Positions 1 through 64,000 of a DNA stretch of 64,000 bases are shown here, one piece after another. The position numbers were made by a program, and so were the translations under genes. Numbering within the stretch: position 1 is the first letter of the stretch; each line of letters opens with the position of its first letter. Below the pieces are notes generated by a model. The model searched no databases and was not told where the DNA came from. It was given only the letters and a program-made list of their open reading frames with translations. Origin of the DNA: Saprospiraceae bacterium (GTDB taxonomy: Bacteria; Bacteroidota; Bacteroidia; Chitinophagales; Saprospiraceae); contig SKLY01000012.1 in NCBI GenBank assembly GCA_007121335.1, positions 1-64,000 on the forward strand, written 5' to 3'.

Positions 1-1
1 G

Positions 2-115
2 GGATACAACGAAGAGGGTGTGAGCAGAGACCAGCTTGGATCAGCGGGAGTATATTACTACCAGTTGGAGACAGGCGATCACACAGCGACGAAGAAGATG
101 ATTTTCATGGATTAA
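2..115 (+). CDS. C-terminal end of a T9SS cargo protein (5' partial)
   Basis: The reading frame is open from the window edge and stops with TAA at 113-115. The last residues read GVYYYQLETGDHTATKKMIF followed by MD. This is the usual final strand of a type A sorting domain of the type IX secretion system: a G-[IV]-Y-x-Y motif, a short turn, then a basic KKMI strand. The protein would be exported by Sec, moved across the outer membrane by T9SS, and either released or anchored there. Its catalytic or binding part lies outside the window, so no function can be given. Two hairpins follow the stop directly. Confidence 0.8.
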   Translation, partial: GYNEEGVSRDQLGSAGVYYYQLETGDHTATKKMIFMD

Positions 116-155
116 GACCGATTAAATCGGTCTGATATTAAATATCGGTTTTGGT

Positions 156-193
156 AAATTCCCCCCCAATGCGAATTGGGGGGGAATTTTTTA
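156..193 (+). terminator. Intrinsic terminator of the upstream T9SS gene
   Basis: A perfect 15-bp stem (156-170 with 175-189) with seven G:C pairs in its middle and a GCGA loop runs into a T-tract. A second, smaller perfect hairpin (AGACCGAT / ATCGGTCT, 115-133) starts at the last base of the stop codon. The pair probably ends transcription of the partial gene and insulates the MbnP-like gene at 303. Confidence 0.85.
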
Positions 194-302
194 TGTGGAT
201 ACCTCATCGATATCTTTGCCCAAACCATCATTACATTGGCACAAATCCGGGATTAACTAAACCATTAACCCCTGTATTTGCGTTGAAAGATAAAATCGAT
301 TT

Positions 303-1094
303 ATGAAAACATCCCTTTATTTTGGTTTCGCCCTTTTTATCCTCGCTAGCATTTTTAGTGCATGTAATAATGACGATGACGGGGATATTCAGCGAGGCAC
401 TTTGGAAATCTATTTTGAGCCGGTCTATAGTGAATCCGGGCAATTGATAGGTAGAACCACCAATTTTGATTATCCGACAGGCGAGTTGATCCGCTTTATA
501 GTATCAGATATGTATTTAGGTCCTTTGACCCTGAAAGGTGGAATGGAGGATTATGAATTAAGCGATATTGAGTATATTAATCTCAGTGAACCTGAAATGG
601 ACAGCGAGACCAATCTCACAGATAAGTATTTGGTCTTTGAAAATGTACCCACCGGTGTTTATTCCTCATTGGAAATTGGAATAGGTGTACCTGAAGAACT
701 AAATGCCATGGCTCCTTCGGACTTTCCTGCAGGGCATCCTCTGAGGCGCGAGAGCCATTTTTGGCCACCGTGGAACAGTTTTATTTTCAGTAAGATAGAG
801 GGACGACTTGATGTGGACAACGATGGTTCGTTCGGGCTTAATTTTATCTATCACGCCGGATTGGATGAACTTTACAGGACCCTCCAGTTTGAAGGGGAGA
901 TTGTCATTGATCCCGGACAGGTTACCAGACTGGTATTTACTGTAGATCATGAAAAGCTCTTTGTTAATGATGCGGATGATTTCCTTGATATTCAGGACAA
1001 TCCGATCGATCATTCGGCAGGAGATCTAGCCTACATGCATTTTATAGCTGATAATTACGCTGATGCCATTACTTTGAGAATTTTGACCGACTGA
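303..1094 (+). CDS. MbnP-like lipoprotein, putative copper-binding partner of a diheme enzyme
   Basis: The 263-residue product begins with a lipoprotein signal whose lipobox reads IFSAC, so it should be an acylated periplasmic or outer-membrane protein. The body resembles the MbnP family: an early TLEIYFEPVY strand, then YINLSEPE, then FENVPTGVYSSLEIGIGVP, then an aromatic stretch FWPPWNSFIFSKIEG. In studied MbnP proteins a tryptophan is oxidised to kynurenine by the diheme partner MbnH, creating a copper site. W154 and W157 lie in the equivalent-looking segment here, but assigning either as the modified residue is inference. The diheme gene starts 15 bp downstream, consistent with an operon. 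The family call is from remembered motifs, not alignment. Confidence 0.75.
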   Translation: MKTSLYFGFALFILASIFSACNNDDDGDIQRGTLEIYFEPVYSESGQLIGRTTNFDYPTGELIRFIVSDMYLGPLTLKGGMEDYELSDIEYINLSEPEMDSETNLTDKYLVFENVPTGVYSSLEIGIGVPEELNAMAPSDFPAGHPLRRESHFWPPWNSFIFSKIEGRLDVDNDGSFGLNFIYHAGLDELYRTLQFEGEIVIDPGQVTRLVFTVDHEKLFVNDADDFLDIQDNPIDHSAGDLAYMHFIADNYADAITLRILTD

Positions 1095-1109
1095 CACAAT
1101 GATTTGAAC

Positions 1110-2234
1110 ATGCGATACACCATTATTGGTATTGTTATTTTTTGTGGGGTCCTCATCCTTTCAGCTTGCAGGGATGAGGACAATGGTATTTCTTCGGATC
1201 ATGGTGATCTATCACACATTGCATTTGATCCCCAACCCTATGATCTTGAAATCCCACCCGGATGGCCTCAGATGGAAATTCCTGAGGACAATCCACTTAC
1301 CTACGATGGAGTGCAGTTAGGTCGAAGATTATTTTTTGACCCTGTACTCTCAGTAGATAGCAGTGTTTCCTGTGCCACTTGCCATATACCCGAAAAAGGT
1401 TTTTCAGATAATAATCCCGTCGCTATTGGTGTTGGGGGCGCCCTTGGAGATCGGAAGACCATGACCTTACTCAATGTAGGATTCAACAACAATGGACTTT
1501 TATGGGACGGAGCCGTTCAAACTTTAGAAGAACAATCTCTCCATCCCATTCAGGACCCCAGGGAAATGAATGCAAGTTTGGATGAAGTTATAGAGCGCTT
1601 ACAAAATCATTCTGACTACCAAAAGCGCTTTCGCAAGGCCTTTGGTATAAAACACACAGAGGAAATTACCAGTGATTTACTGGCCAAAGCCCTCGCCCAA
1701 TTCCAACGCATCATTATTGCAGGCGGGAATTCCATTTTCGAGCGTGCTATGAGAGGTGAAATTGCTTTTTCAGATGCGCAGTGGAATGGCTTTGAGTATT
1801 TTTTCGATGCCAATCTGCTCACCCTTGATGCTGAATGCGCCCACTGTCATATGAGCCCTCTATTTACCATCAATGAATACCTCAATAATGGAATCACTGA
1901 GGTTGAAAGGCTCGTAGATCATCCTGACATTGGTAGAGGGGCTGTGACTGGCAGGCTGAGTGATTATGGAAAATTCCGGACGAATACACTGTATAACTGG
2001 GAATTAAGGAACCACTTTATGCACGATGGTCGATTTGAAACCATGGATGATGTACTGGATCACTATATTAGCGGTGGGCATCGCCCTTCAGATCCCGATG
2101 AAGACAATGTGGACCTCTTAATTTATCCGCTCAACGTATCTGAAACCGAGCGTTATGAACTTATGGAGTTTTTAAAAACCCTTACAGACACCACATTCCT
2201 GGACAATCCCGATCTTCAAAATCCCTTTGAATAG
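1110..2234 (+). CDS. Diheme cytochrome c peroxidase / MauG / MbnH-like lipoprotein
   Basis: The ATG at 1110 gives a lipoprotein signal (lipobox ILSAC), 374 residues. A TTG six bases upstream is a less likely start. Two c-type heme motifs are visible, C88-A-T-C-H92 and C243-A-H-C-H247, with the spacing of the bacterial cytochrome c peroxidase / MauG superfamily. FSDN after the first heme and FRTNTLYN plus HDGRFETMDDVLDHY towards the C-terminus are further family signatures. Sitting directly behind a MbnP-like gene favours a MbnH-type oxidase that modifies its neighbour over a plain H2O2-detoxifying peroxidase, but the sequence alone does not decide. Heme attachment would need the Ccm system, of which ccmE and ccmF lie near 50.8-54.0 kb. 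Confidence 0.85.
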   Translation: MRYTIIGIVIFCGVLILSACRDEDNGISSDHGDLSHIAFDPQPYDLEIPPGWPQMEIPEDNPLTYDGVQLGRRLFFDPVLSVDSSVSCATCHIPEKGFSDNNPVAIGVGGALGDRKTMTLLNVGFNNNGLLWDGAVQTLEEQSLHPIQDPREMNASLDEVIERLQNHSDYQKRFRKAFGIKHTEEITSDLLAKALAQFQRIIIAGGNSIFERAMRGEIAFSDAQWNGFEYFFDANLLTLDAECAHCHMSPLFTINEYLNNGITEVERLVDHPDIGRGAVTGRLSDYGKFRTNTLYNWELRNHFMHDGRFETMDDVLDHYISGGHRPSDPDEDNVDLLIYPLNVSETERYELMEFLKTLTDTTFLDNPDLQNPFE

Positions 2235-2251
2235 GTAAATGGTTCGTTCCT

Positions 2252-4162
2252 TTATTGGATAAATTCCCATGCGGAACGGTAGGATCCGTTTTTTTCAATG
2301 TATTGCAGCAGGGTCTCATAAAATTCATCTCCGGCCAGGGTGGCTGAGTCTCCTACAAGGACCAATTTCTTTTTGGCTCTGGTCATGGCCACATTCATTC
2401 TACGATAATCCTGTAAAAAACCGATTTTCTGCTCCTCATTGGATCGCACCAGAGTGATATAGACTATATCCCTTTCCTGTCCCTGAAAACTGTCGATTGT
2501 TGCTACGGTTACCGGGAAAGCCGGACTGTCTTCCTCCAACTCTTCGGTGATAAATTGCACCTGAGCAGAGTAGGGGGAGATTATTGACGTTTGCGGAGCA
2601 TTCACATATTCCGCGTGGAGAAGTGGCTCTAAATGCTCTCTGATTATCAAATATTCATCTTTATTGTGATAACTTTTGGTCTCCGGATCCTGTTTTTCAA
2701 AAAATCCACAGCCCGCTGTATCAATAAATTCAATTGCCTCCCTGGCCTCTTTGTCGGTTGAAATTTGGTGGTTGGCCACACTTTCATGGGCCTTGAGTTT
2801 TCCCCTGTAAAACCACTCATTTGAAAAACCCATTATGATATTATTCATCCGGTATTGAGTGTTTAACAAGTAAACCCCTGGAAATTTGCCTATTGCCAGA
2901 TCGAAAAGGGTTTTACCAAATTCTGTTTTCTCCGCTTCCCCGGATTTAACAGTAGGGGGGAGTTGCCAGGGGTCTCCCGCCAGGATGATTTTTTGGGCCT
3001 TTAACATAGCGATCCAACAGGCTCCCTGAAGCGCCTGAGCAGCCTCATCTATGACGCAGTAATCAAATTCAATGCCCTCCATCCAGGGGTTGTCAGCCCC
3101 ACTCAATGTGCTGCATACGACTTCGGCCCGGTCCAGCACTTCTGCCACCAATCTGTCTTCCAGTTCCCTGGCCCATTTTTTCAAATCTCTCGCTTCCGCA
3201 AAAAGCCTGCGTCTTTCTTCTCTTTGCATGGGTCCGTAACTGCGCCTGAATTTTTTGGCCTGCCTGAAGCAATCCTCTGCTTCAAGCCTTATTTTTTTTA
3301 GCTGTTTGGCTTCGTTTTTTGAAAAAACCAGGGACTCAAGGCTACAATCGAGCACGTCCCGGTCAATGCGAGATAGATGACCCATTCTCACTACCTTGAG
3401 ACCCTCGCGATGAAGTTGAGCGGCTATCCAGTCTGTTGCAGCATTGGACGGAGCGCAAACCAGTATTTTATTTTCCCGATGTACAAGTTCTGTGATGAGG
3501 TGCTTTAGTGTGGTCGTCTTCCCAGTGCCCGGGGGGCCGTGGATCACTGTAATGTCTTCGGTATTGATGCCGGCTTCCACTGCCTCTTTTTGTGATGGAT
3601 TGAGGGCTTTGATTTGAGTGGCCTTTTCTCTAATTCTTATTTCCTGAGGTTGACTGTCTCCATAAAACGTCCAAACCAATTTTTTCGCCGGGTGATTGGA
3701 CTTGAGGTGCAGGAGTTTTTCCATTGAAGCCTTCATCTGGTCAAAAGTCTTTTCATCGTGAATCTGGTCCACTCCTATCCCTCCTTCGAATATCCAATCG
3801 GGCAAGAACTCCTCGTGCAGTATAACTTTCATCTTGCCACGGTGAAGGTAGTGAATAATTCCCCTGGTCTCATGAGTAACTTCCCCTTGTTTTAGTCGGA
3901 ATATCCTTACCGGTTGGCCACTTTGGAAGTGGTCCCTCGTTTGTTTTCCCACATTTTTGCCTGCCGTAATAAAAGGCAATTCCCCCAAAGTAAATCCGCT
4001 GTCCTCAATATCTACAGGATACCAGCAATAACCCTGATTTTTGCGTTGGTGCACCAGGTCGTCTGTGAGTACAGCTATGGCCATTTGTTCCTGATGACTC
4101 CGCTCCAACTCGAGGCCCTCTAACCAGTTTTCTATGTATTGCCAGGGGGTTGAATATTCCAT
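2252..4162 (-). CDS. SF1 DNA/RNA helicase of the IGHMBP2/Upf1-like type
   Basis: The 636-residue protein has the full superfamily 1B motif set. Motif Q/Walker A is GPPGTGKTTT with K215. Motif II is VIDEAAQ with D372. Motif III is GDPWQLPPTV, then QYRMN (motif IV), TIDSFQGQERDIV (motif V) and VAMTRAKKKLVLVGD (motif VI). The region before Walker A (about 1-190) matches the beta-barrel layout of SMUBP-2-like helicases, and a charged helical insert (about 285-345) corresponds to the stalk. Such proteins unwind nucleic acid 5' to 3'. The cellular role in bacteria is unclear. The gene converges on the diheme gene with a 17-bp gap, so the two share no operon. Confidence 0.92.
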   Translation of the reverse strand: MEYSTPWQYIENWLEGLELERSHQEQMAIAVLTDDLVHQRKNQGYCWYPVDIEDSGFTLGELPFITAGKNVGKQTRDHFQSGQPVRIFRLKQGEVTHETRGIIHYLHRGKMKVILHEEFLPDWIFEGGIGVDQIHDEKTFDQMKASMEKLLHLKSNHPAKKLVWTFYGDSQPQEIRIREKATQIKALNPSQKEAVEAGINTEDITVIHGPPGTGKTTTLKHLITELVHRENKILVCAPSNAATDWIAAQLHREGLKVVRMGHLSRIDRDVLDCSLESLVFSKNEAKQLKKIRLEAEDCFRQAKKFRRSYGPMQREERRRLFAEARDLKKWARELEDRLVAEVLDRAEVVCSTLSGADNPWMEGIEFDYCVIDEAAQALQGACWIAMLKAQKIILAGDPWQLPPTVKSGEAEKTEFGKTLFDLAIGKFPGVYLLNTQYRMNNIIMGFSNEWFYRGKLKAHESVANHQISTDKEAREAIEFIDTAGCGFFEKQDPETKSYHNKDEYLIIREHLEPLLHAEYVNAPQTSIISPYSAQVQFITEELEEDSPAFPVTVATIDSFQGQERDIVYITLVRSNEEQKIGFLQDYRRMNVAMTRAKKKLVLVGDSATLAGDEFYETLLQYIEKNGSYRSAWEFIQ

Positions 4163-4195
4163 AAAATCTATTGAAGGGTGGTATGATGCAGTAAG

Positions 4196-4227
4196 TTAAA
4201 ACGCCCCCTCGGTAAAAAGGGGGCGTT
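4196..4227 (-). terminator. Intrinsic terminator after acs
   Basis: A perfect 10-bp stem (4200-4209 with 4218-4227, five G:C pairs in the core) lies between the acs stop and the helicase start. Read on the minus strand it continues into TTTT, so it terminates acs and separates it from the helicase gene. Confidence 0.8.
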
Positions 4228-4261
4228 GAAAAGTATTGTAAAAATAAGATGTCGCTACATT

Positions 4262-6175
4262 CTATTTCCCTTCACGAATCTCATTGGCTCGTTTCTTGAT
4301 CACTTCCACCACTTCGGGATCGAGCAGAGTGGAGGTGTCTCCGAGGTTTGAAGTATCTCCCTCAGCTATTTTCCTGAGAATTCTACGCATGATTTTTCCC
4401 GATCGGGTTTTGGGTAATCCCGGTACAAACTGCACCACCTCGGGCTTGGCAATTTTACCGATTTGCTCCACAACTGACTGAATGATATCCGATCGCAGGG
4501 AATCGGGATCGTCAATTTGCTCCTTCAGGATTACATAGGCGTAAATTCCCTGCCCCTTTATTTCATGCGGAAAACCCACCACTGCGGATTCCGCCACTTT
4601 TGAATTGGTGTTGATGGCACTTTCAATCTCGGCTGTTCCAAATCGATGGCCTGAGACATTGATCACATCATCCACCCTTCCAATCACGCGATAGAGACCG
4701 TTTTTATCCCTTTTAGCTCCATCGCCGCTGAAATAGTAACCCTTGAATTGGGAGAAATAAGTGGTTTTGCACCGATCGTGGTCTCCGTAAATGGTCCTGA
4801 GAATGGACGGCCATGGGAATTTAATCGCCAGGTAACCCTCCTTTTCATTTTCGGTTATTTCCTTCCCATCCTGATCCAGCAATACAGGTTGTATTCCGGG
4901 AAGGGGCAATCCCGCGTGGCTCGGTTTCATGGGACTGTGCTTTCCCAATCCACTTACTACGATTCCACCTGTTTCAGTCTGCCACCAGGTATCTACTATG
5001 GGGCATTTACTCTTTCCGACCACTTTGTAGTACCAGTTCCACGCCTCTTCGTTAATGGGTTCTCCCACTGTCCCCAGTATTTTCAGGGAATCCAGACTGA
5101 AACTCAATACGTGGTCATCTCCATGGGCCATTAGTGCTCTTATCGCAGTTGGTGCCGTATAAAATTGATTGACTCCGTGTTTATCGCATATCTGCCAGAA
5201 CCTTCCCGGGCTTGGATAGGTCGGAATGCCTTCAAACATCATGGTGGTGGCCCCATTTAGCAATGGCCCGTAAATAATATAACTGTGTCCTGTAATCCAA
5301 CCGATATCTGCAGTACACCAGTATATGTCTGACTCCTGATATTGGAAGACATTCATAAAGGAGTAACCGGCGTAAACCATGTATCCCCCGCAGGTGTGAA
5401 GTACACCTTTTGGTTTCCCGGTTGAGCCGGAGGTATAGAGAATAAAAAGCGGGTCCTCTGAGTCCATGGGTTCGGCAGGGCAGTGGTTATCGACTTTCTC
5501 CATCTCGTCGTGCAGCCAAAGATCGCGCCCCTCTTCCATGTTTACATCCCAATTGGTGCGTTCAGAAACAATGACTTTCTCCACCGACTTGCATTTTTTC
5601 AATGCCTCATCGACAATTCTTTTAACTGGGATCTCTTTTGTCCCCCTGAACAATCCATCGCTGGTAAGGACAAACTTTGCGCTGGCATCATTTATACGGT
5701 CAGCAAGGGCGCTTGCACTAAATCCCGCGAAGACCACCGAGTGAATAGCACCGATTCTGGCACATGCCAGTGTAGCGATAGCGAGGTCCGGAATCATTGG
5801 CATATAGAGGGCCACCCGGTCTCCCTTTTTGGCACCGTGCAGTTTGAGTACATTGGCGTATTTACAAACCTGATCGTGCAGCTCTCTGTACGTCAGACGG
5901 ACGACCCTCTCTTTCGGATCATTCGGTTCCCAGATGATGGCCAGTTTATTGCCGCGCTCCGCGAGGTGCCTATCGAGGCAGTTTTCAGTAATATTCAATT
6001 GGCCGTTTAAAAACCACTTCACCTTTGGTTCCTCGAAATTCCATTCGAGTACCCGATCCCATTTCTTCATCCATTGGTAATTGTTGGCTACATCCCCCCA
6101 AAACCCCTCCGGGTCATTCACGCTTTTTTCGTAGTCTTTTTGGTATTGCTCATAAGAATCAATTCTGAAATCCAT
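4262..6175 (-). CDS. acs: Acetyl-CoA synthetase
   Basis: AMP-forming acetate:CoA ligase; activates acetate to acetyl-AMP and then acetyl-CoA in the cytoplasm. The 637-residue length fits the family. Visible motifs are the adenylate-forming P-loop YTSGSTGKPKGV, the DTWWQTETGG segment that binds acetate and AMP, the YFSGDGAKRD hinge region, and the C-terminal PKTRSGKIMRR with K594, the lysine that protein acetyltransferases modify in studied Acs enzymes. The N-terminal part shows the usual acetyl-CoA synthetase lead-in (NWFLNGQLN-like, here WFLNGQLNITENCLDRH). The gene is monocistronic, flanked by a terminator and a 320-bp upstream region. Confidence 0.97.
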   Translation of the reverse strand: MDFRIDSYEQYQKDYEKSVNDPEGFWGDVANNYQWMKKWDRVLEWNFEEPKVKWFLNGQLNITENCLDRHLAERGNKLAIIWEPNDPKERVVRLTYRELHDQVCKYANVLKLHGAKKGDRVALYMPMIPDLAIATLACARIGAIHSVVFAGFSASALADRINDASAKFVLTSDGLFRGTKEIPVKRIVDEALKKCKSVEKVIVSERTNWDVNMEEGRDLWLHDEMEKVDNHCPAEPMDSEDPLFILYTSGSTGKPKGVLHTCGGYMVYAGYSFMNVFQYQESDIYWCTADIGWITGHSYIIYGPLLNGATTMMFEGIPTYPSPGRFWQICDKHGVNQFYTAPTAIRALMAHGDDHVLSFSLDSLKILGTVGEPINEEAWNWYYKVVGKSKCPIVDTWWQTETGGIVVSGLGKHSPMKPSHAGLPLPGIQPVLLDQDGKEITENEKEGYLAIKFPWPSILRTIYGDHDRCKTTYFSQFKGYYFSGDGAKRDKNGLYRVIGRVDDVINVSGHRFGTAEIESAINTNSKVAESAVVGFPHEIKGQGIYAYVILKEQIDDPDSLRSDIIQSVVEQIGKIAKPEVVQFVPGLPKTRSGKIMRRILRKIAEGDTSNLGDTSTLLDPEVVEVIKKRANEIREGK

Positions 6176-6497
6176 ATGCCTCGTTTTTATAAGTTATTAA
6201 GTCATCCCCATTAGCAGGGTAATTGAGTTAGTTGAATCTGCTAATGTATAAAAAATCAACCAGTGTTGACAAACAGAGTGAAAATTTAGAGAATTTTCTC
6301 ACTCCGGCTTAGGTGCTGCAAGATTCAAAGTCGGCTTAACAGGGGAAAATGTCTGAATAAGGACATCTCTTTGTTCCCCATGATGACAGGGATTGGGCTA
6401 TTTTTGGTGACTGTTATAAAATCATTTAAGACAGTCGGGTGTTTTATTTTGGCCAAAAAAATAACTACATTTACGAAAATTTTTGAAAGCTTAAATT
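6176..6497. other. Intergenic region between acs and the gene at 6498
   Basis: This 322-bp spacer separates two divergently transcribed genes and must hold both promoters. An AT-rich block just before 6498 contains TACATTTA, one mismatch from the -7 consensus TAnnTTTG, without a well-spaced -33 box. I see no hairpin, RNA gene or conserved reading frame here. Confidence 0.5.
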
Positions 6498-7055
6498 ATG
6501 GCTATTTCACTGAGTTCTTCCAATGTGGGAAATCTGAAACGAAGGGTTGACAATTACAAAGAGGTATTGAAAAATACGGAGGTGTACAGAGAACTCTGGA
6601 AAGACAGTTTTAAGGAACAGCTCATTAGCAACCTGACGGATCTGATAAAAGAGTGCGAATTGACTGCCAAAGTGGAGGTGATGGAGCAAATGGAGAATCT
6701 GGAGGCCATTATCTTTACTCTGGGCGAAACCAAAAGCGGTATGTACCAAAGGGTCAGTGATTCCATCCAGCGACACCTGATCAAACACAATGGATCTCTA
6801 ATCTATCAGCAGTTGTTCAATGGAAAAATCCTGGTGTTGGTGCAGTACCCTTATATTGAAGGTTATGGAAAGCCCAGGCAGCCGCACACCATTTCTGTTT
6901 ATCGTCCCGATGAAATTAAGCCGGCCTTTGTTGCACGGCATCTGGAGACCTTTTTTACGGAGATTACCAATTGGGAGGATTTTGTAAATGATGAACCTCA
7001 GAAACGCATTGGATTTGATCTGAATTTTGGTCAGGCCGGAAAACCACCTCAATAA
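6498..7055 (+). CDS. Conserved protein of unknown function upstream of AMP nucleosidase
   Basis: A soluble 185-residue protein with no signal peptide or membrane segment. The N-terminal half (about 8-90) is predicted by eye to be long amphipathic helices rich in K, E and L. The C-terminal half contains beta-type segments (GKILVLVQYPYIEGYG, HTISVYRPDEI) and ends with a proline/glycine tail. I do not recognise the family. The gene starts with ATG and is followed after 16 bp by amn, so the pair is very likely co-transcribed. Its role may therefore connect to purine nucleotide turnover, which is inference from position only. Confidence 0.7.
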   Translation: MAISLSSSNVGNLKRRVDNYKEVLKNTEVYRELWKDSFKEQLISNLTDLIKECELTAKVEVMEQMENLEAIIFTLGETKSGMYQRVSDSIQRHLIKHNGSLIYQQLFNGKILVLVQYPYIEGYGKPRQPHTISVYRPDEIKPAFVARHLETFFTEITNWEDFVNDEPQKRIGFDLNFGQAGKPPQ

Positions 7056-7071
7056 TAAACATCGCTGAATA

Positions 7072-7836
7072 ATGGATACTAAAGAAAAAATAGTGGCCAA
7101 TTGGTTGCCGCGTTATACCGGAATGCCCCTGGAAGAGTTTGAGAAGTACATTCTGCTTGTCAATTTTAGCAACTACGTGGAAATGTTTGCCGAGCGGTAT
7201 AACGTCAAAATGTACCGCAAAAATATGAGTTGCGCCAGCGCGGAGGGAATCACCATAATAAATTTTGGAATGGGCAGTGCCAATGCTGCAACCATTATGG
7301 ACCTGCTCGTTGCCATCGAACCCAAAGCTGTCCTTTTTCTCGGTAAATGCGGTGGACTCAAAAGAAAAAATGACATTGGAGACTTGCTTTTACCCATTGC
7401 CGCCGTGCGAGGTGAGGGTGCCTCAGATGATTACTTTCCGCCGGAAGTACCCGCATTACCCGCTTTTGCCCTTCAAAAAGCCATCTCCACTACCATCCGG
7501 GATTACAATCTCGACTACTGGACAGGTACGGTATATACCACCAACAGGCGCGTTTGGGAACACGACCTCGAGTTTAAAGACTACCTGCGAGAAATACGCT
7601 GTATGGGGATTGACATGGAGACTGCCACGCTTTTTTCTGTTGGATTTTTCAATAAAATACCCACCGGTGCGCTTTTGCTGGTCTCAGATATTCCCATGAT
7701 TCCCGAAGGGGTAAAAACCGACCAAAGCGATGAAAAAGTCACTACAAATTTCCTTCACAATCAACTCGACATCGGGATTGATTCACTAAAACAGTTGATC
7801 AACAACTCTCTGACAGTCAGACACCTCAGGTTCTAA
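7072..7836 (+). CDS. amn: AMP nucleosidase, short Bacteroidota form
   Basis: Hydrolyses AMP to adenine and ribose 5-phosphate in the cytoplasm. The 254-residue protein is a nucleoside phosphorylase/hydrolase (PNP/UDP) fold. The phosphate-binding region reads INFGMGSANAATIMDLL, the core strand AVLFLGKCGGL, and the base/ribose region contains MGIDMETATLF, where the Met-Glu pair is the classical ribose-contacting motif. It lacks the extra N-terminal domain of the about 480-residue Escherichia coli enzyme, which is normal for this phylum. It is the second gene of a two-gene unit with the unknown protein at 6498. Confidence 0.9.
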   Translation: MDTKEKIVANWLPRYTGMPLEEFEKYILLVNFSNYVEMFAERYNVKMYRKNMSCASAEGITIINFGMGSANAATIMDLLVAIEPKAVLFLGKCGGLKRKNDIGDLLLPIAAVRGEGASDDYFPPEVPALPAFALQKAISTTIRDYNLDYWTGTVYTTNRRVWEHDLEFKDYLREIRCMGIDMETATLFSVGFFNKIPTGALLLVSDIPMIPEGVKTDQSDEKVTTNFLHNQLDIGIDSLKQLINNSLTVRHLRF

Positions 7837-8382
7837 ATCTCAGAAACCCTTTCCTGAATTCTTATCCTTTATACCTTTGAACATCTCGTGGTAGTAGTTC
7901 AAGCCTTACTGACATCAATTTTGGCTCCCAATCAGATGTCCCTGGAAGTGGTTTTCTTTCTGGTTTCTTACCCGGCGACTTACCTCTCGCTTACTGCCTT
8001 GCCATAATTTCTACATAAACGCTGGTTTTATCTGAGTGCATTTGATTAATGAGTCTTTCCATCTCGTGCTTTGGGAAAAAAGCTACAAAATTAAAGTTCT
8101 GATAATCAGATTAATCGGTGTCGTTTGTCGGCTTTTCTAAAAAATAATCGACTTCTCCGGTTACCTTTTGTCACTTCAGTGTAATAAGTAAGTACAGTTC
8201 CATTAAGGGACGATTTGTGCAGGCTTCAAAGGAAGTCATTATTGACTACGTGCCACCGGGATTTTTTTAATGGTTTTCCCGGTTTTAGCGCAAAAAGTCG
8301 ATTTAGATAGTGAGTTGATCCCATTGGACTTTAAAAGTCCGAAATCAAATCAGGTCCTGCCAGATAAAATTGTTATGGACGC
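7837..8382 (+). other. Gene-free stretch with a possible promoter, perhaps an untranslated transcript
   Basis: No convincing coding region lies here. A perfect -7 box TACCTTTG occurs at 7872-7879, preceded by a TTTC about 18 bp upstream, and a strong plus-strand terminator stands at 8383-8433, about 500 bp later. The only start-to-stop frame near the end (8270-8461) runs through that terminator and is probably not a gene. A non-coding transcript, a long readthrough of amn, or a decayed gene would all fit. Confidence 0.35.
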
Positions 8383-8433
8383 GACTATCCCATCAGGCCA
8401 TCCCCTCCCCGGCCCTGGGATAGTCTTTTTTTT
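8383..8433 (+). terminator. Strong plus-strand intrinsic terminator
   Basis: A perfect 10-bp stem (GACTATCCCA at 8383-8392 with TGGGATAGTC at 8416-8425) is followed by an uninterrupted run of eight T. The T-run is only on the plus strand, so it does not serve the minus-strand TPR-CHAT gene that ends at 8578. It ends either amn readthrough or an unidentified transcript. Confidence 0.85.
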
Positions 8434-8577
8434 GTACATTCCTCAAATACTTTTTTATTAGAAATGCTGGCGTTGCTGAACTTCAACTGACCGATTTTCA
8501 GTGTAGAATCAATTAGAGGTGGTTTGGGAATCCCTTTCCTTCTTATGGCTGGATATTGTCCCTTGATGAGGTAATTA

Positions 8578-11500
8578 TTACTTCCATATTCGCCATACAA
8601 AGAAACTTAGCAACAGAATGAGTAAACCAAACCCAACAAGCGGAATCCATGGGGTGCCCTGTTTTTGGGGCAGTGCTTCCACGCCGCTTTGGATGAGTAC
8701 AAATCCACCCCAATAAAAAGGCGGGTATCTCTGGGCCATTTCTCTTTGAGCCTCTGCAAATGCCTCCCTGGTAGTTTTACCTGAGAACCAGTGCGAATAG
8801 AATGCGGTCATAAGTTCCCGGCTGGTCTGGTCAGGAACTTTCCACAAGCTAATGATCAGCTGATCCACGCCTGCTATTTTAAAGGCTCGTTGCAATCCCT
8901 GTACTCCGTCTGTTCTGCTGAGGTCACCAAGTCCGGTTTCGCATGCAGACAATACTGCGAGATTGCTCCCGGAAAGGTCGAGATTGGCTATCTCAAAAGC
9001 TGTGAGAATTCCATCTTCTTTATCGATTGGATTGTATCCGTTTATCCAACTGTAGTTACCACCGGCCAATATCAAACCGGATCGAAAAAGGGGATCATTA
9101 AAGGAACTTTCATCCTCCTCGGGATTGAATTCAGATTGTTGATCAGGGAAGAAAAAACCGTGAGTTGCAAGGTGAATAATCGAAGGGCTGTTACCACATA
9201 TCGATTTGAAAGCAGATTCTGTGGCATATTTCCCTGTTAGTAGGTTGGAACTACCGGACTCTAGTTTTTTATTGATTGCCTCCACTTCCTTGCGGGTGTC
9301 TGGCAGGGATTCCCAAAAGCTGCTCAATTCCCCTCTTGATACGGCCGACCTGAGTTCATTGAAGGCAAAAAATTGTTCGTCACGGTCTTCTTGAGGATCT
9401 TCGAATTTTTCTTTTAAGCCGTATTCAATGCCCCCCGCCAGCCAGGCTGTTTTATCCGTGGGAATTATCATCGATTCCATCAGGTCCGCAGTACTCCAAA
9501 GTTGTACCAGGTCGTGTCGTTCACTGAGAAATTCACCTTCCGGGGTCATCAAAGCATTGAAATTAATCTTGGACAAAAGACCGGCAGTGGAGTAATAAAT
9601 GGTTGATTTGTCAGCCAGTTTTTCCTCTAACCTTGAAAAGATAAGTTCGTATAATCCACTTTCCGGAGAGGCATAGAGCGAATTGATAAAATCCTCCTCA
9701 CTTTGATGTTCCTCTCGCGCCAATTTCTCTTTGAGTTCTGACTCTTTAAAAAGCTTGACAATTTTGGGGTTTTCGTATTCTCTCGATATCATTGCTGCAC
9801 CATAAACCACCGATTGATAGTCCAGTATACGCCTGCCTATGTTCGAATGGATAATTTCAATGGCCACCTCTCCGGGACCAAGTCTATCGCGGATTTCCTC
9901 CCAGTGTACCTGATTCATAAAGTCTTCAAATGCGACTGAAGCATTTATTAGAGAAGTTTCCATTTTCCCGGCAACAGCGATGAGACTGTCCAGGTTTCTA
10001 TCGCGTAATTCCGTGGGTTTGGTATATTCCGATGCAATGCGACTTCTCAGTGAATTCCATTCGTTAAACCGTTTTCTGAGTTCCTCATCACCCGAGTTAT
10101 TAATGCGCTGGAAAAGGTTGGACATCCGCTTGGTTGCAAGACCCCTGTTGTTAAGTGTATTTTGATATAAGACCTTGTTGATCTCTGCATCCTGGAATTC
10201 CGATTTCAACCCAAGTGTAAATAAGTCATCGAAAATCACCTGCAATCGTTGGAGTTCGTGGAGCATGTCTTTGTCTGAGCCAAGAGCTATAACATCTCTT
10301 ACAAATGATTCAATATGGGCATTGGTCAGGAGAAAGTAATCCCTGGCCTTCTCCATTTGACCATAGTTTTCATAAAGTAGTCCCAGGGACCGCAATATGG
10401 TTCCGTAAGTGGGATTATCCTTGCCCATTGATTGGTCTATGATGTCCAATGCCTGGTAGAGGTGTTCCGCGGCCAATTGGTTTTTATTCAGATTGAGATA
10501 AACAAATCCCATTTTTTTCAATCTCAATGCATAATGTAGATGGTCTTCTCCATATATTTTTTTACTCAACTCTTTGGCGTGTTTCAGAAGAGGAAGAGAT
10601 TTTTGGGGTGTCAACTGCGTATAAATATATACACTCGCTTTGTTGGTCAATACAGTAGAGTAATTGGCGCTGTTTTGTTGCTCATTCTCCTCTAAAAGTC
10701 GTAGTGATTTATTGTAGTATTCAAGTGCTTTTTTGGGCTCATTTATTTTTTTGTAGGCCCCGGCAATTCCATTTAAGGGTTTGAAGTTTTCCAGGTGGTC
10801 TTCTCCAAAGAACTTCCGGTTTAATTCCAGCGATTTATTGAAATAGCGCCGGGCATCCTCTGTGAAACCCAAATCCAAAAGCAAGGAACCCAGGCTATTC
10901 AGGGTTGAAATGCTCACAGGATGCCCTACTCCAAATTCCTCCTCTATTAATTGAAGGCATTCGCGATGCAATAGGTAGGCATTTTCAAAATACCCTAAAT
11001 TTTTGTAGAGGTTGCCCAGTCTGGTTTTAATCGATACCCTTATTCTAGGTATGCCATCCTCCAGGTTTTCATATATTGCATGTGCTGCAATTAATTGCTC
11101 CAGAGCCAGAAGGGTTTCTCCCAGCCTTCGGTGGAGATCTGCTATATTGCTGAGTAAAAGAGCATACTCGCGGTGTTCCTCACCGTAGTTGCTCCGTATA
11201 TTCTCCAATGCAAGATAGAGATTCTCTTTAGCTTTATCGAGCTCATTGTTGCTTTGATAAAAAAGTGCCAGGTTGTTCAATCGACTCCCATAACTCGAGT
11301 GTTCTTCTCCCAATGTCTCCCTGGTTTGGACTACTGCTCTCTTCAGATAACCGTAGGCCTTTTCCTGGTCTCCAAGCCTGCGGTAAAGCACTCCCATTGT
11401 GCTCAGGCTCATTCCGTAAAGTGAGTCTTTTTCTCCAAAATTGGTTTGAATGAATTCTTTGTATTCTTTATTGTGCTTTAGTGCGGTGGTATAGTCGTCC

Positions 11501-11652
11501 GTGTAAAATGCCTGTTTCACCTTGTTGTATAGTTCCTTTGCTTCAGCCCTGGCTAAACTGTCTGTTGCAGGATCGTTTTGGCCTACTGCTGTTTTCTGGC
11601 AGACAAACAATGCCCCAAGAAGCCATATGATTGACAAAGCCCTGATTCCCAT
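8578..11652 (-). CDS. Exported TPR-CHAT caspase-like peptidase with C-terminal membrane anchor
   Basis: The 1024-residue protein starts with a Sec signal peptide (about 1-25, ending AVGQ). About nine kinesin-light-chain-type TPR units of roughly 42 residues follow (about 55-450, recurring G-E-D/E-H turns such as LGEEHSSYG). A helical linker then leads to a CHAT domain (about 640-985). The CHAT catalytic dyad is visible as H831 in HLATHGFF and C904 in VLSACETGLGD. A single hydrophobic segment (about 1002-1021) and a short basic tail close the protein. CHAT domains are caspase-related cysteine peptidases. Here the TPR and peptidase parts should face the periplasm, tethered to the inner membrane. 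The gene diverges from an anti-sigma-like gene and a sigma factor gene, suggesting a signalling role. Confidence 0.9.
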   Translation of the reverse strand: MGIRALSIIWLLGALFVCQKTAVGQNDPATDSLARAEAKELYNKVKQAFYTDDYTTALKHNKEYKEFIQTNFGEKDSLYGMSLSTMGVLYRRLGDQEKAYGYLKRAVVQTRETLGEEHSSYGSRLNNLALFYQSNNELDKAKENLYLALENIRSNYGEEHREYALLLSNIADLHRRLGETLLALEQLIAAHAIYENLEDGIPRIRVSIKTRLGNLYKNLGYFENAYLLHRECLQLIEEEFGVGHPVSISTLNSLGSLLLDLGFTEDARRYFNKSLELNRKFFGEDHLENFKPLNGIAGAYKKINEPKKALEYYNKSLRLLEENEQQNSANYSTVLTNKASVYIYTQLTPQKSLPLLKHAKELSKKIYGEDHLHYALRLKKMGFVYLNLNKNQLAAEHLYQALDIIDQSMGKDNPTYGTILRSLGLLYENYGQMEKARDYFLLTNAHIESFVRDVIALGSDKDMLHELQRLQVIFDDLFTLGLKSEFQDAEINKVLYQNTLNNRGLATKRMSNLFQRINNSGDEELRKRFNEWNSLRSRIASEYTKPTELRDRNLDSLIAVAGKMETSLINASVAFEDFMNQVHWEEIRDRLGPGEVAIEIIHSNIGRRILDYQSVVYGAAMISREYENPKIVKLFKESELKEKLAREEHQSEEDFINSLYASPESGLYELIFSRLEEKLADKSTIYYSTAGLLSKINFNALMTPEGEFLSERHDLVQLWSTADLMESMIIPTDKTAWLAGGIEYGLKEKFEDPQEDRDEQFFAFNELRSAVSRGELSSFWESLPDTRKEVEAINKKLESGSSNLLTGKYATESAFKSICGNSPSIIHLATHGFFFPDQQSEFNPEEDESSFNDPLFRSGLILAGGNYSWINGYNPIDKEDGILTAFEIANLDLSGSNLAVLSACETGLGDLSRTDGVQGLQRAFKIAGVDQLIISLWKVPDQTSRELMTAFYSHWFSGKTTREAFAEAQREMAQRYPPFYWGGFVLIQSGVEALPQKQGTPWIPLVGFGLLILLLSFFVWRIWK

Positions 11653-11669
11653 TTACCGTATTTTACCCA

Positions 11670-11701
11670 TAAAGGTATTAAGTTTCAGGAAAACAGGCAA
11701 A
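11670..11701 (-). promoter_or_regulatory. Promoter of the TPR-CHAT gene
   Basis: On the minus strand a -33 box TTTG (11701-11698) and a -7 box TACCTTTA (11677-11670, one mismatch to TAnnTTTG) are separated by 20 bp, within the spacing reported for Bacteroidota primary promoters. The predicted start of transcription lies about 10 nt before the ATG at 11652, so the leader is almost absent. Confidence 0.6.
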
Positions 11702-12225
11702 TTGCTAAACTTTTACGATTTATTTGACCCGGTTTATACTTTTTTCTCCTCTTAGGCTTGATGGCACTCTCAAAATGTCTGTCAACTTTCCTGGTTTAAT
11801 GGTCCTTTTGCAGCATCTGAATTATTATGGGGATAATTTTATGGACATTCACCATCTTTTTAATCCCACTTAAGAATCAGTCAAAAGTCATGGTCATGAT
11901 CGCCACTTTCCACTCATAAATGGTGTTTTTAAGGGCTTGCTCGAAAAGTTTTTAAAAAAGTGAGTAGGGAAGGTTACTTTTATATGATATTATGTGATAT
12001 AGAGGGTGAAATACCACAAAAACTTTAAAATATTCAGTATTCCGTTTATCCATTCAAAAAATCCATTTTCTTTCAGATATTGTGGACACTTTAGAATGGA
12101 CTGTTTTGACAAGTGCCCGAATATGTAGATATTTGTGCAGTTGAAAGTTTTGGGAGGTTCTGGCTTTTTTTCACAGACCAAAACCTTAGCTGGTGGGTTT
12201 AATTCATTCTTAGCGAATTTGACAG
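11702..12225. other. Divergent intergenic region between TPR-CHAT and anti-sigma-like genes
   Basis: About 520 bp of AT-rich sequence without a credible reading frame. It is long for a divergent spacer in this window, leaving room for operator sites. I see no perfect TAnnTTTG box for the plus-strand gene, so that promoter may be read by an alternative sigma factor, possibly the one encoded at 13287. No tRNA, terminator or strong inverted repeat stands out. Confidence 0.4.
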
Positions 12226-12963
12226 ATGGACTTTGACAAAGATTTTGATGTAGAGAAATTTGACAGGTATTATTCGGGAGAAATGACCGGTGATGAGCGC
12301 CTGGAAATGGAAAAGGAACTATCCTCCGACCCTCTGATGCGTGAAAACTACAAGACTTTCATTGAAACAATGGATGCCCTGGCCCATGAATCTTTGAAGA
12401 AAAAGATTGCCGCCAATCCCGAATTTCGTGCTGCCATCCAAAAGGGTTTGCAAAAGCCGAATGACCATAGCAAGTTCAACAAACTGGCTCTTTTAGGATT
12501 GTTGATATTACTGGTAGCTGGTCTATCCATATTCGCATATTTTTTATTCTTTCAACCCGACCTTCAATCCCCAAATGAACAAAAAATTCAGCAACAGGAG
12601 ATAGCCGCCCTGAGCATGGACCGGGATCAGCGTAATGCAATGGTCAGGTATTTTATTGAGAATGCTGTTTTGCCTGACTCACGCCTGAGAGGTATGGAAT
12701 CAGAAACAAGCCAGGGAGAAATTTCACTTGAGTTAGCCGAATGCAGGGATCTGTTGCTCGAAACACATTATGAAAGGGCGATGGATTGTATTGATGATCT
12801 GGCCACCCAAAATGATGAATCCAGATGGCTCTTTGCCCTTGCCCTTTTTGGAAACGATGAGCTGGAGGAAGCACTGGAGAGAATGGAAGGTATAAAATCC
12901 GACCGAACAAGCCGGTTTTTCTCATATGCAGACTTTTTCCTGGACTCCATTGACACCAATTGA
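12226..12963 (+). CDS. Single-pass membrane protein, putative anti-sigma factor
   Basis: The 245-residue protein has an N-terminal cytoplasmic part (1-84) with the motif FDRYYSGEMTGDERLEMEKE, then SSDPLMRENY. This resembles the start of many Bacteroidota anti-sigma proteins, although the zinc-binding HxxxCxxC of ZAS domains is absent. One transmembrane segment (87-109) follows, then a periplasmic part of about 135 residues. The last 80 residues look like degenerate TPR-type helices (LAECRDLLLETHYERAMDCI and WLFALALFGNDELEEALERM). The sigma-factor gene lies downstream on the same strand, and the TPR-CHAT peptidase is divergent upstream. An anti-sigma role is inference. A TPR scaffold partner for the peptidase is the alternative. 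Confidence 0.65.
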   Translation: MDFDKDFDVEKFDRYYSGEMTGDERLEMEKELSSDPLMRENYKTFIETMDALAHESLKKKIAANPEFRAAIQKGLQKPNDHSKFNKLALLGLLILLVAGLSIFAYFLFFQPDLQSPNEQKIQQQEIAALSMDRDQRNAMVRYFIENAVLPDSRLRGMESETSQGEISLELAECRDLLLETHYERAMDCIDDLATQNDESRWLFALALFGNDELEEALERMEGIKSDRTSRFFSYADFFLDSIDTN

Positions 12964-13286
12964 CAATCATTTTTCTTCCTAAGCACCATACAATTCAAAA
13001 TTTGTCACCTATCTCATGCCTTGGCCATTCCTTTATGCCTCGCAATCAGATTCTCTGTGGATTCTCCAATTTCGATTTCCTGAAACACCCAAAACCTGAA
13101 AAGTCTATCATTTTAGGCTACATACAATGAGAACTAATGAACGGAATCAATAAGGCTAAACTTTCTATAAAAGTTGCAGATTGTTACCGCCCTTTTCAAC
13201 AGTCAGGCTATATTGGCCTTTTCAAACAACCATAGTCTGCTTTTTTGTGGAATCCAGTGGCCTTCACAACCGAGCGTGTTTTAAAT
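12964..13286 (+). other. Spacer between anti-sigma-like and sigma genes
   Basis: A 323-bp AT-rich interval with no coding potential I can support. Its length suggests that the sigma gene has its own promoter, but I could not find a good -33/-7 pair. There is no clear terminator after 12963 either, so partial readthrough from the upstream gene remains possible. Confidence 0.35.
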
Positions 13287-13859
13287 ATGTCACCAAATAA
13301 GGAAATACTAAAGGGCATTATTGACGGCGACAGCCAAATAATAAGCCGGTTGCTAAAGCAACTCACGTATTCCGTTGGCAATTCCCTTAAGAACAGTGGA
13401 TTGAACGATGAAGATATTGAAGAGGCTGTAATGGATGCGATGGTCATATTCATCAAAAAAGTAAAAAGCGGGGAGTTTAAAGACCAGGGAATCCCTGTGA
13501 TGTCATATCTGGCCAAAGTAGCCAGATACCGCGGAAACTACTACTACAGGAAAAAAGCCGCAAATCTCGAATTCCCTTCTGATGCCATAGATAAGTGGAA
13601 AAAAGAGGAGGAAGTTACACCGGAGACCTGGGACCATGTAAAGAGGGGACTTGAGGAACTACCCGCTTCGCAAAGACGCCTTCTGGAGCTGACCTATATC
13701 GAGGGATACCGAGACAAAGAAATAATAGAAGCAGGCCTCTCCGAATACTCTACCATTTCCTCATTAAAATCCCAGAGGTACAAGGCCCTACGAAACCTCA
13801 GCAAGATTGTTCACAGGGCTAGAAAAGGTATTGGAGAAAATGTAAGAGATAAAAAATAA
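13287..13859 (+). CDS. ECF-like sigma-70 family RNA polymerase sigma factor
   Basis: The ATG at 13287 (MSPNKE) gives a 190-residue protein. The longer frame from 13245 adds a non-conserved extension. Region 2 is helical (LSKQLTYSV-like: LLKQLTYSVGNSLKNSGLNDEDIEEAVMD is read in short pieces as LLKQLTYSVG then NDEDIEEAVMDAM), with a YRGNYYYRKKA stretch in the DNA-melting area. Region 4 is seen as ELPASQRRLLELTYIEGY, then an HTH-like SSLKSQRYKALRNLSKI that would read the -35 element. It is a divergent member, without the canonical DxxQ motif. Position next to an anti-sigma-like membrane protein and a TPR-CHAT peptidase suggests control by an envelope signal. Confidence 0.82.
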   Translation: MSPNKEILKGIIDGDSQIISRLLKQLTYSVGNSLKNSGLNDEDIEEAVMDAMVIFIKKVKSGEFKDQGIPVMSYLAKVARYRGNYYYRKKAANLEFPSDAIDKWKKEEEVTPETWDHVKRGLEELPASQRRLLELTYIEGYRDKEIIEAGLSEYSTISSLKSQRYKALRNLSKIVHRARKGIGENVRDKK

Positions 13860-14153
13860 GCCAGTTTATTTTTTTCGCGAAACTCTTTAGTGGCCTCCTG
13901 CTCACTTATTTTAGTGTCTTATGTATGCCCACAAAGGACCATCTAACTTAAGAAGGTCAAAATTTACTTTCAATGCAATTCACACATTCCGGCTTCCGTT
14001 TTTCAGCCCCGACTTATGATAAAATTGGCACTTTGGAGCCTAAGGTTAATTAATCTGGCAATTTTAAAGACGCTGCATAGTTTATAATTCTGACTGTTTG
14101 AGGAGGTAAATTAATTTAGGGGGTCAGTATTTAGTTGCCCCGACATTTTTGCA
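13860..14153 (+). other. Intergenic region upstream of bamA
   Basis: Nearly 300 bp follow the sigma gene without a credible frame. A pyrimidine-rich block after 13860 lacks a stem, so no terminator can be called. The distal end carries the bamA promoter. Nothing else was recognised. Confidence 0.4.
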
Positions 14154-14161
14154 TACTTTTG
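14154..14161 (+). promoter_or_regulatory. -7 promoter element of bamA
   Basis: TACTTTTG matches the Bacteroidota -7 consensus TAnnTTTG exactly and lies 24 bp before the bamA ATG at 14186, which fits a short leader. The -33 region is only weakly conserved (TTG at 14135-14137). Confidence 0.5.
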
Positions 14162-14185
14162 TAGTCGCTAAAAAACAGCTGAATA

Positions 14186-16840
14186 ATGATTGAAAGTGGA
14201 ATGAGTAGCAGATACAAAGCACTGCGTGTTACTTTTCTCGCAATGGTGAGTTGTATCGCATTAACATTCGGTGCAAATGCTCAGCTCGATCGGTTAGATA
14301 CCCTTTCTTTTGGTGATTTTTCATCAATCGAAGAGGTTGAAATCGGTGGGATCACCATCACCGGGGCCGAGTACTCCGATCACAATGCCATACTTGGTGT
14401 TACAGGATTGCAGGTGGGCCAGCAAATACGCATTCCGGGCAGGGCAATCACCAACGCTATTGAAAAGCTCTGGGAACTCAACTTATTTACTGATATTTCT
14501 GTAGTGCAAACCCAAAGGGTGGGTGAGGTGGTTTTCCTCGAAATTCAGTTGAAGGAGATGCCGAGGTTCAGCAGACATTCCTATCAGGGTGTCAGGCGCT
14601 CATACCACGACGATATGAATGATAAGGTTTCCAGGCATTTGCGAAGGGGAAGCATCGTAACAGAAAACGCCCTTAAAAATGTGGAACGAGACCTACTTAA
14701 ATTTTTGAGGGAAAAAGGTTATCTGGATGCGGAATTGGAGATCGTAAAGAAAGAAGATGACCGAATGTCGAATGCCGTTGAGCTTCAGTTTGTAGTGGAT
14801 CTGCAAGAAAAGGTGAGAATTCGGAACATTAACTTTGAGGGCAATGAGGTGGTGCGTGATAGAAGGTTGAGAAGGGAGTTGGATGACACTAAAGAAAGAC
14901 GACGACTATTTGCCCGTTCCAGATTTGACAGAGAGCTCTATCAGGAAGACCTGAAAAATGTTATTAGATATTACAGGACTCTCGGCTACAGCGATGCCAC
15001 GATTGTGGGAGACTCAATCTGGCGCGATGACAGGGGAATGCTAAATATATTGGTTACCATCGATGAGGGCAACAAGTATTTCATAAGAGACATTACCTGG
15101 TCCGGTAACACTTTATATGACGACAGAACCTTGTCCTCTGTTCTCGGAATCAATAGAGGGGATCCCTACAATCCCGAACTCATGGACAGGCGGCTCAACT
15201 TTTCAATGGATGGCCGGGATGTCAATTCACTCTATATGGATGATGGATATCTGTTTTTCAATGTGACTCCCATTGAGGTGGCGATTGAAAACGATTCCAT
15301 AGATTTTGAAATGCGGATTTTTGAAGGCCCGCAGGCCAGTATCGACCGGGTGGTAATCCGGGGAAATGACAGAACGCATGAGCATGTGGTTCGCCGTGAG
15401 CTCAGGACAAGACCGGGACGCATTTTCAGTCGCTCTGACATCATTCGATCCCAGCGGGAAATAATCAATCTCGGTTATTTTGACGGAGAAAACATGGATA
15501 TTCAGACGCCGGTCAATCCCCAGCGGTACACTGTCGATATTGAATACGACCTTCAGGAAAGACCATCAGATCAGGTGGAACTCTCAGCAGGTTGGGGAGG
15601 TTTTAGCGGACTTATTGGTACGGTTGGTGTCCAATTTAACAATTTTTCCGTGCGCAACCTTTTCAATGGAAGCGCCTGGCGACCATTGCCTCAGGGAGAT
15701 GGACAGAGGCTGTCTCTGAGGGCACAGACAAATGGCCGCTTTTTCCAATCCTACAACCTCAGTTTTACAGAGCCATGGCTTGGAGGTAGAAAACCGACTT
15801 CTTTCTCCGTTGGTGGTTACTATACAAAGTTCACCAGTTTATTCAGTAGTCAGCAAGCGGCAGGTTCCAGAGGTTCACTTGCCATTGCGCGTGGCTTCGT
15901 GGGAATCGGAACCCGCTTGAGTTGGCCGGATGACAACTTCGTATTCAACTCGAGAATTAACATTGAAAACATTCGATTGAATGATTACGGATCATTCTTT
16001 TCCTTTGAGGGCAGACCGGTTGACTTTGGCAGTTACAACAACTTCTCACTCAACCTAACCCTTGCCCGAACCTCAATCAGTGACCCTATTTTCCCCCGCT
16101 CCGGTTCAAGGTTGTCACTCAGCCTCCAGATTACTCCGCCATATTCACTATTTAAAAGTGGTAGATTTTGGGAGCTTGGTCCTGATGAAAGAAAGGCTCT
16201 CATCGACAGAGAAAACGATGGCAGAGATGTGCCGCTAAATAAGCAGCAAGAAGCAGAACTTATTGGAAGACAAGAGCTGGCTGACAGGTTCAAGTTTTTG
16301 GAATACCACAAATGGAGAATTGACTTCGAGTGGTTTACTCCCATTGTCGGTGATTTGATTTTCAGGACTTCCGCAAAAATGGGATACCTGGGTTATTTCA
16401 GCAGTACAGTTGGTCTTTCGCCTTTTGAGCGCTTTGAACTCGGAGGTGATGGACTCAACAATCAGCAAACTGGTATCACCGGTAAAGATATTATCAGGCT
16501 GAGGGGCTACGAGGTAAGTGATATCCGCAGAAATTTGGTGGATGATGCCTCTATTTTCAATAAGTTTGAAATGGAACTGAGATACCCTATTTCCACCAAC
16601 CCCAGTTCGACCATTTATGTGCTTGGATTTCTGGAGGGTGGTAATGCATGGAATAGTTTCAGCGATTACAATCCCTTCGATCTGAGAAGGTCTGCAGGAG
16701 TTGGACTGAGGGTGTTTTTGCCAATGTTCGGGCTTCTTGGGTTTGACTATGGATTCGGATTCGACAAACCTAATTTGCGCGGATCGTCATGGTCAGAATA
16801 CGGTACATTCAGCTTGATCCTCGGATTTGAACCTGATTAA
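14186..16840 (+). CDS. bamA: Outer membrane protein assembly factor BamA (Omp85)
   Basis: The 884-residue protein carries a signal peptide (about 1-32, ending GANAQ), then a series of POTRA domains (about 45-450) recognisable from repeats such as INFEGNEVVRDRRLRRELDD and VVIRGNDRTHEHVVRRELRT. A 16-strand barrel domain (about 455-884) follows. The barrel contains the VRGY-like loop-6 signature as RLRGYEVSD and ends with a hydrophobic strand FSLILGF followed by EPD. BamA folds and inserts beta-barrel proteins in the outer membrane. The gene appears monocistronic. A TamA-like or second BamA paralogue role cannot be excluded, but five POTRA-like units favour BamA. Confidence 0.93.
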   Translation: MIESGMSSRYKALRVTFLAMVSCIALTFGANAQLDRLDTLSFGDFSSIEEVEIGGITITGAEYSDHNAILGVTGLQVGQQIRIPGRAITNAIEKLWELNLFTDISVVQTQRVGEVVFLEIQLKEMPRFSRHSYQGVRRSYHDDMNDKVSRHLRRGSIVTENALKNVERDLLKFLREKGYLDAELEIVKKEDDRMSNAVELQFVVDLQEKVRIRNINFEGNEVVRDRRLRRELDDTKERRRLFARSRFDRELYQEDLKNVIRYYRTLGYSDATIVGDSIWRDDRGMLNILVTIDEGNKYFIRDITWSGNTLYDDRTLSSVLGINRGDPYNPELMDRRLNFSMDGRDVNSLYMDDGYLFFNVTPIEVAIENDSIDFEMRIFEGPQASIDRVVIRGNDRTHEHVVRRELRTRPGRIFSRSDIIRSQREIINLGYFDGENMDIQTPVNPQRYTVDIEYDLQERPSDQVELSAGWGGFSGLIGTVGVQFNNFSVRNLFNGSAWRPLPQGDGQRLSLRAQTNGRFFQSYNLSFTEPWLGGRKPTSFSVGGYYTKFTSLFSSQQAAGSRGSLAIARGFVGIGTRLSWPDDNFVFNSRINIENIRLNDYGSFFSFEGRPVDFGSYNNFSLNLTLARTSISDPIFPRSGSRLSLSLQITPPYSLFKSGRFWELGPDERKALIDRENDGRDVPLNKQQEAELIGRQELADRFKFLEYHKWRIDFEWFTPIVGDLIFRTSAKMGYLGYFSSTVGLSPFERFELGGDGLNNQQTGITGKDIIRLRGYEVSDIRRNLVDDASIFNKFEMELRYPISTNPSSTIYVLGFLEGGNAWNSFSDYNPFDLRRSAGVGLRVFLPMFGLLGFDYGFGFDKPNLRGSSWSEYGTFSLILGFEPD

Positions 16841-17047
16841 TCGTCCTGACGCTTTGCAGTTTCGCGGTTTTGATTCGCACTCAAAACTGTTGTTGAATTA
16901 TTACATAGCAATTTAATTGTTGTAAGTCCTTTTGACAACAAATTGATGCCCCTGGAAGAATTGCTTGAGGCTTCAAGCCGGATTCTATCCCATCTTTGGA
17001 TTATTTGATTTCCAGCCTTTAGGTTTTAGGCCAAAATTGATGTAGAC

Positions 17048-17470
17048 TTATTCCTCCTCTTCCGCAAGAGAATCAAAGTCGATTATTTTCGTCTCGCGCA
17101 AGAAGCAATACCACTTGATCACTTTTTTTATGTCTCCTGAAGAAACGCGATCGGGGTCGTAGTCCGGTACTGCTTCCTCAAAAATCGTGCGTTGCTCGTC
17201 TGTGCTGATTTTATCAGATACAGTAGTATCTTCCCTCTGGTCTATTTGGTGTAATACCTTTAAAATATCGGGAATGGGAGTGGCATCTGTTGTAGTGTAA
17301 ATAGAGACACCTGCCAGAGGAGTGAATTGATGTTTTCTCAGGGAGCAGAATTTGCGCTTCCCGTCCACGGGATTTTCCACTATCAATCCATTTGGCCGGT
17401 TGGCGACCATCTTAAAGAGTCCCGGCATACCGGAAACTGAGATTAGGTCTTCAAAATTTACTTTTTTCAT
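17048..17470 (-). CDS. DUF5606 family protein
   Basis: From the ATG at 17470 (MKKVNFEDLISVSGMPGLFK) the product has 140 residues. A 10-residue upstream extension in the same frame is not typical. DUF5606 proteins are small cytoplasmic proteins restricted to Bacteroidota with a conserved start of the form I-SGKPGLFK, followed by an SH3-like barrel (GLIVENPVDGKRKFCSLRKH) and a helical acidic tail. All of these are visible. The function is unknown. The gene converges with bamA across a 207-bp spacer in which I see only a weak hairpin (CTTGAGGCTTCAAG near 16962). Confidence 0.85.
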   Translation of the reverse strand: MKKVNFEDLISVSGMPGLFKMVANRPNGLIVENPVDGKRKFCSLRKHQFTPLAGVSIYTTTDATPIPDILKVLHQIDQREDTTVSDKISTDEQRTIFEEAVPDYDPDRVSSGDIKKVIKWYCFLRETKIIDFDSLAEEEE

Positions 17471-17668
17471 CTTGTATTTTTTAATAACGCCGTTTGGCAA
17501 ATTAAAAGTTATGAATTCGTCTTTCTACCACAGTTTACTGCCTCACTATAATGTTTTATTCTTTCTAAGAATTGTCTTCTCTCTTGAGTCGATTAGTTCT
17601 CCACAGCTTTTTTTGATCAAATCTCCCTAGAAAAAAGGTGCTGGAGCTGCATTATTGGAACTGGCGAC

Positions 17669-19666
17669 TTAATAATCCAGCAATTCCCGGAGTTTTTTCC
17701 GAAAGCGCTCTACGGGTAAAAATTGTTTCTCCAATTGCGCAGCAAAGGGGACCGGCGTATCCATACTACCTATTCTACAGACAGGAGCATCCAGTTTTTC
17801 AAACAATTCTTCACCTATCCATGAGGCTATTTCTCCCCCTATTCCACCAAATTTAGTATCCTCGTGCAAAATGATGACCTTGCCTGTTTTGCTAGCTGTC
17901 TCTATTATGGCATCGTAGTCGAGTGGGACCAGTGTGCGGAGGTCCAAAATATCTCCCTGAATTCCCATTTCCTCCAATTGCTCCAAAGCCCAGTGAACCC
18001 CACTTCCGTAAGTAATAACAGAAACCTGATCTCCCGTGGCGTGTAATCGCGCTTTACCCTCGGGAATGGTGTAATAGCCGGTTGGGACATTTCCGCTGAT
18101 TTTTCGGTAGAGGGCCTTGTGCTCGAAAAACATGACCGGATTGGGATTTTCAAAGGCAGTTAGCAGGAGGCCTTTGGCGTCTTCCGGGGTTGAGGGATAA
18201 TAGACCCTCAGTCCGGCAGTATGGGTAAACCAGGCTTCGTTGCTCTGTGAGTGAAAAGGACCGGCACCTGTTCCAGCCCCGGTAGGCATTCGCACCACCA
18301 CATCTGCGGCCTGTCCCCACCGGTAATGGGATTTAGCAATGTTGTTGGCCAACTGGGTCATTCCGCAACTGACGAAATCAGCGAACTGCATCTCAATCAT
18401 ACTTTTGAAACCCTTGATAGACAACCCCAATCCAATTCCCAAAATAGCGCTCTCGCAGAGCGGGGTATTTCTAACACGCTCCGGGCCGTATTTTTCCATG
18501 AGGCCGGAAGTTATCTTAAATACTCCTCCGTAGTCCGCAATATCCTGTCCCATTAATATAAGCTCGTCGTGGCGCTCCATACCAGACTGCATCCCATCAG
18601 CCAGTGCATCAATAAACCGCATTTCTTTTTTTTCATCACCGGCTTTAGATGAAGTCATTGAAAAAGGCGCGTACACATCTGCCAGTTCGGATTCGGCTCC
18701 GGAGTCTGGTTCCGGCTCGTCAAAGGCTTTTGCAACCTCGCCTTTGATAAATTCTTTCAGCTCCTTTTTCCGGTCTTCAATCTGTGATTCTTTCAGCAGT
18801 TTTTCTTCGAGGAGGAAGTTTTCAAAATTGGAGATGGGGTCCCGTTTTTCCCATTTGTCAAAGAGCTCTGAAGGCACGTATTTGGTGCCGGATGCCTCCT
18901 CGTGCCCGCGCATTCTGAATGTCATGCATTCCACCAGCACGGGTCTTGGGTTTTTACGGATGTCATTGGCGAGGGAGTGAATGGTGTTGTAAACTTCCAG
19001 GATGTTGTTTCCATCGATTACAAAACCATCCATACCGTACCCTTTAGCCCGGTCAGCGAGTTGTTCGCATTTGTACTGTTCGGTATATGGTGTGGAGAGA
19101 CCGTATCCGTTGTTTTCAATCACAAAAATGACGGGCAGGTCCCAAACGGAGGCCACATTCATGGCTTCGTGGAATTCCCCTTCACTTGTACCCCCTTCCC
19201 CGGTAAAGGCCAATGCCAGTTTTTGCTCCTTTTTGAGCTTGTGAGCCAGCGCCACTCCACCTGCTACAGACAGTTGAGGTCCGAGGTGACTGATCATGCC
19301 CACTATGTGGTGTTCATTGGTACCAAAGTGGAATGACCGGTCCCTTCCTTTTGAAAAACCTGTCGATTTTCCCTGCCATTGGGCAACCAGCTTTTTTAGG
19401 GGTACATTCCTCGACGTAAATACTCCGAGATTTCGATGCATACTGAAAATGTACTCATCCGGTTCGATGGCCATTGTAGCTCCTACCGAAATTGCCTCCT
19501 GGCCTATACCGCTGAACCACTTGCTAATCTTTCCCTGCCGGAGTAAGAGCAGCATCCTGTCCTCGATCATCCTGGGGAAAAGCATCCCCTCGTACAGTTC
19601 CAGCAACTTTTTTTGGCTCAGTCCTTTGATGTCGTAAGCTATTTCACGACCTATAGTTTCCTTCAT
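17669..19666 (-). CDS. 2-oxoacid dehydrogenase E1 component, fused alpha and beta subunits
   Basis: Thiamine-diphosphate-dependent decarboxylase of a branched-chain 2-oxoacid or pyruvate dehydrogenase complex. Residues about 1-320 are the alpha part with the ThDP motif GEGGTSEGEFHEAMNVAS ending in ENNGYGLS. Here the first motif residue pair is GE instead of the common GD, which is frequent in this group. A glutamate/serine-rich linker (about 320-350) joins the beta part (about 350-665) with GQDIADYGGVFK and the transketolase C-domain HEDTKFGGIGGEI. The alpha-beta fusion at 665 residues is standard for Bacteroidota. The substrate (2-oxoisovalerate versus pyruvate) cannot be fixed from sequence. 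No E2 or E3 genes are nearby. Confidence 0.93.
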   Translation of the reverse strand: MKETIGREIAYDIKGLSQKKLLELYEGMLFPRMIEDRMLLLLRQGKISKWFSGIGQEAISVGATMAIEPDEYIFSMHRNLGVFTSRNVPLKKLVAQWQGKSTGFSKGRDRSFHFGTNEHHIVGMISHLGPQLSVAGGVALAHKLKKEQKLALAFTGEGGTSEGEFHEAMNVASVWDLPVIFVIENNGYGLSTPYTEQYKCEQLADRAKGYGMDGFVIDGNNILEVYNTIHSLANDIRKNPRPVLVECMTFRMRGHEEASGTKYVPSELFDKWEKRDPISNFENFLLEEKLLKESQIEDRKKELKEFIKGEVAKAFDEPEPDSGAESELADVYAPFSMTSSKAGDEKKEMRFIDALADGMQSGMERHDELILMGQDIADYGGVFKITSGLMEKYGPERVRNTPLCESAILGIGLGLSIKGFKSMIEMQFADFVSCGMTQLANNIAKSHYRWGQAADVVVRMPTGAGTGAGPFHSQSNEAWFTHTAGLRVYYPSTPEDAKGLLLTAFENPNPVMFFEHKALYRKISGNVPTGYYTIPEGKARLHATGDQVSVITYGSGVHWALEQLEEMGIQGDILDLRTLVPLDYDAIIETASKTGKVIILHEDTKFGGIGGEIASWIGEELFEKLDAPVCRIGSMDTPVPFAAQLEKQFLPVERFRKKLRELLDY

Positions 19667-19728
19667 ATATAATTCTATGCTTTTTCCCGCTTAGCGTCAT
19701 TTGCCGTTTGCGGGACCATTTCAGCTTG

Positions 19729-19736
19729 CAAATATA
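19729..19736 (-). promoter_or_regulatory. -7 promoter element of the E1 fusion gene
   Basis: TATATTTG on the minus strand matches TAnnTTTG exactly. It would start transcription about 55 nt before the ATG at 19666. No matching -33 box is evident at the expected spacing. Confidence 0.45.
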
Positions 19737-19793
19737 AGCCTCTGTAATAGATATAGCAGCTTCTGCTTTATTTATCGCAAATCGGACCATGTC

Positions 19794-20525
19794 TTACCTC
19801 TCAAAAACAGCTCTGAATATGTCCGGGCTTTTTAATGGTGTCATTCCATCTACATGGATGGTGTAGTAATCGACCATATGATTGAATAATTGTCTCCTTG
19901 TCTCTATATCAGTTATGCTTTTTTGAATCGGGATTGGTCCCTTTTTGGAGGCATTTAATTTCTTGAGGACATGCGTTTGCTCCTCATTGAGAAATTGGTT
20001 ATGTGGGGGAGGTGAGGAGTGAGCAACGCCCTCCCTAAGATCGAGAAATCCGGTATCCACCCGGTTGAATTCCGGAGAAATACCAAGGTGGGATGCGAGA
20101 TTTAGCATGAATAGGATCGGAAGATCGGGGTTGACAACATCCTCGGCTTCCAGGCTGCATATAGTTTCTCGCACGAATTCAAACAGTTCCGTTTGTGATT
20201 CACGGTTTTTGATGGTTTTTTTGAGGAGCTCGGCGATGAATTGGGAAATGGCTATTCTCTTGAGGTCTTCAAATACCCTCATCATGGGAATAGCTGGTCT
20301 CGCTTCTTTGAGCCTGTGCATATTACTGCTGTCCTTGTAATACAAAACGGCTTCCAGGAGTGAGGGGGGTTGAAAAAGGGAGGCCGACATGCGGGACCTG
20401 TTTTTTCTCACTCCTCCTGCAATGATGGTGAGCATCCCCATTTCCCTGGTCAAAATATCGCAGATAACGCTCGTATCGCGGTATTTTACAGTTCGGATTA
20501 CTATGGATTCTGTTTTGAGGAGCAT
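19794..20525 (-). CDS. recO: DNA repair protein RecO
   Basis: A 243-residue cytoplasmic protein of the RecFOR pathway, which loads RecA on SSB-coated gaps. The N-terminal OB fold is visible (LLKTESIVIRTVKYRDTSVI, then VTREMG-like LTREMGMLTIIAGGVRK). It is followed by the helical domain with FIAELLKKTI and LNLASHLGISPEF. The zinc-binding cysteines found in some RecO proteins are missing, as in many Bacteroidota homologues. The gene lies 42 bp downstream of a small conserved gene and probably shares its transcript. Confidence 0.93.
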   Translation of the reverse strand: MLLKTESIVIRTVKYRDTSVICDILTREMGMLTIIAGGVRKNRSRMSASLFQPPSLLEAVLYYKDSSNMHRLKEARPAIPMMRVFEDLKRIAISQFIAELLKKTIKNRESQTELFEFVRETICSLEAEDVVNPDLPILFMLNLASHLGISPEFNRVDTGFLDLREGVAHSSPPPHNQFLNEEQTHVLKKLNASKKGPIPIQKSITDIETRRQLFNHMVDYYTIHVDGMTPLKSPDIFRAVFER

Positions 20526-20567
20526 CTCAGCATTTTTCTTTTAAGCAGAGCGAAAGGGCGGGTAGAA

Positions 20568-20888
20568 TTAAATTGCAGCCTCCTCATCCTCAATTTTGGG
20601 TTGGGGATATTTTTCTCTGGTTCGCATGGACTCCATTTGACGTTCCAATACCAACTCGGCCAGGCCCGTAGCAATGTCTCTTTCCCCGGAGCTTTCCAGC
20701 AACCTCCGAATTTTTTCTTCTGATACATCCATTCGGTAGAGGGAACTCAGCAACAAGTCCTGATCCTGCTCCAGCATTTTGGCAATTGATTCGGTCAATT
20801 GTTGGAGCAGCTCACCATCTTTTTCTTCTGAATGTTTATCAATCAGCCAGGTGAGTTTATTGACTTGCGTGGGCTTGTTTGCGTCCAT
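20568..20888 (-). CDS. Small conserved protein of unknown function upstream of recO
   Basis: A 106-residue, highly charged, helical protein without signal peptide or membrane segment. Segments such as ELLQQLTESIAKMLEQDQDL and ERDIATGLAELVLERQMESM suggest a short helical bundle. I cannot assign a family. The ATG at 20888 is 37 bp downstream of the GH3 gene stop, and recO follows after 42 bp. GH3, this gene and recO therefore form a likely three-gene unit. Confidence 0.7.
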   Translation of the reverse strand: MDANKPTQVNKLTWLIDKHSEEKDGELLQQLTESIAKMLEQDQDLLLSSLYRMDVSEEKIRRLLESSGERDIATGLAELVLERQMESMRTREKYPQPKIEDEEAAI

Positions 20889-20925
20889 GGTAAAGAAAAT
20901 TTAAGGATGCTTATGTGTAAAATAG

Positions 20926-22455
20926 CTACACCTTGTTTCGAATACCGATAAAATCCAGGATTTCATCCAGGTGTTTTCTCTCGTTGGAGAGTCTGGGCAC
21001 TTTGTTTTGGCCACCCATTTTACCCTTGGACTCCATCCACTTGTGAAAAGAGCCGGAGGGGGCTATATCCAACTTAAGCCTTTTTAGGGCCAAATCGTGT
21101 GAGCGCTTGGCATCGTAGTCAGAATTTAGTTCCCGCAATTTGAGATCCAGAAAATTGGCAAATTCATTGGGATTGGGGTCTTTGCCGGCGAATTCTACTA
21201 CCCATTGGTGAGCCCCCTTCTTCCCTTTTTCCAGGAAAATTGGCGCCACGGTGTAATCCACCAGTTCGAGACCAAATTTTTTGCAACTCAGGGCAATCGC
21301 CTTGTCGGTATTTCCTATCATCACTTCTTCCCCAAAAGCATTGATAAATTGTTTGGTGCGACCCGCTACGGTAATGCGGTAGGGATCGGTGGAAAGAAAG
21401 GTGATTACATCTCCGGGCATATATCTCCATAGTCCACCATTGGAACTGATGATAATGCTGTAATTCTCTCCGGGTTTTACCCCTTCCAGCGGGACCGTGT
21501 TTTCAAGGTCCGGTTGATCGGCTTTCATGGGGGCAAACTCGTAGTAGATTCCATTGTCAACCAGTAAGTACATTCCTTTTTCGGAAAAATCTCCCTGGGC
21601 CGCAAAAAATCCCTCCGAGGCGTTGTAAACCTCCTGAAAGATAAAATCGCCTGAAGGGAAAAACTCCCTGAATTGTTGTAAGTATGGATCAAACCCCACA
21701 CCACCGTGGGCGTATGCTTTTGCATTGGGCCAGACTTCCTCCATGTTTGATTTACCCGTCAATTCAAGAATCCGGTCGAAGAGGACTATGGTCCAGGTGG
21801 GTACACCTCCGAAAAAACTTACATCTTCATCCTTGGCAATATGCGCTATTCGCTCAATTTTTTCCTCCCAATCTTCCAGCAGGGCTGTGGGGATGTCGGG
21901 CGTGAAAACAATCCTGGCCAAAAAGGGCATGTGGTATAACATGACAGCGGAAATATCTCCAATACGAGTTTGTCTCGAATGAGGGTACTTTTCTAAATTC
22001 CCGCCCATTATTAGATTCTTCCGCTTAAAAATATCGATGCTCGGATTGTGGTGATATAAAAAACTGAGTACATCAGTAGAACCCTTGTTGTGGCACCTTT
22101 TGAGGTTTTCCTTTGGGACCGGGATATACTTGCTTCTTCCACCCGTAGTGCCTGAGGACTTAGAAAACCAATTGACTACTCCCCTCCAGAGCACATCCGG
22201 TTTGCCCTTCATCATGTCTTCAATATGAGGTCGCAGGTTTTCGTATTCATTGACCGGCATTCGAGAGGAAAAATCACATGGTGATTTGAGCGTCTTAAAG
22301 TGGTATTTTTTGCCAAAAACAGTGGACCGGGCCGAATCGGTAATGTACTTAAACCAGTACTGTTGACGCTCATGCGGGTTTTGCAGCGCATACTCCAATT
22401 TCCGGTAGTTGCGGTCGAGAATTTTCTTAACACCAAAATTGAGCAGTCCCCTCAT
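20926..22455 (-). CDS. GH3-family acyl-acid amido synthetase-like protein
   Basis: The 509-residue protein matches the GH3 branch of the adenylate-forming superfamily, best known from plant auxin- and jasmonate-conjugating enzymes but common in Bacteroidota. Visible motifs are the nucleotide loop SKSSGTTGGRSKYIPV, the second ATP motif EVYNASEGFFA, and GDVITF near residue 350, followed by the C-terminal lid (about 385-509). It should activate a carboxylic acid as an acyl-adenylate and pass it to an amine. The bacterial substrate is unknown. A minus-strand -7-like box TACCTTTA (22487-22480) lies about 25 bp before the ATG. Confidence 0.9.
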   Translation of the reverse strand: MRGLLNFGVKKILDRNYRKLEYALQNPHERQQYWFKYITDSARSTVFGKKYHFKTLKSPCDFSSRMPVNEYENLRPHIEDMMKGKPDVLWRGVVNWFSKSSGTTGGRSKYIPVPKENLKRCHNKGSTDVLSFLYHHNPSIDIFKRKNLIMGGNLEKYPHSRQTRIGDISAVMLYHMPFLARIVFTPDIPTALLEDWEEKIERIAHIAKDEDVSFFGGVPTWTIVLFDRILELTGKSNMEEVWPNAKAYAHGGVGFDPYLQQFREFFPSGDFIFQEVYNASEGFFAAQGDFSEKGMYLLVDNGIYYEFAPMKADQPDLENTVPLEGVKPGENYSIIISSNGGLWRYMPGDVITFLSTDPYRITVAGRTKQFINAFGEEVMIGNTDKAIALSCKKFGLELVDYTVAPIFLEKGKKGAHQWVVEFAGKDPNPNEFANFLDLKLRELNSDYDAKRSHDLALKRLKLDIAPSGSFHKWMESKGKMGGQNKVPRLSNERKHLDEILDFIGIRNKV

Positions 22456-22700
22456 TTTGATCTTCGTTGATTGTCAGGATAAAGGTAAGGTATTTTATAG
22501 AAACCGCTTAAACCTATTCGGGAATTTTACCCGATTGTTGGTTGCGGACTGATTTTCATAAACTACATGAATACAACCCCACTTTTGTTTAGCGTATTAT
22601 AGCCTAATTGACTGGGTTGCTATAAATTTTTGGCGATGCTTGAGCTACAGAGGATTTTTTATTCGAAAATGAGTTATTGGTTGGAAAGTCTGAGAGAGTA

Positions 22701-24233
22701 TTATTCGTAGTAGGTCTTCTCGTAATTCCGTTCCAGCATTTCCATTACCATTTCCCACATATCTTCGTAGGGTATAATCTCAACTTCTGAAGACCTGCTG
22801 GAGAGTTCTGCCTGGCGGGACTTTAGTTTCCACAGATCCTTGCTTGTATATGATTTGACCCGCTTTGGGTGGAAACCGTATTTCCCCACCTTCACCATCA
22901 TTCGAATGATGCAATTGGATCGAAAGGTGTTGTTTTCTTTAAGGTATCGCTGCCTGTACTGAGTCAATGCATCCATTCGATCGATGTATCTACCATAGTT
23001 ATGACGCGCAAGGAAAAAGAGCAACTGGACCAAAAGAATGGTCACGTTACGACCGGTTTTATCCTTCTGATAGAGGGGTACCTGGTTGAGAAATTTGTTT
23101 AGCCTGAAGTTGTTTTTTCTGTCTTTTACACCTTCAGGGTCCCGCAATGCAGATAAAAACTCCAGATAGGCTTCCAGGGTTCTCCATATTTCAAACAATC
23201 CGGATTTTAGGTCATCGATTTCCCTGTCATTGAAAGTAGATTCTTTTATCTTTTGTGCGGCCACGTATTCTCGCTTGTGGATATAAAAAAGTGCCTTGAA
23301 ATATCGGATTACAAACCAATTGTGTTGATTCACCTTGGTGAGCTCCTCTATGTCGTTAGCAATGCCTATTGCACTATCTAGCATTTTTGCATTGAAAAAG
23401 GCTATCATTTTCAATCTGTTGAGACTAAAAACAATGGGCTTATGAGTGTAATTCTTTTCTAAGAGATACCCAATAGATTGGCTGGTCATGGATATAATTT
23501 CTTCATTTCTGTTGTCCAAAAAATAGAATTCCGCATGCGCATTGCAATAGTAGTAGAGGAACTTCGAGGATGCTTCAGGGCCGTTATGAACATCCAATTT
23601 TTTACTTATTTCAACCCAGCGGCTTCGCAGTTCTGATTCTGAAATTTTGGAGCGCCCGTAGTCCTTGTGAAAGACGAGGTGGTAAGCGTCCATTGCATTA
23701 TTCTCAGCCTGCAACCTTTCAAAACTTACTTTTTGAATGTCATCATACTTACGGTACCTTGCTTTATTGATCTCCAGAGTACCAAAGTGGTATTTTAGAT
23801 CCGTGGTGAGTAAATAGGTCAGTTCAGTGAGTTCGTATTTTTGGGTGTATTCCAATAAGCCCTCCGCCAACCAAATTCCTGTTTTTCTGGCAGATTTAGC
23901 CAACAGAAGTTTGATCTGCGCGTATTGCTGATGGCTGTTGATGACGGCCTGGGGGTATTCGGCAAATTTTGGTTTGTTCAAATCGATGAAAAACAGTGTA
24001 TTGAGCAATCGATCCCGGAGTCTTTCCCGAAGTTTTGCAAAGGTGGCTTCAGAATTTGTTTTGTTTCCATAGAGGCTTTTCATAGCGTCCTCCTCGGATG
24101 AAAATTCTCCCTTATGCAACCCCCTGTAGAGTTTTTCGAGCTGTGTATCGTTATTTGAATTCCCGCCAACCAGTTCAATTTGGGCAATTTTTTCCGGCGG
24201 AAGCAGATCTATTAATTCTTTTAGCATTTTCAT
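22701..24233 (-). CDS. Large helical protein of unknown function
   Basis: The ATG at 24233 (MKMLKELIDLLPPEKIAQIE) gives about 510 residues. The frame can be extended to a GTG at 24284, but the MK-M-LKEL start looks natural. The protein has no signal peptide or membrane span. It consists almost entirely of helices rich in L, K, R, Y and F, with a pattern reminiscent of degenerate TPR or HEAT-type repeats (for example FYIHKREYVAAQKIKESTF). I do not recognise the family and see no catalytic motif. It is monocistronic, flanked by a 245-bp spacer and the small-RNA-like region upstream. A minus-strand CAATTTTG box (24302-24295) may be its -7 element. Confidence 0.75.
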   Translation of the reverse strand: MKMLKELIDLLPPEKIAQIELVGGNSNNDTQLEKLYRGLHKGEFSSEEDAMKSLYGNKTNSEATFAKLRERLRDRLLNTLFFIDLNKPKFAEYPQAVINSHQQYAQIKLLLAKSARKTGIWLAEGLLEYTQKYELTELTYLLTTDLKYHFGTLEINKARYRKYDDIQKVSFERLQAENNAMDAYHLVFHKDYGRSKISESELRSRWVEISKKLDVHNGPEASSKFLYYYCNAHAEFYFLDNRNEEIISMTSQSIGYLLEKNYTHKPIVFSLNRLKMIAFFNAKMLDSAIGIANDIEELTKVNQHNWFVIRYFKALFYIHKREYVAAQKIKESTFNDREIDDLKSGLFEIWRTLEAYLEFLSALRDPEGVKDRKNNFRLNKFLNQVPLYQKDKTGRNVTILLVQLLFFLARHNYGRYIDRMDALTQYRQRYLKENNTFRSNCIIRMMVKVGKYGFHPKRVKSYTSKDLWKLKSRQAELSSRSSEVEIIPYEDMWEMVMEMLERNYEKTYYE

Positions 24234-24326
24234 ATGGCATACATATTGCTCTGAAATACAATGGAATGGATTGTTTTGCGCCACTAAAATAGTGCAAAAT
24301 TGCCTGTCTTAAAAATTGAATATTCG

Positions 24327-24359
24327 TTTCATGCAAGAAAAACCCTTGCCTTACCTTTG
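24327..24359 (+). promoter_or_regulatory. Promoter-like element in gene-free region (first)
   Basis: A perfect -7 box TACCTTTG (24352-24359) is preceded at 21 bp by TTTC (24327-24330), one base from the -33 TTTG. Downstream lies a structured stretch without coding potential. It contains perfect short stems TAATTACTG/CAGTAATTA (24370-24378 with 24391-24399) and AGCAAAC/GTTTGCT (about 24410-24429), then TATCG/CGATA. It may drive a small RNA. Confidence 0.45.
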
Positions 24360-24477
24360 TAAAAGAAATTAATTACTGGTAAAAAGAATGCAGTAATTAG
24401 TTGAAGACCAGCAAACTAACGTGTTTGCTTAGGGTAAATTATCGGTGTATCGATAGTCCTGGTTTTTGAATAACTGT

Positions 24478-24510
24478 TTTGAAGCACTGATCAAACCGCT
24501 TTTACCTTTG
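24478..24510 (+). promoter_or_regulatory. Promoter-like element in gene-free region (second)
   Basis: TTTG (24478-24481), a 21-bp spacer and TACCTTTG (24503-24510) form a full consensus Bacteroidota primary promoter, the best one in the window. Only a 21-codon frame follows before the next hairpin. Confidence 0.6.
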
Positions 24511-24548
24511 TGGTATAATATTTATTAAATCACTAAAACTGTTTGATC

Positions 24549-24614
24549 ATGAATTTTCTTCAACTACTTCTGATGCTCCTTACTATTATCGGTGATGACA
24601 TTGATGGAATATAA
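24549..24614 (+). CDS. Possible 21-residue hydrophobic small protein
   Basis: An ATG at 24549, about 35 nt after the promoter at 24503-24510, opens a short frame reading MNFLQLLLMLLTIIGDDIDG plus I. Its N-terminal two thirds could form a short membrane helix and its end is acidic. This could be a real membrane microprotein or a leader peptide, or just chance, since any AT-rich sequence yields such frames. The transcript would continue to the hairpin at 24724-24753. Confidence 0.3.
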   Translation: MNFLQLLLMLLTIIGDDIDGI

Positions 24615-24723
24615 GGAACTAGAAAAAATCAGGTTGATGGTGTATCCATCACAAAAAAGATAAAGGCTATAAAAATTGCAAAGTTTCGCTTTGCATAGTT
24701 AGCTACGGAATGAGGTACAAAAA

Positions 24724-24753
24724 AAGGTGTGTATCACTTATGACACACACCTT
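24724..24753 (+). terminator. Hairpin, probable end of the small transcript
   Basis: A perfect 9-bp stem AAGGTGTGT/ACACACCTT (24724-24732 with 24745-24753) follows the possible microprotein frame. It lacks a T-run (AAAAACCCC follows), so it may be a stabilising 3' structure or a weak terminator. On the minus strand the stem is followed by TTTTT, so it could act in that direction too. Confidence 0.4.
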
Positions 24754-24902
24754 AAAAACCCCAAAATAACCAATTTCCGTTGTTAGCTGCAAATATAAGT
24801 GTGGATATGTATTATATCCAAATAATACAACTATAATTTATTGTATTTTTATTATAGTTATTTGTATTTAATTGATTATTAATAATTCACTATTACTTTG
24901 CT

Positions 24903-24958
24903 GGTATCACCAGAAAAAGAAATTGACCCGTAGCTAATGTGTTGCGGGTCTTTTTTTT
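24903..24958 (+). ncRNA. Possible very short RNA ending in a terminator
   Basis: A TTACTTTG (24893-24900, one mismatch to the -7 box) precedes the small palindrome CTGGTATCACCAG. A perfect terminator then follows: stem GACCCG/CGGGTC (24925-24930 with 24945-24950) plus eight T. The unit between box and T-run is only about 55 nt and has no reading frame. The terminator is well supported; the RNA itself is a hypothesis. Confidence 0.35.
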
Positions 24959-25165
24959 GCTACCGGGTCATTTTTTCCACTAAACCAAATCGCAAATCAG
25001 GTCCAATATTCTCTCTGGATCACCTTGTTATCCCTATTTTAATAACCTTCGAGAATGTTTACTCCTGCCAATAACTTAAACTTTTTCCGGCCTAAGTGAA
25101 AAATCTCTATGAAGCGACCATTCGGCCTGGACAGAAACTCGAATCGGGACAAGCTGAGGAAAAGG

Positions 25166-25207
25166 AATAAAAAAAAGCGCATACCCTGAAGGATATCCGC
25201 TTTTTTT
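25166..25207. terminator. Bidirectional terminator downstream of prmA
   Basis: An interrupted stem (AGCG at 25176-25179 with CGCT at 25198-25201, continued by ATA/TAT and a G:C closing pair) is flanked by an A-tract on the left and seven T on the right. It can therefore stop transcription from prmA on the minus strand and transcripts coming from the plus strand. Confidence 0.65.
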
Positions 25208-25348
25208 CTAACCAAACTTTTTAAATATGAGTATTCTGGTAACGCACTTGTGTTTATAATTATTTTAGTGCTGCATGAAAAACCTTGTCTCCTTCTTCTA
25301 CAACTACTCAGTGTTTCCGAACTCGGTCTGAATTCGCTCAATGCGTTA

Positions 25349-26203
25349 TCAGGGGGTTTTTATCGGAGTGACTTTTTTTCTCAAATGTATGCAGATCCAA
25401 TCTGTATTTTCGTCTTCCATGGAATCTATGTAAATCAGTTCCCTGGAGGCGTAGATTATCTCTCTCAGGTTTTTTTTCAGAACACCTGAGACCAGAAGGT
25501 CTCCGCCTGGCACCAACATGGTTTCAATATTGTGCATTTGGTCTGTTAAGACATTCAGATTGATGTTGGCCAGTACTATTTCGTACCTTAAATCTTCCAG
25601 GCTCCCCGCAGTTTTTCTCTTGACTTCAATAACGCTGCAGTTGTTGGCCCGGGCATTGGCTTTTGTATTTTCCGTACATATAGGGTCGTGGTCAATAGCT
25701 GTTATATGAGCAGCCCCCAGTTTTTCTGCAGCAATGGAAAGTATTCCACTGCCACAACCCAGGTCGCATACCCGCCTCAATTTCAGGTCCATTCCCTCCA
25801 TCATTAGCAGCATCATTTGGGTGGTGGCATGGTGGCCTGTTCCAAAGGCCATTTGGGGTTCAATGATCAGAGTGTTATCAAAACCGGGCTTTTCGGGGTG
25901 AAAAGGTGCTCGGATGTACCAGGAGGTTCCTAATTCGACCGGCTCTAAGGAATCCTCCCACGTTTTATTCCAGTTCTCCGCTTGCTGCAACTTTTTCTCA
26001 TAGGTTATCTCCATTTCTTGCAAGCTTTTCTCAAATGCATTCAGTGCATCTGTCCCGGATTCCGGAATGTAAAACAGCCAGGTATCCTCGCGCTCTTCGG
26101 AACCGGCCACTTGATGAGTGTAGGTCAATAAATCAAGCTTATCTTCCGTGGCCTCTTTTTTCGGAATACTAATCACCCACCAGGGTGTGATATTATCAAA
26201 CAT
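25349..26203 (-). CDS. prmA: Ribosomal protein L11 methyltransferase
   Basis: SAM-dependent enzyme that trimethylates ribosomal protein L11. The ATG at 26203 gives 284 residues; the preceding codon is a TTG in frame. The N-terminal substrate-recognition part includes ISIPKKEATEDKLD. The Rossmann methyltransferase core starts at FGTGHHATTQMM, a PrmA signature, and continues with CDLGCGSGILSIAAEKLGA (motif I) and VLANINLNVL (the NPP-like motif IV in its PrmA form). folD lies 15 bp upstream on the same strand, so the two are co-transcribed. Confidence 0.93.
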   Translation of the reverse strand: MFDNITPWWVISIPKKEATEDKLDLLTYTHQVAGSEEREDTWLFYIPESGTDALNAFEKSLQEMEITYEKKLQQAENWNKTWEDSLEPVELGTSWYIRAPFHPEKPGFDNTLIIEPQMAFGTGHHATTQMMLLMMEGMDLKLRRVCDLGCGSGILSIAAEKLGAAHITAIDHDPICTENTKANARANNCSVIEVKRKTAGSLEDLRYEIVLANINLNVLTDQMHNIETMLVPGGDLLVSGVLKKNLREIIYASRELIYIDSMEDENTDWICIHLRKKVTPIKTP

Positions 26204-26218
26204 CAATACAGTTGTTTT

Positions 26219-27100
26219 TTAGGAGTAAATTGACTTACTTCTTGCGTGGAGGGTGTTTTTCAACAAAGCAGTCACGGTCATCAGTCCTACACCGCCGGGC
26301 ACAGGGGTGATATAACTGCATCTGGGGCTCACATTATCAAAATCCACGTCTCCTACAATTCGGTATCCTTTCTTCTTGCTGCTGTCTTCAACACGGTTTA
26401 TTCCGACATCAATGACTACTGCCCCGTCTTTTATCATATCCGCCGTGACGAAATTTGGTTTTCCAATGGCGGCAATTACAATATCTGCCCGGCGAAGCTC
26501 TGCTCCGATGTCTTTGGTCCTGGAGTGAGTGAGGGTAACTGTGCAATTACCGGGCTTATTTTTTCTGGACATCAATATGGATATGGGAGTTCCCACTATA
26601 TTGGATCTTCCGACCACCACACAGTGCTTGCCTGATGTATCAATATTGTATCTCTCCAACATCATCAGAATACCGTATGGAGTGGCTGGCAAAAAAGCTG
26701 GCATTCCCTGAGCCATCCTCCCAAAATTCACCGGGTGAAATCCATCTACATCTTTTCGGTGGTCAATTGCCAAATTGACGCGCTCCTCATCTATGTGGTC
26801 GGGTAGGGGCAGTTGCACTATGTAGCCGTCGATATCTTCGTCCTGGTTGAGTTTATCGATAATCCCGAGGAGTTCTGCTTCTGAAGTATCGGCTGGTTTC
26901 TCAATCAAGGTGGATTCGAAACCGATTTTTTTACAGTTTTTCACCTTGCTTTTGACGTAAAAAGTGGAGGCCGGATCACTCCCTACCAAAACAGCGGCTA
27001 GGTGAGGCGGCCTTTGTCCGGATTTTACAATTCTGCTGACATCTTCGGCCATTTCCTCCTTTATCTCGGCCGAGAGCTTTTTCCCATCTAATAAATTCAT
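26219..27100 (-). CDS. folD: Bifunctional methylenetetrahydrofolate dehydrogenase / methenyltetrahydrofolate cyclohydrolase
   Basis: FolD interconverts 5,10-methylene-, methenyl- and 10-formyl-tetrahydrofolate, supplying one-carbon units to purine and formylmethionine synthesis. The 293-residue protein shows the catalytic YVKSKVKNCKKIGF region (Y and K of the YxxxK motif), the signature GYIVQLPLPDHID, the cofactor loop VVGRSNIVGTPIS, and the C-terminal VTPVPGGVG-type motif as ITPVPGGVGLMTVTALL. The ATG at 27100 is well placed. It is the first gene of the folD-prmA pair. Confidence 0.97.
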   Translation of the reverse strand: MNLLDGKKLSAEIKEEMAEDVSRIVKSGQRPPHLAAVLVGSDPASTFYVKSKVKNCKKIGFESTLIEKPADTSEAELLGIIDKLNQDEDIDGYIVQLPLPDHIDEERVNLAIDHRKDVDGFHPVNFGRMAQGMPAFLPATPYGILMMLERYNIDTSGKHCVVVGRSNIVGTPISILMSRKNKPGNCTVTLTHSRTKDIGAELRRADIVIAAIGKPNFVTADMIKDGAVVIDVGINRVEDSSKKKGYRIVGDVDFDNVSPRCSYITPVPGGVGLMTVTALLKNTLHARSKSIYS

Positions 27101-27276
27101 GTTATGCGGATTTTTGCGCCAAATTAAGGGAAATTGGACAAACGAAGGGCAATTTTCCCCCTTTCTTGAACCAAAATTTCAGGGTTTTAATATTCAACAC
27201 CGCCAAGAAAAATGATCGGGAACATTGGTCAATCATAAAATTCCCCTCGTGTATTTAAAACTTGCGACTGTGTTCA

Positions 27277-27308
27277 TTTGTCTCCTACTTGCGACACATA
27301 TAATATTG
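27277..27308 (+). promoter_or_regulatory. Promoter of the photolyase gene
   Basis: TTTG (27277-27280), a 20-bp spacer and TAATATTG (27301-27308, one mismatch) form a good Bacteroidota promoter. It lies inside the longer version of the photolyase frame, which supports the downstream start at 27327. Confidence 0.55.
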
Positions 27309-27326
27309 TACACAAAACCGAAGAGC

Positions 27327-28859
27327 TTGAAAAAACTCAGACTAATATTAGGAGACCAACTCAACGCCGAACACCGGTGGTTTGACCAGGTGGATGATGA
27401 GGTGACTTACTGCATGTTTGAAATGAGACAGGAAACGGATTATGTGACCCATCACATTCAAAAAATCCTGGCCTTTTTCCTGGGAATGAGAGCCTTTGCC
27501 GATCAATTGAGGGACCGTGGGAATCGGGTGATATACCTGGAAATCGACCACCCTAAGAACCAACAGGACCTCGAAAAAAATATTGAGATGCTCATCCAAA
27601 GGCTTGGCATCGAAAAGTTTGAGTATCAGATGCCTGATGAGTACAGACTCGACCAACAGCTCAAGGAAATTTGCGGCGAAATCAATGTCCCTTTCGAGGT
27701 TTTTGATACGGAGCATTTTCTCACTGAGAGGGAGGAGGTGAAGGACTTTTTTAGCGAGCGTGAATTTTTGATGGAACGATTTTACCGCTACATGCGAAAA
27801 AAACACAATGTGTTGATGCAGGGTGATGAACCCCTCGGCGGCAGGTGGAACTACGACAGGGAAAACCGCAAAAAAATCCCGGCCGGCGTGGAAATCCCTA
27901 ATCCCAAACTGTTTGAAAGAGAAGTGGGCGACCTGATGGAGAAGATTGAAAGTGCCGGTATTAAAACGATGGGTCGCCTGGAGTATCGCACATTGAGATG
28001 GCCGGTTACGAGAGAGGAGGCCATAACAACGCTCGAGTATTTTATCGAACAGCAATTACCCAATTTCGGCAAGTATCAGGATGCAATGACCGACCGTTCA
28101 CCCTTTTTGTTTCACTCCAGACTTTCTTTTGCGCTGAATGTCAAACTGCTCAATCCGCTGGAGGTTATCCGGGCTGTAGAAAAACGAATGAATGGGGATG
28201 AAGAAGATGAGACCAAACTGGCACAGGTCGAGGGCTTTATTCGCCAGATTTTAGGGTGGCGAGAGTACATGCGTGGAATATATTGGGCCAAAGTGCCGGA
28301 CTACTTCACCAAAAACTACTTTGAACACAAGGCACCCTTGCCTTCATGGTACTGGACTGGAGAAACCAAAATGAAGTGTCTGCACCACGCTATCAATCAA
28401 TCACTGGATTACGCTTATGCGCATCACATTCAGCGACTGATGGTAACGGGAAATTTTGCATTGCTGGCCGGCTGCTCTCCCGATGAGGTGGATGCCTGGT
28501 ATCTCGGAATTTACATCGATGCAATTGAATGGGTGGAAATCACCAACACCAGGGGCATGAGCCAGTACGCCGACGGGGGTCTCCTGGCTACCAAACCTTA
28601 TATTTCCTCCGCCAATTACATAAACAAGATGTCCGACTACTGTAAAAACTGTAAGTACGATCCCCAAAAGAAAACTGGTGAGGGTGCCTGTCCCTTTAAC
28701 AGCCTGTACTGGAACTTCTTGATGAAGCACGAGAAACTCCTTCAGAAAAATCACAGGATGTCCATGATGTACAATTTGCTCAATAAAAAGGATGAGGAGG
28801 AACGTAAGGGGTTAAAAAATCAGGCAGAAAAGTACCTCAGTAATATTGAGGACCTCTGA
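27327..28859 (+). CDS. FeS-type bacterial cryptochrome / (6-4) photolyase-like protein
   Basis: The protein matches the CryPro/FeS-BCP group: an N-terminal Rossmann domain starting LKKLRLILGDQLN and a C-terminal FAD domain with GGRWNYDRENRKKIP, ILGWREYMRGIYW and MVTGNFALLAGCSPDEVDAW. Four cysteines that would bind a [4Fe-4S] cluster are C in AGCSPDE and three in YCKNCKYDP...GACPFNSLYW. Members repair UV (6-4) photoproducts or act as blue-light receptors. I chose the TTG at 27327 because family members begin there and a promoter lies just upstream. The frame can be read from a TTG at 27225, which would add a hydrophobic extension. Confidence 0.88.
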   Translation: MKKLRLILGDQLNAEHRWFDQVDDEVTYCMFEMRQETDYVTHHIQKILAFFLGMRAFADQLRDRGNRVIYLEIDHPKNQQDLEKNIEMLIQRLGIEKFEYQMPDEYRLDQQLKEICGEINVPFEVFDTEHFLTEREEVKDFFSEREFLMERFYRYMRKKHNVLMQGDEPLGGRWNYDRENRKKIPAGVEIPNPKLFEREVGDLMEKIESAGIKTMGRLEYRTLRWPVTREEAITTLEYFIEQQLPNFGKYQDAMTDRSPFLFHSRLSFALNVKLLNPLEVIRAVEKRMNGDEEDETKLAQVEGFIRQILGWREYMRGIYWAKVPDYFTKNYFEHKAPLPSWYWTGETKMKCLHHAINQSLDYAYAHHIQRLMVTGNFALLAGCSPDEVDAWYLGIYIDAIEWVEITNTRGMSQYADGGLLATKPYISSANYINKMSDYCKNCKYDPQKKTGEGACPFNSLYWNFLMKHEKLLQKNHRMSMMYNLLNKKDEEERKGLKNQAEKYLSNIEDL

Positions 28860-28886
28860 TTTTTTCTCACAAAAAAACACGGGGAA

Positions 28887-28917
28887 TTTTTTGCTTCCAA
28901 AAAAAGCCTTAATTTTG
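28887..28917 (+). promoter_or_regulatory. Promoter of tRNA-Ser
   Basis: A perfect -7 box TAATTTTG (28910-28917) follows a T-tract at 28887-28892 at about the -33 spacing. It lies 54 bp before the mature tRNA-Ser 5' end. Confidence 0.55.
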
Positions 28918-28971
28918 CAGCCGCTGAGAAAAAGTCCCTCGGATGTGATATAATAAGATTGTACAATTTTT

Positions 28972-29059
28972 GGAGGAGTGGCAGAGCTGGCTTAATGCAC
29001 CGGTCTTGAAAACCGGCGTGCCCGAGAGGGTACCGGGGGTTCGAATCCCTCCTCCTCCG
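28972..29059 (+). tRNA. tRNA-Ser (anticodon TGA)
   Basis: A full class II tRNA of 88 nt folds by hand. The acceptor stem GGAGGAG pairs with CTCCTCC (28972-28978 with 29052-29058), and the discriminator is G. The anticodon arm is CCGGT CTTGAAA ACCGG, giving TGA. A long variable arm GTGCCCGAGAGGGTAC is present, and the T-arm has the TTCGAAT loop. CCA is not encoded, as usual in this phylum. Confidence 0.97.
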
Positions 29060-29063
29060 CCTC

Positions 29064-29106
29064 AAAAGCCCGGCAGTAACTTTTTACAGTTCCCGGGCTT
29101 TTTTTA
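29064..29106 (+). terminator. Terminator of tRNA-Ser
   Basis: Perfect stem AGCCCGG/CCGGGCT (29067-29073 with 29093-29099), extended by A:T pairs, followed by TTTTTTT. It begins 5 nt after the tRNA. Confidence 0.92.
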
Positions 29107-29334
29107 TGCCCCTGAGTCATCCATCGACCATCTTTTTGAAGTAATTTTTCCACGAGAACCAGGGTTTTCTGCCCCTCGCCCTGAGTTTATTCTTTTTGTC
29201 TCAGCAGTGCTTGCCTATTGAAAATTCAGAGTTGATTGGTCAATTATTTTGCAGTCCCAGGTTGCGAAGTTGATGCAAATGGGTGATTAAATTTTGATAG
29301 ATGCGGGTTCCGGGTGTAAACGAAATGTAGTTGT

Positions 29335-29682
29335 TTACAGGTGAAGATCGTCCTTTCTTTTAAGCAGTACTTCTTCGGATTCCTCCCTGTCGGGATCGGG
29401 CACACAGCAATCCACCGGACAGACAGCCGCGCACTGAGGCTCCTCGTGAAAGCCGACGCACTCCGTGCACTTTTCAGGAACTATGTAGTAGATTTCCTCG
29501 TCAATTGGATTTTGTCGCTCCGATGCATCAACTTCTTTTCCATCCTCGAGTTTGTACTTGCCGTTGACATTCGTTCCGTCTGAAACAGCCCAGTCCACTC
29601 CACCTTCATATATTGCATTATTGGGGCACTCCGGCTCACATGCACCGCAGTTTATACATTCCTCTGTGATTATTATTGCCAT
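29335..29682 (-). CDS. 2[4Fe-4S] ferredoxin
   Basis: The ATG at 29682 ([20 protein letters not shown]) gives 115 residues. The first cluster motif is [16 protein letters not shown]. The second is [20 protein letters not shown], with seven residues between the second and third cysteines, as in the long-spacer Bacteroidota/Proteobacteria ferredoxins. A 45-residue insert separates the two halves. It is a soluble one-electron carrier whose partner cannot be told. A perfect minus-strand -7 box TACCTTTG (29747-29740) lies about 60 bp upstream of the ATG. The gene stands alone. Confidence 0.93.
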
Positions 29683-29895
29683 GATATTTAAATTCAATTT
29701 ACTCTTCTAATCAATTTTCCCGGCAATTGTTTAAATCCCCAAAGGTAATAATTTAGCCTGGTATCTCCATGTATAAAGGTCAATATTGCAGCTCGAAATG
29801 ACAATAATAGGGATGCTATGACCATTTATTGATATAATATTAGCAACTTTGTAGCCAAATCGAGTGGGTTGAATGCCTTCTCAAAAATCTGAGTT

Positions 29896-30969
29896 ATGTT
29901 ACGATGGATGTGTGTGTTGATTATGGTATCTTTTATCGCTCCTGAAGTGAAAGGACAAATGCTATTTCAGGTCGATGATTTCAGTGCTTTTGAGGAAGAT
30001 CTGACCATTACCGGGGATGCGCGCATTATTGTTAACAGGCTTAGACTCACACCATCGGAGCGATACCAGCAGGGTGCTACCTGGTTTTCCCGTCAACAAA
30101 TCGATCTCCAGCGCGGCTTTGAAACTGAATTTATTTTCAAATTGACCAATCACGATCCTGAGCATGAGGGTGGCGATGGGTTTGCCTTTGTGGTCCACAA
30201 TAACGACCTTCAGGAACTCGGTGGCTTTGGAGACAGCATCGGATACAAGGGATTGAGCGGGGGTGTGGCCATTGAATTTGACACCTATGACAACGATGAA
30301 GGCAGTCGCAATCACGTCACCCTCAGTTACTATGATCCCGCGGAAGGTGGTTTTAAAAGACATGCCACAGTACATCAGATTCCCGAAATGAGCGATGGCA
30401 AACCGCATTACGCACGCATAACCTATGCGGATGGTTTTCTAACCTTTTGGTTGGATAGCTATATCTTTCCGGTACTCTCCTCCAAGTTGGACCTGCCGGG
30501 CATTTTGGGAACTGATAAGGCATGGTTGGGTTTTACCAGTGCAACCTCTTTTGCGCATTCCGATCACGATATTTTGGAATGGATGGTGGGTGAGTTTTTG
30601 CCCCCACCTGACCTTGCCATAGAAAACATCAGAGTGGAACCCAAATACACCGTGGAAGTCCAGAGCCGGAATTTAAGGATAAGTGTATGGGACCACAATC
30701 AAATTGACGGGGACATTATTTCCCTTAAAGTTGGAGACCAGTGGCTCATCAATGAGTACGAATTGGTCAGAGCTAGAAAAACCGTGCCCTACACCTTTAC
30801 CGGTTTCAATACCACCATTATTCTCTACGCACACAACCTCGGCGATATTCCTCCCAATACTGCCGCCGTGGCCATTGACGATGGGGTGGAAACCCAAACC
30901 ATAAACCTCGAGGCCGATCTAGAAAACAGTGAAGCCATTGAGATTATTTACAGAGGTCCAGCGGATTGA
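29896..30969 (+). CDS. Secreted L-type lectin-like protein
   Basis: A signal peptide (about 1-21, cleaved near VKGQ) is followed by a legume-lectin-type beta-sandwich (about 25-240). GGDGFAFVVHN and GGVAIEFDTYDNDEGSRNHV correspond to the two strands that carry the metal/sugar-binding Asp and Asn of L-type lectins. WLGFTSATSFAHSDHDIL matches the closing FSAATG-like segment. A second beta module (about 245-357) contains VWDHNQIDGDIISL, NEYEL and YAHNLGDIPPNTAAVAI, a pattern I know from other Bacteroidota secreted proteins. There is no T9SS sorting domain, so the location is periplasmic or outer surface by another route. The ligand is unknown. Confidence 0.85.
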   Translation: MLRWMCVLIMVSFIAPEVKGQMLFQVDDFSAFEEDLTITGDARIIVNRLRLTPSERYQQGATWFSRQQIDLQRGFETEFIFKLTNHDPEHEGGDGFAFVVHNNDLQELGGFGDSIGYKGLSGGVAIEFDTYDNDEGSRNHVTLSYYDPAEGGFKRHATVHQIPEMSDGKPHYARITYADGFLTFWLDSYIFPVLSSKLDLPGILGTDKAWLGFTSATSFAHSDHDILEWMVGEFLPPPDLAIENIRVEPKYTVEVQSRNLRISVWDHNQIDGDIISLKVGDQWLINEYELVRARKTVPYTFTGFNTTIILYAHNLGDIPPNTAAVAIDDGVETQTINLEADLENSEAIEIIYRGPAD

Positions 30970-31047
30970 GTTTAAAATCCGAATGCCGGTTTATTGTCTT
31001 TACCAGTTGGATGCTAATTCCAATACTCCCAATCAAGGCCAATCACC

Positions 31048-32388
31048 CTACCAGGGCCTCGGCAACACCCACTCCTGATTGCCAAAATAATTCCATCTGA
31101 CATCTAAAAGGTCCGTTTCGGGATCGGTAAATTGCTTCAGTGGTCGGCCATTCACAGCTACGCGCGCATTGACATAAACACTGACTTCGCTGTAGCCCTT
31201 CTCTAAAAATTCCTTTTCCAGATAACGAGCGAATGTAAACATCATATCGGGCCTGGTGGACACGCCGTTGATCTGATGTCCCCCGAGCCGTTCTCTGAGA
31301 TTAATTCTGTGTTGTTTATTCTGATCTGTTTCAACCGTAAAATGAGCAATCCCGGATTTGGTTCTCAGCATCATCCTCCAGCTAAGCCGGTGTCCCGCCT
31401 CGGTCCACAATACATCGTCCGGTATGAAGTGGTGCCGGACAGGCAGTATCAACATCAATCCGATGAATCCGGCGAATGCGTATTTTATTAGTGCTTTTTG
31501 GGTGGGTGTGTGATTGAAAATAGCCGGACTCGGTATCCGGTCCTTTGATACCAGCTTCTCGATGCTTTTTGTCGGAAAAAAGAATATCGAAAAGGCCAGG
31601 GCGAAGTACGGAAAGATGCCGATTTGAAACACCGCCGAATTGAACAGATGAAATCCCAGTGAGGCAATAATGGCAAACCATCGGGTTCTTTTCCACAACA
31701 ACATGGGCACCACGAGCAGATCGTAGCCGATACCCGCATAGGATAGAAAGTGCGGGACCCAGTCTATTTGAAGTAATGGCCCAATAATAGGCAGGTCGGC
31801 CCTGGCGGTCATCCAAATGGTCAAAGGTCTCGCCTCCAACCAATCGGGATACAGTTTATTAATGGCTGCGAAAAAATAGACAATCGCTATCAGGCACATA
31901 AAAAGCAGCCTCGGCCAGGAGGGAATCTGGTTTCGGTAAATCGCGGGATTGTATTTTGCATCCAGTGCAAAACGCTTCCCTACGGGCAGGAATACAAATA
32001 TCCAGGAAACCACCATTACCAGGTAGTAGTGGTTGTTGTAGTTGCTCTTTTGCATCAGATAGGTCAGGGACCAGAGGATTGCTAAAAATAGTATGGAGTA
32101 CCTGTACTTGTATCCCAGCATCACCCCGATGGAAAAAACTCCCATGAGGAAAAACACCCCGTACATGGGGGTCCCAATGAGGACTTGTGTCCATTCAAAA
32201 CCGAAAAAGGGAAAGGTGTAATTGACATCGACGAAGGTCCTCCTCACCCAGCCGGTGGCAATTGCACCCCACGCCTCCGCTAGCATCAGGACCCCAAATG
32301 CAATTCTGAAGATTTCAATAGGTGCATTGCTCTCCATTGAGAAGAGCCAATTCTCGTACTTGCGGTTGTAGCCGCCGGAATGTTCCAT
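31048..32388 (-). CDS. HTTM-domain membrane protein (vitamin K gamma-carboxylase-like)
   Basis: The 446-residue protein has about eight transmembrane helices in the first 290 residues, then a soluble C-terminal part. The pattern EIFRIAFGVLMLAEAW at the start, the conserved YNNHYYLVMVVSWIF segment and AAINKLYPDWLEA mark it as a HTTM protein, a family related to vertebrate vitamin K-dependent gamma-carboxylase. Bacterial members have mostly unknown roles. It is the last gene of a three-gene minus-strand unit (33361 to 31048), starting 15 bp after the unknown gene before it. Confidence 0.88.
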   Translation of the reverse strand: MEHSGGYNRKYENWLFSMESNAPIEIFRIAFGVLMLAEAWGAIATGWVRRTFVDVNYTFPFFGFEWTQVLIGTPMYGVFFLMGVFSIGVMLGYKYRYSILFLAILWSLTYLMQKSNYNNHYYLVMVVSWIFVFLPVGKRFALDAKYNPAIYRNQIPSWPRLLFMCLIAIVYFFAAINKLYPDWLEARPLTIWMTARADLPIIGPLLQIDWVPHFLSYAGIGYDLLVVPMLLWKRTRWFAIIASLGFHLFNSAVFQIGIFPYFALAFSIFFFPTKSIEKLVSKDRIPSPAIFNHTPTQKALIKYAFAGFIGLMLILPVRHHFIPDDVLWTEAGHRLSWRMMLRTKSGIAHFTVETDQNKQHRINLRERLGGHQINGVSTRPDMMFTFARYLEKEFLEKGYSEVSVYVNARVAVNGRPLKQFTDPETDLLDVRWNYFGNQEWVLPRPW

Positions 32389-32403
32389 TCTGATCGGTAA
32401 TTT

Positions 32404-33117
32404 TTACGGCATTGTTTCGCCGCTGCAATATGCACAAAATTCCGCAGATGGATACAAGGTTTCGAAAGGATTGGAGTGATTTACCCCACTTTTTTTCAGT
32501 GCCTCCTTATATATAGACATCAACTCTTCGTCCTTTTTCATGATGCCACTCACAGCCCGGGCGATTTTGAAGTACCGCTCGGGGTCTTCCACGGCAGGGA
32601 TGGGGCGCGCCAGGAAGGTTTCGCAAACAGCCACCAACCATTTAAACCGGTAAGGCACGTATTTTTCCGGGTATTTCAGACTTAGGTACAGGGAAATAAT
32701 CCGGTAGTCGTGAAAGTGATTGTTGTCGCTCCGTCCGCGGTATTTGGCCTTATAAACTCCCAGTAGTTGGTCACAGTAGAAAACAAAGCGGTCCATCCGC
32801 TGCAGTAAATCGATGTCTTCATCGTAAAGTTCCCTGAATGCCTGTGTGGTAATGTCTGGTTGTAATTTGAAGAACTCCGACATCATTTCCCGGGGGCGGT
32901 AATTTTCATCCACCCAAAATGAGCGGGAAATATCGCTGCGGATACTCGACCTGTACATTTCGACAGGATTTTCCGATATGGATGCCCAGTTTTTTATAAA
33001 ATTTTCCCTTATCTCCCAAATGGCAGAAACCTTTTGATCCTTCTCAAGTTTGCTTTTAAACTTCTCCAGATTCTCTCTGATCGACTCTAATCTCACTTGG
33101 TCAGAGTTTGGATTCAT
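32404..33117 (-). CDS. Protein of unknown function in the YkoF-HTTM operon
   Basis: A soluble 237-residue protein from the ATG at 33117, overlapping the end of the upstream gene by 17 bp, so translation is likely coupled. It is helical with many aromatic residues. A segment near the middle, FHDYRIISLYLSLKYPEKYV then PYRFKWL, reminds me of the N-terminal domains of some McrB-type restriction ATPases, where a similar phrase precedes the AAA part. Here no AAA domain follows, and the resemblance is weak. The C-terminus has two cysteines in CAYCSGE. No function can be assigned. Confidence 0.65.
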   Translation of the reverse strand: MNPNSDQVRLESIRENLEKFKSKLEKDQKVSAIWEIRENFIKNWASISENPVEMYRSSIRSDISRSFWVDENYRPREMMSEFFKLQPDITTQAFRELYDEDIDLLQRMDRFVFYCDQLLGVYKAKYRGRSDNNHFHDYRIISLYLSLKYPEKYVPYRFKWLVAVCETFLARPIPAVEDPERYFKIARAVSGIMKKDEELMSIYKEALKKSGVNHSNPFETLYPSAEFCAYCSGETMP

Positions 33118-33361
33118 CAAAGCGGAGAATACCCTTACCGATTTTGAGTACGACCATGGCTTGTTGTTTTTCCAGTGCCTCCCTGATGTCGAGAGTGAGC
33201 GCCTCCATGATGGTGTCGTATTGGCCGAAAACCTGGGTACTTACGCCATTAGACTCTATTGTGAGCCCATCGTGACGTCTGATTTTTCTCAAAAAATCTT
33301 TGACCCTGTCTTTGTAATCGTCTTGCAGTGGATAAATACTGAGTTCTGCGGTAGCTTCCAT
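33101..33361 (-). CDS. YkoF/DUF77-like small protein, putative thiamine-binding fold
   Basis: An 86-residue protein that looks like a single half of the YkoF / MTH1187 (DUF77) fold: a first strand TAELSIYPLQDDY, a helix with VKDFLRKIRR, LTIESNGVSTQVFGQYDTIM, and a last helix-strand unit ending KIGKG. In characterised relatives such domains bind thiamine or hydroxymethylpyrimidine, or form tetramers of unknown role. It is the first gene of the three-gene unit with the unknown protein and the HTTM protein. No thiamine biosynthesis gene or TPP riboswitch is visible nearby, so a link to thiamine stays open. Confidence 0.72.
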   Translation of the reverse strand: MEATAELSIYPLQDDYKDRVKDFLRKIRRHDGLTIESNGVSTQVFGQYDTIMEALTLDIREALEKQQAMVVLKIGKGILRFDESKL

Positions 33362-33492
33362 GATTAAATTATTTTTGTTCGTAATATTTTAAGATTTTGA
33401 CAATCCTTTTTGCGACATTTGCGCCCGTAAAAGGAAGTGACTTTTTGTGACCTTCTACCTTATATTAATGGTTCAATTTCTGCATTGTTGTA

Positions 33493-33771
33493 ATGAGTGA
33501 TTTCAAAACCATAGAGCTTAGAATTTACGGCAAAGTACAGGGAGTCTGGTACCGCGCATCTACTCGGGAAAAGGCCCTTCAACTGGGTCTGAGTGGGTAT
33601 GTCATGAACAAATCAGACGGCTCCGTACTGGTTCAGGCGACTGGCACGGAAAATTCCCTGGAAGAACTCATTGATTGGTGTCACCGGGGACCGGCCGAGG
33701 CCAAAGTTGAGGAGGTAAAAGTTGCGAAAATTCCCCTCAGACGCTTCGAGGGCTTCGATATCAGAAGATAG
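33493..33771 (+). CDS. acyP: Acylphosphatase
   Basis: A 92-residue alpha/beta-sandwich enzyme that hydrolyses acyl phosphates. The phosphate-binding loop is YGKVQGVWYR with R21, and the catalytic asparagine is N39 in YVMNKSDGSV. Both catalytic residues are present and the length is standard. It diverges from the YkoF-like gene across 131 bp. Confidence 0.95.
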   Translation: MSDFKTIELRIYGKVQGVWYRASTREKALQLGLSGYVMNKSDGSVLVQATGTENSLEELIDWCHRGPAEAKVEEVKVAKIPLRRFEGFDIRR

Positions 33772-33797
33772 TTTTTACAAAATTATATTTTATTGAA

Positions 33798-33832
33798 AAA
33801 CAATGTGTTATACATTGTTTGAGGATTTTTTT
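33798..33832 (+). terminator. Terminator of acyP
   Basis: Perfect 9-bp stem AAACAATGT/ACATTGTTT (33798-33806 with 33812-33820), a five-base loop and, after GAGGA, a run of seven T. All pairs but two are A:T or G:T-like weak, so it may be leaky. An operator in front of the reductase gene is an alternative. Confidence 0.6.
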
Positions 33833-33995
33833 CTAACAATGTTAACTCTAATATTTGGAAACTTTATATATTTACGAACTCTAATATTTTACCGATTTCG
33901 TTTAACAAATCAATCGACTTTTTTTAGACTCTGAACCGGGAATTGCAGCTAATAAAAGTCGGTATTTCATAAACCATCTAAAATTTATTATAATT

Positions 33996-36620
33996 ATGGC
34001 CCCCCTGCTATTCGAAAAGAATGTTGACACAAAGAAGGAGAAGCCGGAAGCAAAAGCAAAGACCACCGGCGACACAACACAAACTGCACAGAACAGGAAA
34101 AAATACACCTATGAGGAGGCGCTGAAAAAATCTACCGCATACTTTAATGGTGATGATCTGGCAGCAAGGGTTTGGATTAATAAATACGCACTCAAAGATT
34201 CACACGGGAATATCTACGAAGCCACTCCGGACGACATGCACCACAGACTGGCATCGGAAATAGCCCGCATTGAAAGCAAGTATCCACAACCAGTAGGAGA
34301 GGATGAAATCTACGAATTGCTAAAGGAATTCAAGTACATCGTGCCTCAGGGTGGTCCGATGACCGGAATTGGCAATGACTTTCAGGTCGCTTCCCTGTCC
34401 AATTGCTTTGTGATTGGCAACAATGGACCGGCTGATTCCTACGGCGGTATTATGAAAACCGATGAGGAACAGGTCCAGTTGATGAAGCGCCGCGGTGGTG
34501 TGGGACACGACCTCTCTCATATCCGGCCCAAAGGAAGTCCGGTGCAAAACTCTGCCCTCACCTCTACCGGCATCGTTCCCTTTATGGAGCGCTATTCAAA
34601 CTCTACCCGCGAGGTAGCTCAGGACGGTCGAAGAGGTGCACTGATGCTGACTGTATCCGTTAAACACCCCGATGCTGAACACTTTATCGATGCCAAGATA
34701 GACGGCACCAAAGTGACAGGAGCCAATGTCTCAGTAAAAATTGACGACGAGTTCATGAGATCAGTGGAGAGCGGTCAGGCATACCTGCAAAAATACCCCA
34801 TTAACAGCCGCAAACCGGTTTATAAAAAATCCATTGACGCCGCTTCCCTGTGGAAAAAAATCGTACACAATGCCTGGAAATCCGCCGAGCCCGGCATCAT
34901 TTTCTGGGACACCGTAATTAGGGAATCCGTGCCCGATTGCTATGCAGACCTGGGTTTTGAAACGGTATCTACCAATCCATGCGGCGAGATTCCTCTGTGC
35001 CCTTACGACAGTTGCCGTCTGTTGGCGGTCAATCTGTTCAGCTATGTCAATAATCCCTACACACCGGATGCCTCCTTCGACATGGAGTTGTTTAAAAAGC
35101 ATGCCGGAATGGCTCTGAGGATAATGGACGACATTGTAGATCTCGAACTCGAAAAGATCGACGCTATTATTGAAAAGCTCGAAAAGGACCCCGAGCCAAT
35201 GGCGATCAAACGCACCGAATACGAACTTTGGAAAAAAACCAGAGAAAAGTGTATTCAAGGTAGGAGAACCGGATTGGGTATCACCGGAGAAGGAGATATG
35301 CTCGCAGCATTGGGTCTGACTTACGGAACCGATGAGGCCACAAAATTTTCTGTTGAAGTGCATAAAACACTCGCGGTAGAATCTTACCGTATGTCGGTGG
35401 CATTGGCCGGAGACAGAGGAAAATTTCCCGTGTACGACTACCGTAAAGAGGAGAAAAATCCCTTTGTGCAGCGCATAAGAAATGAAGATCCGGAACTGTA
35501 TGACGAAATGGTTAAAAAAGGCCGGCGTAATATTGCCATACTGACCATCGCTCCAACGGGCACAACCAGTATGATGACTCAAACCACCTCCGGAATCGAA
35601 CCTGCTTTCCTCATTAGCTATAAGCGCCGGAGAAAAGTCAACCCCAACGACCAAAATGTACGCGTCGATTTTGTGGACGATGTGGGTGATTCATGGGAAG
35701 AGTATCGCGTCTTCCACCACAAATTTGTCGATTGGTTAAAGGCCAATGGCCACGATGTCGATAAGGTGAGACAGATGGAAGATGAGGAAATGCAAACCCT
35801 GATTCGCAAATCTCCTTACTACAAAGCCACCGCCAACGACGTGGATTGGGTTTCCAAAGTGAAAATGCAGGGCGCTATTCAAAAGTGGGTGGACCACTCC
35901 ATCAGTGTTACGGTCAATGTGCCGGAGGAAACACCGGAAGAACTGATCGGCGAAATTTACCTCACCGGTTGGAAAAGCGGATGCAAAGGTATTACGGTCT
36001 ATCGCGACGGATCGAGATCAGGGGTGCTTGTTACAGACAAAAAGGAGAAAAAGGAAGAGACAACGACGGGAATAACCGACGCACCGAAGCGTCCCAGAAT
36101 CCTCGAGGCTGACATCGTCAAGTTCATGAACAACGAGGAAAAGTGGATTGCAGTCGTCGGTTTGCTGGATGGCAAGCCCTATGAGATTTTTACTGGTAAA
36201 GCAGAGGAGTCGTTCTCCATTCTCTCCACCGTGGAAAAGGGCTGGGTCATCAAAAGCCGCACGGAAGACGGCAGCAGCCGCTACGACTTCTCTTACCTGG
36301 ACCGCCAGGGTTACCGCATCACCATTGAGGGACTTTCAAGGACATTTAACAAGGAGTACTGGAATTACGCCAAGTTGATCTCCGGAGTACTGCGTCACGG
36401 AATGCCCATTGAATACGTCGTGGATGTGGTTGCCAACCTCCAGCTCAATGAAGACCTTTTGAATAACTGGAAAAACGGGGTGGCCAGAGCACTAAAGCGT
36501 TATATTGAGGACGGGACTGCTCCCGCGAAAAACAGTTGCCCATCTTGTGGCGAGCATACCCTGGTCTATCAGGAGGGCTGCCTGGTGTGCAACAGTTGTG
36601 GACACTCCAAGTGCGAGTGA
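33996..36620 (+). CDS. nrdJ: Adenosylcobalamin-dependent (class II) ribonucleotide reductase
   Basis: Reduces ribonucleotides to deoxyribonucleotides using a radical generated from vitamin B12 coenzyme. The 874-residue protein begins with a variable K/T-rich segment (about 1-35), then a ten-stranded barrel. C137 in LSNCFVIG is one of the redox cysteine pair. NPCGEIPL supplies N327, C329 (the thiyl radical site) and E331. The finger and loop regions (TIAPTGTTSMM) follow. The C-terminus ends with a zinc-ribbon-like CPSCG...CLVCNSCGHSKC that would shuttle electrons from thioredoxin. No NrdR box or cobalamin riboswitch was seen in the 220-bp AT-rich upstream region. Confidence 0.95.
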   Translation: MAPLLFEKNVDTKKEKPEAKAKTTGDTTQTAQNRKKYTYEEALKKSTAYFNGDDLAARVWINKYALKDSHGNIYEATPDDMHHRLASEIARIESKYPQPVGEDEIYELLKEFKYIVPQGGPMTGIGNDFQVASLSNCFVIGNNGPADSYGGIMKTDEEQVQLMKRRGGVGHDLSHIRPKGSPVQNSALTSTGIVPFMERYSNSTREVAQDGRRGALMLTVSVKHPDAEHFIDAKIDGTKVTGANVSVKIDDEFMRSVESGQAYLQKYPINSRKPVYKKSIDAASLWKKIVHNAWKSAEPGIIFWDTVIRESVPDCYADLGFETVSTNPCGEIPLCPYDSCRLLAVNLFSYVNNPYTPDASFDMELFKKHAGMALRIMDDIVDLELEKIDAIIEKLEKDPEPMAIKRTEYELWKKTREKCIQGRRTGLGITGEGDMLAALGLTYGTDEATKFSVEVHKTLAVESYRMSVALAGDRGKFPVYDYRKEEKNPFVQRIRNEDPELYDEMVKKGRRNIAILTIAPTGTTSMMTQTTSGIEPAFLISYKRRRKVNPNDQNVRVDFVDDVGDSWEEYRVFHHKFVDWLKANGHDVDKVRQMEDEEMQTLIRKSPYYKATANDVDWVSKVKMQGAIQKWVDHSISVTVNVPEETPEELIGEIYLTGWKSGCKGITVYRDGSRSGVLVTDKKEKKEETTTGITDAPKRPRILEADIVKFMNNEEKWIAVVGLLDGKPYEIFTGKAEESFSILSTVEKGWVIKSRTEDGSSRYDFSYLDRQGYRITIEGLSRTFNKEYWNYAKLISGVLRHGMPIEYVVDVVANLQLNEDLLNNWKNGVARALKRYIEDGTAPAKNSCPSCGEHTLVYQEGCLVCNSCGHSKCE

Positions 36621-36657
36621 TCTAATTACCAAAAGTTCTATTATTCAATCAATCATC

Positions 36658-36694
36658 AGCGCATTCACAGCCTCAGGGAGTGAATGCGCTTTTT
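36658..36694 (+). terminator. Terminator of nrdJ
   Basis: Perfect 11-bp stem AGCGCATTCAC/GTGAATGCGCT (36658-36668 with 36680-36690) followed by TTTT. It separates nrdJ from the cupin gene. Confidence 0.88.
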
Positions 36695-36727
36695 GTTTCA
36701 ACCTATTCACGCAACAACCCTGTCCTT

Positions 36728-37081
36728 ATGATCATCAAAGGCAATGAACAGACTGAAAAATACATTGGCGAAAATTGCTACATCACCGAGCTCCTGAACA
36801 GCCCCGATCTACCCGAACTGTCTGTCGCTGTGGCGAGGGTCCTGCCGGGTGAGGAAACCGAACTCCACGCTCTGGACGGACACGAGGTTTACTATGTTTT
36901 GCAGGGAAAAGGCGAGGTTTTTATCGATGGAGCAAACAGAGGGACCCTGGAAAAGGGCGATCTGGCCCTCATTAAAAAGGACCTCAGCCAAAAGATCACC
37001 AACACCGGCACTGGAGACCTGGTTTTCCTCTGTATATGCAGCCCCAGGTTTAGACCGGAGGGGTATCGCGCTTTGGAGTAG
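36728..37081 (+). CDS. Single-domain cupin protein
   Basis: From the ATG at 36728 (MIIKGNEQTEKYIGENCYIT) the protein has 117 residues. An in-frame extension to 36680 would overlap the nrdJ terminator and is unlikely. The cupin motifs are visible: motif 1 as ETELHALDGHEVYYVLQGKGEV, of which the metal ligands would be H, H and E (seen as LHALDGHEVYYVL), and motif 2 as KGDLALIKKDLSQKITN, in which the usual second histidine is replaced, so metal binding may be weak. Function unknown. It is followed by the REP-like repeat region. Confidence 0.82.
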   Translation: MIIKGNEQTEKYIGENCYITELLNSPDLPELSVAVARVLPGEETELHALDGHEVYYVLQGKGEVFIDGANRGTLEKGDLALIKKDLSQKITNTGTGDLVFLCICSPRFRPEGYRALE

Positions 37082-37113
37082 TGGTTCCGTATGGCCGTGG
37101 GTGTCAGCACGGC

Positions 37114-37459
37114 TTTGTCTCACCCCTTCAGGGTGAAATATGGGGGGGGGTGATTTTCGCGTGGTGTTGCGCCGGGGGCTTAACCCCACGCTTTGATGTT
37201 TTGCCCTTTCAGGGCGTTTGCTTCATCTGACCCCAACGAGGGCGTGCAACATGGCCTGGAGTGGAAATTTCAGGCACTCGTTTCCGAAAAATGATTCTGT
37301 GGGTATTTTTTAATGCCGGGTTTTTGTCTCACCCCTTCAGGGTGAAATATGGGGGGGGTGATTTTCGCGTGGTGTTGCGCCGGGGGCTTAACCCCACGCT
37401 TTGATGTTTTGCCCTTTCAGGGCGTTTGCTTTACAAGACCCCAACGGGGTCATACAACA
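37114..37459. repeat. Two near-identical direct repeats built from REP-like palindromes
   Basis: A unit of about 110 bp occurs at 37114-37223 and 37323-37431. The copies agree at every base except the length of a G-run (nine versus eight G). Each contains the short imperfect palindromes CACCCCTTCAGGGTG, GGGGGCTTAACCCC and GCCCTTTCAGGGC. Similarity continues, more diverged, through GACCCCAACGAGGG (first copy) or GACCCCAACGGGGTC (second copy) to about 37250 and 37459. This looks like a repetitive extragenic palindrome array. No RAYT transposase gene is in the window. Confidence 0.8.
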
Positions 37460-37788
37460 AAACGATGGGTAACACCCATCGCCAGGACAAGAAGTAATGG
37501 CACCCTGAAGGGGTGCGACAATATTCCAGTACTTTAAGAGCAACGCCCATCGCTTAAGCTGCAGAAGAACAACCACCGAAAGAACCCTACAAATTTTTCA
37601 AGAAAAAACATCCTTATAGAAATAATATGTAAACAACATAAAACCAAATAAATACGAAAATTTTTCGTCCTCTCCAATCTTAAGTCTTTAAAATAAACCG
37701 GTCTGGAGGAACCAACTTCCCGAAAAATGGTGTTACCTTAGCGTAAATTCAATATTAAATTAATGTTAAGTCAGTAAAGCGAGGAGTT
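37460..37788. repeat. Further palindromic fragments, then AT-rich spacer
   Basis: Shortly after the second repeat come GATGGGTAACACCCATC (37464-37480) and CACCCTGAAGGGGTG (37501-37515), the latter being the inverse of the palindrome that opens each 110-bp unit. ACGCCCATCGC near 37543 resembles a half of the former. They look like degraded or inverted relatives of the same family. From about 37600 to 37788 the sequence is plain AT-rich upstream region for the next gene, where I see nothing specific. Confidence 0.6.
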
Positions 37789-38280
37789 ATGGCAAAGCAC
37801 AAGTTCAAAGAGGAGAAGCGGTTTCGGCACCGGGCATTTTATGTATTACTCGGTCTGATAATTCTCGGAGCGTCATATAGATTGGTTGAGCAATTTGTAC
37901 TGGCACCTGTCGTGAGTTGGGGCATGGTTGCTGCCTTCACCGGCATGATAATGGTATCTGCTCTGATAATTTACCTCTTGAGCTCGGTTCGCTTTGTGAC
38001 GGTGGTGTCTAAAAAAGGCATAAAGTACCAGTTGTACCCGCTGCACTTCAAAAGACAGAAGGTCAAGTGGGACGATATTGAGGAGTACAAAGTTGTGGAA
38101 CTTCCCCGCAAAGATGCATGGAGTGGTTGGAACCTGTACTACAGTTCTGATTTTAACAACTACGGCTTTGGAGAGCACAAGGGCTTGTTTGTCAAATTGA
38201 AGAACGGCGAAAACATCTATCTCGGCATTGAGCACGAGGCCGAACTCAAGAAAAATATAAAGAAACTGGCTCGGAATTAA
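37789..38280 (+). CDS. Small membrane protein with PH-like C-terminal domain
   Basis: A 163-residue protein with a basic N-terminus (MAKHKFKEEKRFRHR), two transmembrane segments (about 17-35 and 43-65), and a cytoplasmic beta-rich domain of about 95 residues (GIKYQLYPLHFKRQKVKWDD, then GLFVKLKNGENIYLGIE). The last part resembles the bacterial PH-like domains found in DUF6141-type proteins, where a WDDIEEYKV-like strand is typical. No function is known. It stands alone between two repeat-rich spacers. Confidence 0.72.
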   Translation: MAKHKFKEEKRFRHRAFYVLLGLIILGASYRLVEQFVLAPVVSWGMVAAFTGMIMVSALIIYLLSSVRFVTVVSKKGIKYQLYPLHFKRQKVKWDDIEEYKVVELPRKDAWSGWNLYYSSDFNNYGFGEHKGLFVKLKNGENIYLGIEHEAELKKNIKKLARN

Positions 38281-38617
38281 CTCAGTTGGAAAGTAAAAAG
38301 CTCGGAAAGTAAAAAGTTCGGAAATGACTCGCCTCTCACCCGCCAATTCTTTGGTGGTGGTAATGCATTGTGTCTCTAGTAACACCCCTAAATTCTATTG
38401 ATTACACTCCACCAACAAACTCCCTGTTGGTAGCCCCCAAATTCCGGTTAGTAGGTGAATTGCGTGTTTTGTGAGTCATTTTACTCATCCTGAATATCCC
38501 CTTGCAAACTTACAAGCGAATTTATTGATTCCGATAAGTTGACGGCCCCACCAAAGTGTTGGGGGCAGGCTTTATGAATTTGGCGTTAAGAAAAATTGGT
38601 TTCTCACCGTTAAGAAT
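38281..38617. other. Gene-free region with short repeats
   Basis: No supported gene. Two adjacent 16-bp copies GGAAAGTAAAAAGCTC and GGAAAGTAAAAAGTTC occupy 38288-38319. A small stem CCAACA/TGTTGG lies near 38411-38430. At 38548-38570 stands the 23-nt element CCACCAAAGTGTTGGGGGCA plus GGC, which recurs with two mismatches at 56431-56453. Confidence 0.5.
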
Positions 38618-38747
38618 GTTGTCAGTGTTTGAAGTTCATAGGAATTCGACAAAAAGATTCGGAGAGTCAATAGCAACAAACTCTAAAAGCCGTGATTCTT
38701 CCCTTAGTATTGGTGCTTTGCAAATTCCTATGAACAAGTTTGACAAC
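38618..38747. repeat. 130-bp element with imperfect terminal inverted repeats
   Basis: The ends carry GTTGTCA (38618-38624) and TGACAAC (38741-38747). Slightly inside lies a perfect 13-bp inverted pair GTTCATAGGAATT (38634-38646) and AATTCCTATGAAC (38723-38735). The interior has no frame. The architecture is that of a miniature inverted-repeat element or a long stem with a 76-nt loop. No target-site duplication is visible at the borders. Confidence 0.55.
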
Positions 38748-38760
38748 TTTTAGGTGAGGG

Positions 38761-38895
38761 GCCGATTTTTTAGTCAAATTCATACGAGGCCTTGTCCCCA
38801 AAGCTTTGGGGATTGTTACTTTTTGTACCTGTCCCCCCCAAAGCTTTGGGGGGTGGATCAAGACAAAAAGTAATATAGAGTGCGTTGAAATCGGC
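38761..38895. repeat. Nested palindrome cluster
   Basis: Four symmetric layers lie within 135 bp. The outer layer is GCCGATTT (38761-38768) with AAATCGGC (38888-38895). The middle layer is TTACTTTTTGT (38816-38826) with ACAAAAAGTAA (38863-38873). The core is the perfect 20-bp palindrome of six C, AAAGCTTT and six G (38834-38853). A sister palindrome CCCCAAAGCTTTGGGG lies at 38796-38811. It resembles a REP/BIME-like repeat with strong secondary structure. Confidence 0.7.
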
Positions 38896-39069
38896 AACAA
38901 TTACCCCAGTGACAAATTATGAATTGAATAAGATCCACATTTTTATGGGCCATCCATTAAGGGTTTTTGTAGCATTATATTTATGCATCAATCTATACAT
39001 TAATTACCGGCAACAAGACAAGTGTCAACTGCGAGGCTTGAGAGATTGCTAAAAATTTAGATAAGTGAA

Positions 39070-39101
39070 GACCCCGAGAATAAGGTTCGAGGGGTTTTTT
39101 T
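39070..39101 (+). terminator. Plus-strand terminator of an unidentified transcript
   Basis: ACCCC (39071-39075) pairs with GGGGT (39091-39095) with partial extension inside, followed by a run of seven T. No gene precedes it for about 790 bp, and the tRNA genes next to it are on the other strand. On the minus strand it would lie downstream of the tRNA-Leu, but a T-run is lacking there. Confidence 0.55.
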
Positions 39102-39127
39102 ATGGAAAAAAGGTGAGGGAAAAAATG

Positions 39128-39212
39128 TGCCCGGAGCGGGACTTGAACCCGCACGGCCGAGATGGCCACAGGATTTTAAGTCCTGCGTGTCTACCAATTC
39201 CACCACCCGGGC
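39128..39212 (-). tRNA. tRNA-Leu (anticodon TAA)
   Basis: Reading the minus strand, a class II tRNA of 85 nt folds. The acceptor GCCCGGG pairs with TCCGGGC (one G:T pair) and the discriminator is A. The D-arm contains GGAATTGGTAGACAC. The anticodon arm CAGGA CTTAAAA TCCTG gives TAA. A variable arm TGGCCATCTCGGCC is present, and the T-arm has GGTTCAAGTCC. CCA is not encoded. It precedes, in position, tRNA-Gly on the same strand. Confidence 0.97.
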
Positions 39213-39269
39213 ATTTCTTTTGAAGACTTGTGACTAAAAATTAGGAAGTGAAAGTCTGGAAAAAAACAG

Positions 39270-39342
<73 letters not shown>

Positions 39343-39547
39343 TTTCATTAAGCGACTGCAAATATACGACCCTTTTCCCAAACTTCGGAAAGTTTTTTGA
39401 AAAAAATATTCCTTTTCCACCGGACCAGGGCCTTCATGCGCGGATTTCTGGCTTTTGATAAACTTCACACCGGCTTTGGTCGTTACCATTCCCAAATTAT
39501 TGAGACATCAATTGCGTGGACCGTACACTGGGGTCCAGAACAATTGG

Positions 39548-39555
39548 TAATTTTG
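39548..39555 (+). promoter_or_regulatory. -7 promoter element of mnmA
   Basis: TAATTTTG, a perfect match to TAnnTTTG, lies 25 bp before the ATG at 39581. No clear -33 box was found. Confidence 0.5.
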
Positions 39556-39580
39556 CGTGATTTTTGAAAAAAGCATCCCG

Positions 39581-40675
39581 ATGAGTAAGAAAGGAAAGGT
39601 TTTGGTAGCCATGAGCGGTGGTATTGATAGCACCATGACGGCCCTGCTTTTGCACGAGCAGGGGTACGAGGTTATTGGCATTACCATGAAGACCTGGGAC
39701 TATGCCACTTCGGGCGGTGATTCCAGAGAGACGGGCTGTTGCAGTCTGGACTCGATAAACGATGCCCGCCAGGTTGCCGTTGACCACGGTTTCCACCACT
39801 TTATTATAGATATCCGCGACGAATTTGGTGATTTTGTCATCGATAATTTCATTGAGGAGTACATCGCCGGCAGAACACCTAATCCCTGTGTTTTGTGCAA
39901 CACTCATATAAAATGGGAGGCCATGTTGAAAAGGGCGGATTCCCTGGATTGTGAATTCATTGCAACCGGTCATTACGCCAAAAAGGTGTTTGAAAACGGC
40001 CGCTATTTTGTGCGCAGGGCCAAAGACCTGACCAAAGATCAGAGTTATGTCCTTTGGGGCCTCAGTCAGGAGTGTCTCAAGAGGTCGGTATTTCCCCTCG
40101 GTGATATGTTGAAATCTGAAGTGCGGGAACTCGCCATGGACCGGGGTTACAAAGAACTCGCAGGAAAACCCGAGAGCTACGAGATTTGCTTTGTTCCCGA
40201 CAACGACTACCGGGGTTTTCTCAAGCGGCAGGTGCCCGGCCTGGAAGAAGAAGTCGATGGAGGGTACTTCGTCGATCAGGAAGGCAAACTACTCGGGCGC
40301 CACAAAGGCTATCCCTTTTTTACAGTGGGGCAGAGAAGAGGTCTCGGAATCGCTTTCGGGGAGCCCATGTACGTCACGGAGATAAAGCCGGAGTCCAATA
40401 CCGTGGTGCTCGGCAAACAGGAAGATATGATCCGCAATGGGATGCGCGTCGGTGATTACAACTTCCTCAAGTACGAATCCATTGATAAACCCCTCGAAGT
40501 GGTCACCAAGGTGCGCTACCGGGACCGCGGAACGCTCAGTATCATGAGCATGGAAGGCGATGAGGTGATGGTGGAGTTCATGGCCAATGTCCGGGGAATT
40601 GCTCCCGGTCAGTCGGCTGTAATGTACGAGGGCGATGACGTCATCGGAGGCGGAATTATTAAAGCCAGTTTTTGA
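39581..40675 (+). CDS. mnmA: tRNA-specific 2-thiouridylase MnmA
   Basis: Uses ATP and persulfide sulfur to form 2-thiouridine at U34 of tRNA-Lys, -Glu and -Gln. The ATG at 39581 (MSKKGKVLVAMSGGIDS) gives 364 residues; an upstream GTG in frame is less likely because it lies on the -7 box. The PP-loop SGGIDS binds ATP. The catalytic cysteine pair is C103 in NPCVLCN and C203 in YEICFVPDNDYRGF. A C-terminal beta-barrel pair (TVGQRRGLGIA onward) completes the enzyme. rimM follows after 45 bp. Confidence 0.96.
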   Translation: MSKKGKVLVAMSGGIDSTMTALLLHEQGYEVIGITMKTWDYATSGGDSRETGCCSLDSINDARQVAVDHGFHHFIIDIRDEFGDFVIDNFIEEYIAGRTPNPCVLCNTHIKWEAMLKRADSLDCEFIATGHYAKKVFENGRYFVRRAKDLTKDQSYVLWGLSQECLKRSVFPLGDMLKSEVRELAMDRGYKELAGKPESYEICFVPDNDYRGFLKRQVPGLEEEVDGGYFVDQEGKLLGRHKGYPFFTVGQRRGLGIAFGEPMYVTEIKPESNTVVLGKQEDMIRNGMRVGDYNFLKYESIDKPLEVVTKVRYRDRGTLSIMSMEGDEVMVEFMANVRGIAPGQSAVMYEGDDVIGGGIIKASF

Positions 40676-40720
40676 GCCAGAATTTCATCCTGCTTTGCAG
40701 TGTAAACAAAACAACCATCC

Positions 40721-41266
40721 ATGGCCAGGTTAAAGAGAGAGCTGGAAGAACTCATCCCGGCGGGTCGGGTATTAAAACCCTACGGGAAAGATGGTTCTAT
40801 TAAGTTGGCCGGTGAAAACGAGGCATTTGAACAAATCCTCACAGAGGTCGAATTTATTTTCATCACAGATTTTGGAAGCAAGGTGCCCTTCCGGGTAGAG
40901 GAGGTGCGTCCCGGTCCACCCCCGATCGTCAAGTTGGAGGGTTTGGATGAGCCTGAAACAGCCCGGCGACTGAATGGTGCCGCATTTTTTTTGCTGCAGT
41001 CTGATGCTCAAAAGGCCAATCGCCACAAAAAATCCGACCCCCTTAAATTCATTGTGGGCTTTGAGGTTATCGACCACATCAGAGATGAGCTTGTCGGCAC
41101 GGTGATCAATACCGTGGAAATGGCCGGACAGTTGCTGGCTGAAGTTAAAGACCACGAGCTGGATAAAACCCACCTGATTCCCATCCACGAGGATATGATT
41201 GTATCCATGGACCCCGAGGCCAAAACCATCCTCATGGAACTCCCTGAAGGGCTTACCGAACTCTGA
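40721..41266 (+). CDS. rimM: Ribosome maturation factor RimM
   Basis: Assists maturation of the head of the 30S subunit and 16S rRNA processing. The N-terminal barrel starts with AGRVLKPYGKDGSIKLAG, equivalent to the GxIxxxHGxxGxxxV motif of the family. The PRC-barrel C-terminal half contains FIVGFEVIDH, LVGTVINTVEMAGQLLAEV and HLIPIHEDMIVSMDPEAKTI, ending with LMELPEGL. The length of 181 residues is standard. It is not next to trmD or rpsP here, unlike in many bacteria, and probably shares the mnmA transcript, giving a small RNA-modification/ribosome unit. Confidence 0.9.
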   Translation: MARLKRELEELIPAGRVLKPYGKDGSIKLAGENEAFEQILTEVEFIFITDFGSKVPFRVEEVRPGPPPIVKLEGLDEPETARRLNGAAFFLLQSDAQKANRHKKSDPLKFIVGFEVIDHIRDELVGTVINTVEMAGQLLAEVKDHELDKTHLIPIHEDMIVSMDPEAKTILMELPEGLTEL

Positions 41267-41364
41267 TCAATAGGATTCATGCTTGATTTTTGTTAAAAAT
41301 GGCTGGATTTGGGTCGTTTATTGAAAAAGGTTTGCATCTTCAGATAAATTTAAGATATAAAATC

Positions 41365-44300
41365 ATGAAAAATTTATTCAGTGGGTCCATTCTAAATGCA
41401 ATTTTCCTTTCTTCAATGCTTGCCTTCTTCTTCCCCTCTGAAGGTTTTTCTCAGCAGGATTCTTCGTGGTGCAAAATGGGATTGGTTATTGACCCATCTA
41501 TAGATTTGTGCCTTGATGTATTGCACCAAATGGAAGAACAAGGTCCATTTGTTCTGCGCGTAAGGTCACATATAATTCGGAATAGTAATGGTCAATACGG
41601 TTATGATGAAAGCCATATTGAAACTGCTATGGAGAATCTTTATAAGGACTTTAAGGACCACAATATTTTTTTTGACTGGGATTGTGATATAAATTATATC
41701 GATGACGATGATTATTTCAATTCAGTTAAGGGCCCACATCTATTATTTCATGAATTCGGTTCTGAATATTACATTGATATGTTTTTTCTCAATCCGAGTC
41801 ACCCTTCATTATTATCGCAAGCGAATGAAATTCCGGGGAATGCATTTTATATTACTGGCACCGCCTATATTGATCCAAATATTAATCTGATCAATACCAG
41901 TGTAGTTTCTCATGAAATGGGGCATTGTCTAGGGTTGTTACATCCTCACCATGTAAGTTCGAATCATCCACCGGAGTATGTAGATGGTACAGAATGTGAA
42001 ATCAGAGGAGATTGTGTATGTGATACTGCTGCAGACCCGGGCTTAGCCCATGCTGTTTCATATCCAACTTGCGAATGGATTGAACCGAATCCCAGACCTC
42101 AGGATGCTAATGGCTCATTTTATTCCCCAGATACGGAGAATATAATGGCATATTCTCATCCCCTTTGCCTAAATTACTTTACAGAAGGACAGGGACAAAG
42201 GATGAGAAACATAATCGCCTGGAGTGATGTTCTTCAAAAGTGCTTAGTTACCAATGTAGATATCACTACTAATGAGGTGTGGGATTTAAATTCTCATCCA
42301 TCAGGTGAAGTTGTTATTTTGGGGGACCTTGTAGTAGATGGGGGAGCAACTTTGACTGTTGAATCTGATATTGAGGTGCGTTTTGGAGAAAACAGTAGAA
42401 TGATTGTAAAGCCTCAGGCAAGAGTTAATTTACACGGAACGCTTACTTATACCAACTGTAGTGCTCCCTATTGGCAAGGGGTAGAAGTGTGGGGAAATAA
42501 TAACTATTCACAATATCCTGATGGCTCTGTATTTCCTCAAGGAAGATTTTATGGATATGAAGGAGCAATTGTAGAACACGCCCTGACCGGGTTTAAGTTA
42601 TTTGGTTCTGATCCGAATAACTCCGGGGGACAGGTTTTTTTGACAGGAGTCACCCTAAGAAACAATGAAGGAGGTGTTTTCTTTAAAGATTACGATAACT
42701 TTTATCCATTCTCTTTCCCACCAGGCAGTCAGGGACAATCAAGAAACTACCATTCAAGAATTTCAAAGTGCACGTTCATCAATGATGAGTACTATCCTCA
42801 CGAAGAATTTAAATATTTTATCAATCTGCATCAGGTCAAAGGAGTGCCAATCACAGGCTGCTCTTTTGTTAACAACTTTTACCCCTCCTCGCCGTCTCAT
42901 ATTTATGACTTTGGGTATGGGATTAAAAGTTCCTCTTCTACCTTTTTTTTGAATCCTGGATGTGACGATCCAATTCAATATCCTGATGTGCCTTGTGAGA
43001 ATGTGGTCAACTCCTATTTTAATGGGTTGGGTATTGGCATTTCAGCAGACCACGGGGGTATAACCCTTGATTACCTTCCATATACAGTAAACGGTGCTAC
43101 TTTTGAAAATTGCTTTATTGGAGTGTTTAGTAGATCCATTGGTGGCTTTACCCTGCTGAACAACAGCTTTGTCCTGGGAGAGGTCCCGGATCCTATGTTC
43201 CACGATAGGCAATTAGGTGTGGAAATGCTATTCAGTGCTGAAGGATTTGAATTTCAGGAAAACAGCTTTTTAAAAGGCGCCGCCCAGCAAGGACTTTCTC
43301 TAATAGGGATAAGGACCTATGATTTGGGACGCTTCAGCAACCTGATTCGGCGAAATTATTTCAGCGGACTGGACGTTCACAGTAAAATATTTGGAGATAA
43401 TGGGGGGGAGATAGGCGGTTTAAACAGAGGGCTGAACTTCAACTGTAACTTCAATGCTCAATCCACCCTCTACGACTTTTTTGTATGCCCTGGCGGTAGT
43501 CTTAAGCTTCATCAGGGATTATTTCATGATGAATCGAATGAAGTTTCCGGTCCTACAGGCAATACTTTTTCTAGGACCGGTAGTCCATCAGAGCGGGATT
43601 TTTCAAACAATGGCGAGGAAATAAATTATCATTACTTTGCGGGGGCGGTAGATGAGGAGCCAATGGATTACAGTTCAGCAACCATTAATCTGATAGATGA
43701 ACCAGATGAGAATGAATGCCAGCCTAAATACTGTTTACCTCCATGTCTTTCACAGCCTGAACTCGCTGATTTGAAATCTCAGTTTTTCAGCGATGAGCTA
43801 TTATTGGATCAAACACTTACGGCATTTGAGTCAGCCTCTGCTGCACAACAGGACAGTTTAATGGACAAATACCGCATAAAAGGCAGTGCGGTAAGGTGGC
43901 GTATGGACCGTGCCGCTTTCAGAGTACTGCAGCATGAAATACTCGATACCATAAACTATTCTCAGGATAGTGTATGGGCCTGGATGTATCGCATGGGTAC
44001 CTATCCCATGATCCTCTCACTTGCAAATCAAAAAATGGAAAGCGGGCTTGAGGAGGAGAGCAATCAACTGATGCAGGAAATATTGGCAATGGCTTCTGAG
44101 GACAATATGATATACCTGGATTTAATGTACCACGACACCCTTGATTACATGCTTTCAAAAGACTGGGATTCACTTTCGACTCCTGAATTGGACTTTTTAA
44201 AGCAAATTGCCCAAATGGGGACACCTGTTTCCTCTGCTCGTGCAGCAGCACCTTTGTGGCATCGGGGAATAGTATGGCAAACTCCCTGCGACTTTACCGG

Positions 44301-44598
44301 CCATTCTGCATTGATCTCCTCTGTTCAGGAATCTTCAGAAGGAGTCTTGACTTTATCTACCTACCCCAACCCCGCCACAGACCGGGTAACTTTTGAGCTC
44401 ACAGGCAGCGGCGGTGATAAACCGGTCTCCATCGGCATACACGACGCCATGGGCCGCAGCCTGCACCGGCATAGCTGGGAGCCGGGATCGGATCGGTATG
44501 AGTGGGATGCCACTGCTTTTTCACCGGGCATTTATTTCTACCGCTTGCAATTTGATAATGGAGAAATGATTTCGGGTAAAGTAATACTGCTGAGATGA
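41365..44598 (+). CDS. T9SS-secreted M43-like metalloprotease with beta-helix region
   Basis: The ATG at 41365 (MKNLFSGSILNAIF) starts a Sec signal peptide ending near GFSQQ; the longer frame from 41290 is unlikely. The catalytic domain (about 30-320) carries HEMGHCLGLLH with H183, E184, H187 and H193, followed by VCDTAADP and the Met-turn NIMAYSHPLC, all hallmarks of pappalysin-type (M43) metallopeptidases. Residues about 340-820 look like a right-handed parallel beta-helix (short repeated turns such as GCSFVNNF and LLNNSFVLGE). A helical segment follows, then a type A sorting domain (YPNPATDRVTFELTG to GKVILLR). The protein is exported and probably degrades or binds extracellular polymers. 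Its stop overlaps the next start (ATGA). Confidence 0.9.
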   Translation: MKNLFSGSILNAIFLSSMLAFFFPSEGFSQQDSSWCKMGLVIDPSIDLCLDVLHQMEEQGPFVLRVRSHIIRNSNGQYGYDESHIETAMENLYKDFKDHNIFFDWDCDINYIDDDDYFNSVKGPHLLFHEFGSEYYIDMFFLNPSHPSLLSQANEIPGNAFYITGTAYIDPNINLINTSVVSHEMGHCLGLLHPHHVSSNHPPEYVDGTECEIRGDCVCDTAADPGLAHAVSYPTCEWIEPNPRPQDANGSFYSPDTENIMAYSHPLCLNYFTEGQGQRMRNIIAWSDVLQKCLVTNVDITTNEVWDLNSHPSGEVVILGDLVVDGGATLTVESDIEVRFGENSRMIVKPQARVNLHGTLTYTNCSAPYWQGVEVWGNNNYSQYPDGSVFPQGRFYGYEGAIVEHALTGFKLFGSDPNNSGGQVFLTGVTLRNNEGGVFFKDYDNFYPFSFPPGSQGQSRNYHSRISKCTFINDEYYPHEEFKYFINLHQVKGVPITGCSFVNNFYPSSPSHIYDFGYGIKSSSSTFFLNPGCDDPIQYPDVPCENVVNSYFNGLGIGISADHGGITLDYLPYTVNGATFENCFIGVFSRSIGGFTLLNNSFVLGEVPDPMFHDRQLGVEMLFSAEGFEFQENSFLKGAAQQGLSLIGIRTYDLGRFSNLIRRNYFSGLDVHSKIFGDNGGEIGGLNRGLNFNCNFNAQSTLYDFFVCPGGSLKLHQGLFHDESNEVSGPTGNTFSRTGSPSERDFSNNGEEINYHYFAGAVDEEPMDYSSATINLIDEPDENECQPKYCLPPCLSQPELADLKSQFFSDELLLDQTLTAFESASAAQQDSLMDKYRIKGSAVRWRMDRAAFRVLQHEILDTINYSQDSVWAWMYRMGTYPMILSLANQKMESGLEEESNQLMQEILAMASEDNMIYLDLMYHDTLDYMLSKDWDSLSTPELDFLKQIAQMGTPVSSARAAAPLWHRGIVWQTPCDFTGHSALISSVQESSEGVLTLSTYPNPATDRVTFELTGSGGDKPVSIGIHDAMGRSLHRHSWEPGSDRYEWDATAFSPGIYFYRLQFDNGEMISGKVILLR

Positions 44599-44609
44599 GA
44601 TTGATTGGG
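44359..44609 (+). repeat. Near-identical 251-bp segment, copy 1 (sorting domain plus next start)
   Basis: Covers most of the sorting domain of the metalloprotease, its stop codon, and the first five codons (MRLIG) of the next gene. Aligned by eye with 45885-46135, only about six base differences are seen. Most of these are silent or conservative, and there are no gaps. Confidence 0.9.
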
Positions 44610-46124
44610 AAACTCCATTCCGGTCTGCTGGTTTTACTGTGCTTTATTGTTGTGCAGTCGGTCACAGCCCAGCCCGGATTTAATATGCATATAGATACTG
44701 AAGGCCCCAGCAGGCGTGCAAATAATATTATCAACCACAACGACACTTTGTATTTCTCAGGTCCCCAAAGAGAACTGGGAGGTTTACAGGATATTTTCTT
44801 TGCTTCTGCGGACTCCAATGGCCAATTGCTGTTTCTGGAGACCGTGAGTGATACAGGTAGTAGCCACCTCGCGATGGACCGAACCGCTACTATTACCAGA
44901 AACCGGAATGGGAACTTCCTTGTGGTGGGCACTCCGATATCAAGACCGGGCAATTTGTTGTTTAAATTCAGTTCCTTTGGCGAGCTTCTTTGGCGGCAGG
45001 AGTATTTCCCTCCCTCCGGTGTCAATACTACTTTTGTCAGGCGGCTGATAGAGCTAAAGGATGGATATATGATCGGAGCCACTTATAGCTTTTCGGGAAG
45101 CAACTCACGGAGAATGGCAGTTATACGCACGGACCGGGAGGGCAATGAGCTGTGGAGGAAAGTCTATGGGGATTCCCAAATCAGGCAATTCCTGGTTGAA
45201 ATGATTGTTCTTGAAAATGGAAATATTTTATTATCAGGAGGTAACTCCAGCCTTATTCTGAATCCACTGGAAGCTACCTGGTCCCAATCTCAGTTTTACA
45301 TCATTGACACAGCCGGGAATGTATTGGATAGCTGGCAGTCCGAAATTGATCAGGAATCCACTGTAGTTAGTTTAAATGAGGTAGAGGATGGTTTTATCTA
45401 TGCTACATACCATCGAGAATATATCCCTCAAAAGAGAATAGTGATACGGCGGCCCAGATTGGTGAGGCGCAAATGGGACTTTAGTGAGGTGTGGCGACTG
45501 GAGGTGAGCAACATGCCTGCAGACCATTTTTTTCGTCAAATTTATCACCTGGCCGATGGGAATCATTTGGCTGTGGGCACTGTATTTTTTCCGGGAGAGG
45601 AAGACCGCTCCTGCGTCTTTAAGTTTACCCCCGATGGAGAAATTCTGTGGACCACCTGTACGCGGGTGCCCGGCTACGGTCATGAATCCAACAGCTACGA
45701 GCTGGTGGGAGTAACCGAGTTGAGTAGTGGCAGCATAGTGGTTTCCGGCACGCACGACCGCCCCGGTGATCCTCGGAAGAACATCGCCTGGCTGGTAAAA
45801 ATGGATGCAGATGGCTGTATTACGGACAGTCTCTGCCTTCCGGTGTCTGTCACAGAGGAAGTCTCTCTCACTACCGGCCTGTCCACCTACCCCAACCCCG
45901 CCACAGACCGCGTAACTTTTGAACTCACAGGCAGCGGCGGTGATAAACCGGTCTCCATCGGCATACACGACGCCATGGGCCGCAGCCTGCACCGGCATAG
46001 CTGGGAGCCGGGATCGGATCAGTATGAGTGGGATGCCACTGCTTTTTCACCGGGCATCTATTTCTACCGCTTGCAATTTGAGAATGGAGAAATGATTTCG
46101 GGTAAAGTAATACTGTTGAGATGA
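44595..46124 (+). CDS. T9SS cargo protein with beta-propeller-like repeats
   Basis: A 509-residue protein with a signal peptide (about 1-26, ending VTAQ). The body (about 30-410) consists of beta repeats typical of propeller-type proteins: NHNDTLYFSG, RNRNGNFLVVG, LLFKFSSFGELLWRQ, VIRTDREGNELWRKVYG, FKFTPDGEILWTTC and LVKMDADGCITDS. The unit pattern is that of secreted DUF/PQQ-like or delta-60-type repeats. It ends with the same sorting domain as its upstream neighbour. The ATG overlaps the upstream stop (ATGA at 44595), so translation is probably coupled. Ligand and role are unknown. Confidence 0.85.
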   Translation: MRLIGKLHSGLLVLLCFIVVQSVTAQPGFNMHIDTEGPSRRANNIINHNDTLYFSGPQRELGGLQDIFFASADSNGQLLFLETVSDTGSSHLAMDRTATITRNRNGNFLVVGTPISRPGNLLFKFSSFGELLWRQEYFPPSGVNTTFVRRLIELKDGYMIGATYSFSGSNSRRMAVIRTDREGNELWRKVYGDSQIRQFLVEMIVLENGNILLSGGNSSLILNPLEATWSQSQFYIIDTAGNVLDSWQSEIDQESTVVSLNEVEDGFIYATYHREYIPQKRIVIRRPRLVRRKWDFSEVWRLEVSNMPADHFFRQIYHLADGNHLAVGTVFFPGEEDRSCVFKFTPDGEILWTTCTRVPGYGHESNSYELVGVTELSSGSIVVSGTHDRPGDPRKNIAWLVKMDADGCITDSLCLPVSVTEEVSLTTGLSTYPNPATDRVTFELTGSGGDKPVSIGIHDAMGRSLHRHSWEPGSDQYEWDATAFSPGIYFYRLQFENGEMISGKVILLR

Positions 46125-46135
46125 GATTGATTGGG
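45885..46135 (+). repeat. Near-identical 251-bp segment, copy 2 (sorting domain plus vestigial start)
   Basis: Matches 44359-44609. After the stop codon of the cargo gene the copy still contains ATGAGATTGATTGGG, which now opens a frame of only 16 codons (to a TAA at about 46170). This is a relic of the start of the upstream copy's neighbour and shows that the duplicated block included a gene junction. Confidence 0.9.
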
Positions 46136-46206
46136 TTGATAAAATCTTTCAATACAATAAGCTGTTTTTAATAAAAAATGCTCATGTTAGATAAAATGCA
46201 TTGGTT

Positions 46207-47310
46207 ATGACAAAAAATTTTACTCTTCTGGCCTTTCTGATTTTTTGGTGCAATTTTTCATTCGCACAATTTCCCGAAGTTGCCACTGAAGTGACTTTTA
46301 CACAAGACTCAAAAGAGTATGTTCCTTTGGAGGAGTATATTGATTTGGTCGAGGACGAGTATAGTTGGTTTGGTAAACGACCAATCCTGGACTTAGATAA
46401 TCCATTTCAGTTTCCGGGCAATAGAATTTATACATTGGATGAGATCGAGATTAGTTTAATAGGCTTCCTTGAATTCAGAATACCAGTAGATACCGCTCTG
46501 GACGGTTATACATTTTTTGATTTCGAGACCCTGGCGCCCGGTATGGAGGTACAAAACCCCAGGGTCAGCCCTCTACATGAAGATAATGGATATGTACTCT
46601 TTTATCAGAGCGAGGATTCCGTTGTAATTGAATTCAGGAATGTAGCAAATTTTTTTGAAGTTGACCCATTTAGCGAAGATTTCGGTTCGAGGTTTAATTT
46701 GCAGGTGATCTACTTCCTCAATGAGCCATGTTTTGAATTCCACTACGGGCCATCCACTATTTCGGAGGATGCTGAGGAGTATTATTATTATTTCCGAAAG
46801 TTTCGTGTGGGTTTTTTCTTTGGTTACGACAAATGGGGTTTTGACGGTCAGAGCTCTGTATTTTTGTACAACAAAGACCACTTCCGCCTATCCGGTGATC
46901 CAAAATCTCCGGAACTTTTGACCATTTCCCCTGATGAAGCTCCAGGGGGAACAGGCCCTTTTAGTTCTACAACAGGTTTGGACTCATTTCCCCCTGAAGG
47001 CACAGTATATCGCTTTTGTTTTGACCAGACCACTTCAACTGAAGAAATAGCTGAGCTCTCCGGTGACTTGACCTTGTATCCTAATCCTACCACAGATATG
47101 GTTTATTTTTCACTGCCGGAAGAAGATGCCAACCGGATGGGCGATTTGAATGTGCAGGTGATTGATCTTAGTGGCAATGTGGTGATTGAAAGTGAGTTTG
47201 GAACCGACCTGCACGGGGGATTGAATGTTGAAATGTTACCGGCCGGTATTTATTTTGTGCGGTTGACCGGAGAAAATCTCTCAAAGACTGTGAAGATGGT
47301 GAAAAAATAA
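46207..47310 (+). CDS. T9SS cargo protein of unknown function
   Basis: From the ATG at 46207 the protein has 367 residues with a signal peptide (about 1-21, ending SFAQ). The middle part (about 25-280) is beta-rich and acidic with many aromatic residues (YEYYYYFRKF-like: EEYYYYFRKFRVGFFFGYDK). I recognise no catalytic motif. A sorting domain closes it (LTLYPNPTTDMVYFSLPEED to KTVKMVKK), of a sequence quite different from the sorting domains of the two genes before it. The codon use looks more AT-rich than in the housekeeping genes. The function is unknown. Confidence 0.8.
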   Translation: MTKNFTLLAFLIFWCNFSFAQFPEVATEVTFTQDSKEYVPLEEYIDLVEDEYSWFGKRPILDLDNPFQFPGNRIYTLDEIEISLIGFLEFRIPVDTALDGYTFFDFETLAPGMEVQNPRVSPLHEDNGYVLFYQSEDSVVIEFRNVANFFEVDPFSEDFGSRFNLQVIYFLNEPCFEFHYGPSTISEDAEEYYYYFRKFRVGFFFGYDKWGFDGQSSVFLYNKDHFRLSGDPKSPELLTISPDEAPGGTGPFSSTTGLDSFPPEGTVYRFCFDQTTSTEEIAELSGDLTLYPNPTTDMVYFSLPEEDANRMGDLNVQVIDLSGNVVIESEFGTDLHGGLNVEMLPAGIYFVRLTGENLSKTVKMVKK

Positions 47311-47428
47311 TCACTTGATACTCAGTCACCCTTTTGCAAGTGGCATTTTTCCGAAAATAATGGAATGTGGGAACGATTCACTTCCGGTAAAATTCTCAGC
47401 AAAGTCCACAGTCGTTTTCCTCAGGATT

Positions 47429-48763
47429 TCAAAGTAAAATACCTGCAATGGTTGCTGTCATCAGATTGGCCAGTGACCCTGCCAGCACCGCGTAAAGGCC
47501 GAATTGAGCGAGTTCAGATTTTCTGTTTGGCGCCAATCCTCCGATTCCCCCGATTTGAATGGCTATGGAGGCAAAATTGGCAAATCCGCAAAGTGCGAAG
47601 GTGGCCATGGTGATTGTTTTAGTGCTGATGGTGCCCTCCGAAACCATCTCGGCCAGTTGCATGTAGGCGACAAATTCGTTGAGGACCACTTTGGTGCCCA
47701 GCAGCGAACCCATATTTACCGCATCCTCCCAGGGCACACCGACTCCAAAGGCCAGTGGTGCGAGAATCCAGCCGAGTACTGTTTCGATGGTGAGTTCTAC
47801 GCCCTCCGGCAGCATCTGGTTGATGGTGGTGATCTCCCCGAAGTGGTAGAGGATGTGGTTACCCATTGCCAGCAAGGCGATAAAGGCGAGCAGCATGGCT
47901 CCGACATTCAGGGCCAGTTTGAGTCCCACTCCTGCACCTGAAGCCGCGGCATCAATCCCATTCGCATCGGTTTTTTCTACGGTCATTTTTACCTCTCCAC
48001 GGGTGACCGGCTCACCGATTTCCGGCCGAAGGATTTTGGCGATAACGAGGGCAGCAGGTGCAGCCATGATGGAAGCACCCAGCAACTGTTCGGCAAACAT
48101 CAACCTTCCGACATCCAGAGGCACATCGTTGGCCAGAGCGTAGGAGTTGCCCAGCATCTGCACATAGGCCGCCATCACGCCTCCCGCGATGGTTGCCATA
48201 CCGCCTGTCATGACCGCCAGCAACTCTGATTTGGTCATTTTATCGATATAGGGTTTGATGACCAGAGGCGACTCGGTCTGACCTACAAAAATATTGGCTA
48301 CCACCGAGAGGGATTCCGCCCCCGATATGCCCATCAATTTTTGCATACCTTTTGACATGGCATTCACCACGCGCTGCAATATCCCGTAGTGGTACATTAT
48401 GGAGGTCAGCGAGGCAAAAAATACAATGGTGGGAAGTACCTGGAATGCAAAAAAGTGACCCATGCTATCCTCCATGCCCGGACTCCGGGCCAGGTCACCA
48501 AAAATGAATTCCGCCCCGGCAGTGGTGAAGTCCAGTACAATCACAAAAAATGAGGATATCCAACTGAACATAATCTTTGGCCATCCCAACGGAGACCACC
48601 ACTCCTCCATGACCGACCCCTTCAGTATGAAAATCGCCAGTACAAATTGAATGGCGAGTCCTATGCCCACCAGTTTCCAGTCTATCTTTTTTCGGTTGTT
48701 GCTGAAAAGGACAGCCACTCCGATAATGAGTACCATCCCGATTACACCGCGTAAAATGTCCAT
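47429..48763 (-). CDS. CNT-family concentrative nucleoside transporter
   Basis: The ATG at 48763 (MDILRGVIGMVLIIGVAVLF) gives 444 residues. The longer frame begins in a non-conserved basic stretch. About ten membrane segments are visible. Conserved features of the CNT (NupC) family are GQTESPLVIKPYI (nucleoside and cation site), GGMATIAGGVMAAYV, and, near the end, FVAYMQLAEM with FALCGFANFASIAIQIGG. It imports nucleosides with Na+ or H+. The uridine kinase gene lies divergent about 240 bp away, which fits a salvage pathway. Confidence 0.93.
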   Translation of the reverse strand: MDILRGVIGMVLIIGVAVLFSNNRKKIDWKLVGIGLAIQFVLAIFILKGSVMEEWWSPLGWPKIMFSWISSFFVIVLDFTTAGAEFIFGDLARSPGMEDSMGHFFAFQVLPTIVFFASLTSIMYHYGILQRVVNAMSKGMQKLMGISGAESLSVVANIFVGQTESPLVIKPYIDKMTKSELLAVMTGGMATIAGGVMAAYVQMLGNSYALANDVPLDVGRLMFAEQLLGASIMAAPAALVIAKILRPEIGEPVTRGEVKMTVEKTDANGIDAAASGAGVGLKLALNVGAMLLAFIALLAMGNHILYHFGEITTINQMLPEGVELTIETVLGWILAPLAFGVGVPWEDAVNMGSLLGTKVVLNEFVAYMQLAEMVSEGTISTKTITMATFALCGFANFASIAIQIGGIGGLAPNRKSELAQFGLYAVLAGSLANLMTATIAGILL

Positions 48764-48945
48764 ATATTCCGCATTATTTCCCTTTCGGCAGGCTCTTTTC
48801 CGGCCCAATCCCTTTCGGGTGAATTCAAATATCCGGCAAGATAGAAAAATGTCGCGAAACATCGGATGCCACCCCCTTCAATCAATCCCTTATCCTGAAT
48901 TTTTTAGGCCGCCGGTTAAGGATTTTTAAAGTTCCCGTGAAAAAA

Positions 48946-48977
48946 TTTCGATAGCTGGTCATGCCATTGTATTTTCG
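48946..48977 (+). promoter_or_regulatory. Promoter of uridine kinase gene
   Basis: TTTC (48946-48949), a 20-bp spacer and TATTTTCG (48970-48977) deviate by one base each from the TTTG / TAnnTTTG consensus. The implied start lies about 15 nt before the ATG at 49000. Confidence 0.45.
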
Positions 48978-48999
48978 CAACCGGGTTTATCGTCTAATT

Positions 49000-49677
49000 A
49001 TGGCTGGCAGCATCAAAAAACCGTACTTCATCGGAATCACAGGGGGCAGTGGTTCAGGAAAAACTACCTTTATCAGGGAACTGAGAAGAAAATTTCCCTC
49101 CGAATCGCTTTGCATCCTCTCCCAGGATGATTACTACCGGCCCAGAGAAGAACAACAGGCTGATCCGCGCGGCATCAGAAATTTTGACCTTCCCGAATCC
49201 ATTGACATACGGCGACTGGAAAGGGACGTCAATCGTTTGGCGGAGGGAGAGACCATCACCAAAAAGGAATACACCTTTAATAACCCGAAAAAAGAACCGG
49301 GTACGCTGGTCTTTCACCCCGCCCCGATTATTGTACTTGAGGGCCTGTTCGTATTCTACATCGAATCTATTTTCAAAAGGCTGGATCTGAAAATATTTAT
49401 CCATGCCAAGGAGAATCTCAAGGTGATCAGGCGGATAAAAAGGGATCAGGTAGAGCGAAATTACCCACTGGAGGATGTGCTGTACAGATACCAGCACCAC
49501 GTACTTCCGGCCTATGAAAAACACATCTTCCCCTTCATGGAAAAATCCGATATCATCATCAACAACAACGACACCTTTGATGCCGGTCTCCGGGTGTTAG
49601 AGGGTTACATTTTCCAAAAGTTGCACTCGATAAAAGCTGCAAAAAAACCAGTTGAATCCCGGGAAGTGGTGAAGTGA
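49000..49677 (+). CDS. udk: Uridine kinase
   Basis: Phosphorylates uridine and cytidine with ATP or GTP. The ATG at 49000 (MAGSIKKPYFIGITGGSGSG) gives 225 residues; the frame can be extended to 48961, but that start lies on the promoter. The Walker A loop is GGSGSGKTT. CILSQDDYYRP contains the substrate-binding DDYY, followed by NFDLPESIDI. The lid region includes RIKRDQVERNYPLEDVLYRY. All family landmarks are present. The salvage link to the neighbouring nucleoside transporter is inference from position. Confidence 0.93.
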   Translation: MAGSIKKPYFIGITGGSGSGKTTFIRELRRKFPSESLCILSQDDYYRPREEQQADPRGIRNFDLPESIDIRRLERDVNRLAEGETITKKEYTFNNPKKEPGTLVFHPAPIIVLEGLFVFYIESIFKRLDLKIFIHAKENLKVIRRIKRDQVERNYPLEDVLYRYQHHVLPAYEKHIFPFMEKSDIIINNNDTFDAGLRVLEGYIFQKLHSIKAAKKPVESREVVK

Positions 49678-49704
49678 AACTTACGCACCATATCCGGGCC
49701 TTAA

Positions 49705-49995
49705 TCACACAATTTCCTCTTCCTTCCCTCCATCCTCAGTTCTGCCTTCGCTTTCCTTCATCTGCAGCAGTGTTCTACCCCAGAAATAGTGCATACCTTC
49801 AAAAAGTCCTGCAATTTTTTCGTAGAGTTCGCTGCCGGATTTATTCAGTTCATCGTCCAGTACAGAGACAAATTCCTCAGGCACCGGATAGGATTGCTCG
49901 ATGCCGCGGTCTTTTATCTTCAGCGTGTATTTTTCGCCGTATTTAAACAACTCGACTACATAGTGGGCGTGCTTATAACTCTTTATCACTCTCAT
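49705..49995 (-). CDS. Small conserved protein of unknown function
   Basis: A 96-residue soluble protein. The first half forms short beta strands (HYVVELFKYGEKYTLKIKDR) and the second half helices (DDELNKSGSELYEKIAGLFE), with an acidic tail. The start overlaps the end of the DUF2520 gene by 23 bp on the same strand, so translation is likely coupled. I recognise no family. Confidence 0.6.
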   Translation of the reverse strand: MRVIKSYKHAHYVVELFKYGEKYTLKIKDRGIEQSYPVPEEFVSVLDDELNKSGSELYEKIAGLFEGMHYFWGRTLLQMKESEGRTEDGGKEEEIV

Positions 49996-50767
49996 CGGTG
50001 GAAAGTTTTTGAATGGATCGACTCAATTGTCGGTAAAGTGTTTTTAAATCTTCGTCTTCCAATTTGCTCAGATGCTTTTGCAAAGTGGCTTTGTCACCCC
50101 TGATTGCCGGGCCTGTTTGTGCTTTGGCGGGATCCATTCTCAGCGCCTTTTCAACGGTGGTTTGGATCAGCGGGTGTAAATAATCGAATGGGATATCACG
50201 CTTGTTAAGCATATCGGAGGCCAGTGCCAGCAGGTGGTTGGTGAAATTATTGGCAAAAACAGCGGCCAGGTGGAGGTGTTCACGCATCAGGTCGTCGTTT
50301 TTTACAGGACGTGCCCCGGCCCCTTCGGCCACTTTATGCAAAAAACGGCTCACCCTTTCCTGTCCGCTCTCAATAAAAACCGGCACCCCGGCCCAGTGGA
50401 AATCCTGGTCCCTCGAAAAGGAATTCAGAGGGTAAAAAATACCGTAGTTTGGCACCACGCCTTTCAGATGATTGGCCGGAAGGATTCCTGAGCTGTGCAA
50501 AACAGAGGCATTTTGGATCATTTTTTTGGGCAACCGGGAGGCGACCGTTGCAATTTGGTCGTCCTTGACAGTTAGAAAGATCGTCTCGATGTTATTTGGC
50601 AGTTCGGCAAAGGAGTTTACCAGATGCAGATTTTTTTCATCTTCGGATGTGTGTCTTTCACTGTGGTAGTTGCGACAAACCACGTAGGTGTCAATACTTT
50701 GCCTTGACAGTTCTAAACTGAGGTGGTAACCCACATTTCCCCAGCCGATGACAGCCACCTTCTGCAT
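49973..50767 (-). CDS. Rossmann-fold protein with DUF2520 domain
   Basis: The 264-residue protein begins with a dinucleotide-binding loop AVIGWGNVGYHLSLEL, followed by the Rossmann core (to about 120) with FLTVKDDQIA and HSSGIL. The DUF2520 helical domain (about 130-255) contains HLAAVFANNFTNHLLALAS, typical of 6-phosphogluconate-dehydrogenase-like C-terminal domains. Such proteins are thought to be NAD(P)-dependent oxidoreductases of unknown substrate. ccmF ends upstream at 50774, only 6 bp before this ATG, so both likely belong to one transcript. Confidence 0.88.
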   Translation of the reverse strand: MQKVAVIGWGNVGYHLSLELSRQSIDTYVVCRNYHSERHTSEDEKNLHLVNSFAELPNNIETIFLTVKDDQIATVASRLPKKMIQNASVLHSSGILPANHLKGVVPNYGIFYPLNSFSRDQDFHWAGVPVFIESGQERVSRFLHKVAEGAGARPVKNDDLMREHLHLAAVFANNFTNHLLALASDMLNKRDIPFDYLHPLIQTTVEKALRMDPAKAQTGPAIRGDKATLQKHLSKLEDEDLKTLYRQLSRSIQKLSTDESDKEL

Positions 50768-50773
50768 GGTAAG

Positions 50774-53593
50774 TTACATTTTGTTTCTCAGCCGGACGAT
50801 CATTGAAAAAAGCAGACCGATCATCATCATGAATGACCCCACCCAAAAGAAGTTTAAGCCCTCAAACCTGATGGCCTCCAGTACAATAAAGTCACTTCTG
50901 GGCACATTCTCGGCGATTTGAACCGGCAGATTTTGAATCTTCATGGGTTGTTCCGCCACCATAAATGTCATTTTACCGGTATTCGGGTCAACCCTGGTAA
51001 AGCGGAAGTGCAGTCCCGCCTCGGGGACCATGGTTTTGAAATTGGACTGAATATTGTCCCTGATCATATACACGGGTTCTGTTCGATACTCGGCACCGGT
51101 TTCGGTATTGACCACTTCCAGGATGGCTGATAGGGCGATATCCCCATCTCGTTCATCGTAAGACGGATGCCAGGGTTCCTGATTGACGTTTAAAAAGGTG
51201 ATTTCGTATTCATCGTATTGGAAGCGGTCTCCCTGCGCAAGTTGGAATTCAGTATAATTCAGTTCTTTTTCCGTGTGGAAAAGGTCCTCTATCAAGGTGT
51301 CAGCCAGGTGAATTCTCATGTTGAGGGGGTCAATTTGCTCCGGATACCTGAATACAAAGGAGCCCCTGAGCGCAATACCCGGCAGGGCGGTAAATGCACT
51401 GTCCTTATCCAGCGAGTGAACTCTCATTTTCAGTGTGAGTGCGATGTCGTCCTCGGCAGAACCTTCCTTATCGGGATGGAGTATGGAGTGATGTATTTCC
51501 TCCAGCACGATGTAGTGACGGCTGGTAAAGGTAGTATCACCCAAATTCATATAATAGGTCTCAAACCGGAGAGAGTCCTCTACGGCTTGAGCTGACTCCA
51601 GGTCTATTTGCTGGGCTGGAAGCCGGGCGATGCGCGTAAAAATATCGATAAGTGGTTGTCGCCGGATATCCGGGTTGGCCGCTTCAATTTGGGTAAAGTT
51701 TTTGTCGTAAATTACGTTTGGACTTAGTACGAAACTGTCGAGTCCGCGACCCTCTTCATCAATTTCCACAAAGCGTATATCAAAACTCCTTTCGTTGCCG
51801 TCAAAACGGTCGGTTTCATAGGTGGCGATGTACCCGCGCATGAATATAGGCTCATTTTTTATGAGGACTATGTTGCGCAGCAGGTCCTCGTCTTCCATGC
51901 CCTCCAGCATACCACTTTGGGCAAAAACATTGGAAGAGACGTAGGTCTTGTTAATCCCGGATGCCATAATTCCGATGATCATGGTGGCAAATCCAATGTG
52001 TGCAATGGCGGAACCAGAAGCCTTGAGATTGCCCTTTATCCTGAATAACAGGTGATCCATATTTACAATAAAGGAAAAAAGTGCAGCAAAAATCAACAGA
52101 ATATACTGCCATGCGACAACCTGTATCCACTGGATTGTGGCCCAGGTTAGCACTGCGGTTAGCAGCAGGGCGATGCCTGTCTGGGTAAAAAACTTCTTCC
52201 TGTAATTCAGCCAGTTTGCCCCACGATATCTGAGGTAAATACTGATTCCCGACAGCAGCGCCATGAGCGTGGCAATCCAAAGCTGGTGAGCGTTGTAGTG
52301 CTCTATCGGGTCTTCAACCACTCTGGATTGATAGAAGGGATCAAAAAACTGCATGATGGCGTTCATAACCGGCAGGGAAGTGGAGTAGGTGATCAGTATC
52401 GAGCCGATGACAATGACCATACTGCCAATGAACATCCAAAATTCCCTGGAATTCCAATCTTCCTCCTTTTTCGGGTTGGGTATTTCTCTGTAACGCATGA
52501 AAAAGAGGGTGAGACCCAGTATCAGAAAAAAGAGGATGAAGAAAATGAGTTGATTCTCGAGACCCATCTCAGTAAAAGCGTGTACCGAGGTGTCTTCCAG
52601 AATACCACTTCTCACCAGATAGGTGGAATATACGATGAGGCAAAAGGCCAGTATGTAAAAAACCATAGTTGCCCGGATCGAATGGCCTGTGCTTTTGGCG
52701 ATCAAATTGGTGTGTATCCCCGCAATGATGATAAGCCAGGGGACCAGCGACATGTTTTCCACCGGATCCCACGCCCAGTACCCACCGAAGGTAAGCGCCT
52801 CATAGGCCCAAACGGAACCAAGGAGAATACCTGTTCCGAGTGCAAAGCCGGCGAAGAGTCCCCATTTCAGTCCGGGATCCAGCCAGCCCTTGTAATCCCT
52901 GCGCCATAGACCAGCCAGTGCAAAGCAAAAGGGAATGGATAAGGCTGCAAAGCCCAAAAAAGTCACGGGCGGGTGTATGGTCATCCAGTAATTCTGTAAA
53001 AGGATATTGAGACCGCTTCCAGTGATTAACTCCAGGTATTCTGCATTGGCAAAAATGGGTGCGTCCTGTACATCTCGCAATAGCACCGTGGGATTGATGC
53101 CCAGCTTTGATCCCCCATCCCCAAATGGCAGATATGTACCCAGTATTTTTGAGGTGAGGAACACCTGTATAAGAGACAAAAAGGTCATAACAGCAGGTCG
53201 CCACTGTCCTCCCTTCCAAATTATAACCCATCCCAGTATGATGTGCCAAAACATCCAGAGGAGAAAACTCCCCTCCTGACCTTCCCAAAAGGCCGAAAAG
53301 GTGTATTTAAAAGGCAGGTCATCGGATACGTGATTAAAGGCGTATGCGTATTCGTACATGCGATTGAGCATGATGTAAAAAATAACAGCCATCAAACCGA
53401 AAATGGACACACCGTGAATCACATAGGACCAATTGGCTGTTCCAAGCCAATTTGAAACCGGATTTTCACGCTCTTTTTCAGCGAGGAAGTAAGCAATGGT
53501 CGCTCCTATTGCACTTACAAAGGAGATAATTATCAACAAGTGCCCCAACTGGCCTGGCCAGAGGGTTTCACCAATGTACTGTATTTCGCTCAT
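50774..53593 (-). CDS. ccmF: Cytochrome c maturation heme lyase component CcmF
   Basis: An inner-membrane protein of 939 residues that attaches heme to apocytochromes c together with CcmE (and CcmH elsewhere). About fifteen membrane spans are visible. The tryptophan-rich WWD-type heme-handling motif is WAYEALTFGGYWAWDPVENM, then SLVPWL. Conserved histidines appear as TIHPPVTFLGF and DTSVHAFTE. A large periplasmic domain (about 575-900) is present, with an enlarged hydrophilic insert (about 640-730), common in Bacteroidota CcmF. It follows ccmE by 9 bp. Confidence 0.95.
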   Translation of the reverse strand: MSEIQYIGETLWPGQLGHLLIIISFVSAIGATIAYFLAEKERENPVSNWLGTANWSYVIHGVSIFGLMAVIFYIMLNRMYEYAYAFNHVSDDLPFKYTFSAFWEGQEGSFLLWMFWHIILGWVIIWKGGQWRPAVMTFLSLIQVFLTSKILGTYLPFGDGGSKLGINPTVLLRDVQDAPIFANAEYLELITGSGLNILLQNYWMTIHPPVTFLGFAALSIPFCFALAGLWRRDYKGWLDPGLKWGLFAGFALGTGILLGSVWAYEALTFGGYWAWDPVENMSLVPWLIIIAGIHTNLIAKSTGHSIRATMVFYILAFCLIVYSTYLVRSGILEDTSVHAFTEMGLENQLIFFILFFLILGLTLFFMRYREIPNPKKEEDWNSREFWMFIGSMVIVIGSILITYSTSLPVMNAIMQFFDPFYQSRVVEDPIEHYNAHQLWIATLMALLSGISIYLRYRGANWLNYRKKFFTQTGIALLLTAVLTWATIQWIQVVAWQYILLIFAALFSFIVNMDHLLFRIKGNLKASGSAIAHIGFATMIIGIMASGINKTYVSSNVFAQSGMLEGMEDEDLLRNIVLIKNEPIFMRGYIATYETDRFDGNERSFDIRFVEIDEEGRGLDSFVLSPNVIYDKNFTQIEAANPDIRRQPLIDIFTRIARLPAQQIDLESAQAVEDSLRFETYYMNLGDTTFTSRHYIVLEEIHHSILHPDKEGSAEDDIALTLKMRVHSLDKDSAFTALPGIALRGSFVFRYPEQIDPLNMRIHLADTLIEDLFHTEKELNYTEFQLAQGDRFQYDEYEITFLNVNQEPWHPSYDERDGDIALSAILEVVNTETGAEYRTEPVYMIRDNIQSNFKTMVPEAGLHFRFTRVDPNTGKMTFMVAEQPMKIQNLPVQIAENVPRSDFIVLEAIRFEGLNFFWVGSFMMMIGLLFSMIVRLRNKM

Positions 53594-53602
53594 GAGGTGG
53601 GA

Positions 53603-54001
53603 TTAGATTTCTGATCTGACAAAAATTTCGTCATCCTGATACTTGCTGGGGCATTTCATCAGCATTTCTCGCGCCACAAAAGTACCATCTCTGAATCTAC
53701 CAGTAAGGACGAGTTGTTCAGACATTTCAAAGTCCTGGGGTTTTTCACTCAGCAATACAACCATGCGTTCATCACCCTCCTCATCTGTCATGTAAAAAGT
53801 AAAGCGATTGGGGTCAATTTCCGGATTGTAAACCATTTCCTTGTCTTTGGAGAGTTGGCCGATTATTTTGACGTTCCTTCCATCTTCCAGCAGCTCGGCC
53901 TCTGCAAAAGTGTAATAAGTGCCAAAATCAGTGCTGGTAATGACAAAGAGCAGAACCGCTCCTGCCATCAAAAGTCCTGCTACTATGTGAATCTTTTTCA
54001 T
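53603..54001 (-). CDS. ccmE: Cytochrome c maturation heme chaperone CcmE, C-type
   Basis: From the ATG at 54001 (MKKIHIVAGLLMAGAVLLFV) the protein has 132 residues, a single N-terminal membrane anchor (about 5-22) and a periplasmic OB-fold domain. The normal heme-binding motif HxxxY is here CPSKY (C117 to Y121). That makes it a C-type CcmE, in which cysteine replaces the covalent histidine. Such forms are known from archaea and some bacteria. The histidine position is unambiguous because the surrounding MLMKCPSKY segment aligns with the LAKHDENY region of the standard form. It heads the ccmE-ccmF unit. Confidence 0.92.
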   Translation of the reverse strand: MKKIHIVAGLLMAGAVLLFVITSTDFGTYYTFAEAELLEDGRNVKIIGQLSKDKEMVYNPEIDPNRFTFYMTDEEGDERMVVLLSEKPQDFEMSEQLVLTGRFRDGTFVAREMLMKCPSKYQDDEIFVRSEI

Positions 54002-54436
54002 CTCTTTATAATTTTCTATCAAAATTTGACGGGAGACCATTTCACTTCAATCAATTCCTCGCTCCCTTTTTATCTTGCGGTCTAAGACCGTTTATTAAAG
54101 ATTTAATGTTTGTCAAAAACCCGTGCTTAACTTTTTAGCGCCCTGTGAAATGGACCGATATAAATAACAGTTATATTGTGGGTTTAATTAATATGTCGTA
54201 TCTTTATACAAAATTACGACTTGTACATGATTTTTTAGAGAAAAACGGCTTTTTTCGGTGCTTATTGGCAGCGGGATCAACAATGGGTTTCCAAAGTAAA
54301 TTGGTGACCTTTTTAACCCACTGTAATTTAATGCTGTCACGGGGATTTTTAAGTAGGTTTTTTTTGGCTTCCGCCCCGGTTTGTGTCCGTGAATATTGAT
54401 TGTACAGAAAGTGTTAAAATGAAACTGTCTTGACAA
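54002..54436. other. Divergent intergenic region between ccmE and ftsE
   Basis: A 435-bp AT-rich spacer. A 13-nt palindrome CGGTCTAAGACCG (54078-54090) is the only conspicuous structure and could be an operator for either neighbour. TATCTTTA (54199-54206) is a possible plus-strand -7 box with a long leader. No frame of credible coding quality was seen. Confidence 0.4.
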
Positions 54437-55117
54437 ATGTTGGATAACACACCTTACGTCATTGATCTCGTGGGATTGGATTTGTACTACGGAGACGTCC
54501 CAGTACTGACAGACATCAACTTTAAGCTGTCTCGCTCTGAATTCGCCTACCTTGTGGGGTTCACCGGTAGTGGAAAAACCACCTTTTTGCGATGCTTGTA
54601 TGGCGCGCAACCCGTTCACCGTGGCAAGGCTTTTGTCACCGGAGTGGACCTGAGTAAGTTGAAGCCCTCGCAGTTGCACAAATACAGGAGAAAGATCGGC
54701 ATGGTGTTTCAGGATTTTAAATTACTCCCCGATCTCACCGCTGCACAGAATCTCGATTTCGTACTCCGCGCCACCAGATTTCCCCGCCCCAAAAGAAAGG
54801 CCCGCATCAAAGAAGTTATGGAATGGGTAGGACTTGAACACAAAACCGGCTCCTATCCACCTATGATGTCCGGAGGAGAGCAGCAGCGCCTCGCTATTGC
54901 ACGGGCTATTCTAAATGACCCTCAGTTGATCATCGCTGATGAGCCCACAGGCAACCTCGACCCCTTTATGACGGATGAAATTATGTACTTGTTCAGCAGG
55001 TTAAACAAAGAAATGGGGACAGCCATATTGCTGGCAACCCATGATTATCGTGTATTGGATAAATTCCCAGCCCGGGTGGTTAAACTGGAAGGAGGAGTGC
55101 TTAAGAATGAAAATTGA
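54437..55117 (+). CDS. ftsE: Cell-division ABC ATPase FtsE-like
   Basis: A 226-residue ABC ATPase. Walker A is GFTGSGKTT, the Q-loop is GMVFQDFKLLPDLT, the signature is MSGGEQQRLAIARA, Walker B is LIIADEPTGNLD, and the H-switch is LATHDY. The phrase VFQDFKLLPD and the size are characteristic of FtsE, which with FtsX regulates cell-wall hydrolases during division. The signature glycine pair and the missing long C-terminal extension exclude most transporters. FtsX is not adjacent in this window, which is common in Bacteroidota; a LolD-like function cannot be entirely ruled out. Confidence 0.87.
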   Translation: MLDNTPYVIDLVGLDLYYGDVPVLTDINFKLSRSEFAYLVGFTGSGKTTFLRCLYGAQPVHRGKAFVTGVDLSKLKPSQLHKYRRKIGMVFQDFKLLPDLTAAQNLDFVLRATRFPRPKRKARIKEVMEWVGLEHKTGSYPPMMSGGEQQRLAIARAILNDPQLIIADEPTGNLDPFMTDEIMYLFSRLNKEMGTAILLATHDYRVLDKFPARVVKLEGGVLKNEN

Positions 55118-55361
55118 CCAATTGGATTTGCCGGTGAAATTGTACTGTTTCCCTATACTTTGAGCTACCGGTTGGGGAGGAATAAAGATTTCACATTTTT
55201 AGTATATTAAAGTTTAATTATGGATAATAATCTTTATTTCAATTAGATGTATCTGAGGGCTAAATTCCAGTGTTATCAGGGCGTCATAAAAAAGTTAATT
55301 TATCAAAAAAAAAGATTTGTAAGTCAAATGTTTTCATAACTTTAGCCCAAAATAGCATGGT

Positions 55362-55832
55362 ATGAAATGGCGAAGACTCAATGGAATGCAATTGGACCTG
55401 CCCATCAGGGAAGAGGTTGAGAAAACCATTAAAGAGGAGACTGAAAAGGGGTTTAGACTGAAGGTCTGCATCGGTACAGACAGTCGTGTCAAAGCGGGTT
55501 CCATCGAGTTTGCCACCGTGATTGTCTTTTTGAGAGAGCACCGGGGCGGCTTTATGTTTATTAGTAATTTTAATCAAAAGGGACAGATGTCCGTCAAGGA
55601 GCGGATGATCAATGAAGTGGCCAGGTCCGTCGAAGTTGCCTACAACCTCTGTGAGCTTTTTGATCGATACAATATCGAACTGGAAATCCACGCTGACATC
55701 AACACAGACCCCGGCTTTCAATCCAATTCTGCCTTGAGGGACGCCATGGGTTATGTAATGAGCATGGGCTTTGTCTTCAAAGCCAAACCCGACGCCTTCG
55801 CCAGCACTTGCTGTGCCGATAAGATGGTGTAA
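55362..55832 (+). CDS. YkuK-like (DUF458) RNase H-fold protein
   Basis: A 156-residue protein with the DUF458/YkuK signature: KVCIGTDSRVKAGSIEFATVI as a first strand with the acidic GTD, IVFLREHRGG, then LEIHADINTDPGFQSN and the late SMGFVFKAKPDAFAS. The arrangement of acidic residues resembles the RNase H fold, but nuclease activity has not been shown for most members. A 244-bp AT-rich region with a Bacteroidota-type promoter potential precedes it. Confidence 0.85.
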   Translation: MKWRRLNGMQLDLPIREEVEKTIKEETEKGFRLKVCIGTDSRVKAGSIEFATVIVFLREHRGGFMFISNFNQKGQMSVKERMINEVARSVEVAYNLCELFDRYNIELEIHADINTDPGFQSNSALRDAMGYVMSMGFVFKAKPDAFASTCCADKMV

Positions 55833-55941
55833 TTTTAGCGGATTTTCCTGTCGTATCCGGGATTTCTGCCATGGAAAATCAGGATAAGAAATCACGCAGG
55901 TAGAAAATTGACACAGTTAATTGAACAATCCCAATGAAAAG
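55833..55941. other. Spacer before the tandem repeat region
   Basis: Short intergenic sequence after the YkuK-like gene. No terminator with a T-run is evident and no reading frame can be supported. Confidence 0.4.
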
Positions 55942-56031
55942 GGTTCACCGCAGAGCTCGCGAAGTTCGCGGAGAATGTGCAGAGAAAAGCTCAGCGATTT
56001 CCTTTGCGTTCATCGCGTCCTCGGCGGTGAG
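55942..56031. repeat. 90-bp GC-rich repeat element, copy 1
   Basis: Runs from GGTTCACCGCAGAG to CGGCGGTGAG, so its ends are complementary (TTCACCGC with GCGGTGAG). It contains the internal perfect hairpin CGCGAAGTTCGCG (55958-55970) and the shared body GCAGAGAAAAGCTCAGCGAT. The same element occurs 248 bp later. Confidence 0.85.
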
Positions 56032-56151
56032 AGTCCGGACTGAAAAACCCGCCAGATTGCCTCCGAAATGCTATTAGCCAGAGAAGTCCCCTAAAAACAA
56101 CAACCCCAATAAATTGATAAAATACCGAAGATAAGATACTTACGCTTTCAA

Positions 56152-56189
56152 AAGCCATCAGCCATCAACCATTAGCCATCAACTCATCA
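56152..56189. repeat. Short GCCATCA-type tandem repeats
   Basis: AGCCATCAGCCATCAACCAT and following bases are four to five imperfect copies of a 7-mer GCCATCA. Related strings recur at 56406-56420 and 56477-56490, near the other repeats. Slippage-type simple sequence is the likely explanation. Confidence 0.7.
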
Positions 56190-56279
56190 GGTTCACCGCA
56201 GAGGTCGCGAAGTTCGCGGAGAATACGCAGAGAAAAGCTCAGCGATTTCCTTTGCGTTCTCTGAGTACTCCGCGGTGAG
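56190..56279. repeat. 90-bp GC-rich repeat element, copy 2
   Basis: Same length as copy 1, with the central 55 bp almost identical and changes mainly near the right end (CTCTGAGTACTCCGCGGTGAG). A further fragment, CCCCGCAGAGTCGCAAAGAA at 56300-56319, resembles the left end. The flanks also repeat: CCAGAGAAGTCCCCTAAAAA at 56078 compares with CCAGAAAAATCCCCAAAAAC at 56330, so the whole unit has a period of about 250 bp. Confidence 0.85.
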
Positions 56280-56430
56280 TAAATGGGAAAGTGAAGAATC
56301 CCCGCAGAGTCGCAAAGAAAACTTTTTACCCAGAAAAATCCCCAAAAACCAACAACCCCCACGATTAGATATATTGCCGACTAAATAAATGTAGCGCTGT
56401 CAGTAAGCCATCAACCATCAGCTTGCCCTC

Positions 56431-56466
56431 CCACCAAAGGATTGGGGGCAGGCAATCCTTTGGCGG
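56431..56466. repeat. Perfect-ended hairpin with shared 23-nt element
   Basis: CCACCAAAGGATTG (56431-56444) pairs with CAATCCTTTGGCGG (56453-56466) except one G:A or wobble position, with a short GGGGCAGG loop. The left arm and loop (56431-56453) match 38548-38570 with two differences. No gene or T-run follows, so a mobile or REP-like element fits better than a terminator. Confidence 0.7.
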
Positions 56467-56717
56467 GACCAACCAGGCCATCAGCCATTAACCGCCTGTT
56501 TTCTCATGACGAAGCAAATATTGCAAGGGTACAATGAAAATCCGAAGACCACAAAAAGGTCATCCAATATTAATCTACAAGTTTGACTGTTTGCGGTGAT
56601 TTTGTAGAGCTAAAACAATAATTGGTCTAAATCTATGTGAATAATCCGTGATTATTTCGTTATTTTGCAATGAAATAAACTGATATTCAGAATATTAACA
56701 TTAAAAAAAGATTTAAT
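56467..56717. other. Upstream region of the M16 gene pair
   Basis: After the repeats, about 250 bp of AT-rich sequence leads to the first peptidase gene. TTATTTTG (near 56661) is one mismatch from the -7 box and lies about 50 bp before the ATG at 56718. No other feature was recognised. Confidence 0.4.
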
Positions 56718-58040
56718 ATGAAAAACGTTTTGTTTGCATTGGTCTTCCTTCTTGTGGGATCCTCCATGGCCCTGGCACAAAGACCGGCCATAGAATTTGA
56801 GGAGTACACCCTCGATAACGGGCTTCATGTGATACTGCACCAGGATAACACCACTCCGGTGGTTGCGGTGAATGTGATGTATCATGTGGGTTCCAAAAAT
56901 GAAACCCCAGATCGTACTGGTTTTGCTCACTTTTTTGAGCACTTGATGTTTCAGGGTACAGAGCACATCGGAAGGGGTGAATTTTCAGAGATAGTTGAGA
57001 AGGCCGGTGGTTCACTCAATGCCTGGACGAGTTTTGACATCACCAATTACTTTGTGTTGATGCCATCCAACCAGTTGGAGCTCGGCCTGTGGTTGGAGTC
57101 CGAGCGAATGCTTCACCCTGTGGTGGATTCTATTGGTGTGGCCATTGAAAAAGATGTGGTTACAGAGGAGATGAAGCAAACTCGTGACAACAGACCCTAT
57201 GGTAGAATTTTAACTGAAACCATAAAGAGGGCGTTCAGTGAGCACCCCTATCAGTGGGATGTACTGGGTAAGGACGAACACATAAGAAATGCAGAGGTAC
57301 ATGAGTTCGCTGAATTTCACAACATGTTTTACGTGCCTAACAATGCAGTACTCGTAGTTGCCGGTGACATTGACATCGATGAGACAAAGAGAATGATTGA
57401 TGATTATTTTGGTGACATACCAAAGGGTGAACAGGAGATTAGGAGACCTGATGTGGTAGAGCCCCCGCTTACTTATGAAAAGAGAGATACAGTCTATGAC
57501 AATATCCAACTTCCGGCTATAATCCACGCCTACCAAATCCCCGCGATGGGAGAGCCTGACTACTATGCCGTGGATATGTTAGGAAATCTACTTTCCAGTG
57601 GACAGAGTAGCCGCTTGTACAGGTCGCTTGTAATTGAGCAGGAGTTGGCACTGACAGTCCAGGCCATTCCACTCGGTCTGGAAGACCCGGGATTGTTCAT
57701 TATTTTTGCCCTGCCCAATATGGGTGTTGACATTGCAGACCTGGAGGCGGCCATTGATGCCGAGGTCGATAAAGTTCGTCAGGAGATGATAACTGCTGAA
57801 GAACTTCAAAAACTTTACAATCAGTTTGAGACCCAGAAGGTAGGAGACAATACTACCATGGGAAGACTGGCTTCTAATTTGGCCAGCCTTCATCTAATGC
57901 ACAGTGATGCCAATTTGATCAATACCGAGATTGATCGTTACATGGCGATCACCAAAGAAGATTTGAACCGTGCAGCCATTGAGTTCTTCAACCCGGATCG
58001 CAGAGTTGTAATTTATTATCTACCCAAACCAACAAATTAA
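56718..58040 (+). CDS. M16 family zinc peptidase (catalytic partner)
   Basis: A 440-residue protein with a signal peptide (about 1-20, ending ALAQ). The inverted zinc motif HFFEH is present as H71, E74 and H75, with the downstream glutamate in EKDVVTEEMKQTRDN. The fold is the M16B two-domain half-clamp. The bound substrate would be unfolded or short peptides in the periplasm or at the cell surface. The next gene, 68 bp downstream, encodes a second M16 protein without the zinc motif; together they are probably the two halves of a heterodimeric clamshell. Confidence 0.93.
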   Translation: MKNVLFALVFLLVGSSMALAQRPAIEFEEYTLDNGLHVILHQDNTTPVVAVNVMYHVGSKNETPDRTGFAHFFEHLMFQGTEHIGRGEFSEIVEKAGGSLNAWTSFDITNYFVLMPSNQLELGLWLESERMLHPVVDSIGVAIEKDVVTEEMKQTRDNRPYGRILTETIKRAFSEHPYQWDVLGKDEHIRNAEVHEFAEFHNMFYVPNNAVLVVAGDIDIDETKRMIDDYFGDIPKGEQEIRRPDVVEPPLTYEKRDTVYDNIQLPAIIHAYQIPAMGEPDYYAVDMLGNLLSSGQSSRLYRSLVIEQELALTVQAIPLGLEDPGLFIIFALPNMGVDIADLEAAIDAEVDKVRQEMITAEELQKLYNQFETQKVGDNTTMGRLASNLASLHLMHSDANLINTEIDRYMAITKEDLNRAAIEFFNPDRRVVIYYLPKPTN

Positions 58041-58108
58041 TACGATTTTTCCATATAAAAATATATGCAAGGATTGTTCATAAAATGTTTAACTGAAATA
58101 ATATCAAA

Positions 58109-60190
58109 ATGAAGAATATAATTATAATATTTGCGGCGGTATTTGCTTTTTGCGGTACTCTTGCAGCACAAATTGACCGGTCTGTCCAGCCCGAGCCCGG
58201 ACCGGCTCCGACCATACAAATTGGTGATTATGAAGCCTTTACAATGGATAATGGCCTAAGGGTTATTGTGGTGGAAAATGAACGAAGCCCTCGTATCAGT
58301 TTCAATCTAACCCTGAATATTGATCCTGTGATGGAGGGTGATGCTGCCGGCTATGTCTCTATGTTTGGCTCACAATTGAGGTCGGGTACAACAAACAGAG
58401 ATAAAGCAACTCTGGACAATGAAATCGATTTCATAGGTGCAAGTCTTTCCGCATCCTCAAGAGGGGTATTCGGTAGTGCACTTGCCAGGCATTCAGAGAC
58501 TTTGATGGAATTGATGGCAGATGTTTTGCAGAATCCCACTTTTCCACAGGAAGAGCTGGACAGAGCAATAACCCAGTCTAAATCAGGACTGTCCACTGTT
58601 CCCACGGATGCACAAGCCATCGTTAGCAACCTCTCTTCAGCCATTCTCTTTCCCAACCATCCCTACGGGGAAGTAATGACAGAGGAAACTATTGAAAACA
58701 TAACCAGAGACCATATCGTGGATTATTACAATACCTACTTTAAGCCCAATGTTGGCTTCCTGGTAATTGTAGGAAATATCAACGTGGAGGAGGCCAAAGA
58801 ACTCACCCAGCGCTTTCTCGGTGATTGGGAGGCTGGTGAGGTCCCATCCCATGAGTATGAGACTCCTCAAGCTCCTGATGGGCTGAGAGTTTCTTTTGCC
58901 AATAGACCTGGAGCGGTGCAGTCTGTTTTCAGAGTGTCATATCCCGTAGAACTCACCCCCGGTCATCCCGATGCCATTAAGGCAAGCGTGATGAACAGTA
59001 TTCTCGGTGGAGGTGTCTTCTCCGGCAGACTAATGCAAAATCTGCGTGAGGACAAGGGATATACTTATGGAGCCAGATCTCGCCTCAGCACGGACCGATT
59101 GGTTGGTACTTTTTCGGCCGGAGCAGAAGTAGGAAATAATGTTACCGATAGTGCCATAGTAGAAGTGCTCTACGAAATGGAGCGAATGGTCAATGAACCG
59201 GTGGATGAGAGGAGCCTTGAGCTCATTAAAAACTTTATGAACGGAAGCTTTGCCCGTTCTCTTGAAAGTCCGCAAACGGTCGCTCGATTTGCACTCAATA
59301 TAGAGCGTTTTAACTTGCCTGAAGACTACTATGCTACCTACCTGGAGAGATTGATGGCCGTAACTGCTGAGGACGTGCAGGAGATGGCCAGGAAGTATAT
59401 CAAACCCGGGAATGCCCACATTCTGGTGGCAGGTAATGAAGATGAAATCCCTGAGAGACTGTTGAGGTTCGCCTACGATGGACAAGTCCACTTTTACGAT
59501 GCCTTTGCCCGCCCCATCGAAAAAAGCGATGTGGAACTGGATGAGAGTGTAACCGCTGAATGGGTCATCTCTCAATATATAGATGCTATTGGTGGAAAAG
59601 ATGCCATCAAAGCCATTGAGGATATTACCATTGTTCGAACCGCTGAAATGATGGGTTCCAGTATAAAGGAGACTACCAGAAAAAAGACTCCTTATAAAAT
59701 GCTTATGGAAGTGGAAATGGCCGGAAATGTATTGCAAAGAGAGGTTTTTGACGGAGAAGCAGGATACAGCTCTTCCATGGGTCAAAGAATGCCCACCCCC
59801 GAAAGCGACATTGAAGGTCAGCGCCAGCGAGCCAAAATTGTAAGGGAACTCTCCTATCTGGATGGTGATGTGGAAATGGAACTGAGAGGTGTGGAGCGAA
59901 TCGAAGGAAAAGATGCGTACCGAATCAGAGTCACCACCGCCGATGGAACGGTTGTGGATGAATACTACGATATGGAGACCTTCCTGAAGGTTAGGGAGTC
60001 GGTTACCATGGAGCAAATGGGACAGACCCAAACCATTACCTCTGATTTTCACGATTACAAAGAAGTCTCCGGTGTGTATTTCCCATACAAAGTTTCACTG
60101 ACCGGAGTGGGACCCATGCCGATTGAAATGGAAACTGAGAAATTGGAAGTCAATACCGGTCTCGATCCGGCATTGTTTTCTGTAGAATAA
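58109..60190 (+). CDS. M16 family non-catalytic partner with extra C-terminal domain
   Basis: A 693-residue protein with a signal peptide (about 1-20, ending LAAQ). Residues about 35-470 are two M16 domains; at the zinc site the sequence reads AGYVSMFGSQL, without HxxEH, so it cannot bind the metal. The glycine-rich loop and the R-x-Y-type motif of the non-catalytic subunit are seen in EDKGYTYGARSRLS. A C-terminal addition (about 490-693) resembles an outer-membrane-lipoprotein-sorting (LolA/LolB-like) beta-sheet: TVVDEYYDMETFLKVRES, DFHDYKEVSGVYFPYKV. This fusion is common in Bacteroidota M16 proteins. A terminator follows at 60213. Confidence 0.9.
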   Translation: MKNIIIIFAAVFAFCGTLAAQIDRSVQPEPGPAPTIQIGDYEAFTMDNGLRVIVVENERSPRISFNLTLNIDPVMEGDAAGYVSMFGSQLRSGTTNRDKATLDNEIDFIGASLSASSRGVFGSALARHSETLMELMADVLQNPTFPQEELDRAITQSKSGLSTVPTDAQAIVSNLSSAILFPNHPYGEVMTEETIENITRDHIVDYYNTYFKPNVGFLVIVGNINVEEAKELTQRFLGDWEAGEVPSHEYETPQAPDGLRVSFANRPGAVQSVFRVSYPVELTPGHPDAIKASVMNSILGGGVFSGRLMQNLREDKGYTYGARSRLSTDRLVGTFSAGAEVGNNVTDSAIVEVLYEMERMVNEPVDERSLELIKNFMNGSFARSLESPQTVARFALNIERFNLPEDYYATYLERLMAVTAEDVQEMARKYIKPGNAHILVAGNEDEIPERLLRFAYDGQVHFYDAFARPIEKSDVELDESVTAEWVISQYIDAIGGKDAIKAIEDITIVRTAEMMGSSIKETTRKKTPYKMLMEVEMAGNVLQREVFDGEAGYSSSMGQRMPTPESDIEGQRQRAKIVRELSYLDGDVEMELRGVERIEGKDAYRIRVTTADGTVVDEYYDMETFLKVRESVTMEQMGQTQTITSDFHDYKEVSGVYFPYKVSLTGVGPMPIEMETEKLEVNTGLDPALFSVE

Positions 60191-60212
60191 TACTTCATAA
60201 CTAATATTACCG

Positions 60213-60269
60213 GTGGAGCAATGGGTTACTATCCTTAACAAAATCAGGATAACCGGTTGCTCCACTTTT
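60213..60269 (+). terminator. Terminator of the M16 gene pair
   Basis: Perfect 9-bp stem GTGGAGCAA/TTGCTCCAC (60213-60221 with 60257-60265). The interior also pairs partly: GGTTAxxATCCT with AGGATAACC. TTTT follows. Confidence 0.85.
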
Positions 60270-60290
60270 AATTTCTAATACTCCTTAATT

Positions 60291-60848
60291 ATGTTAATAG
60301 CTCTTTTAGTAATTGGTGGAATTGGTTTGCTTCTCATTTTTATGGGGATCAATTACTACAATAGATTTATCCGCTTGAAAAACAAAGTGGAGGATAGTTG
60401 GAGTGGAATTGATGTCCAACTCAAGCGCCGGTACGATCTTATTCCAAACCTCCTGGAAACGGTTAAGGGTTATGCCAAACACGAGAAAGAGATTTTTGAT
60501 AATGTGGCCGATGCCCGCGCAAGAGCATTAAATGCCGGAGGTAAGGGAGAGAAAATCGCCGCGGAAAATCAATTGACCGGTGCGCTGAGGTCCGTTTTTG
60601 CACTGGCGGAAAATTATCCCGACCTCAAGGCCAATTCCAACTTTTTGAAATTTCAGCAGCAGTTGACCGGAATTGAAGATGAAATTCAGATGTCGCGCCG
60701 ATACTACAATGCCACGGTTAGGGAATTCAATACTGGAATTGCAGTTTTCCCGGCCAACATTATCGCCGGAGCTTTCAACTTCACGCCCTATCAGTTTTTT
60801 GAACTGGATGACCACTCTCAACGTGAGGCACCCAGTGTAAAATTTTAA
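60291..60848 (+). CDS. LemA family protein
   Basis: A 185-residue protein with one N-terminal membrane segment (about 1-22) and a four-helix bundle. Family hallmarks are NRFIRLKNKVEDSWSGIDVQ, LKRRYDLIPNLLETVKGYA, and RRYYNATVREFNTGIAVFP. LemA proteins are cytoplasmic-side or periplasmic bundle proteins of unclear role, often encoded with TPM-domain or DUF2207 membrane proteins. The gene is followed after 9 bp by a DUF2207 protein. Confidence 0.93.
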   Translation: MLIALLVIGGIGLLLIFMGINYYNRFIRLKNKVEDSWSGIDVQLKRRYDLIPNLLETVKGYAKHEKEIFDNVADARARALNAGGKGEKIAAENQLTGALRSVFALAENYPDLKANSNFLKFQQQLTGIEDEIQMSRRYYNATVREFNTGIAVFPANIIAGAFNFTPYQFFELDDHSQREAPSVKF

Positions 60849-60857
60849 ACTATTACT

Positions 60858-63800
60858 ATGCATCGTAAATTCGGACTTCTTGTTATTGTTGTTGTAATCC
60901 TGCTCCTTGGAAATCTTGAACTCAAGGCAGAGGCATTTTACATCCGGAATTACGATGTGCAGATTGAGTTGAATAGAAACGGATCCTTTAATGTAGTGGA
61001 AACTATTGACCTAACTTTTTCCGAGTCCCGTCGCGGTATTCTTAGAGATATTCCGGTTCGGTATCGAGAAGAGGGTGGCAGAGGAGAAGACAGAGCGATC
61101 AGACCCATAGGTCCCGAACTCTATGAGATTGTGGTCGAAGACATCCGTGTGGACGACCATCCCTTCACCTATTTTATGGAGGGTGATCATATGCGAATCA
61201 GAATTGGTGACCCGGATAAGCGAATCACAGGAGACCAGCGCTACACCATTTCCTACACGGTTTGGGGTGCGATTAACGAATTCAGGGACCACGTGGAGTT
61301 CAGTTGGAATATCATTGGACATCACTGGAACACTGACATTCACAATGCCAGCTTTTCAATAGAGGCTGAGGAAGGGCTATCTTTTAATCAGAGAGATGTA
61401 GTTTACGCCACAGGAAGAATAGGTGCGAGGCAACGAGATATGAATGTGAATGTGGAGCAGAACCGGATTTCCGGGGAGTTGACTCAACCATTGGGTCGCT
61501 TTGAAGGCATCTCGCTGGCGACGCGCCACCCAAAAAATCAATTTACTTCCATTCATACGCCCATAGATAAATTTGCCACTCATTTTGTCGTGAGAGAGCA
61601 CCGGTACTTTGCAGATATTGGCACCGGGGGCTATTTTGAAGTTCGGGAATCCATGACCATCGAATTTCTGGAGGGCCGAAGTTCGTTCTCCAGAATAGCA
61701 GGTAGGGCGTTTTCCTCTCCTCTGACCGGCCTTGCCATTTTTCCCCTTCCCAAAAACCTGTCAGTAGAAAGCAATGATCAACTGCTTGACTACGAATTGA
61801 GAAGGAGGGGAAACGACACCTACATCCGGTTTTTCAGGACAGACCAGTCTGAGTTTTCCGACGAAGTATCGGTTTCTCTGACTTATGACCTTTGGGGCGG
61901 TACTACAGTTGGTAACAATGTGGATAAGGTGAGATTGACACCCTCTGGATTTTACCCTCAAGAACCCGTTGAAAATATCCGGGTGGAGTTGAATGCTCCC
62001 TTTACCGGCCGGGTGGCATCTTCCTCAGGGAGGGTTTCCCTTCCCGATTTATTTCAGAGAGCAGACGAAAGTTCGCTTATTGCAAATGCCTCCTATCCCG
62101 CATATCGCCTGGATTACCTGGCCATGGAAACCGATGTGGAAAAAGGTTTTTACGACGAAGCAATGCAGCCACCGGGATTGTTTGGAAAAGATTTTTTGGT
62201 GGACAGGATGCATATCCGCGCCGAAATGGACAACAGACAGGGTGTGGAGCTCCATTATGAGTGGACCGTAGAGCACCCCTTCCCAGGAACGGCTTTCACC
62301 TTTGAACCTGTGTTCCTCAATAGATACAGTTACAATCCGGAAGAATTTAACGGTCATCTGAAAATTCCATCCTGGAACCTCATGGATGGACGAATTGCAC
62401 CGGTGACTGAATTTTCCACTGAGAAAGGTGACTGGCAAAACAGAGTGTGGGGTAGCCGCCGAGTACTCACAGCTCCGGAAGGGGTGCGGGCTGAGATGAA
62501 CTGGAATCCGTCGGCCACTGTGCTGTACCGCGGTCTTTTCAGGAGTGAAAACGGCAGGTCGGTCGTGGAGGTGCCAGTAGTCAGTAAAACCACCGAACCG
62601 ATTAGGAACATTGAGGTTGAATTAATTCCACCGGATGGTTTTGACCGCTCAGATATTTCCGCTGAGTTATTGATTGACCAAAATGAAACCCTGACACTTA
62701 ATCTCAGGGAGGGAATTTTTGTGAGTGACCAGCCCGATTTGGTGATCCCACCAGGCAGTTCAATGACATTGAAGGTAAGTGGTCACGAGGGCTTTGCGGG
62801 TGACTTGCCCATAGGTTCTGCACTCTATCTGATTTTCAGAAATAATTTTCCCATCTGGTGGCTTTTGTTGTTGGTACTCGTGCTGTATTTGCTCTGGGAC
62901 CGCTTTGGAAGAAACCGCAAAGAGGCCGTGGTGGTACAGTTTTATCCTCCCCAAAAAATCACTTCAGCAGAAGCAGGTCTTCTGTGGGATGACAAGTTGC
63001 ATAAAAAAGACCTGGTTTCTCTGATCTACTACTGGGCCGGAAAGGGATACCTTGAAGTGGAAGAGATTCAGGAAAATAAGAAGATGAGCTACAAGCTCCG
63101 GAAGAAAAAAGACCTTCCTGCAAGTGCCAGAGGTTTCGAAAGGACATTCTTCAATGGAATATTTTTCAGGGACGAGGTAAAGCTCAGTGAGTTGAGGTCC
63201 CGCTTTTCGCGCACTATGATGAGGGCCTACAAAGAGCTGATGCTATACAGCAAGCAGCACGATTTTTACGCACCCGGTTCACGTGGATTTGGCTGTGGAT
63301 TGATCGGACTCGGGATTCTGTCCATGGTGGCCGGAATTGTCGGATTGGTATTTGCCTTTTTTACAGGGCATTGGTCCTGGGGTGTTTCCCCGCTGCTGGC
63401 AGGTTTTGTACTGGTCTTCTTCGGTCGGATTATGCCCAAGAAAGGACCTTTTGGCATGAAAAAATACCAAAAGTTGCTCGGTTTCAGGGAGTTTGTGCGC
63501 ACGGCTGAAATTGACAGAATCAAGGCATTGTACCGCGAAAATCCCGGCTATTTTGACTCTACCATCGCCTACGCAATCGTATTCGGCCTCGGTAAGCAGT
63601 GGGCCGAAAAATTTGAGGGAATTATGACTGAGCCACCGGACTGGTACAAGGGCAGGGACCGCAGATCTACTTTCAGCACCATCGTTTTTACTGACGCCCT
63701 GGTGCGAAGTATGCACCGCATGAATTACGACTTAAGTATGCCACCTCCATCAAGTAGTGGCAGTGGAGCTTCTTCCTGGTCGGGTGGAGGCGGAAGCGGC

Positions 63801-63863
63801 TTCGGTGGCGGCGGATTCTCCTCAGGTGGCGGCTTCGGCGGCGGTGGCGGCAGCAGTTGGTAA
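60858..63863 (+). CDS. DUF2207-domain membrane protein with glycine-rich tail
   Basis: A 1001-residue protein with a signal peptide (about 1-25). The periplasmic DUF2207 part contains FYIRNYDVQIELNRNGSFNV, ETIDLTFSESRRGILRDIPV and YTISYTVWGAINEF. It appears twice (about 25-225 and 235-430), then a third beta region (about 440-650). A membrane span (about 665-685), a cytoplasmic domain, two more spans (about 800-855) and a Gly/Ser-rich tail follow (GSGFGGGGFSSGGGFGGGGG then SSW). The tail composition and the LemA gene just upstream are typical. The function is unknown; a role in envelope stress or cell-surface maintenance has been suggested only by context. Confidence 0.9.
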   Translation: MHRKFGLLVIVVVILLLGNLELKAEAFYIRNYDVQIELNRNGSFNVVETIDLTFSESRRGILRDIPVRYREEGGRGEDRAIRPIGPELYEIVVEDIRVDDHPFTYFMEGDHMRIRIGDPDKRITGDQRYTISYTVWGAINEFRDHVEFSWNIIGHHWNTDIHNASFSIEAEEGLSFNQRDVVYATGRIGARQRDMNVNVEQNRISGELTQPLGRFEGISLATRHPKNQFTSIHTPIDKFATHFVVREHRYFADIGTGGYFEVRESMTIEFLEGRSSFSRIAGRAFSSPLTGLAIFPLPKNLSVESNDQLLDYELRRRGNDTYIRFFRTDQSEFSDEVSVSLTYDLWGGTTVGNNVDKVRLTPSGFYPQEPVENIRVELNAPFTGRVASSSGRVSLPDLFQRADESSLIANASYPAYRLDYLAMETDVEKGFYDEAMQPPGLFGKDFLVDRMHIRAEMDNRQGVELHYEWTVEHPFPGTAFTFEPVFLNRYSYNPEEFNGHLKIPSWNLMDGRIAPVTEFSTEKGDWQNRVWGSRRVLTAPEGVRAEMNWNPSATVLYRGLFRSENGRSVVEVPVVSKTTEPIRNIEVELIPPDGFDRSDISAELLIDQNETLTLNLREGIFVSDQPDLVIPPGSSMTLKVSGHEGFAGDLPIGSALYLIFRNNFPIWWLLLLVLVLYLLWDRFGRNRKEAVVVQFYPPQKITSAEAGLLWDDKLHKKDLVSLIYYWAGKGYLEVEEIQENKKMSYKLRKKKDLPASARGFERTFFNGIFFRDEVKLSELRSRFSRTMMRAYKELMLYSKQHDFYAPGSRGFGCGLIGLGILSMVAGIVGLVFAFFTGHWSWGVSPLLAGFVLVFFGRIMPKKGPFGMKKYQKLLGFREFVRTAEIDRIKALYRENPGYFDSTIAYAIVFGLGKQWAEKFEGIMTEPPDWYKGRDRRSTFSTIVFTDALVRSMHRMNYDLSMPPPSSSGSGASSWSGGGGSGFGGGGFSSGGGFGGGGGSSW

Positions 63864-64000
63864 TTGATTTGTGCCCACTGAATTATCTCCGAAAAATCAG
63901 CTTGCCTCCTATTTCTGTGATTTGTGATTCAGATATTTTAGGATTTACATAATTACGAAATGGTTTTTCGGGCGAGAATTCTAATTCGCTGTCAGGGATG
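63864..64000. other. Window end, intergenic
   Basis: No gene or RNA feature is recognisable in the last 137 bases. A terminator for the LemA-DUF2207 unit is not evident within the window. Confidence 0.4.

Follow-up and report, generated by a model that had tools for sequence, protein, structure and literature searches.

A putative transmembrane switch built from a TPR-CHAT peptidase-like protein, a single-pass anti-sigma factor and an ECF sigma factor in Bacteroidota

A three-gene locus inherited as a group

The 64,000-nucleotide stretch of Saprospiraceae DNA analysed here (the window) contains a gene trio consisting of a TPR-CHAT peptidase-like protein of 1024 aa (8578..11652, minus strand), a divergently transcribed single-pass membrane anti-sigma factor of 245 aa (12226..12963, plus strand) and then an ECF-type sigma factor of 190 aa (13287..13859, plus strand). 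Comparison of sequences across genomes shows that the ECF sigma factor is one half of a unit, the other half being a single-pass anti-sigma factor dedicated to it, and that this unit is inherited together with a TPR-CHAT protein with an intact catalytic dyad. These comparisons make a functional partnership of the three proteins nearly certain. On balance we slightly favor a reading in which the locus would operate as a three-protein transmembrane switch, the CHAT protein cutting the anti-sigma factor in a juxtamembrane loop and RseP helping to free the sigma factor.

A sigma gene lay within 1.5 kb of the CHAT gene in 16 of 38 Saprospirales loci (1.96 expected, P about 1e-11), and of 79 held-out relatives of the single-pass protein 26 adjoined a CHAT gene (1.42 expected), with enrichment P values across both counts of 1e-10 to 1e-26. 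In a wider sample of the phylum an anti-sigma gene was found within 2 kb in 12 of 40 CHAT loci. The trio also occurs in other Bacteroidota classes, and in loci L046, L056 and L065 the sigma, anti-sigma and CHAT genes form overlapping or closely spaced runs. A genome-wide correlation of CHAT and anti-sigma counts (partial r 0.22) was set aside because genome size and cross-hits to TPRs confound it, and presence and absence were compared across genomes in its place. A strong anti-sigma match was present in 37 of 44 CHAT genomes versus 0 of 17 CHAT-free genomes, and no full-length member of the anti-sigma family was found in the genomes of 16 CHAT-free relatives that were searched. The co-occurrence of the three genes, proposed as a check when the locus was read from sequence alone, was thus strongly positive, and their grouping is not due to chance.

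The trees of the three proteins also co-vary (CHAT with sigma, r=0.586; CHAT with anti-sigma, r=0.511), none of 5000 within-genome shuffles giving values as high, and they do so even between paralogues within one genome. Small genomes have close to one CHAT gene per anti-sigma gene, including where the two are unlinked (1/1 in each of G003, G050 and G012), and two sister genomes have 1/1 (G040) and 0/0 (G056). A point against the switch is that roughly one in two of the CHAT genes sampled lacks a sigma neighbor. Many CHAT genes lie outside the operon of the sigma/anti-sigma pair, in divergent or convergent orientation to it. CHAT genes are abundant in Bacteroidota, with up to 27 per genome.

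Features of the three proteins

The TPR-CHAT protein has a signal sequence, a TPR array and, C-terminal to the TPRs, a CHAT domain (residues 667-987; 8692..9654, minus strand) that matches PF12770 with an E value of 1.8e-54, passing the cut-off. The catalytic residues His831 (9160..9162, minus strand) and Cys904 (8941..8943, minus strand) are invariant in alignments A2, A3 and A5, both in 21 sigma-linked CHATs and when the window protein is aligned with 39 other relatives. Hydropathy indicated an N-terminal signal and a C-terminal membrane anchor at about residues 1002-1020 (8593..8649, minus strand) followed by a short basic tail, RIWK, and the predicted structure (pLDDT 84.6, pTM 0.80) has a helix at 1005-1023. 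The profile match, alignments and hydropathy agree with the sequence-only reading of an exported protein with a C-terminal anchor and an H831/C904 dyad. Since it has both an export signal and a C-terminal anchor, the bulk of the protein should be periplasmic, on the same side as the TPR part of the anti-sigma factor, and the predicted topology places the CHAT domain and the helical anti-sigma part in one compartment, as had been supposed. In several linked CHATs no C-terminal anchor is predicted. The dN/dS of the TPR-CHAT gene, relative to G002, is 0.115.

Because 41 of 42 relatives of the single-pass protein, all of them single-pass, lie directly 3' of a sigma gene, we take the 12226-12963 product to be an anti-sigma factor. 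The pairing with an ECF sigma gene and the lone TM segment behind a short cytoplasmic domain are as in class I membrane anti-sigma factors, and the earlier description of an anti-sigma-like single-pass protein is upheld. The predicted cytoplasmic domain (12226..12450, plus strand; model helices 9-75) has the motif IxxYLxGxLSxxExxxFExxLxxDxxL and no Cys cluster, cysteine being absent from residues 1-88. It is followed by the TM segment (residues 89-107; 12490..12546, plus strand; model helix 85-108), which is basic on its N side and acidic on its C side, by a flexible juxtamembrane loop (residues 151-160; 12676..12705, plus strand; pLDDT <50) and by putative periplasmic TPR-like helices (12712..12960, plus strand). 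Relatives have Pfam TPR matches in the latter region, and Foldseek matched the helices to TPRs with a probability of about 0.9 but E values >0.3. The N-terminus matched an NCBIfam 'anti-sigma factor' entry only weakly (6.8e-6, below the curated cut-off), and 12 of 21 relatives matched NF052375 (NCBIfam) with E <0.001. Neither profile search nor fold search gave a credible match of the domain to a solved anti-sigma domain.

The window sigma factor alone gave a weak ECF match (TIGR02937, 3.2e-8, below the curated cut-off), 17 of 18 members of its family matched TIGR02937, and the family profile matched the solved SigH, SigW and SigE structures at 1e-15 to 1e-19. By its similarity in regions 2 and 4 the protein is a predicted, divergent ECF sigma factor; the TTG at 13245 first taken as its start was replaced by the ATG at 13287 as the most likely one.

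In the window's genus the anti-sigma gene precedes the sigma gene, which reverses the usual order of the family, and the gap of 320 bp implies that the two are not translationally coupled, another point against the switch. The -7 box TAnnTTTG is indeed absent upstream of all three genes, but the argument for autoregulation that had been drawn from this carries no weight, since only 0.17 occurrences are expected per 573 bp. No defence genes were present among the window neighbors that were checked.

Relation to known systems

The Foldseek neighbors of the window CHAT model were exactly the two known CHAT-sigma systems and separase. DdvA of Myxococcus xanthus (PDB 8ROT, 8RW5) was the first match (4.7e-13) and also the best PDB profile match (1.3e-8). 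Like the window trio, DdvA/DdvS has a membrane anti-sigma factor for an ECF sigma factor together with a TPR-CHAT part; DdvA, however, carries its anti-sigma domain, TM segment and TPR-CHAT part in one polypeptide, whereas the window has two separate genes. A check of 172 CHAT frames for a TM segment near the start gave no clear case of the fused form. A 2024 paper on DdvA reportedly placed the TPR-CHAT part in the periplasm and proposed autoproteolysis followed by RseP; the His-Cys site of DdvA is said to be incomplete and its anti-sigma domain to bind zinc through a CHCC set. The window trio differs from DdvA in having an intact His-Cys dyad and an anti-sigma N-terminus lacking cysteine. In M. 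xanthus an antiphage island is under the control of DdvS (PMC12288465).

The type III-E Craspase comprises the TPR-CHAT peptidase Csx29, the sigma inhibitor Csx30, which is cut in a small flexible loop, and the ECF-type CASP-sigma, and Csx29 is activated by target RNA through Cas7-11 (PMC10028731). A TPR-CHAT protein, a sigma inhibitor and an ECF-type sigma factor are common to both systems (Foldseek 8EEY, 1.3e-12), although the inhibitor of the window system spans the membrane, unlike Csx30. No RAMP-family gene (PF03787; gRAMP/Cas7-11) was matched in the window's genome, which is 93% complete, and Csx30 was not among the profile matches. The trio has no CRISPR link. The earlier interpretation of the locus is supported in part; a version across the inner membrane already has a described relative in DdvA, and we take the window system to be a split version with an intact dyad.

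Separase likewise combines a helical-repeat scaffold with a CHAT-related peptidase (Foldseek 1.5e-11), but the window CHAT lacks, at the equivalent spacing, the Asp with which separase reads a P1 arginine. The window system resembles RseA/DegS/RseP in having a single-pass anti-sigma factor, an ECF sigma factor and an RseP homologue, and differs in that the proposed site-1 protease is a TPR caspase-fold cysteine peptidase rather than a PDZ serine protease.

Proposed mechanism and alternatives

At rest, the anti-sigma factor would hold the sigma factor through its cytoplasmic domain. The CHAT protein might be activated when a ligand, or a damaged component of the envelope, acts on its TPRs, comparable to target RNA with Csx29, and the activated protein would cleave the anti-sigma factor at its flexible juxtamembrane loop, on the outer side of the membrane, with R155-G156 as the candidate site. 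RseP, as site-2 protease, and cytoplasmic proteases would then complete the degradation, freeing the sigma factor; an RseP homologue was found (TIGR00054, E value 5.7e-66), which provides a site-2 protease.

Whether CHAT itself makes the first cut we regard as an even call. At the loop position the residue is arginine in 48 of 64 anti-sigma family members, with K or M coming next in frequency, and it is followed by G/S/D/N; R155-G156 is invariant in four orthologues. R133, the Arg column of the automatic alignment, was set aside in favor of R155 on account of this invariance and of how far the residue lies from the first TPR helix. The Arg motif is equally common in anti-sigma factors without a nearby CHAT gene. 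The separase residue that reads the P1 Arg is D2151, and the TPR-CHAT spacing puts its equivalent at Trp+8 (PMC9729208). The conserved D941 (Trp+4), considered as a separase-like S1 Asp, was rejected since Trp+8 is R945, and with R945 at the D2151-equivalent position arginine specificity is not predicted. Co-variation of the S1 position with the P1 residue was abandoned because only two loci (L005 and L038) are variant.

It is rather unlikely that CHAT is the output, with the sigma/anti-sigma pair sensing the envelope in some other way and switching on CHAT as an effector protease. ECF sigma factors frequently regulate the genes beside their own, the position of many CHAT genes outside the operon of the pair would fit, and co-inheritance of a target would also produce co-varying trees. 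The DdvA fusion, in contrast, has the TPR-CHAT part inside the anti-sigma factor itself, on the input side, the type III-E CHAT protein acts upstream of sigma, and the unlinked one-to-one pairs suggest that CHAT is a dedicated partner and not just one target among many.

We also think it improbable that the TPR-CHAT protein exerts its control through binding, shielding or exposing the anti-sigma factor by TPR-TPR contact while another site-1 protease cuts. The invariance of His and Cys in all aligned CHATs argues against this, as a pure scaffold would not need them, even though TPRs lie on the same side in both partners and several linked CHATs have no predicted anchor; in cell-surface signalling, moreover, partner proteins can protect anti-sigma factors against proteolytic attack (PMC11637429). 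That the genes are merely neighbors inherited together without functional relation is very improbable: linkage alone can make trees agree, but the strength of the enrichment (P 1e-10 to 1e-26), the changes in gene order and orientation between loci, the co-occurrence when unlinked and the joint absence all speak against it.

Implications for Bacteroidota

If the proposed switch is correct, these proteins would be a caspase-fold site-1 protease family outside the cytoplasm. It is possible, although we hold this only tentatively and think it somewhat doubtful, that periplasmic caspase-like site-1 proteases make up a large family of paralogues in Bacteroidota, each with its own membrane anti-sigma factor and ECF sigma factor, and serve as a general means of envelope signalling, and that the type III-E trio and the fused DdvA are descendants or parallel recruitments of this CRISPR-independent design. 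On this view the protease and sigma genes of type III-E would be an older switch that was adapted to CRISPR. For many of the CHAT genes of Bacteroidota, most of which have no assigned role, the model offers a function that can be tested and a possible substrate, and with pairs that are one-to-one the substrate can be tested directly.

The window locus

The window comes from a draft genome (contig G000:C237; 3.1 Mb, 93% complete) whose close relatives are Saprospiraceae-like Bacteroidota. Positions 8578-11652 on the minus strand encode a TPR-CHAT protein of 1024 aa (Pfam CHAT, E value 1.8e-54, with hits to several TPR families), which has an N-terminal signal and a hydrophobic C-terminal segment followed by a short basic tail. 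A divergently transcribed gene (12226-12963) encodes a protein of 245 aa with a single transmembrane segment at residues 89-107; about 320 bp further on comes the gene of a divergent ECF sigma factor, for which the ATG at 13287 is the best start. The remaining window genes that were checked with Pfam have housekeeping or envelope functions. Directly 3' of the sigma gene, the window and two relatives (G002 and G207), but not a third (G001), carry a BamA-like gene (window 14186-16840); it could be a target or be there by chance. The orthologous loci of G002, G207 and G001 keep the gene order of the window, even at 35% identity of the CHAT protein and 28% of the single-pass protein, and comparison of the window genome (G000) with G002 showed purifying selection on the three genes of the locus (dN/dS 0.115, 0.233 and 0.309).

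Linkage of CHAT, sigma and anti-sigma genes

CHAT genes were common among the 61 relatives, and 40 CHAT neighbourhoods were fetched which, own genus excepted, had been picked blind to their neighbours. An ECF sigma gene lay within 1.5 kb of the CHAT gene in 16 of the 38 loci outside the genus, against 1.96 expected from an upper-bound sigma gene density (P ~1e-11). When a profile of 21 single-pass partners was searched in reverse against the same genomes, 26 of 79 matches, counting only those left out of profile building, had a CHAT gene within 2 kb (expected 1.42; P 3e-26). The three genes, which a sequence-only reading had proposed as one functional locus, thus co-occur beyond chance. Across 40 further loci a sigma gene was found directly upstream of 41 of 42 partners on the same strand, the sole exception sitting at a contig end, and 40 of these 41 pairs were at most 60 bp apart or overlapped. 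This order and the single transmembrane segment, together with the weak similarity of 12 of the 21 partners to anti-sigma families, identify the single-pass protein, at the level of sequence, as an anti-sigma factor.

In an even phylum-wide sample, an anti-sigma gene lay within 2 kb of CHAT in 12 of 40 loci, spread over several families and at least two classes; among named loci, the trio occurs in Saprospiraceae, unclassified Bacteroidia and Splendidivirga corallicola, among others. Three loci (L046, L056 and L065) have a single run in the order sigma, anti-sigma, CHAT. Roughly half of the CHAT genes sampled lack any such anti-sigma or sigma neighbour, so some CHAT proteins must have other roles or act at a distance.

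Several variants were seen. Four CHAT-linked anti-sigma factors (L035:10250-11140, L057:13729-14559, L058:10292-11116 and L063:208-1083) have a periplasmic part that looks beta-rich and not made of TPRs. One run (L025:5911-10301) consists of a sigma gene, a gene for a membrane protein that contains the Cys/His cluster HIHQCTDCH, and a CHAT gene; this membrane protein resembles a zinc-type anti-sigma factor and may be closer to the DdvA type. Another CHAT gene has sigma/anti-sigma pairs on both sides (L016:7921-15127), and a Bacteroidota locus (L165, genome G070) holds three or more CHAT genes clustered within a few kb, without a sigma neighbour.

Co-inheritance

Distance matrices of 45 trios gave correlations of 0.586 for CHAT with sigma, 0.511 for CHAT with anti-sigma and 0.566 for sigma with anti-sigma, so that the CHAT pairs agree about as well as the sigma/anti-sigma pair; none of 5000 within-genome shuffles reached the observed CHAT-pair values. 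Linked CHATs also group together on the CHAT tree (23 changes versus 37.8 with shuffled labels). Strong anti-sigma matches occurred in 37 of 44 CHAT-bearing genomes versus 0 of 17 CHAT-free ones, and outside the window's own family in 5 of 9 versus 0 of 15 (P 0.003). A second search of 16 CHAT-free genomes yielded no full-length anti-sigma member, the matches being TPRs of other proteins and, in G052, the N-terminal part only.

In small genomes, unlinked genes included, the numbers of CHAT and anti-sigma genes are near one-to-one (G000 3/3, G001 2/2, G002 2/2, G003 1/1, G012 1/1, G050 1/1; sister genomes G040 1/1 and G056 0/0), and G003 and G004 lack both members of the window's own pair. That the genes co-occur even when unlinked speaks most strongly against simple hitch-hiking. 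Of the three CHAT genes in G000, the second (contig C265) adjoins genes for a sigma factor and a single-pass TPR protein that overlap by four bases, forming a trio in convergent order (L005:10812-15460); the third (contig C175) is unlinked to a third sigma/anti-sigma pair (G000:C252:43156-44483). G001 to G004 also carry a CHAT gene (~940 aa) and an anti-sigma gene (~273 aa) that are not linked, and the unlinked genes of G000 to G004 suggest a second pair acting in trans.

Structure models and a candidate cleavage loop

The predicted CHAT model (pLDDT 84.6, pTM 0.80) matched best the cryo-EM entries of DdvA (8RW5 and 8ROT), with Csx29 (8EEY) and human separase also among the top PDB matches. 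The anti-sigma model (pLDDT 80.4) comprises an N-terminal helical bundle, a transmembrane helix and TPR-like helices, and its residues 151-160 form a low-confidence loop holding R155-G156, placed where a cleavage loop would be expected; Csx30, too, is cleaved within a small flexible loop (PMC10028731). The pair is kept in the four window orthologues even where identity falls to 28%. Of 64 family members, 48 have R at the position of R155, 6 have K and 4 have M, the next residue being mostly G, S, D or N. The L005 trio has Met in place of this Arg, and Glu at the D941 position of its CHAT protein. Because the Arg motif is found just as often in anti-sigma factors with no CHAT gene nearby, and the window CHAT does not keep the separase residue for the P1 arginine at the corresponding position (compared per PMC9729208), R155-G156 as the exact cleavage site is put forward only as a proposal.

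Known systems and proposed mechanism

Type III-E CRISPR systems use Csx29, a TPR-CHAT protein, to cut Csx30 and so relieve CASP-sigma (PMC10028731). Membership of the window trio in type III-E was rejected because the window genome (93% complete) has no RAMP protein and no similarity to Csx30 was seen. The Myxococcus xanthus sigma factor DdvS, which drives an antiphage island (PMC12288465), has DdvA as its anti-sigma factor, and in 2015 the signal that inactivates DdvA had yet to be identified (PMC4374960). The window system is proposed to work like DdvA but differs in being split into two proteins, in the intact dyad of its CHAT protein (His831/Cys904) and in an anti-sigma cytoplasmic domain without cysteines. 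A 2024 Science Advances paper is reported to describe the periplasmic part of DdvA as a TPR-CHAT whose active site is incomplete, and to have suggested that DdvA cleaves itself before RseP acts. No description of a split CHAT/anti-sigma/sigma trio was found among the open-access papers searched.

Co-inheritance, gene pairing, domain make-up and an invariant dyad are established here by sequence comparison, and the CHAT protein and the TPR part of the anti-sigma factor are both deduced from their sequences to lie outside the inner membrane. The main rivals to a cleavage role, both still plausible, are that the CHAT gene is an output of the sigma factor, or that its product is a regulator that does not cut. 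Under the proposed cleavage mechanism, the TPRs of the CHAT protein would bind a signal, CHAT would make the site-1 cut in the anti-sigma loop, and RseP, which is present in the genome, would act next and lead to release of the sigma factor.

Follow-up and report, generated by a model that had tools for sequence, protein, structure and literature searches.

A conserved microprotein gene paired with a TPR-like gene in Saprospiraceae: a candidate peptide-receptor locus with a predicted antisense small RNA

Introduction

What is encoded by a kilobase of bacterial DNA that is crowded with promoter and terminator signals and holds no protein gene of usual size? This question is raised by positions 24285-25348 of a 64,000-nucleotide stretch (hereafter the window), the beginning of contig SKLY01000012.1 in the incomplete, 308-contig assembly of a Saprospiraceae bacterium (GCA_007121335.1; genome G000). 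The original prediction, made from the letters alone, proposed a small-RNA or microprotein locus. Both parts of this proposal hold: the locus carries a conserved microprotein gene and a conserved small RNA, the latter predicted on the minus strand (Table 1). This minus-strand RNA had been missed, as had the link of the peptide gene to the gene at 22701, which encodes a tetratricopeptide repeat (TPR)-like protein. We propose that this divergent gene pair has its common control region in the kilobase, and that the pair could consist of a propeptide and its receptor working like the Rap/NprR/Rgg signalling of Gram-positive bacteria, an explanation that, taken as a whole and by analogy, has in our estimate an even chance of being correct.

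Table 1. Predicted features of the locus and the adjoining gene (positions in the window)
Feature	Position	Strand	Remarks
TPR-like protein of ~510 aa, putative peptide receptor	22701..24233	-	ORF; TPR profile match
Promoter P1 module	24290..24361	+	GTC box 24306-24308, GTT box 24326-24328, -7 box TACCTTTG 24352-24359
P1-P2 interval, stable RNA folds	24362..24440	+	z -2.7 for 24366-24502
Promoter P2 module	24441..24512	+	GTC box 24456-24458, GTT box 24476-24478, -7 box TACCTTTG 24503-24510
21-codon microprotein gene, putative propeptide	24549..24614	+	MNFLQLLLMLLTIIGDDIDGI; conserved in five genomes of the genus
Small RNA, about 68 nt	24718..24785	-	start inferred from -7 box, end from T tract
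Small-RNA terminator hairpin	24724..24753	-	13 pairs, then T tract
Invariant 29-nt small-RNA core	24752..24780	-	0 mismatches, 5 copies, 4 genomes
Small-RNA promoter	24790..24821	-	TTG-N21-TATATTTG
Intrinsic terminator with T8	24925..24958	+	10 pairs, 6 G-C; hairpin 24925-24950

Transcription signals of the locus

Bacteroidota -7 boxes (TAHHTTTG) and strong terminators were counted mechanically on both strands, in intervals of 1064 nt, across the 64 kb. The locus kilobase holds 5 of these signals, the mean per 1064 nt being 0.58, and the claim of the highest signal density in the window is borne out. The twelve densest intervals listed (5-6 signals) all overlap the kilobase, and the only two strong terminators in the 64 kb both lie within it. 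The open reading frame listing agrees that no protein gene of usual size is present.

According to PMC6847099 and PMC9723704, the -7 box of Bacteroidota reads TAnnTTTG. The boxes of the two consensus promoters that had been claimed, here P1 and P2, both fit this pattern, and that of P2 is preceded by TTG 21 nt upstream. Neither box is listed in an E. coli sigma-70 scan, which is to be expected in Bacteroidota. The weak third promoter proposed at 24893-24900 (TTACTTTG) lacks the A of the -7 box and finds no support.

P1 and P2 share a layout that extends beyond the -7 box: GTC(C) is followed by GTT ~20 nt later and by TAnnTTTG ~27 nt beyond, in both promoters of 12 short-type loci from several genera, with poor fits at P2 of L163 (genome G127) and P1 of L111. 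From the 24 promoter sites collected, 18 entered a first matrix (P1 of L111 left out) and 17, all from other genomes, a second one (window, G002, two L163 sites and one L182 site left out). Neither the window nor its two closest relatives contributed to the latter matrix, which ranks 24503 first (score 25.1) and 24352 second (13.4) on both strands of the 64 kb, the third site reaching 11.5. The P1 module is 97% identical in G004 and 94% in G002. Within the genus and in L111, 150-152 bp separate the two promoters, and in L117 161 bp; the length of the interval is thus kept between genera, with its sequence diverged. The simplest reading of these sequence patterns is that one regulator acts on both promoters, and we infer that this regulator would be the TPR protein or its partner.

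The structured stretch expected after the first promoter is also present, none of 200 shuffles folding as stably as the native sequence (Table 1). The 24906-24960 segment, which includes the T8 hairpin, folds at z -6.2, and G004 and G002 retain this terminator, with U-G replaced by U-A in the stem. It had been assigned to a short third transcription unit; the hairpin is indeed a good plus-strand terminator, but it more likely just marks the end of the upstream transcript, probably that of the peptide gene. Between the small-RNA promoter and the weak third promoter lies an AT-rich block (24823-24890) containing the inverted repeat AACTATAAT...ATTATAGTT; this block is 94-97% identical in G004 and G002, exceeding most of the surrounding sequence.

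A conserved microprotein

The 21-codon hydrophobic frame that follows P2 is real and conserved at the protein level. It was found in 5 of the 8 genomes of the genus, invariably with 21 codons: the G004 peptide is identical, with one silent change in the gene, the G002 gene differs by four third-position changes and one first-position change, and the G003 and G006 variants are MEMLQLILMLLGIITEDFDGL and MDLITEILILLGLINEDLDGI, respectively. The codon-position pattern is that of a peptide kept constant while the DNA diverges within the genus. A peptide profile search recovered the five genomes at E values of 3e-11 to 5e-8 and gave no match below E 0.007 elsewhere in the 198 genomes searched. The three genomes of the genus without a peptide match have a completeness of 74, 74 and 85% and lack a match to the 22701 gene as well. 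Two weak profile matches outside the genus come from G127 and G061, and each lies upstream of a gene related to that at 22701 and points away from it. The window peptide is acidic and hydrophobic and contains no K or R; no classic export signal is seen in it.

These data also bear on the reading of the kilobase as a stack of small RNAs in which the reading frame is incidental. The stable folds and the invariant small-RNA core would fit such a locus, but the protein-level conservation across genera despite diverged DNA argues against it, and we consider this reading hardly credible.

The TPR-like protein encoded by the 22701 gene

The preferred start of the 22701 gene is the ATG at 24231-24233 rather than the GTG at 24284, given that the relatives begin at the same methionine. 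None of the Pfam, NCBIfam and PADLOC models matches the product, and no anti-phage defence model gave a match. Its relatives are common in the host's family, with 198 of 248 genomes positive and often several paralogs per genome, the paralog counts being lower bounds because at most five candidates were scored in each genome. Across the phylum, 21 of 296 sampled genomes were positive, 5 of the 21 coming from the host's family; no viral relative was confirmed. The protein consists of 510 aa in the window and of 464-526 aa across 41 loci. A GH3-family gene at 20926-22455, recognised by the Pfam models for the N, middle and C domains of GH3, adjoins it in the window, and the same neighbor is found in G003.

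A profile of 29 relatives, compared with PDB sequences, matched the TPRs of kinesin light chain (E 6.6e-4), and Pfam TPR models gave weak matches to 1-3 of the 29. The AlphaFold2 model, built from three sequences, is all helical and of mediocre quality (pLDDT 65, better at about 120-330). Foldseek with this model retrieved TPRs with a probability of up to 1.00 and a best E of 0.014, nothing appearing at E <= 1e-3. The three best VIA matches are Rap proteins (Z 13.3, rmsd 6.0, 293 residues aligned; 13.1, 4.0, 249; 12.9, 5.4, 285), at Z values that are common among helical repeats, and Rap, NprR and AimR account for 14 of the 50 structural matches listed, with chains of the PI4KA complex, LGN and Rpn6 falling within 1 Z of the Rap matches. 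The model of the N-terminal domain (pLDDT 62) had no match with E below 3 and shows no recognised fold, so that we do not claim a helix-turn-helix (HTH) domain for this protein. A SARP-like winged HTH at the N-terminus was considered as a guess and rejected: the models contain helices only, and no such match was obtained.

Pairing of peptide and receptor genes

The association between the two genes was analysed in 90 receptor loci, a non-random set in which 26 were delivered by the survey of 248 genomes of the family, 60 were hand-picked from its listing and 4 belong to the genus; one locus (L163 of G127) was already known to carry a peptide when chosen. A hydrophobic-acidic rule, fixed after the peptides had been inspected and applied identically to the controls, was used for 82 of these loci, leaving out the four of the genus and L114, L153, L162 and L178, where the gene starts are unsure. 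When combined with an exact promoter, the rule is satisfied divergently from the receptor gene at 18 of the 82 loci and on the same strand at 1 (shuffles: mean 0.07, maximum 1); when applied alone, the respective counts are 30 and 0 (shuffles: mean 0.52, maximum 3). A matrix of the nine C-terminal residues, from which the locus's own C-terminus was left out each time, identifies a divergent peptide at 47 of the 90 loci, located 95-450 nt from the receptor gene, vs 5 same-strand matches. One of the 47, L109, looks like chance, and at this threshold no divergent peptide is found at the other 43 loci. Measured from the TPR gene, the ATG of the peptide lies at a distance of 315, 316, 315 and 319 in four genomes of the genus, 316 in L111 and 321 in L117. 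Pairs also occur beyond the host's family (L195 and L198). Thus, at the sequence level, a conserved peptide gene is paired with a TPR-like gene.

Among the five same-strand matches, L160, L161 and L179 look like genuine co-directional peptide genes. Motif-bearing frames (e.g., ...VIIIDITGV) lie upstream of the receptor gene on the same strand in these three loci and in L181, suggesting that there may be a co-directional subgroup.

The receptor and peptide distances correlate (r 0.573, p 2e-4, 35 loci); the correlation is also seen with long peptides alone (r 0.51, p 2e-4) and is not significant with short ones alone (r 0.24, p 0.17). Linked genes also co-diverge in the absence of contact. In a tree of 56 receptors, the short-peptide class requires 3 changes vs 12.6 after shuffling, with labels that mark L123 as peptide-less though a peptide is present, as one is in L113, L119 and L125, and that may be wrong for further loci labeled as having no peptide.

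The 41 peptides consist of 17-61 aa and mostly end in [IV][IV]x[DE][D]xxx[hydrophobic], with Asp at position -5 in 32. The leaders vary, being short and hydrophobic, long and hydrophobic with a polar linker, or double-glycine-like, and the C-terminus stays constant. Double-glycine-like leaders precede a similar C-terminus in L119, L171, L155 and L114.

Two readings other than a propeptide with its receptor follow from these features. In the first, the microprotein always stays unexported: seated in the membrane or located in the cytosol, it would be a subunit whose acidic C-terminus serves to tether, inhibit or activate the TPR protein. The absence of K and R from 28 of the 41 peptides, which implies that there is no ordinary signal peptide, agrees with such a subunit, as do the hydrophobic N-terminal half, the fixed C-terminus and the TPR-like partner. 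Yet some paralogous peptides have a double-glycine-like leader or no hydrophobic part and have the same C-terminus, and a removable leader fits better where leaders differ and the paralogous C-terminus stays; we regard the unexported subunit as unlikely. In the second, the peptides are precursors of bacteriocin-like or modified peptides, and the TPR protein provides immunity to them or takes part in their processing. The double-glycine-like leaders of some paralogs point in this direction, together with a single match of L171 to the NCBIfam model leader_Chryseo ("bacteriocin-like protein"), which at 12.3 bits stays below the cutoff of 23.5. However, only about 5-10 residues follow the Gly-Gly in L127, L119, L171, L155 and L114, the C-terminus is not diverse but conserved, and no modification enzyme adjoins the window locus, the one at which the neighbors were surveyed, which makes this reading improbable.

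Two further elements were noticed at these loci. In many long-peptide loci (L102, L110, L113, L115, L116, L119, L126, L132 and L135), an inverted repeat of the pattern AGTTTTAAA...TTTAAAACT extends up to, or nearly up to, the start codon of the divergent peptide gene and would be either an operator or an mRNA hairpin. The element TTTTAGGTTTTAAGGGTGTTAAA, followed by a hairpin, is located 3' of the peptide stop codon in L130, L131 and L173 and is also found in L061/L163, and TTAAGGGTGTTAA-like copies recur in G127; these possibly represent another small RNA or a 3' UTR family.

The minus-strand small RNA

The stem noted after the second promoter is real, but together with its T tract it is better interpreted as terminating a small RNA on the minus strand than as a plus-strand structure. 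We consider this RNA a conserved predicted transcript. Its core recurs with zero mismatches in G000, G002, G004 and at two loci of G003, one in a syntenic position, with prmA on one side and the 22701 gene on the other, and one elsewhere, and is absent, with up to 3 mismatches allowed, from the other 96 of 100 genomes; the neighboring segments show 69-97% identity among the nearest relatives. Besides the copy in the window, the genus holds seven copies of the small RNA, among them those of a second core type, two in G006 and one in G001. Conservation of the stems in relatives had been set beforehand as the point on which the locus reading could fail. The stems are kept, compensatory changes preserve the terminator and affect 8 of the 19 predicted small-RNA pairs, and the locus reading is therefore not refuted by this comparison. 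Among 8 copies, TTG precedes TAnnTTTG by 21 nt in 5 and by 20 nt in one, and two have no TTG. The promoter spacer holds inverted repeats of differing sequence in the window (24797-24821), L004 and L022, as judged by eye, which would be either a hairpin of the opposing transcript or an operator.

At all five peptide-bearing loci of the genus, the small RNA lies antisense to the peptide transcript, on the 3' side of the latter. The combination suggests a type I toxin-antitoxin module, with the 21-aa hydrophobic peptide as a membrane toxin and the convergent RNA as its antisense antitoxin. Against this stand the retention of the peptide in other genera without the small RNA (a minus-strand promoter with terminator beside the peptide was found at none of 8 scanned loci of other genera), the occurrence of the RNA without the peptide (second copies of G003 and G006, and G001), and the fact that the peptide tracks the TPR gene rather than the small RNA; a toxin-antitoxin module thus appears decidedly improbable.

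Several other assignments of the RNA were considered and rejected. In Rfam, solely tRNAs reach the gathering score; GibS at 25168-25285 (23 bits vs 115, away from the small RNA), the Thr leader and the L20 leader are sub-threshold terminator matches. The core does not encode a peptide: the frame (NGNWLFWGF-stop in the window) has no start codon and is interrupted by an early stop in G006. A core match in Firestonebacteria (L016) is without small-RNA flanks and looks by eye like coding DNA; by our estimate, about 0.5 exact 20-base core matches are expected by chance in the collection containing it. Matches of the small-RNA model outside the genus are mostly gene terminators and, hence, were not accepted. 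Apart from the small RNA itself, four genomes contain 8 candidate trans-target sites that match the core with 1-2 mismatches; these are scattered and mostly inside open reading frames, and no start-site target common to the four genomes was found.

A propeptide-receptor hypothesis

Returning to the propeptide-receptor reading, we propose the following scheme. The twin promoters P1 and P2 would drive a plus-strand transcript for the 21-aa acidic hydrophobic microprotein, a putative propeptide whose C-terminal residues (about DDIDGI) would be the ligand of the TPR groove. After removal of the leader, the ligand might meet the TPR protein on returning from outside, following export, or without ever leaving the cell, and the ligand-bound protein, directly or via a partner, might feed back on the operator-like module of P1 and P2. 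In this genus only, the convergent minus-strand RNA would damp the peptide mRNA, given that it is antisense to the 3' part of that mRNA; alternatively, it could act in trans. Ligand binding, export, DNA binding, feedback and antisense control are all putative steps of this scheme.

On a larger scale, the pairs could constitute a large unrecognised system of peptide communication in Bacteroidota. In such a system, genomes of Saprospirales and some other families would contain paralogous pairs, each made up of a TPR receptor of ~510 aa and a small propeptide; hydrophobic and double-glycine leaders would be interchangeable, the acidic C-terminal ligand would be fixed, and there would be feedback on twin promoters and, in this genus, antisense tuning by a multi-copy small RNA. 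We advance this generalization tentatively and put its chances a little short of even.

Comparison with known systems

In the literature searched, signalling by peptides and TPR receptors is described for Gram-positive bacteria. Among the matches listed, none reported such a system in Bacteroidota, those for Saprospiraceae quorum sensing, peptide or tetratricopeptide did not mention Saprospiraceae, and no paper found in this literature treats RRNPPA together with Bacteroidota. The pairing may represent peptide signalling of a kind not known in Bacteroidota. Present in many genomes of a major environmental family, it is a candidate peptide code for the phylum, would explain a large unannotated gene family and would supply short defined peptides.

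Type I toxin-antitoxin systems are stated in PMC12390103 to be known only from Proteobacteria, Firmicutes, Tenericutes and, newly, Cyanobacteria. Like these systems, the five peptide-bearing loci of the genus combine a small hydrophobic peptide with an overlapping antisense RNA; unlike in these systems, peptide and RNA are not kept together beyond the genus, and the constant partner is the TPR-like protein. The small RNA resembles the FopS/GibS RNAs of Bacteroides, as described in PMC11697453, in its conserved single-stranded 5' stretch, intrinsic terminator, canonical promoter and presence in more than one copy in some genomes. It differs in being genus-restricted, in occurring in one or two copies per genome instead of 14, and in having no Rfam match at threshold.

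The nearest known systems are the RRNPP/RRNPPA of Bacillota (Rap-Phr, NprR-NprX, PlcR-PapR, Rgg-SHP and AimR-AimP). The criteria given in PMC10075063, from a survey of complete Firmicutes genomes and viruses, include a neighboring propeptide gene that codes for 10-100 aa and lies no more than 400 bp away. In the present case, the host belongs to Bacteroidota rather than Bacillota, the window peptide, like most of the others, lacks the basic N-terminal export region of these propeptides, and the receptor, of about 490-526 aa, has an N-terminal domain whose model shows no recognised fold. Because there is no basic export signal and neither an HTH nor a Rap-type helical bundle was recognised in that domain, we do not file the system as RRNPP. 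The divergent orientation is compatible with this group, given that Rgg-SHP pairs can be divergent, and the receptor, at 510 aa in the window, is at or just above the 250-500 aa range of RRNPP receptors. The similarities are that a small-propeptide gene adjoins a TPR-receptor gene (21 aa and 315 bp from the receptor start in the window), that the C-terminal peptide is fixed and the leader variable, that several paralogous pairs occur per genome, that a profile of the receptor's relatives matches tetratricopeptide repeats, and that Rap, NprR and AimR, tied within 1 Z with other TPR chains, are among its best structural matches.
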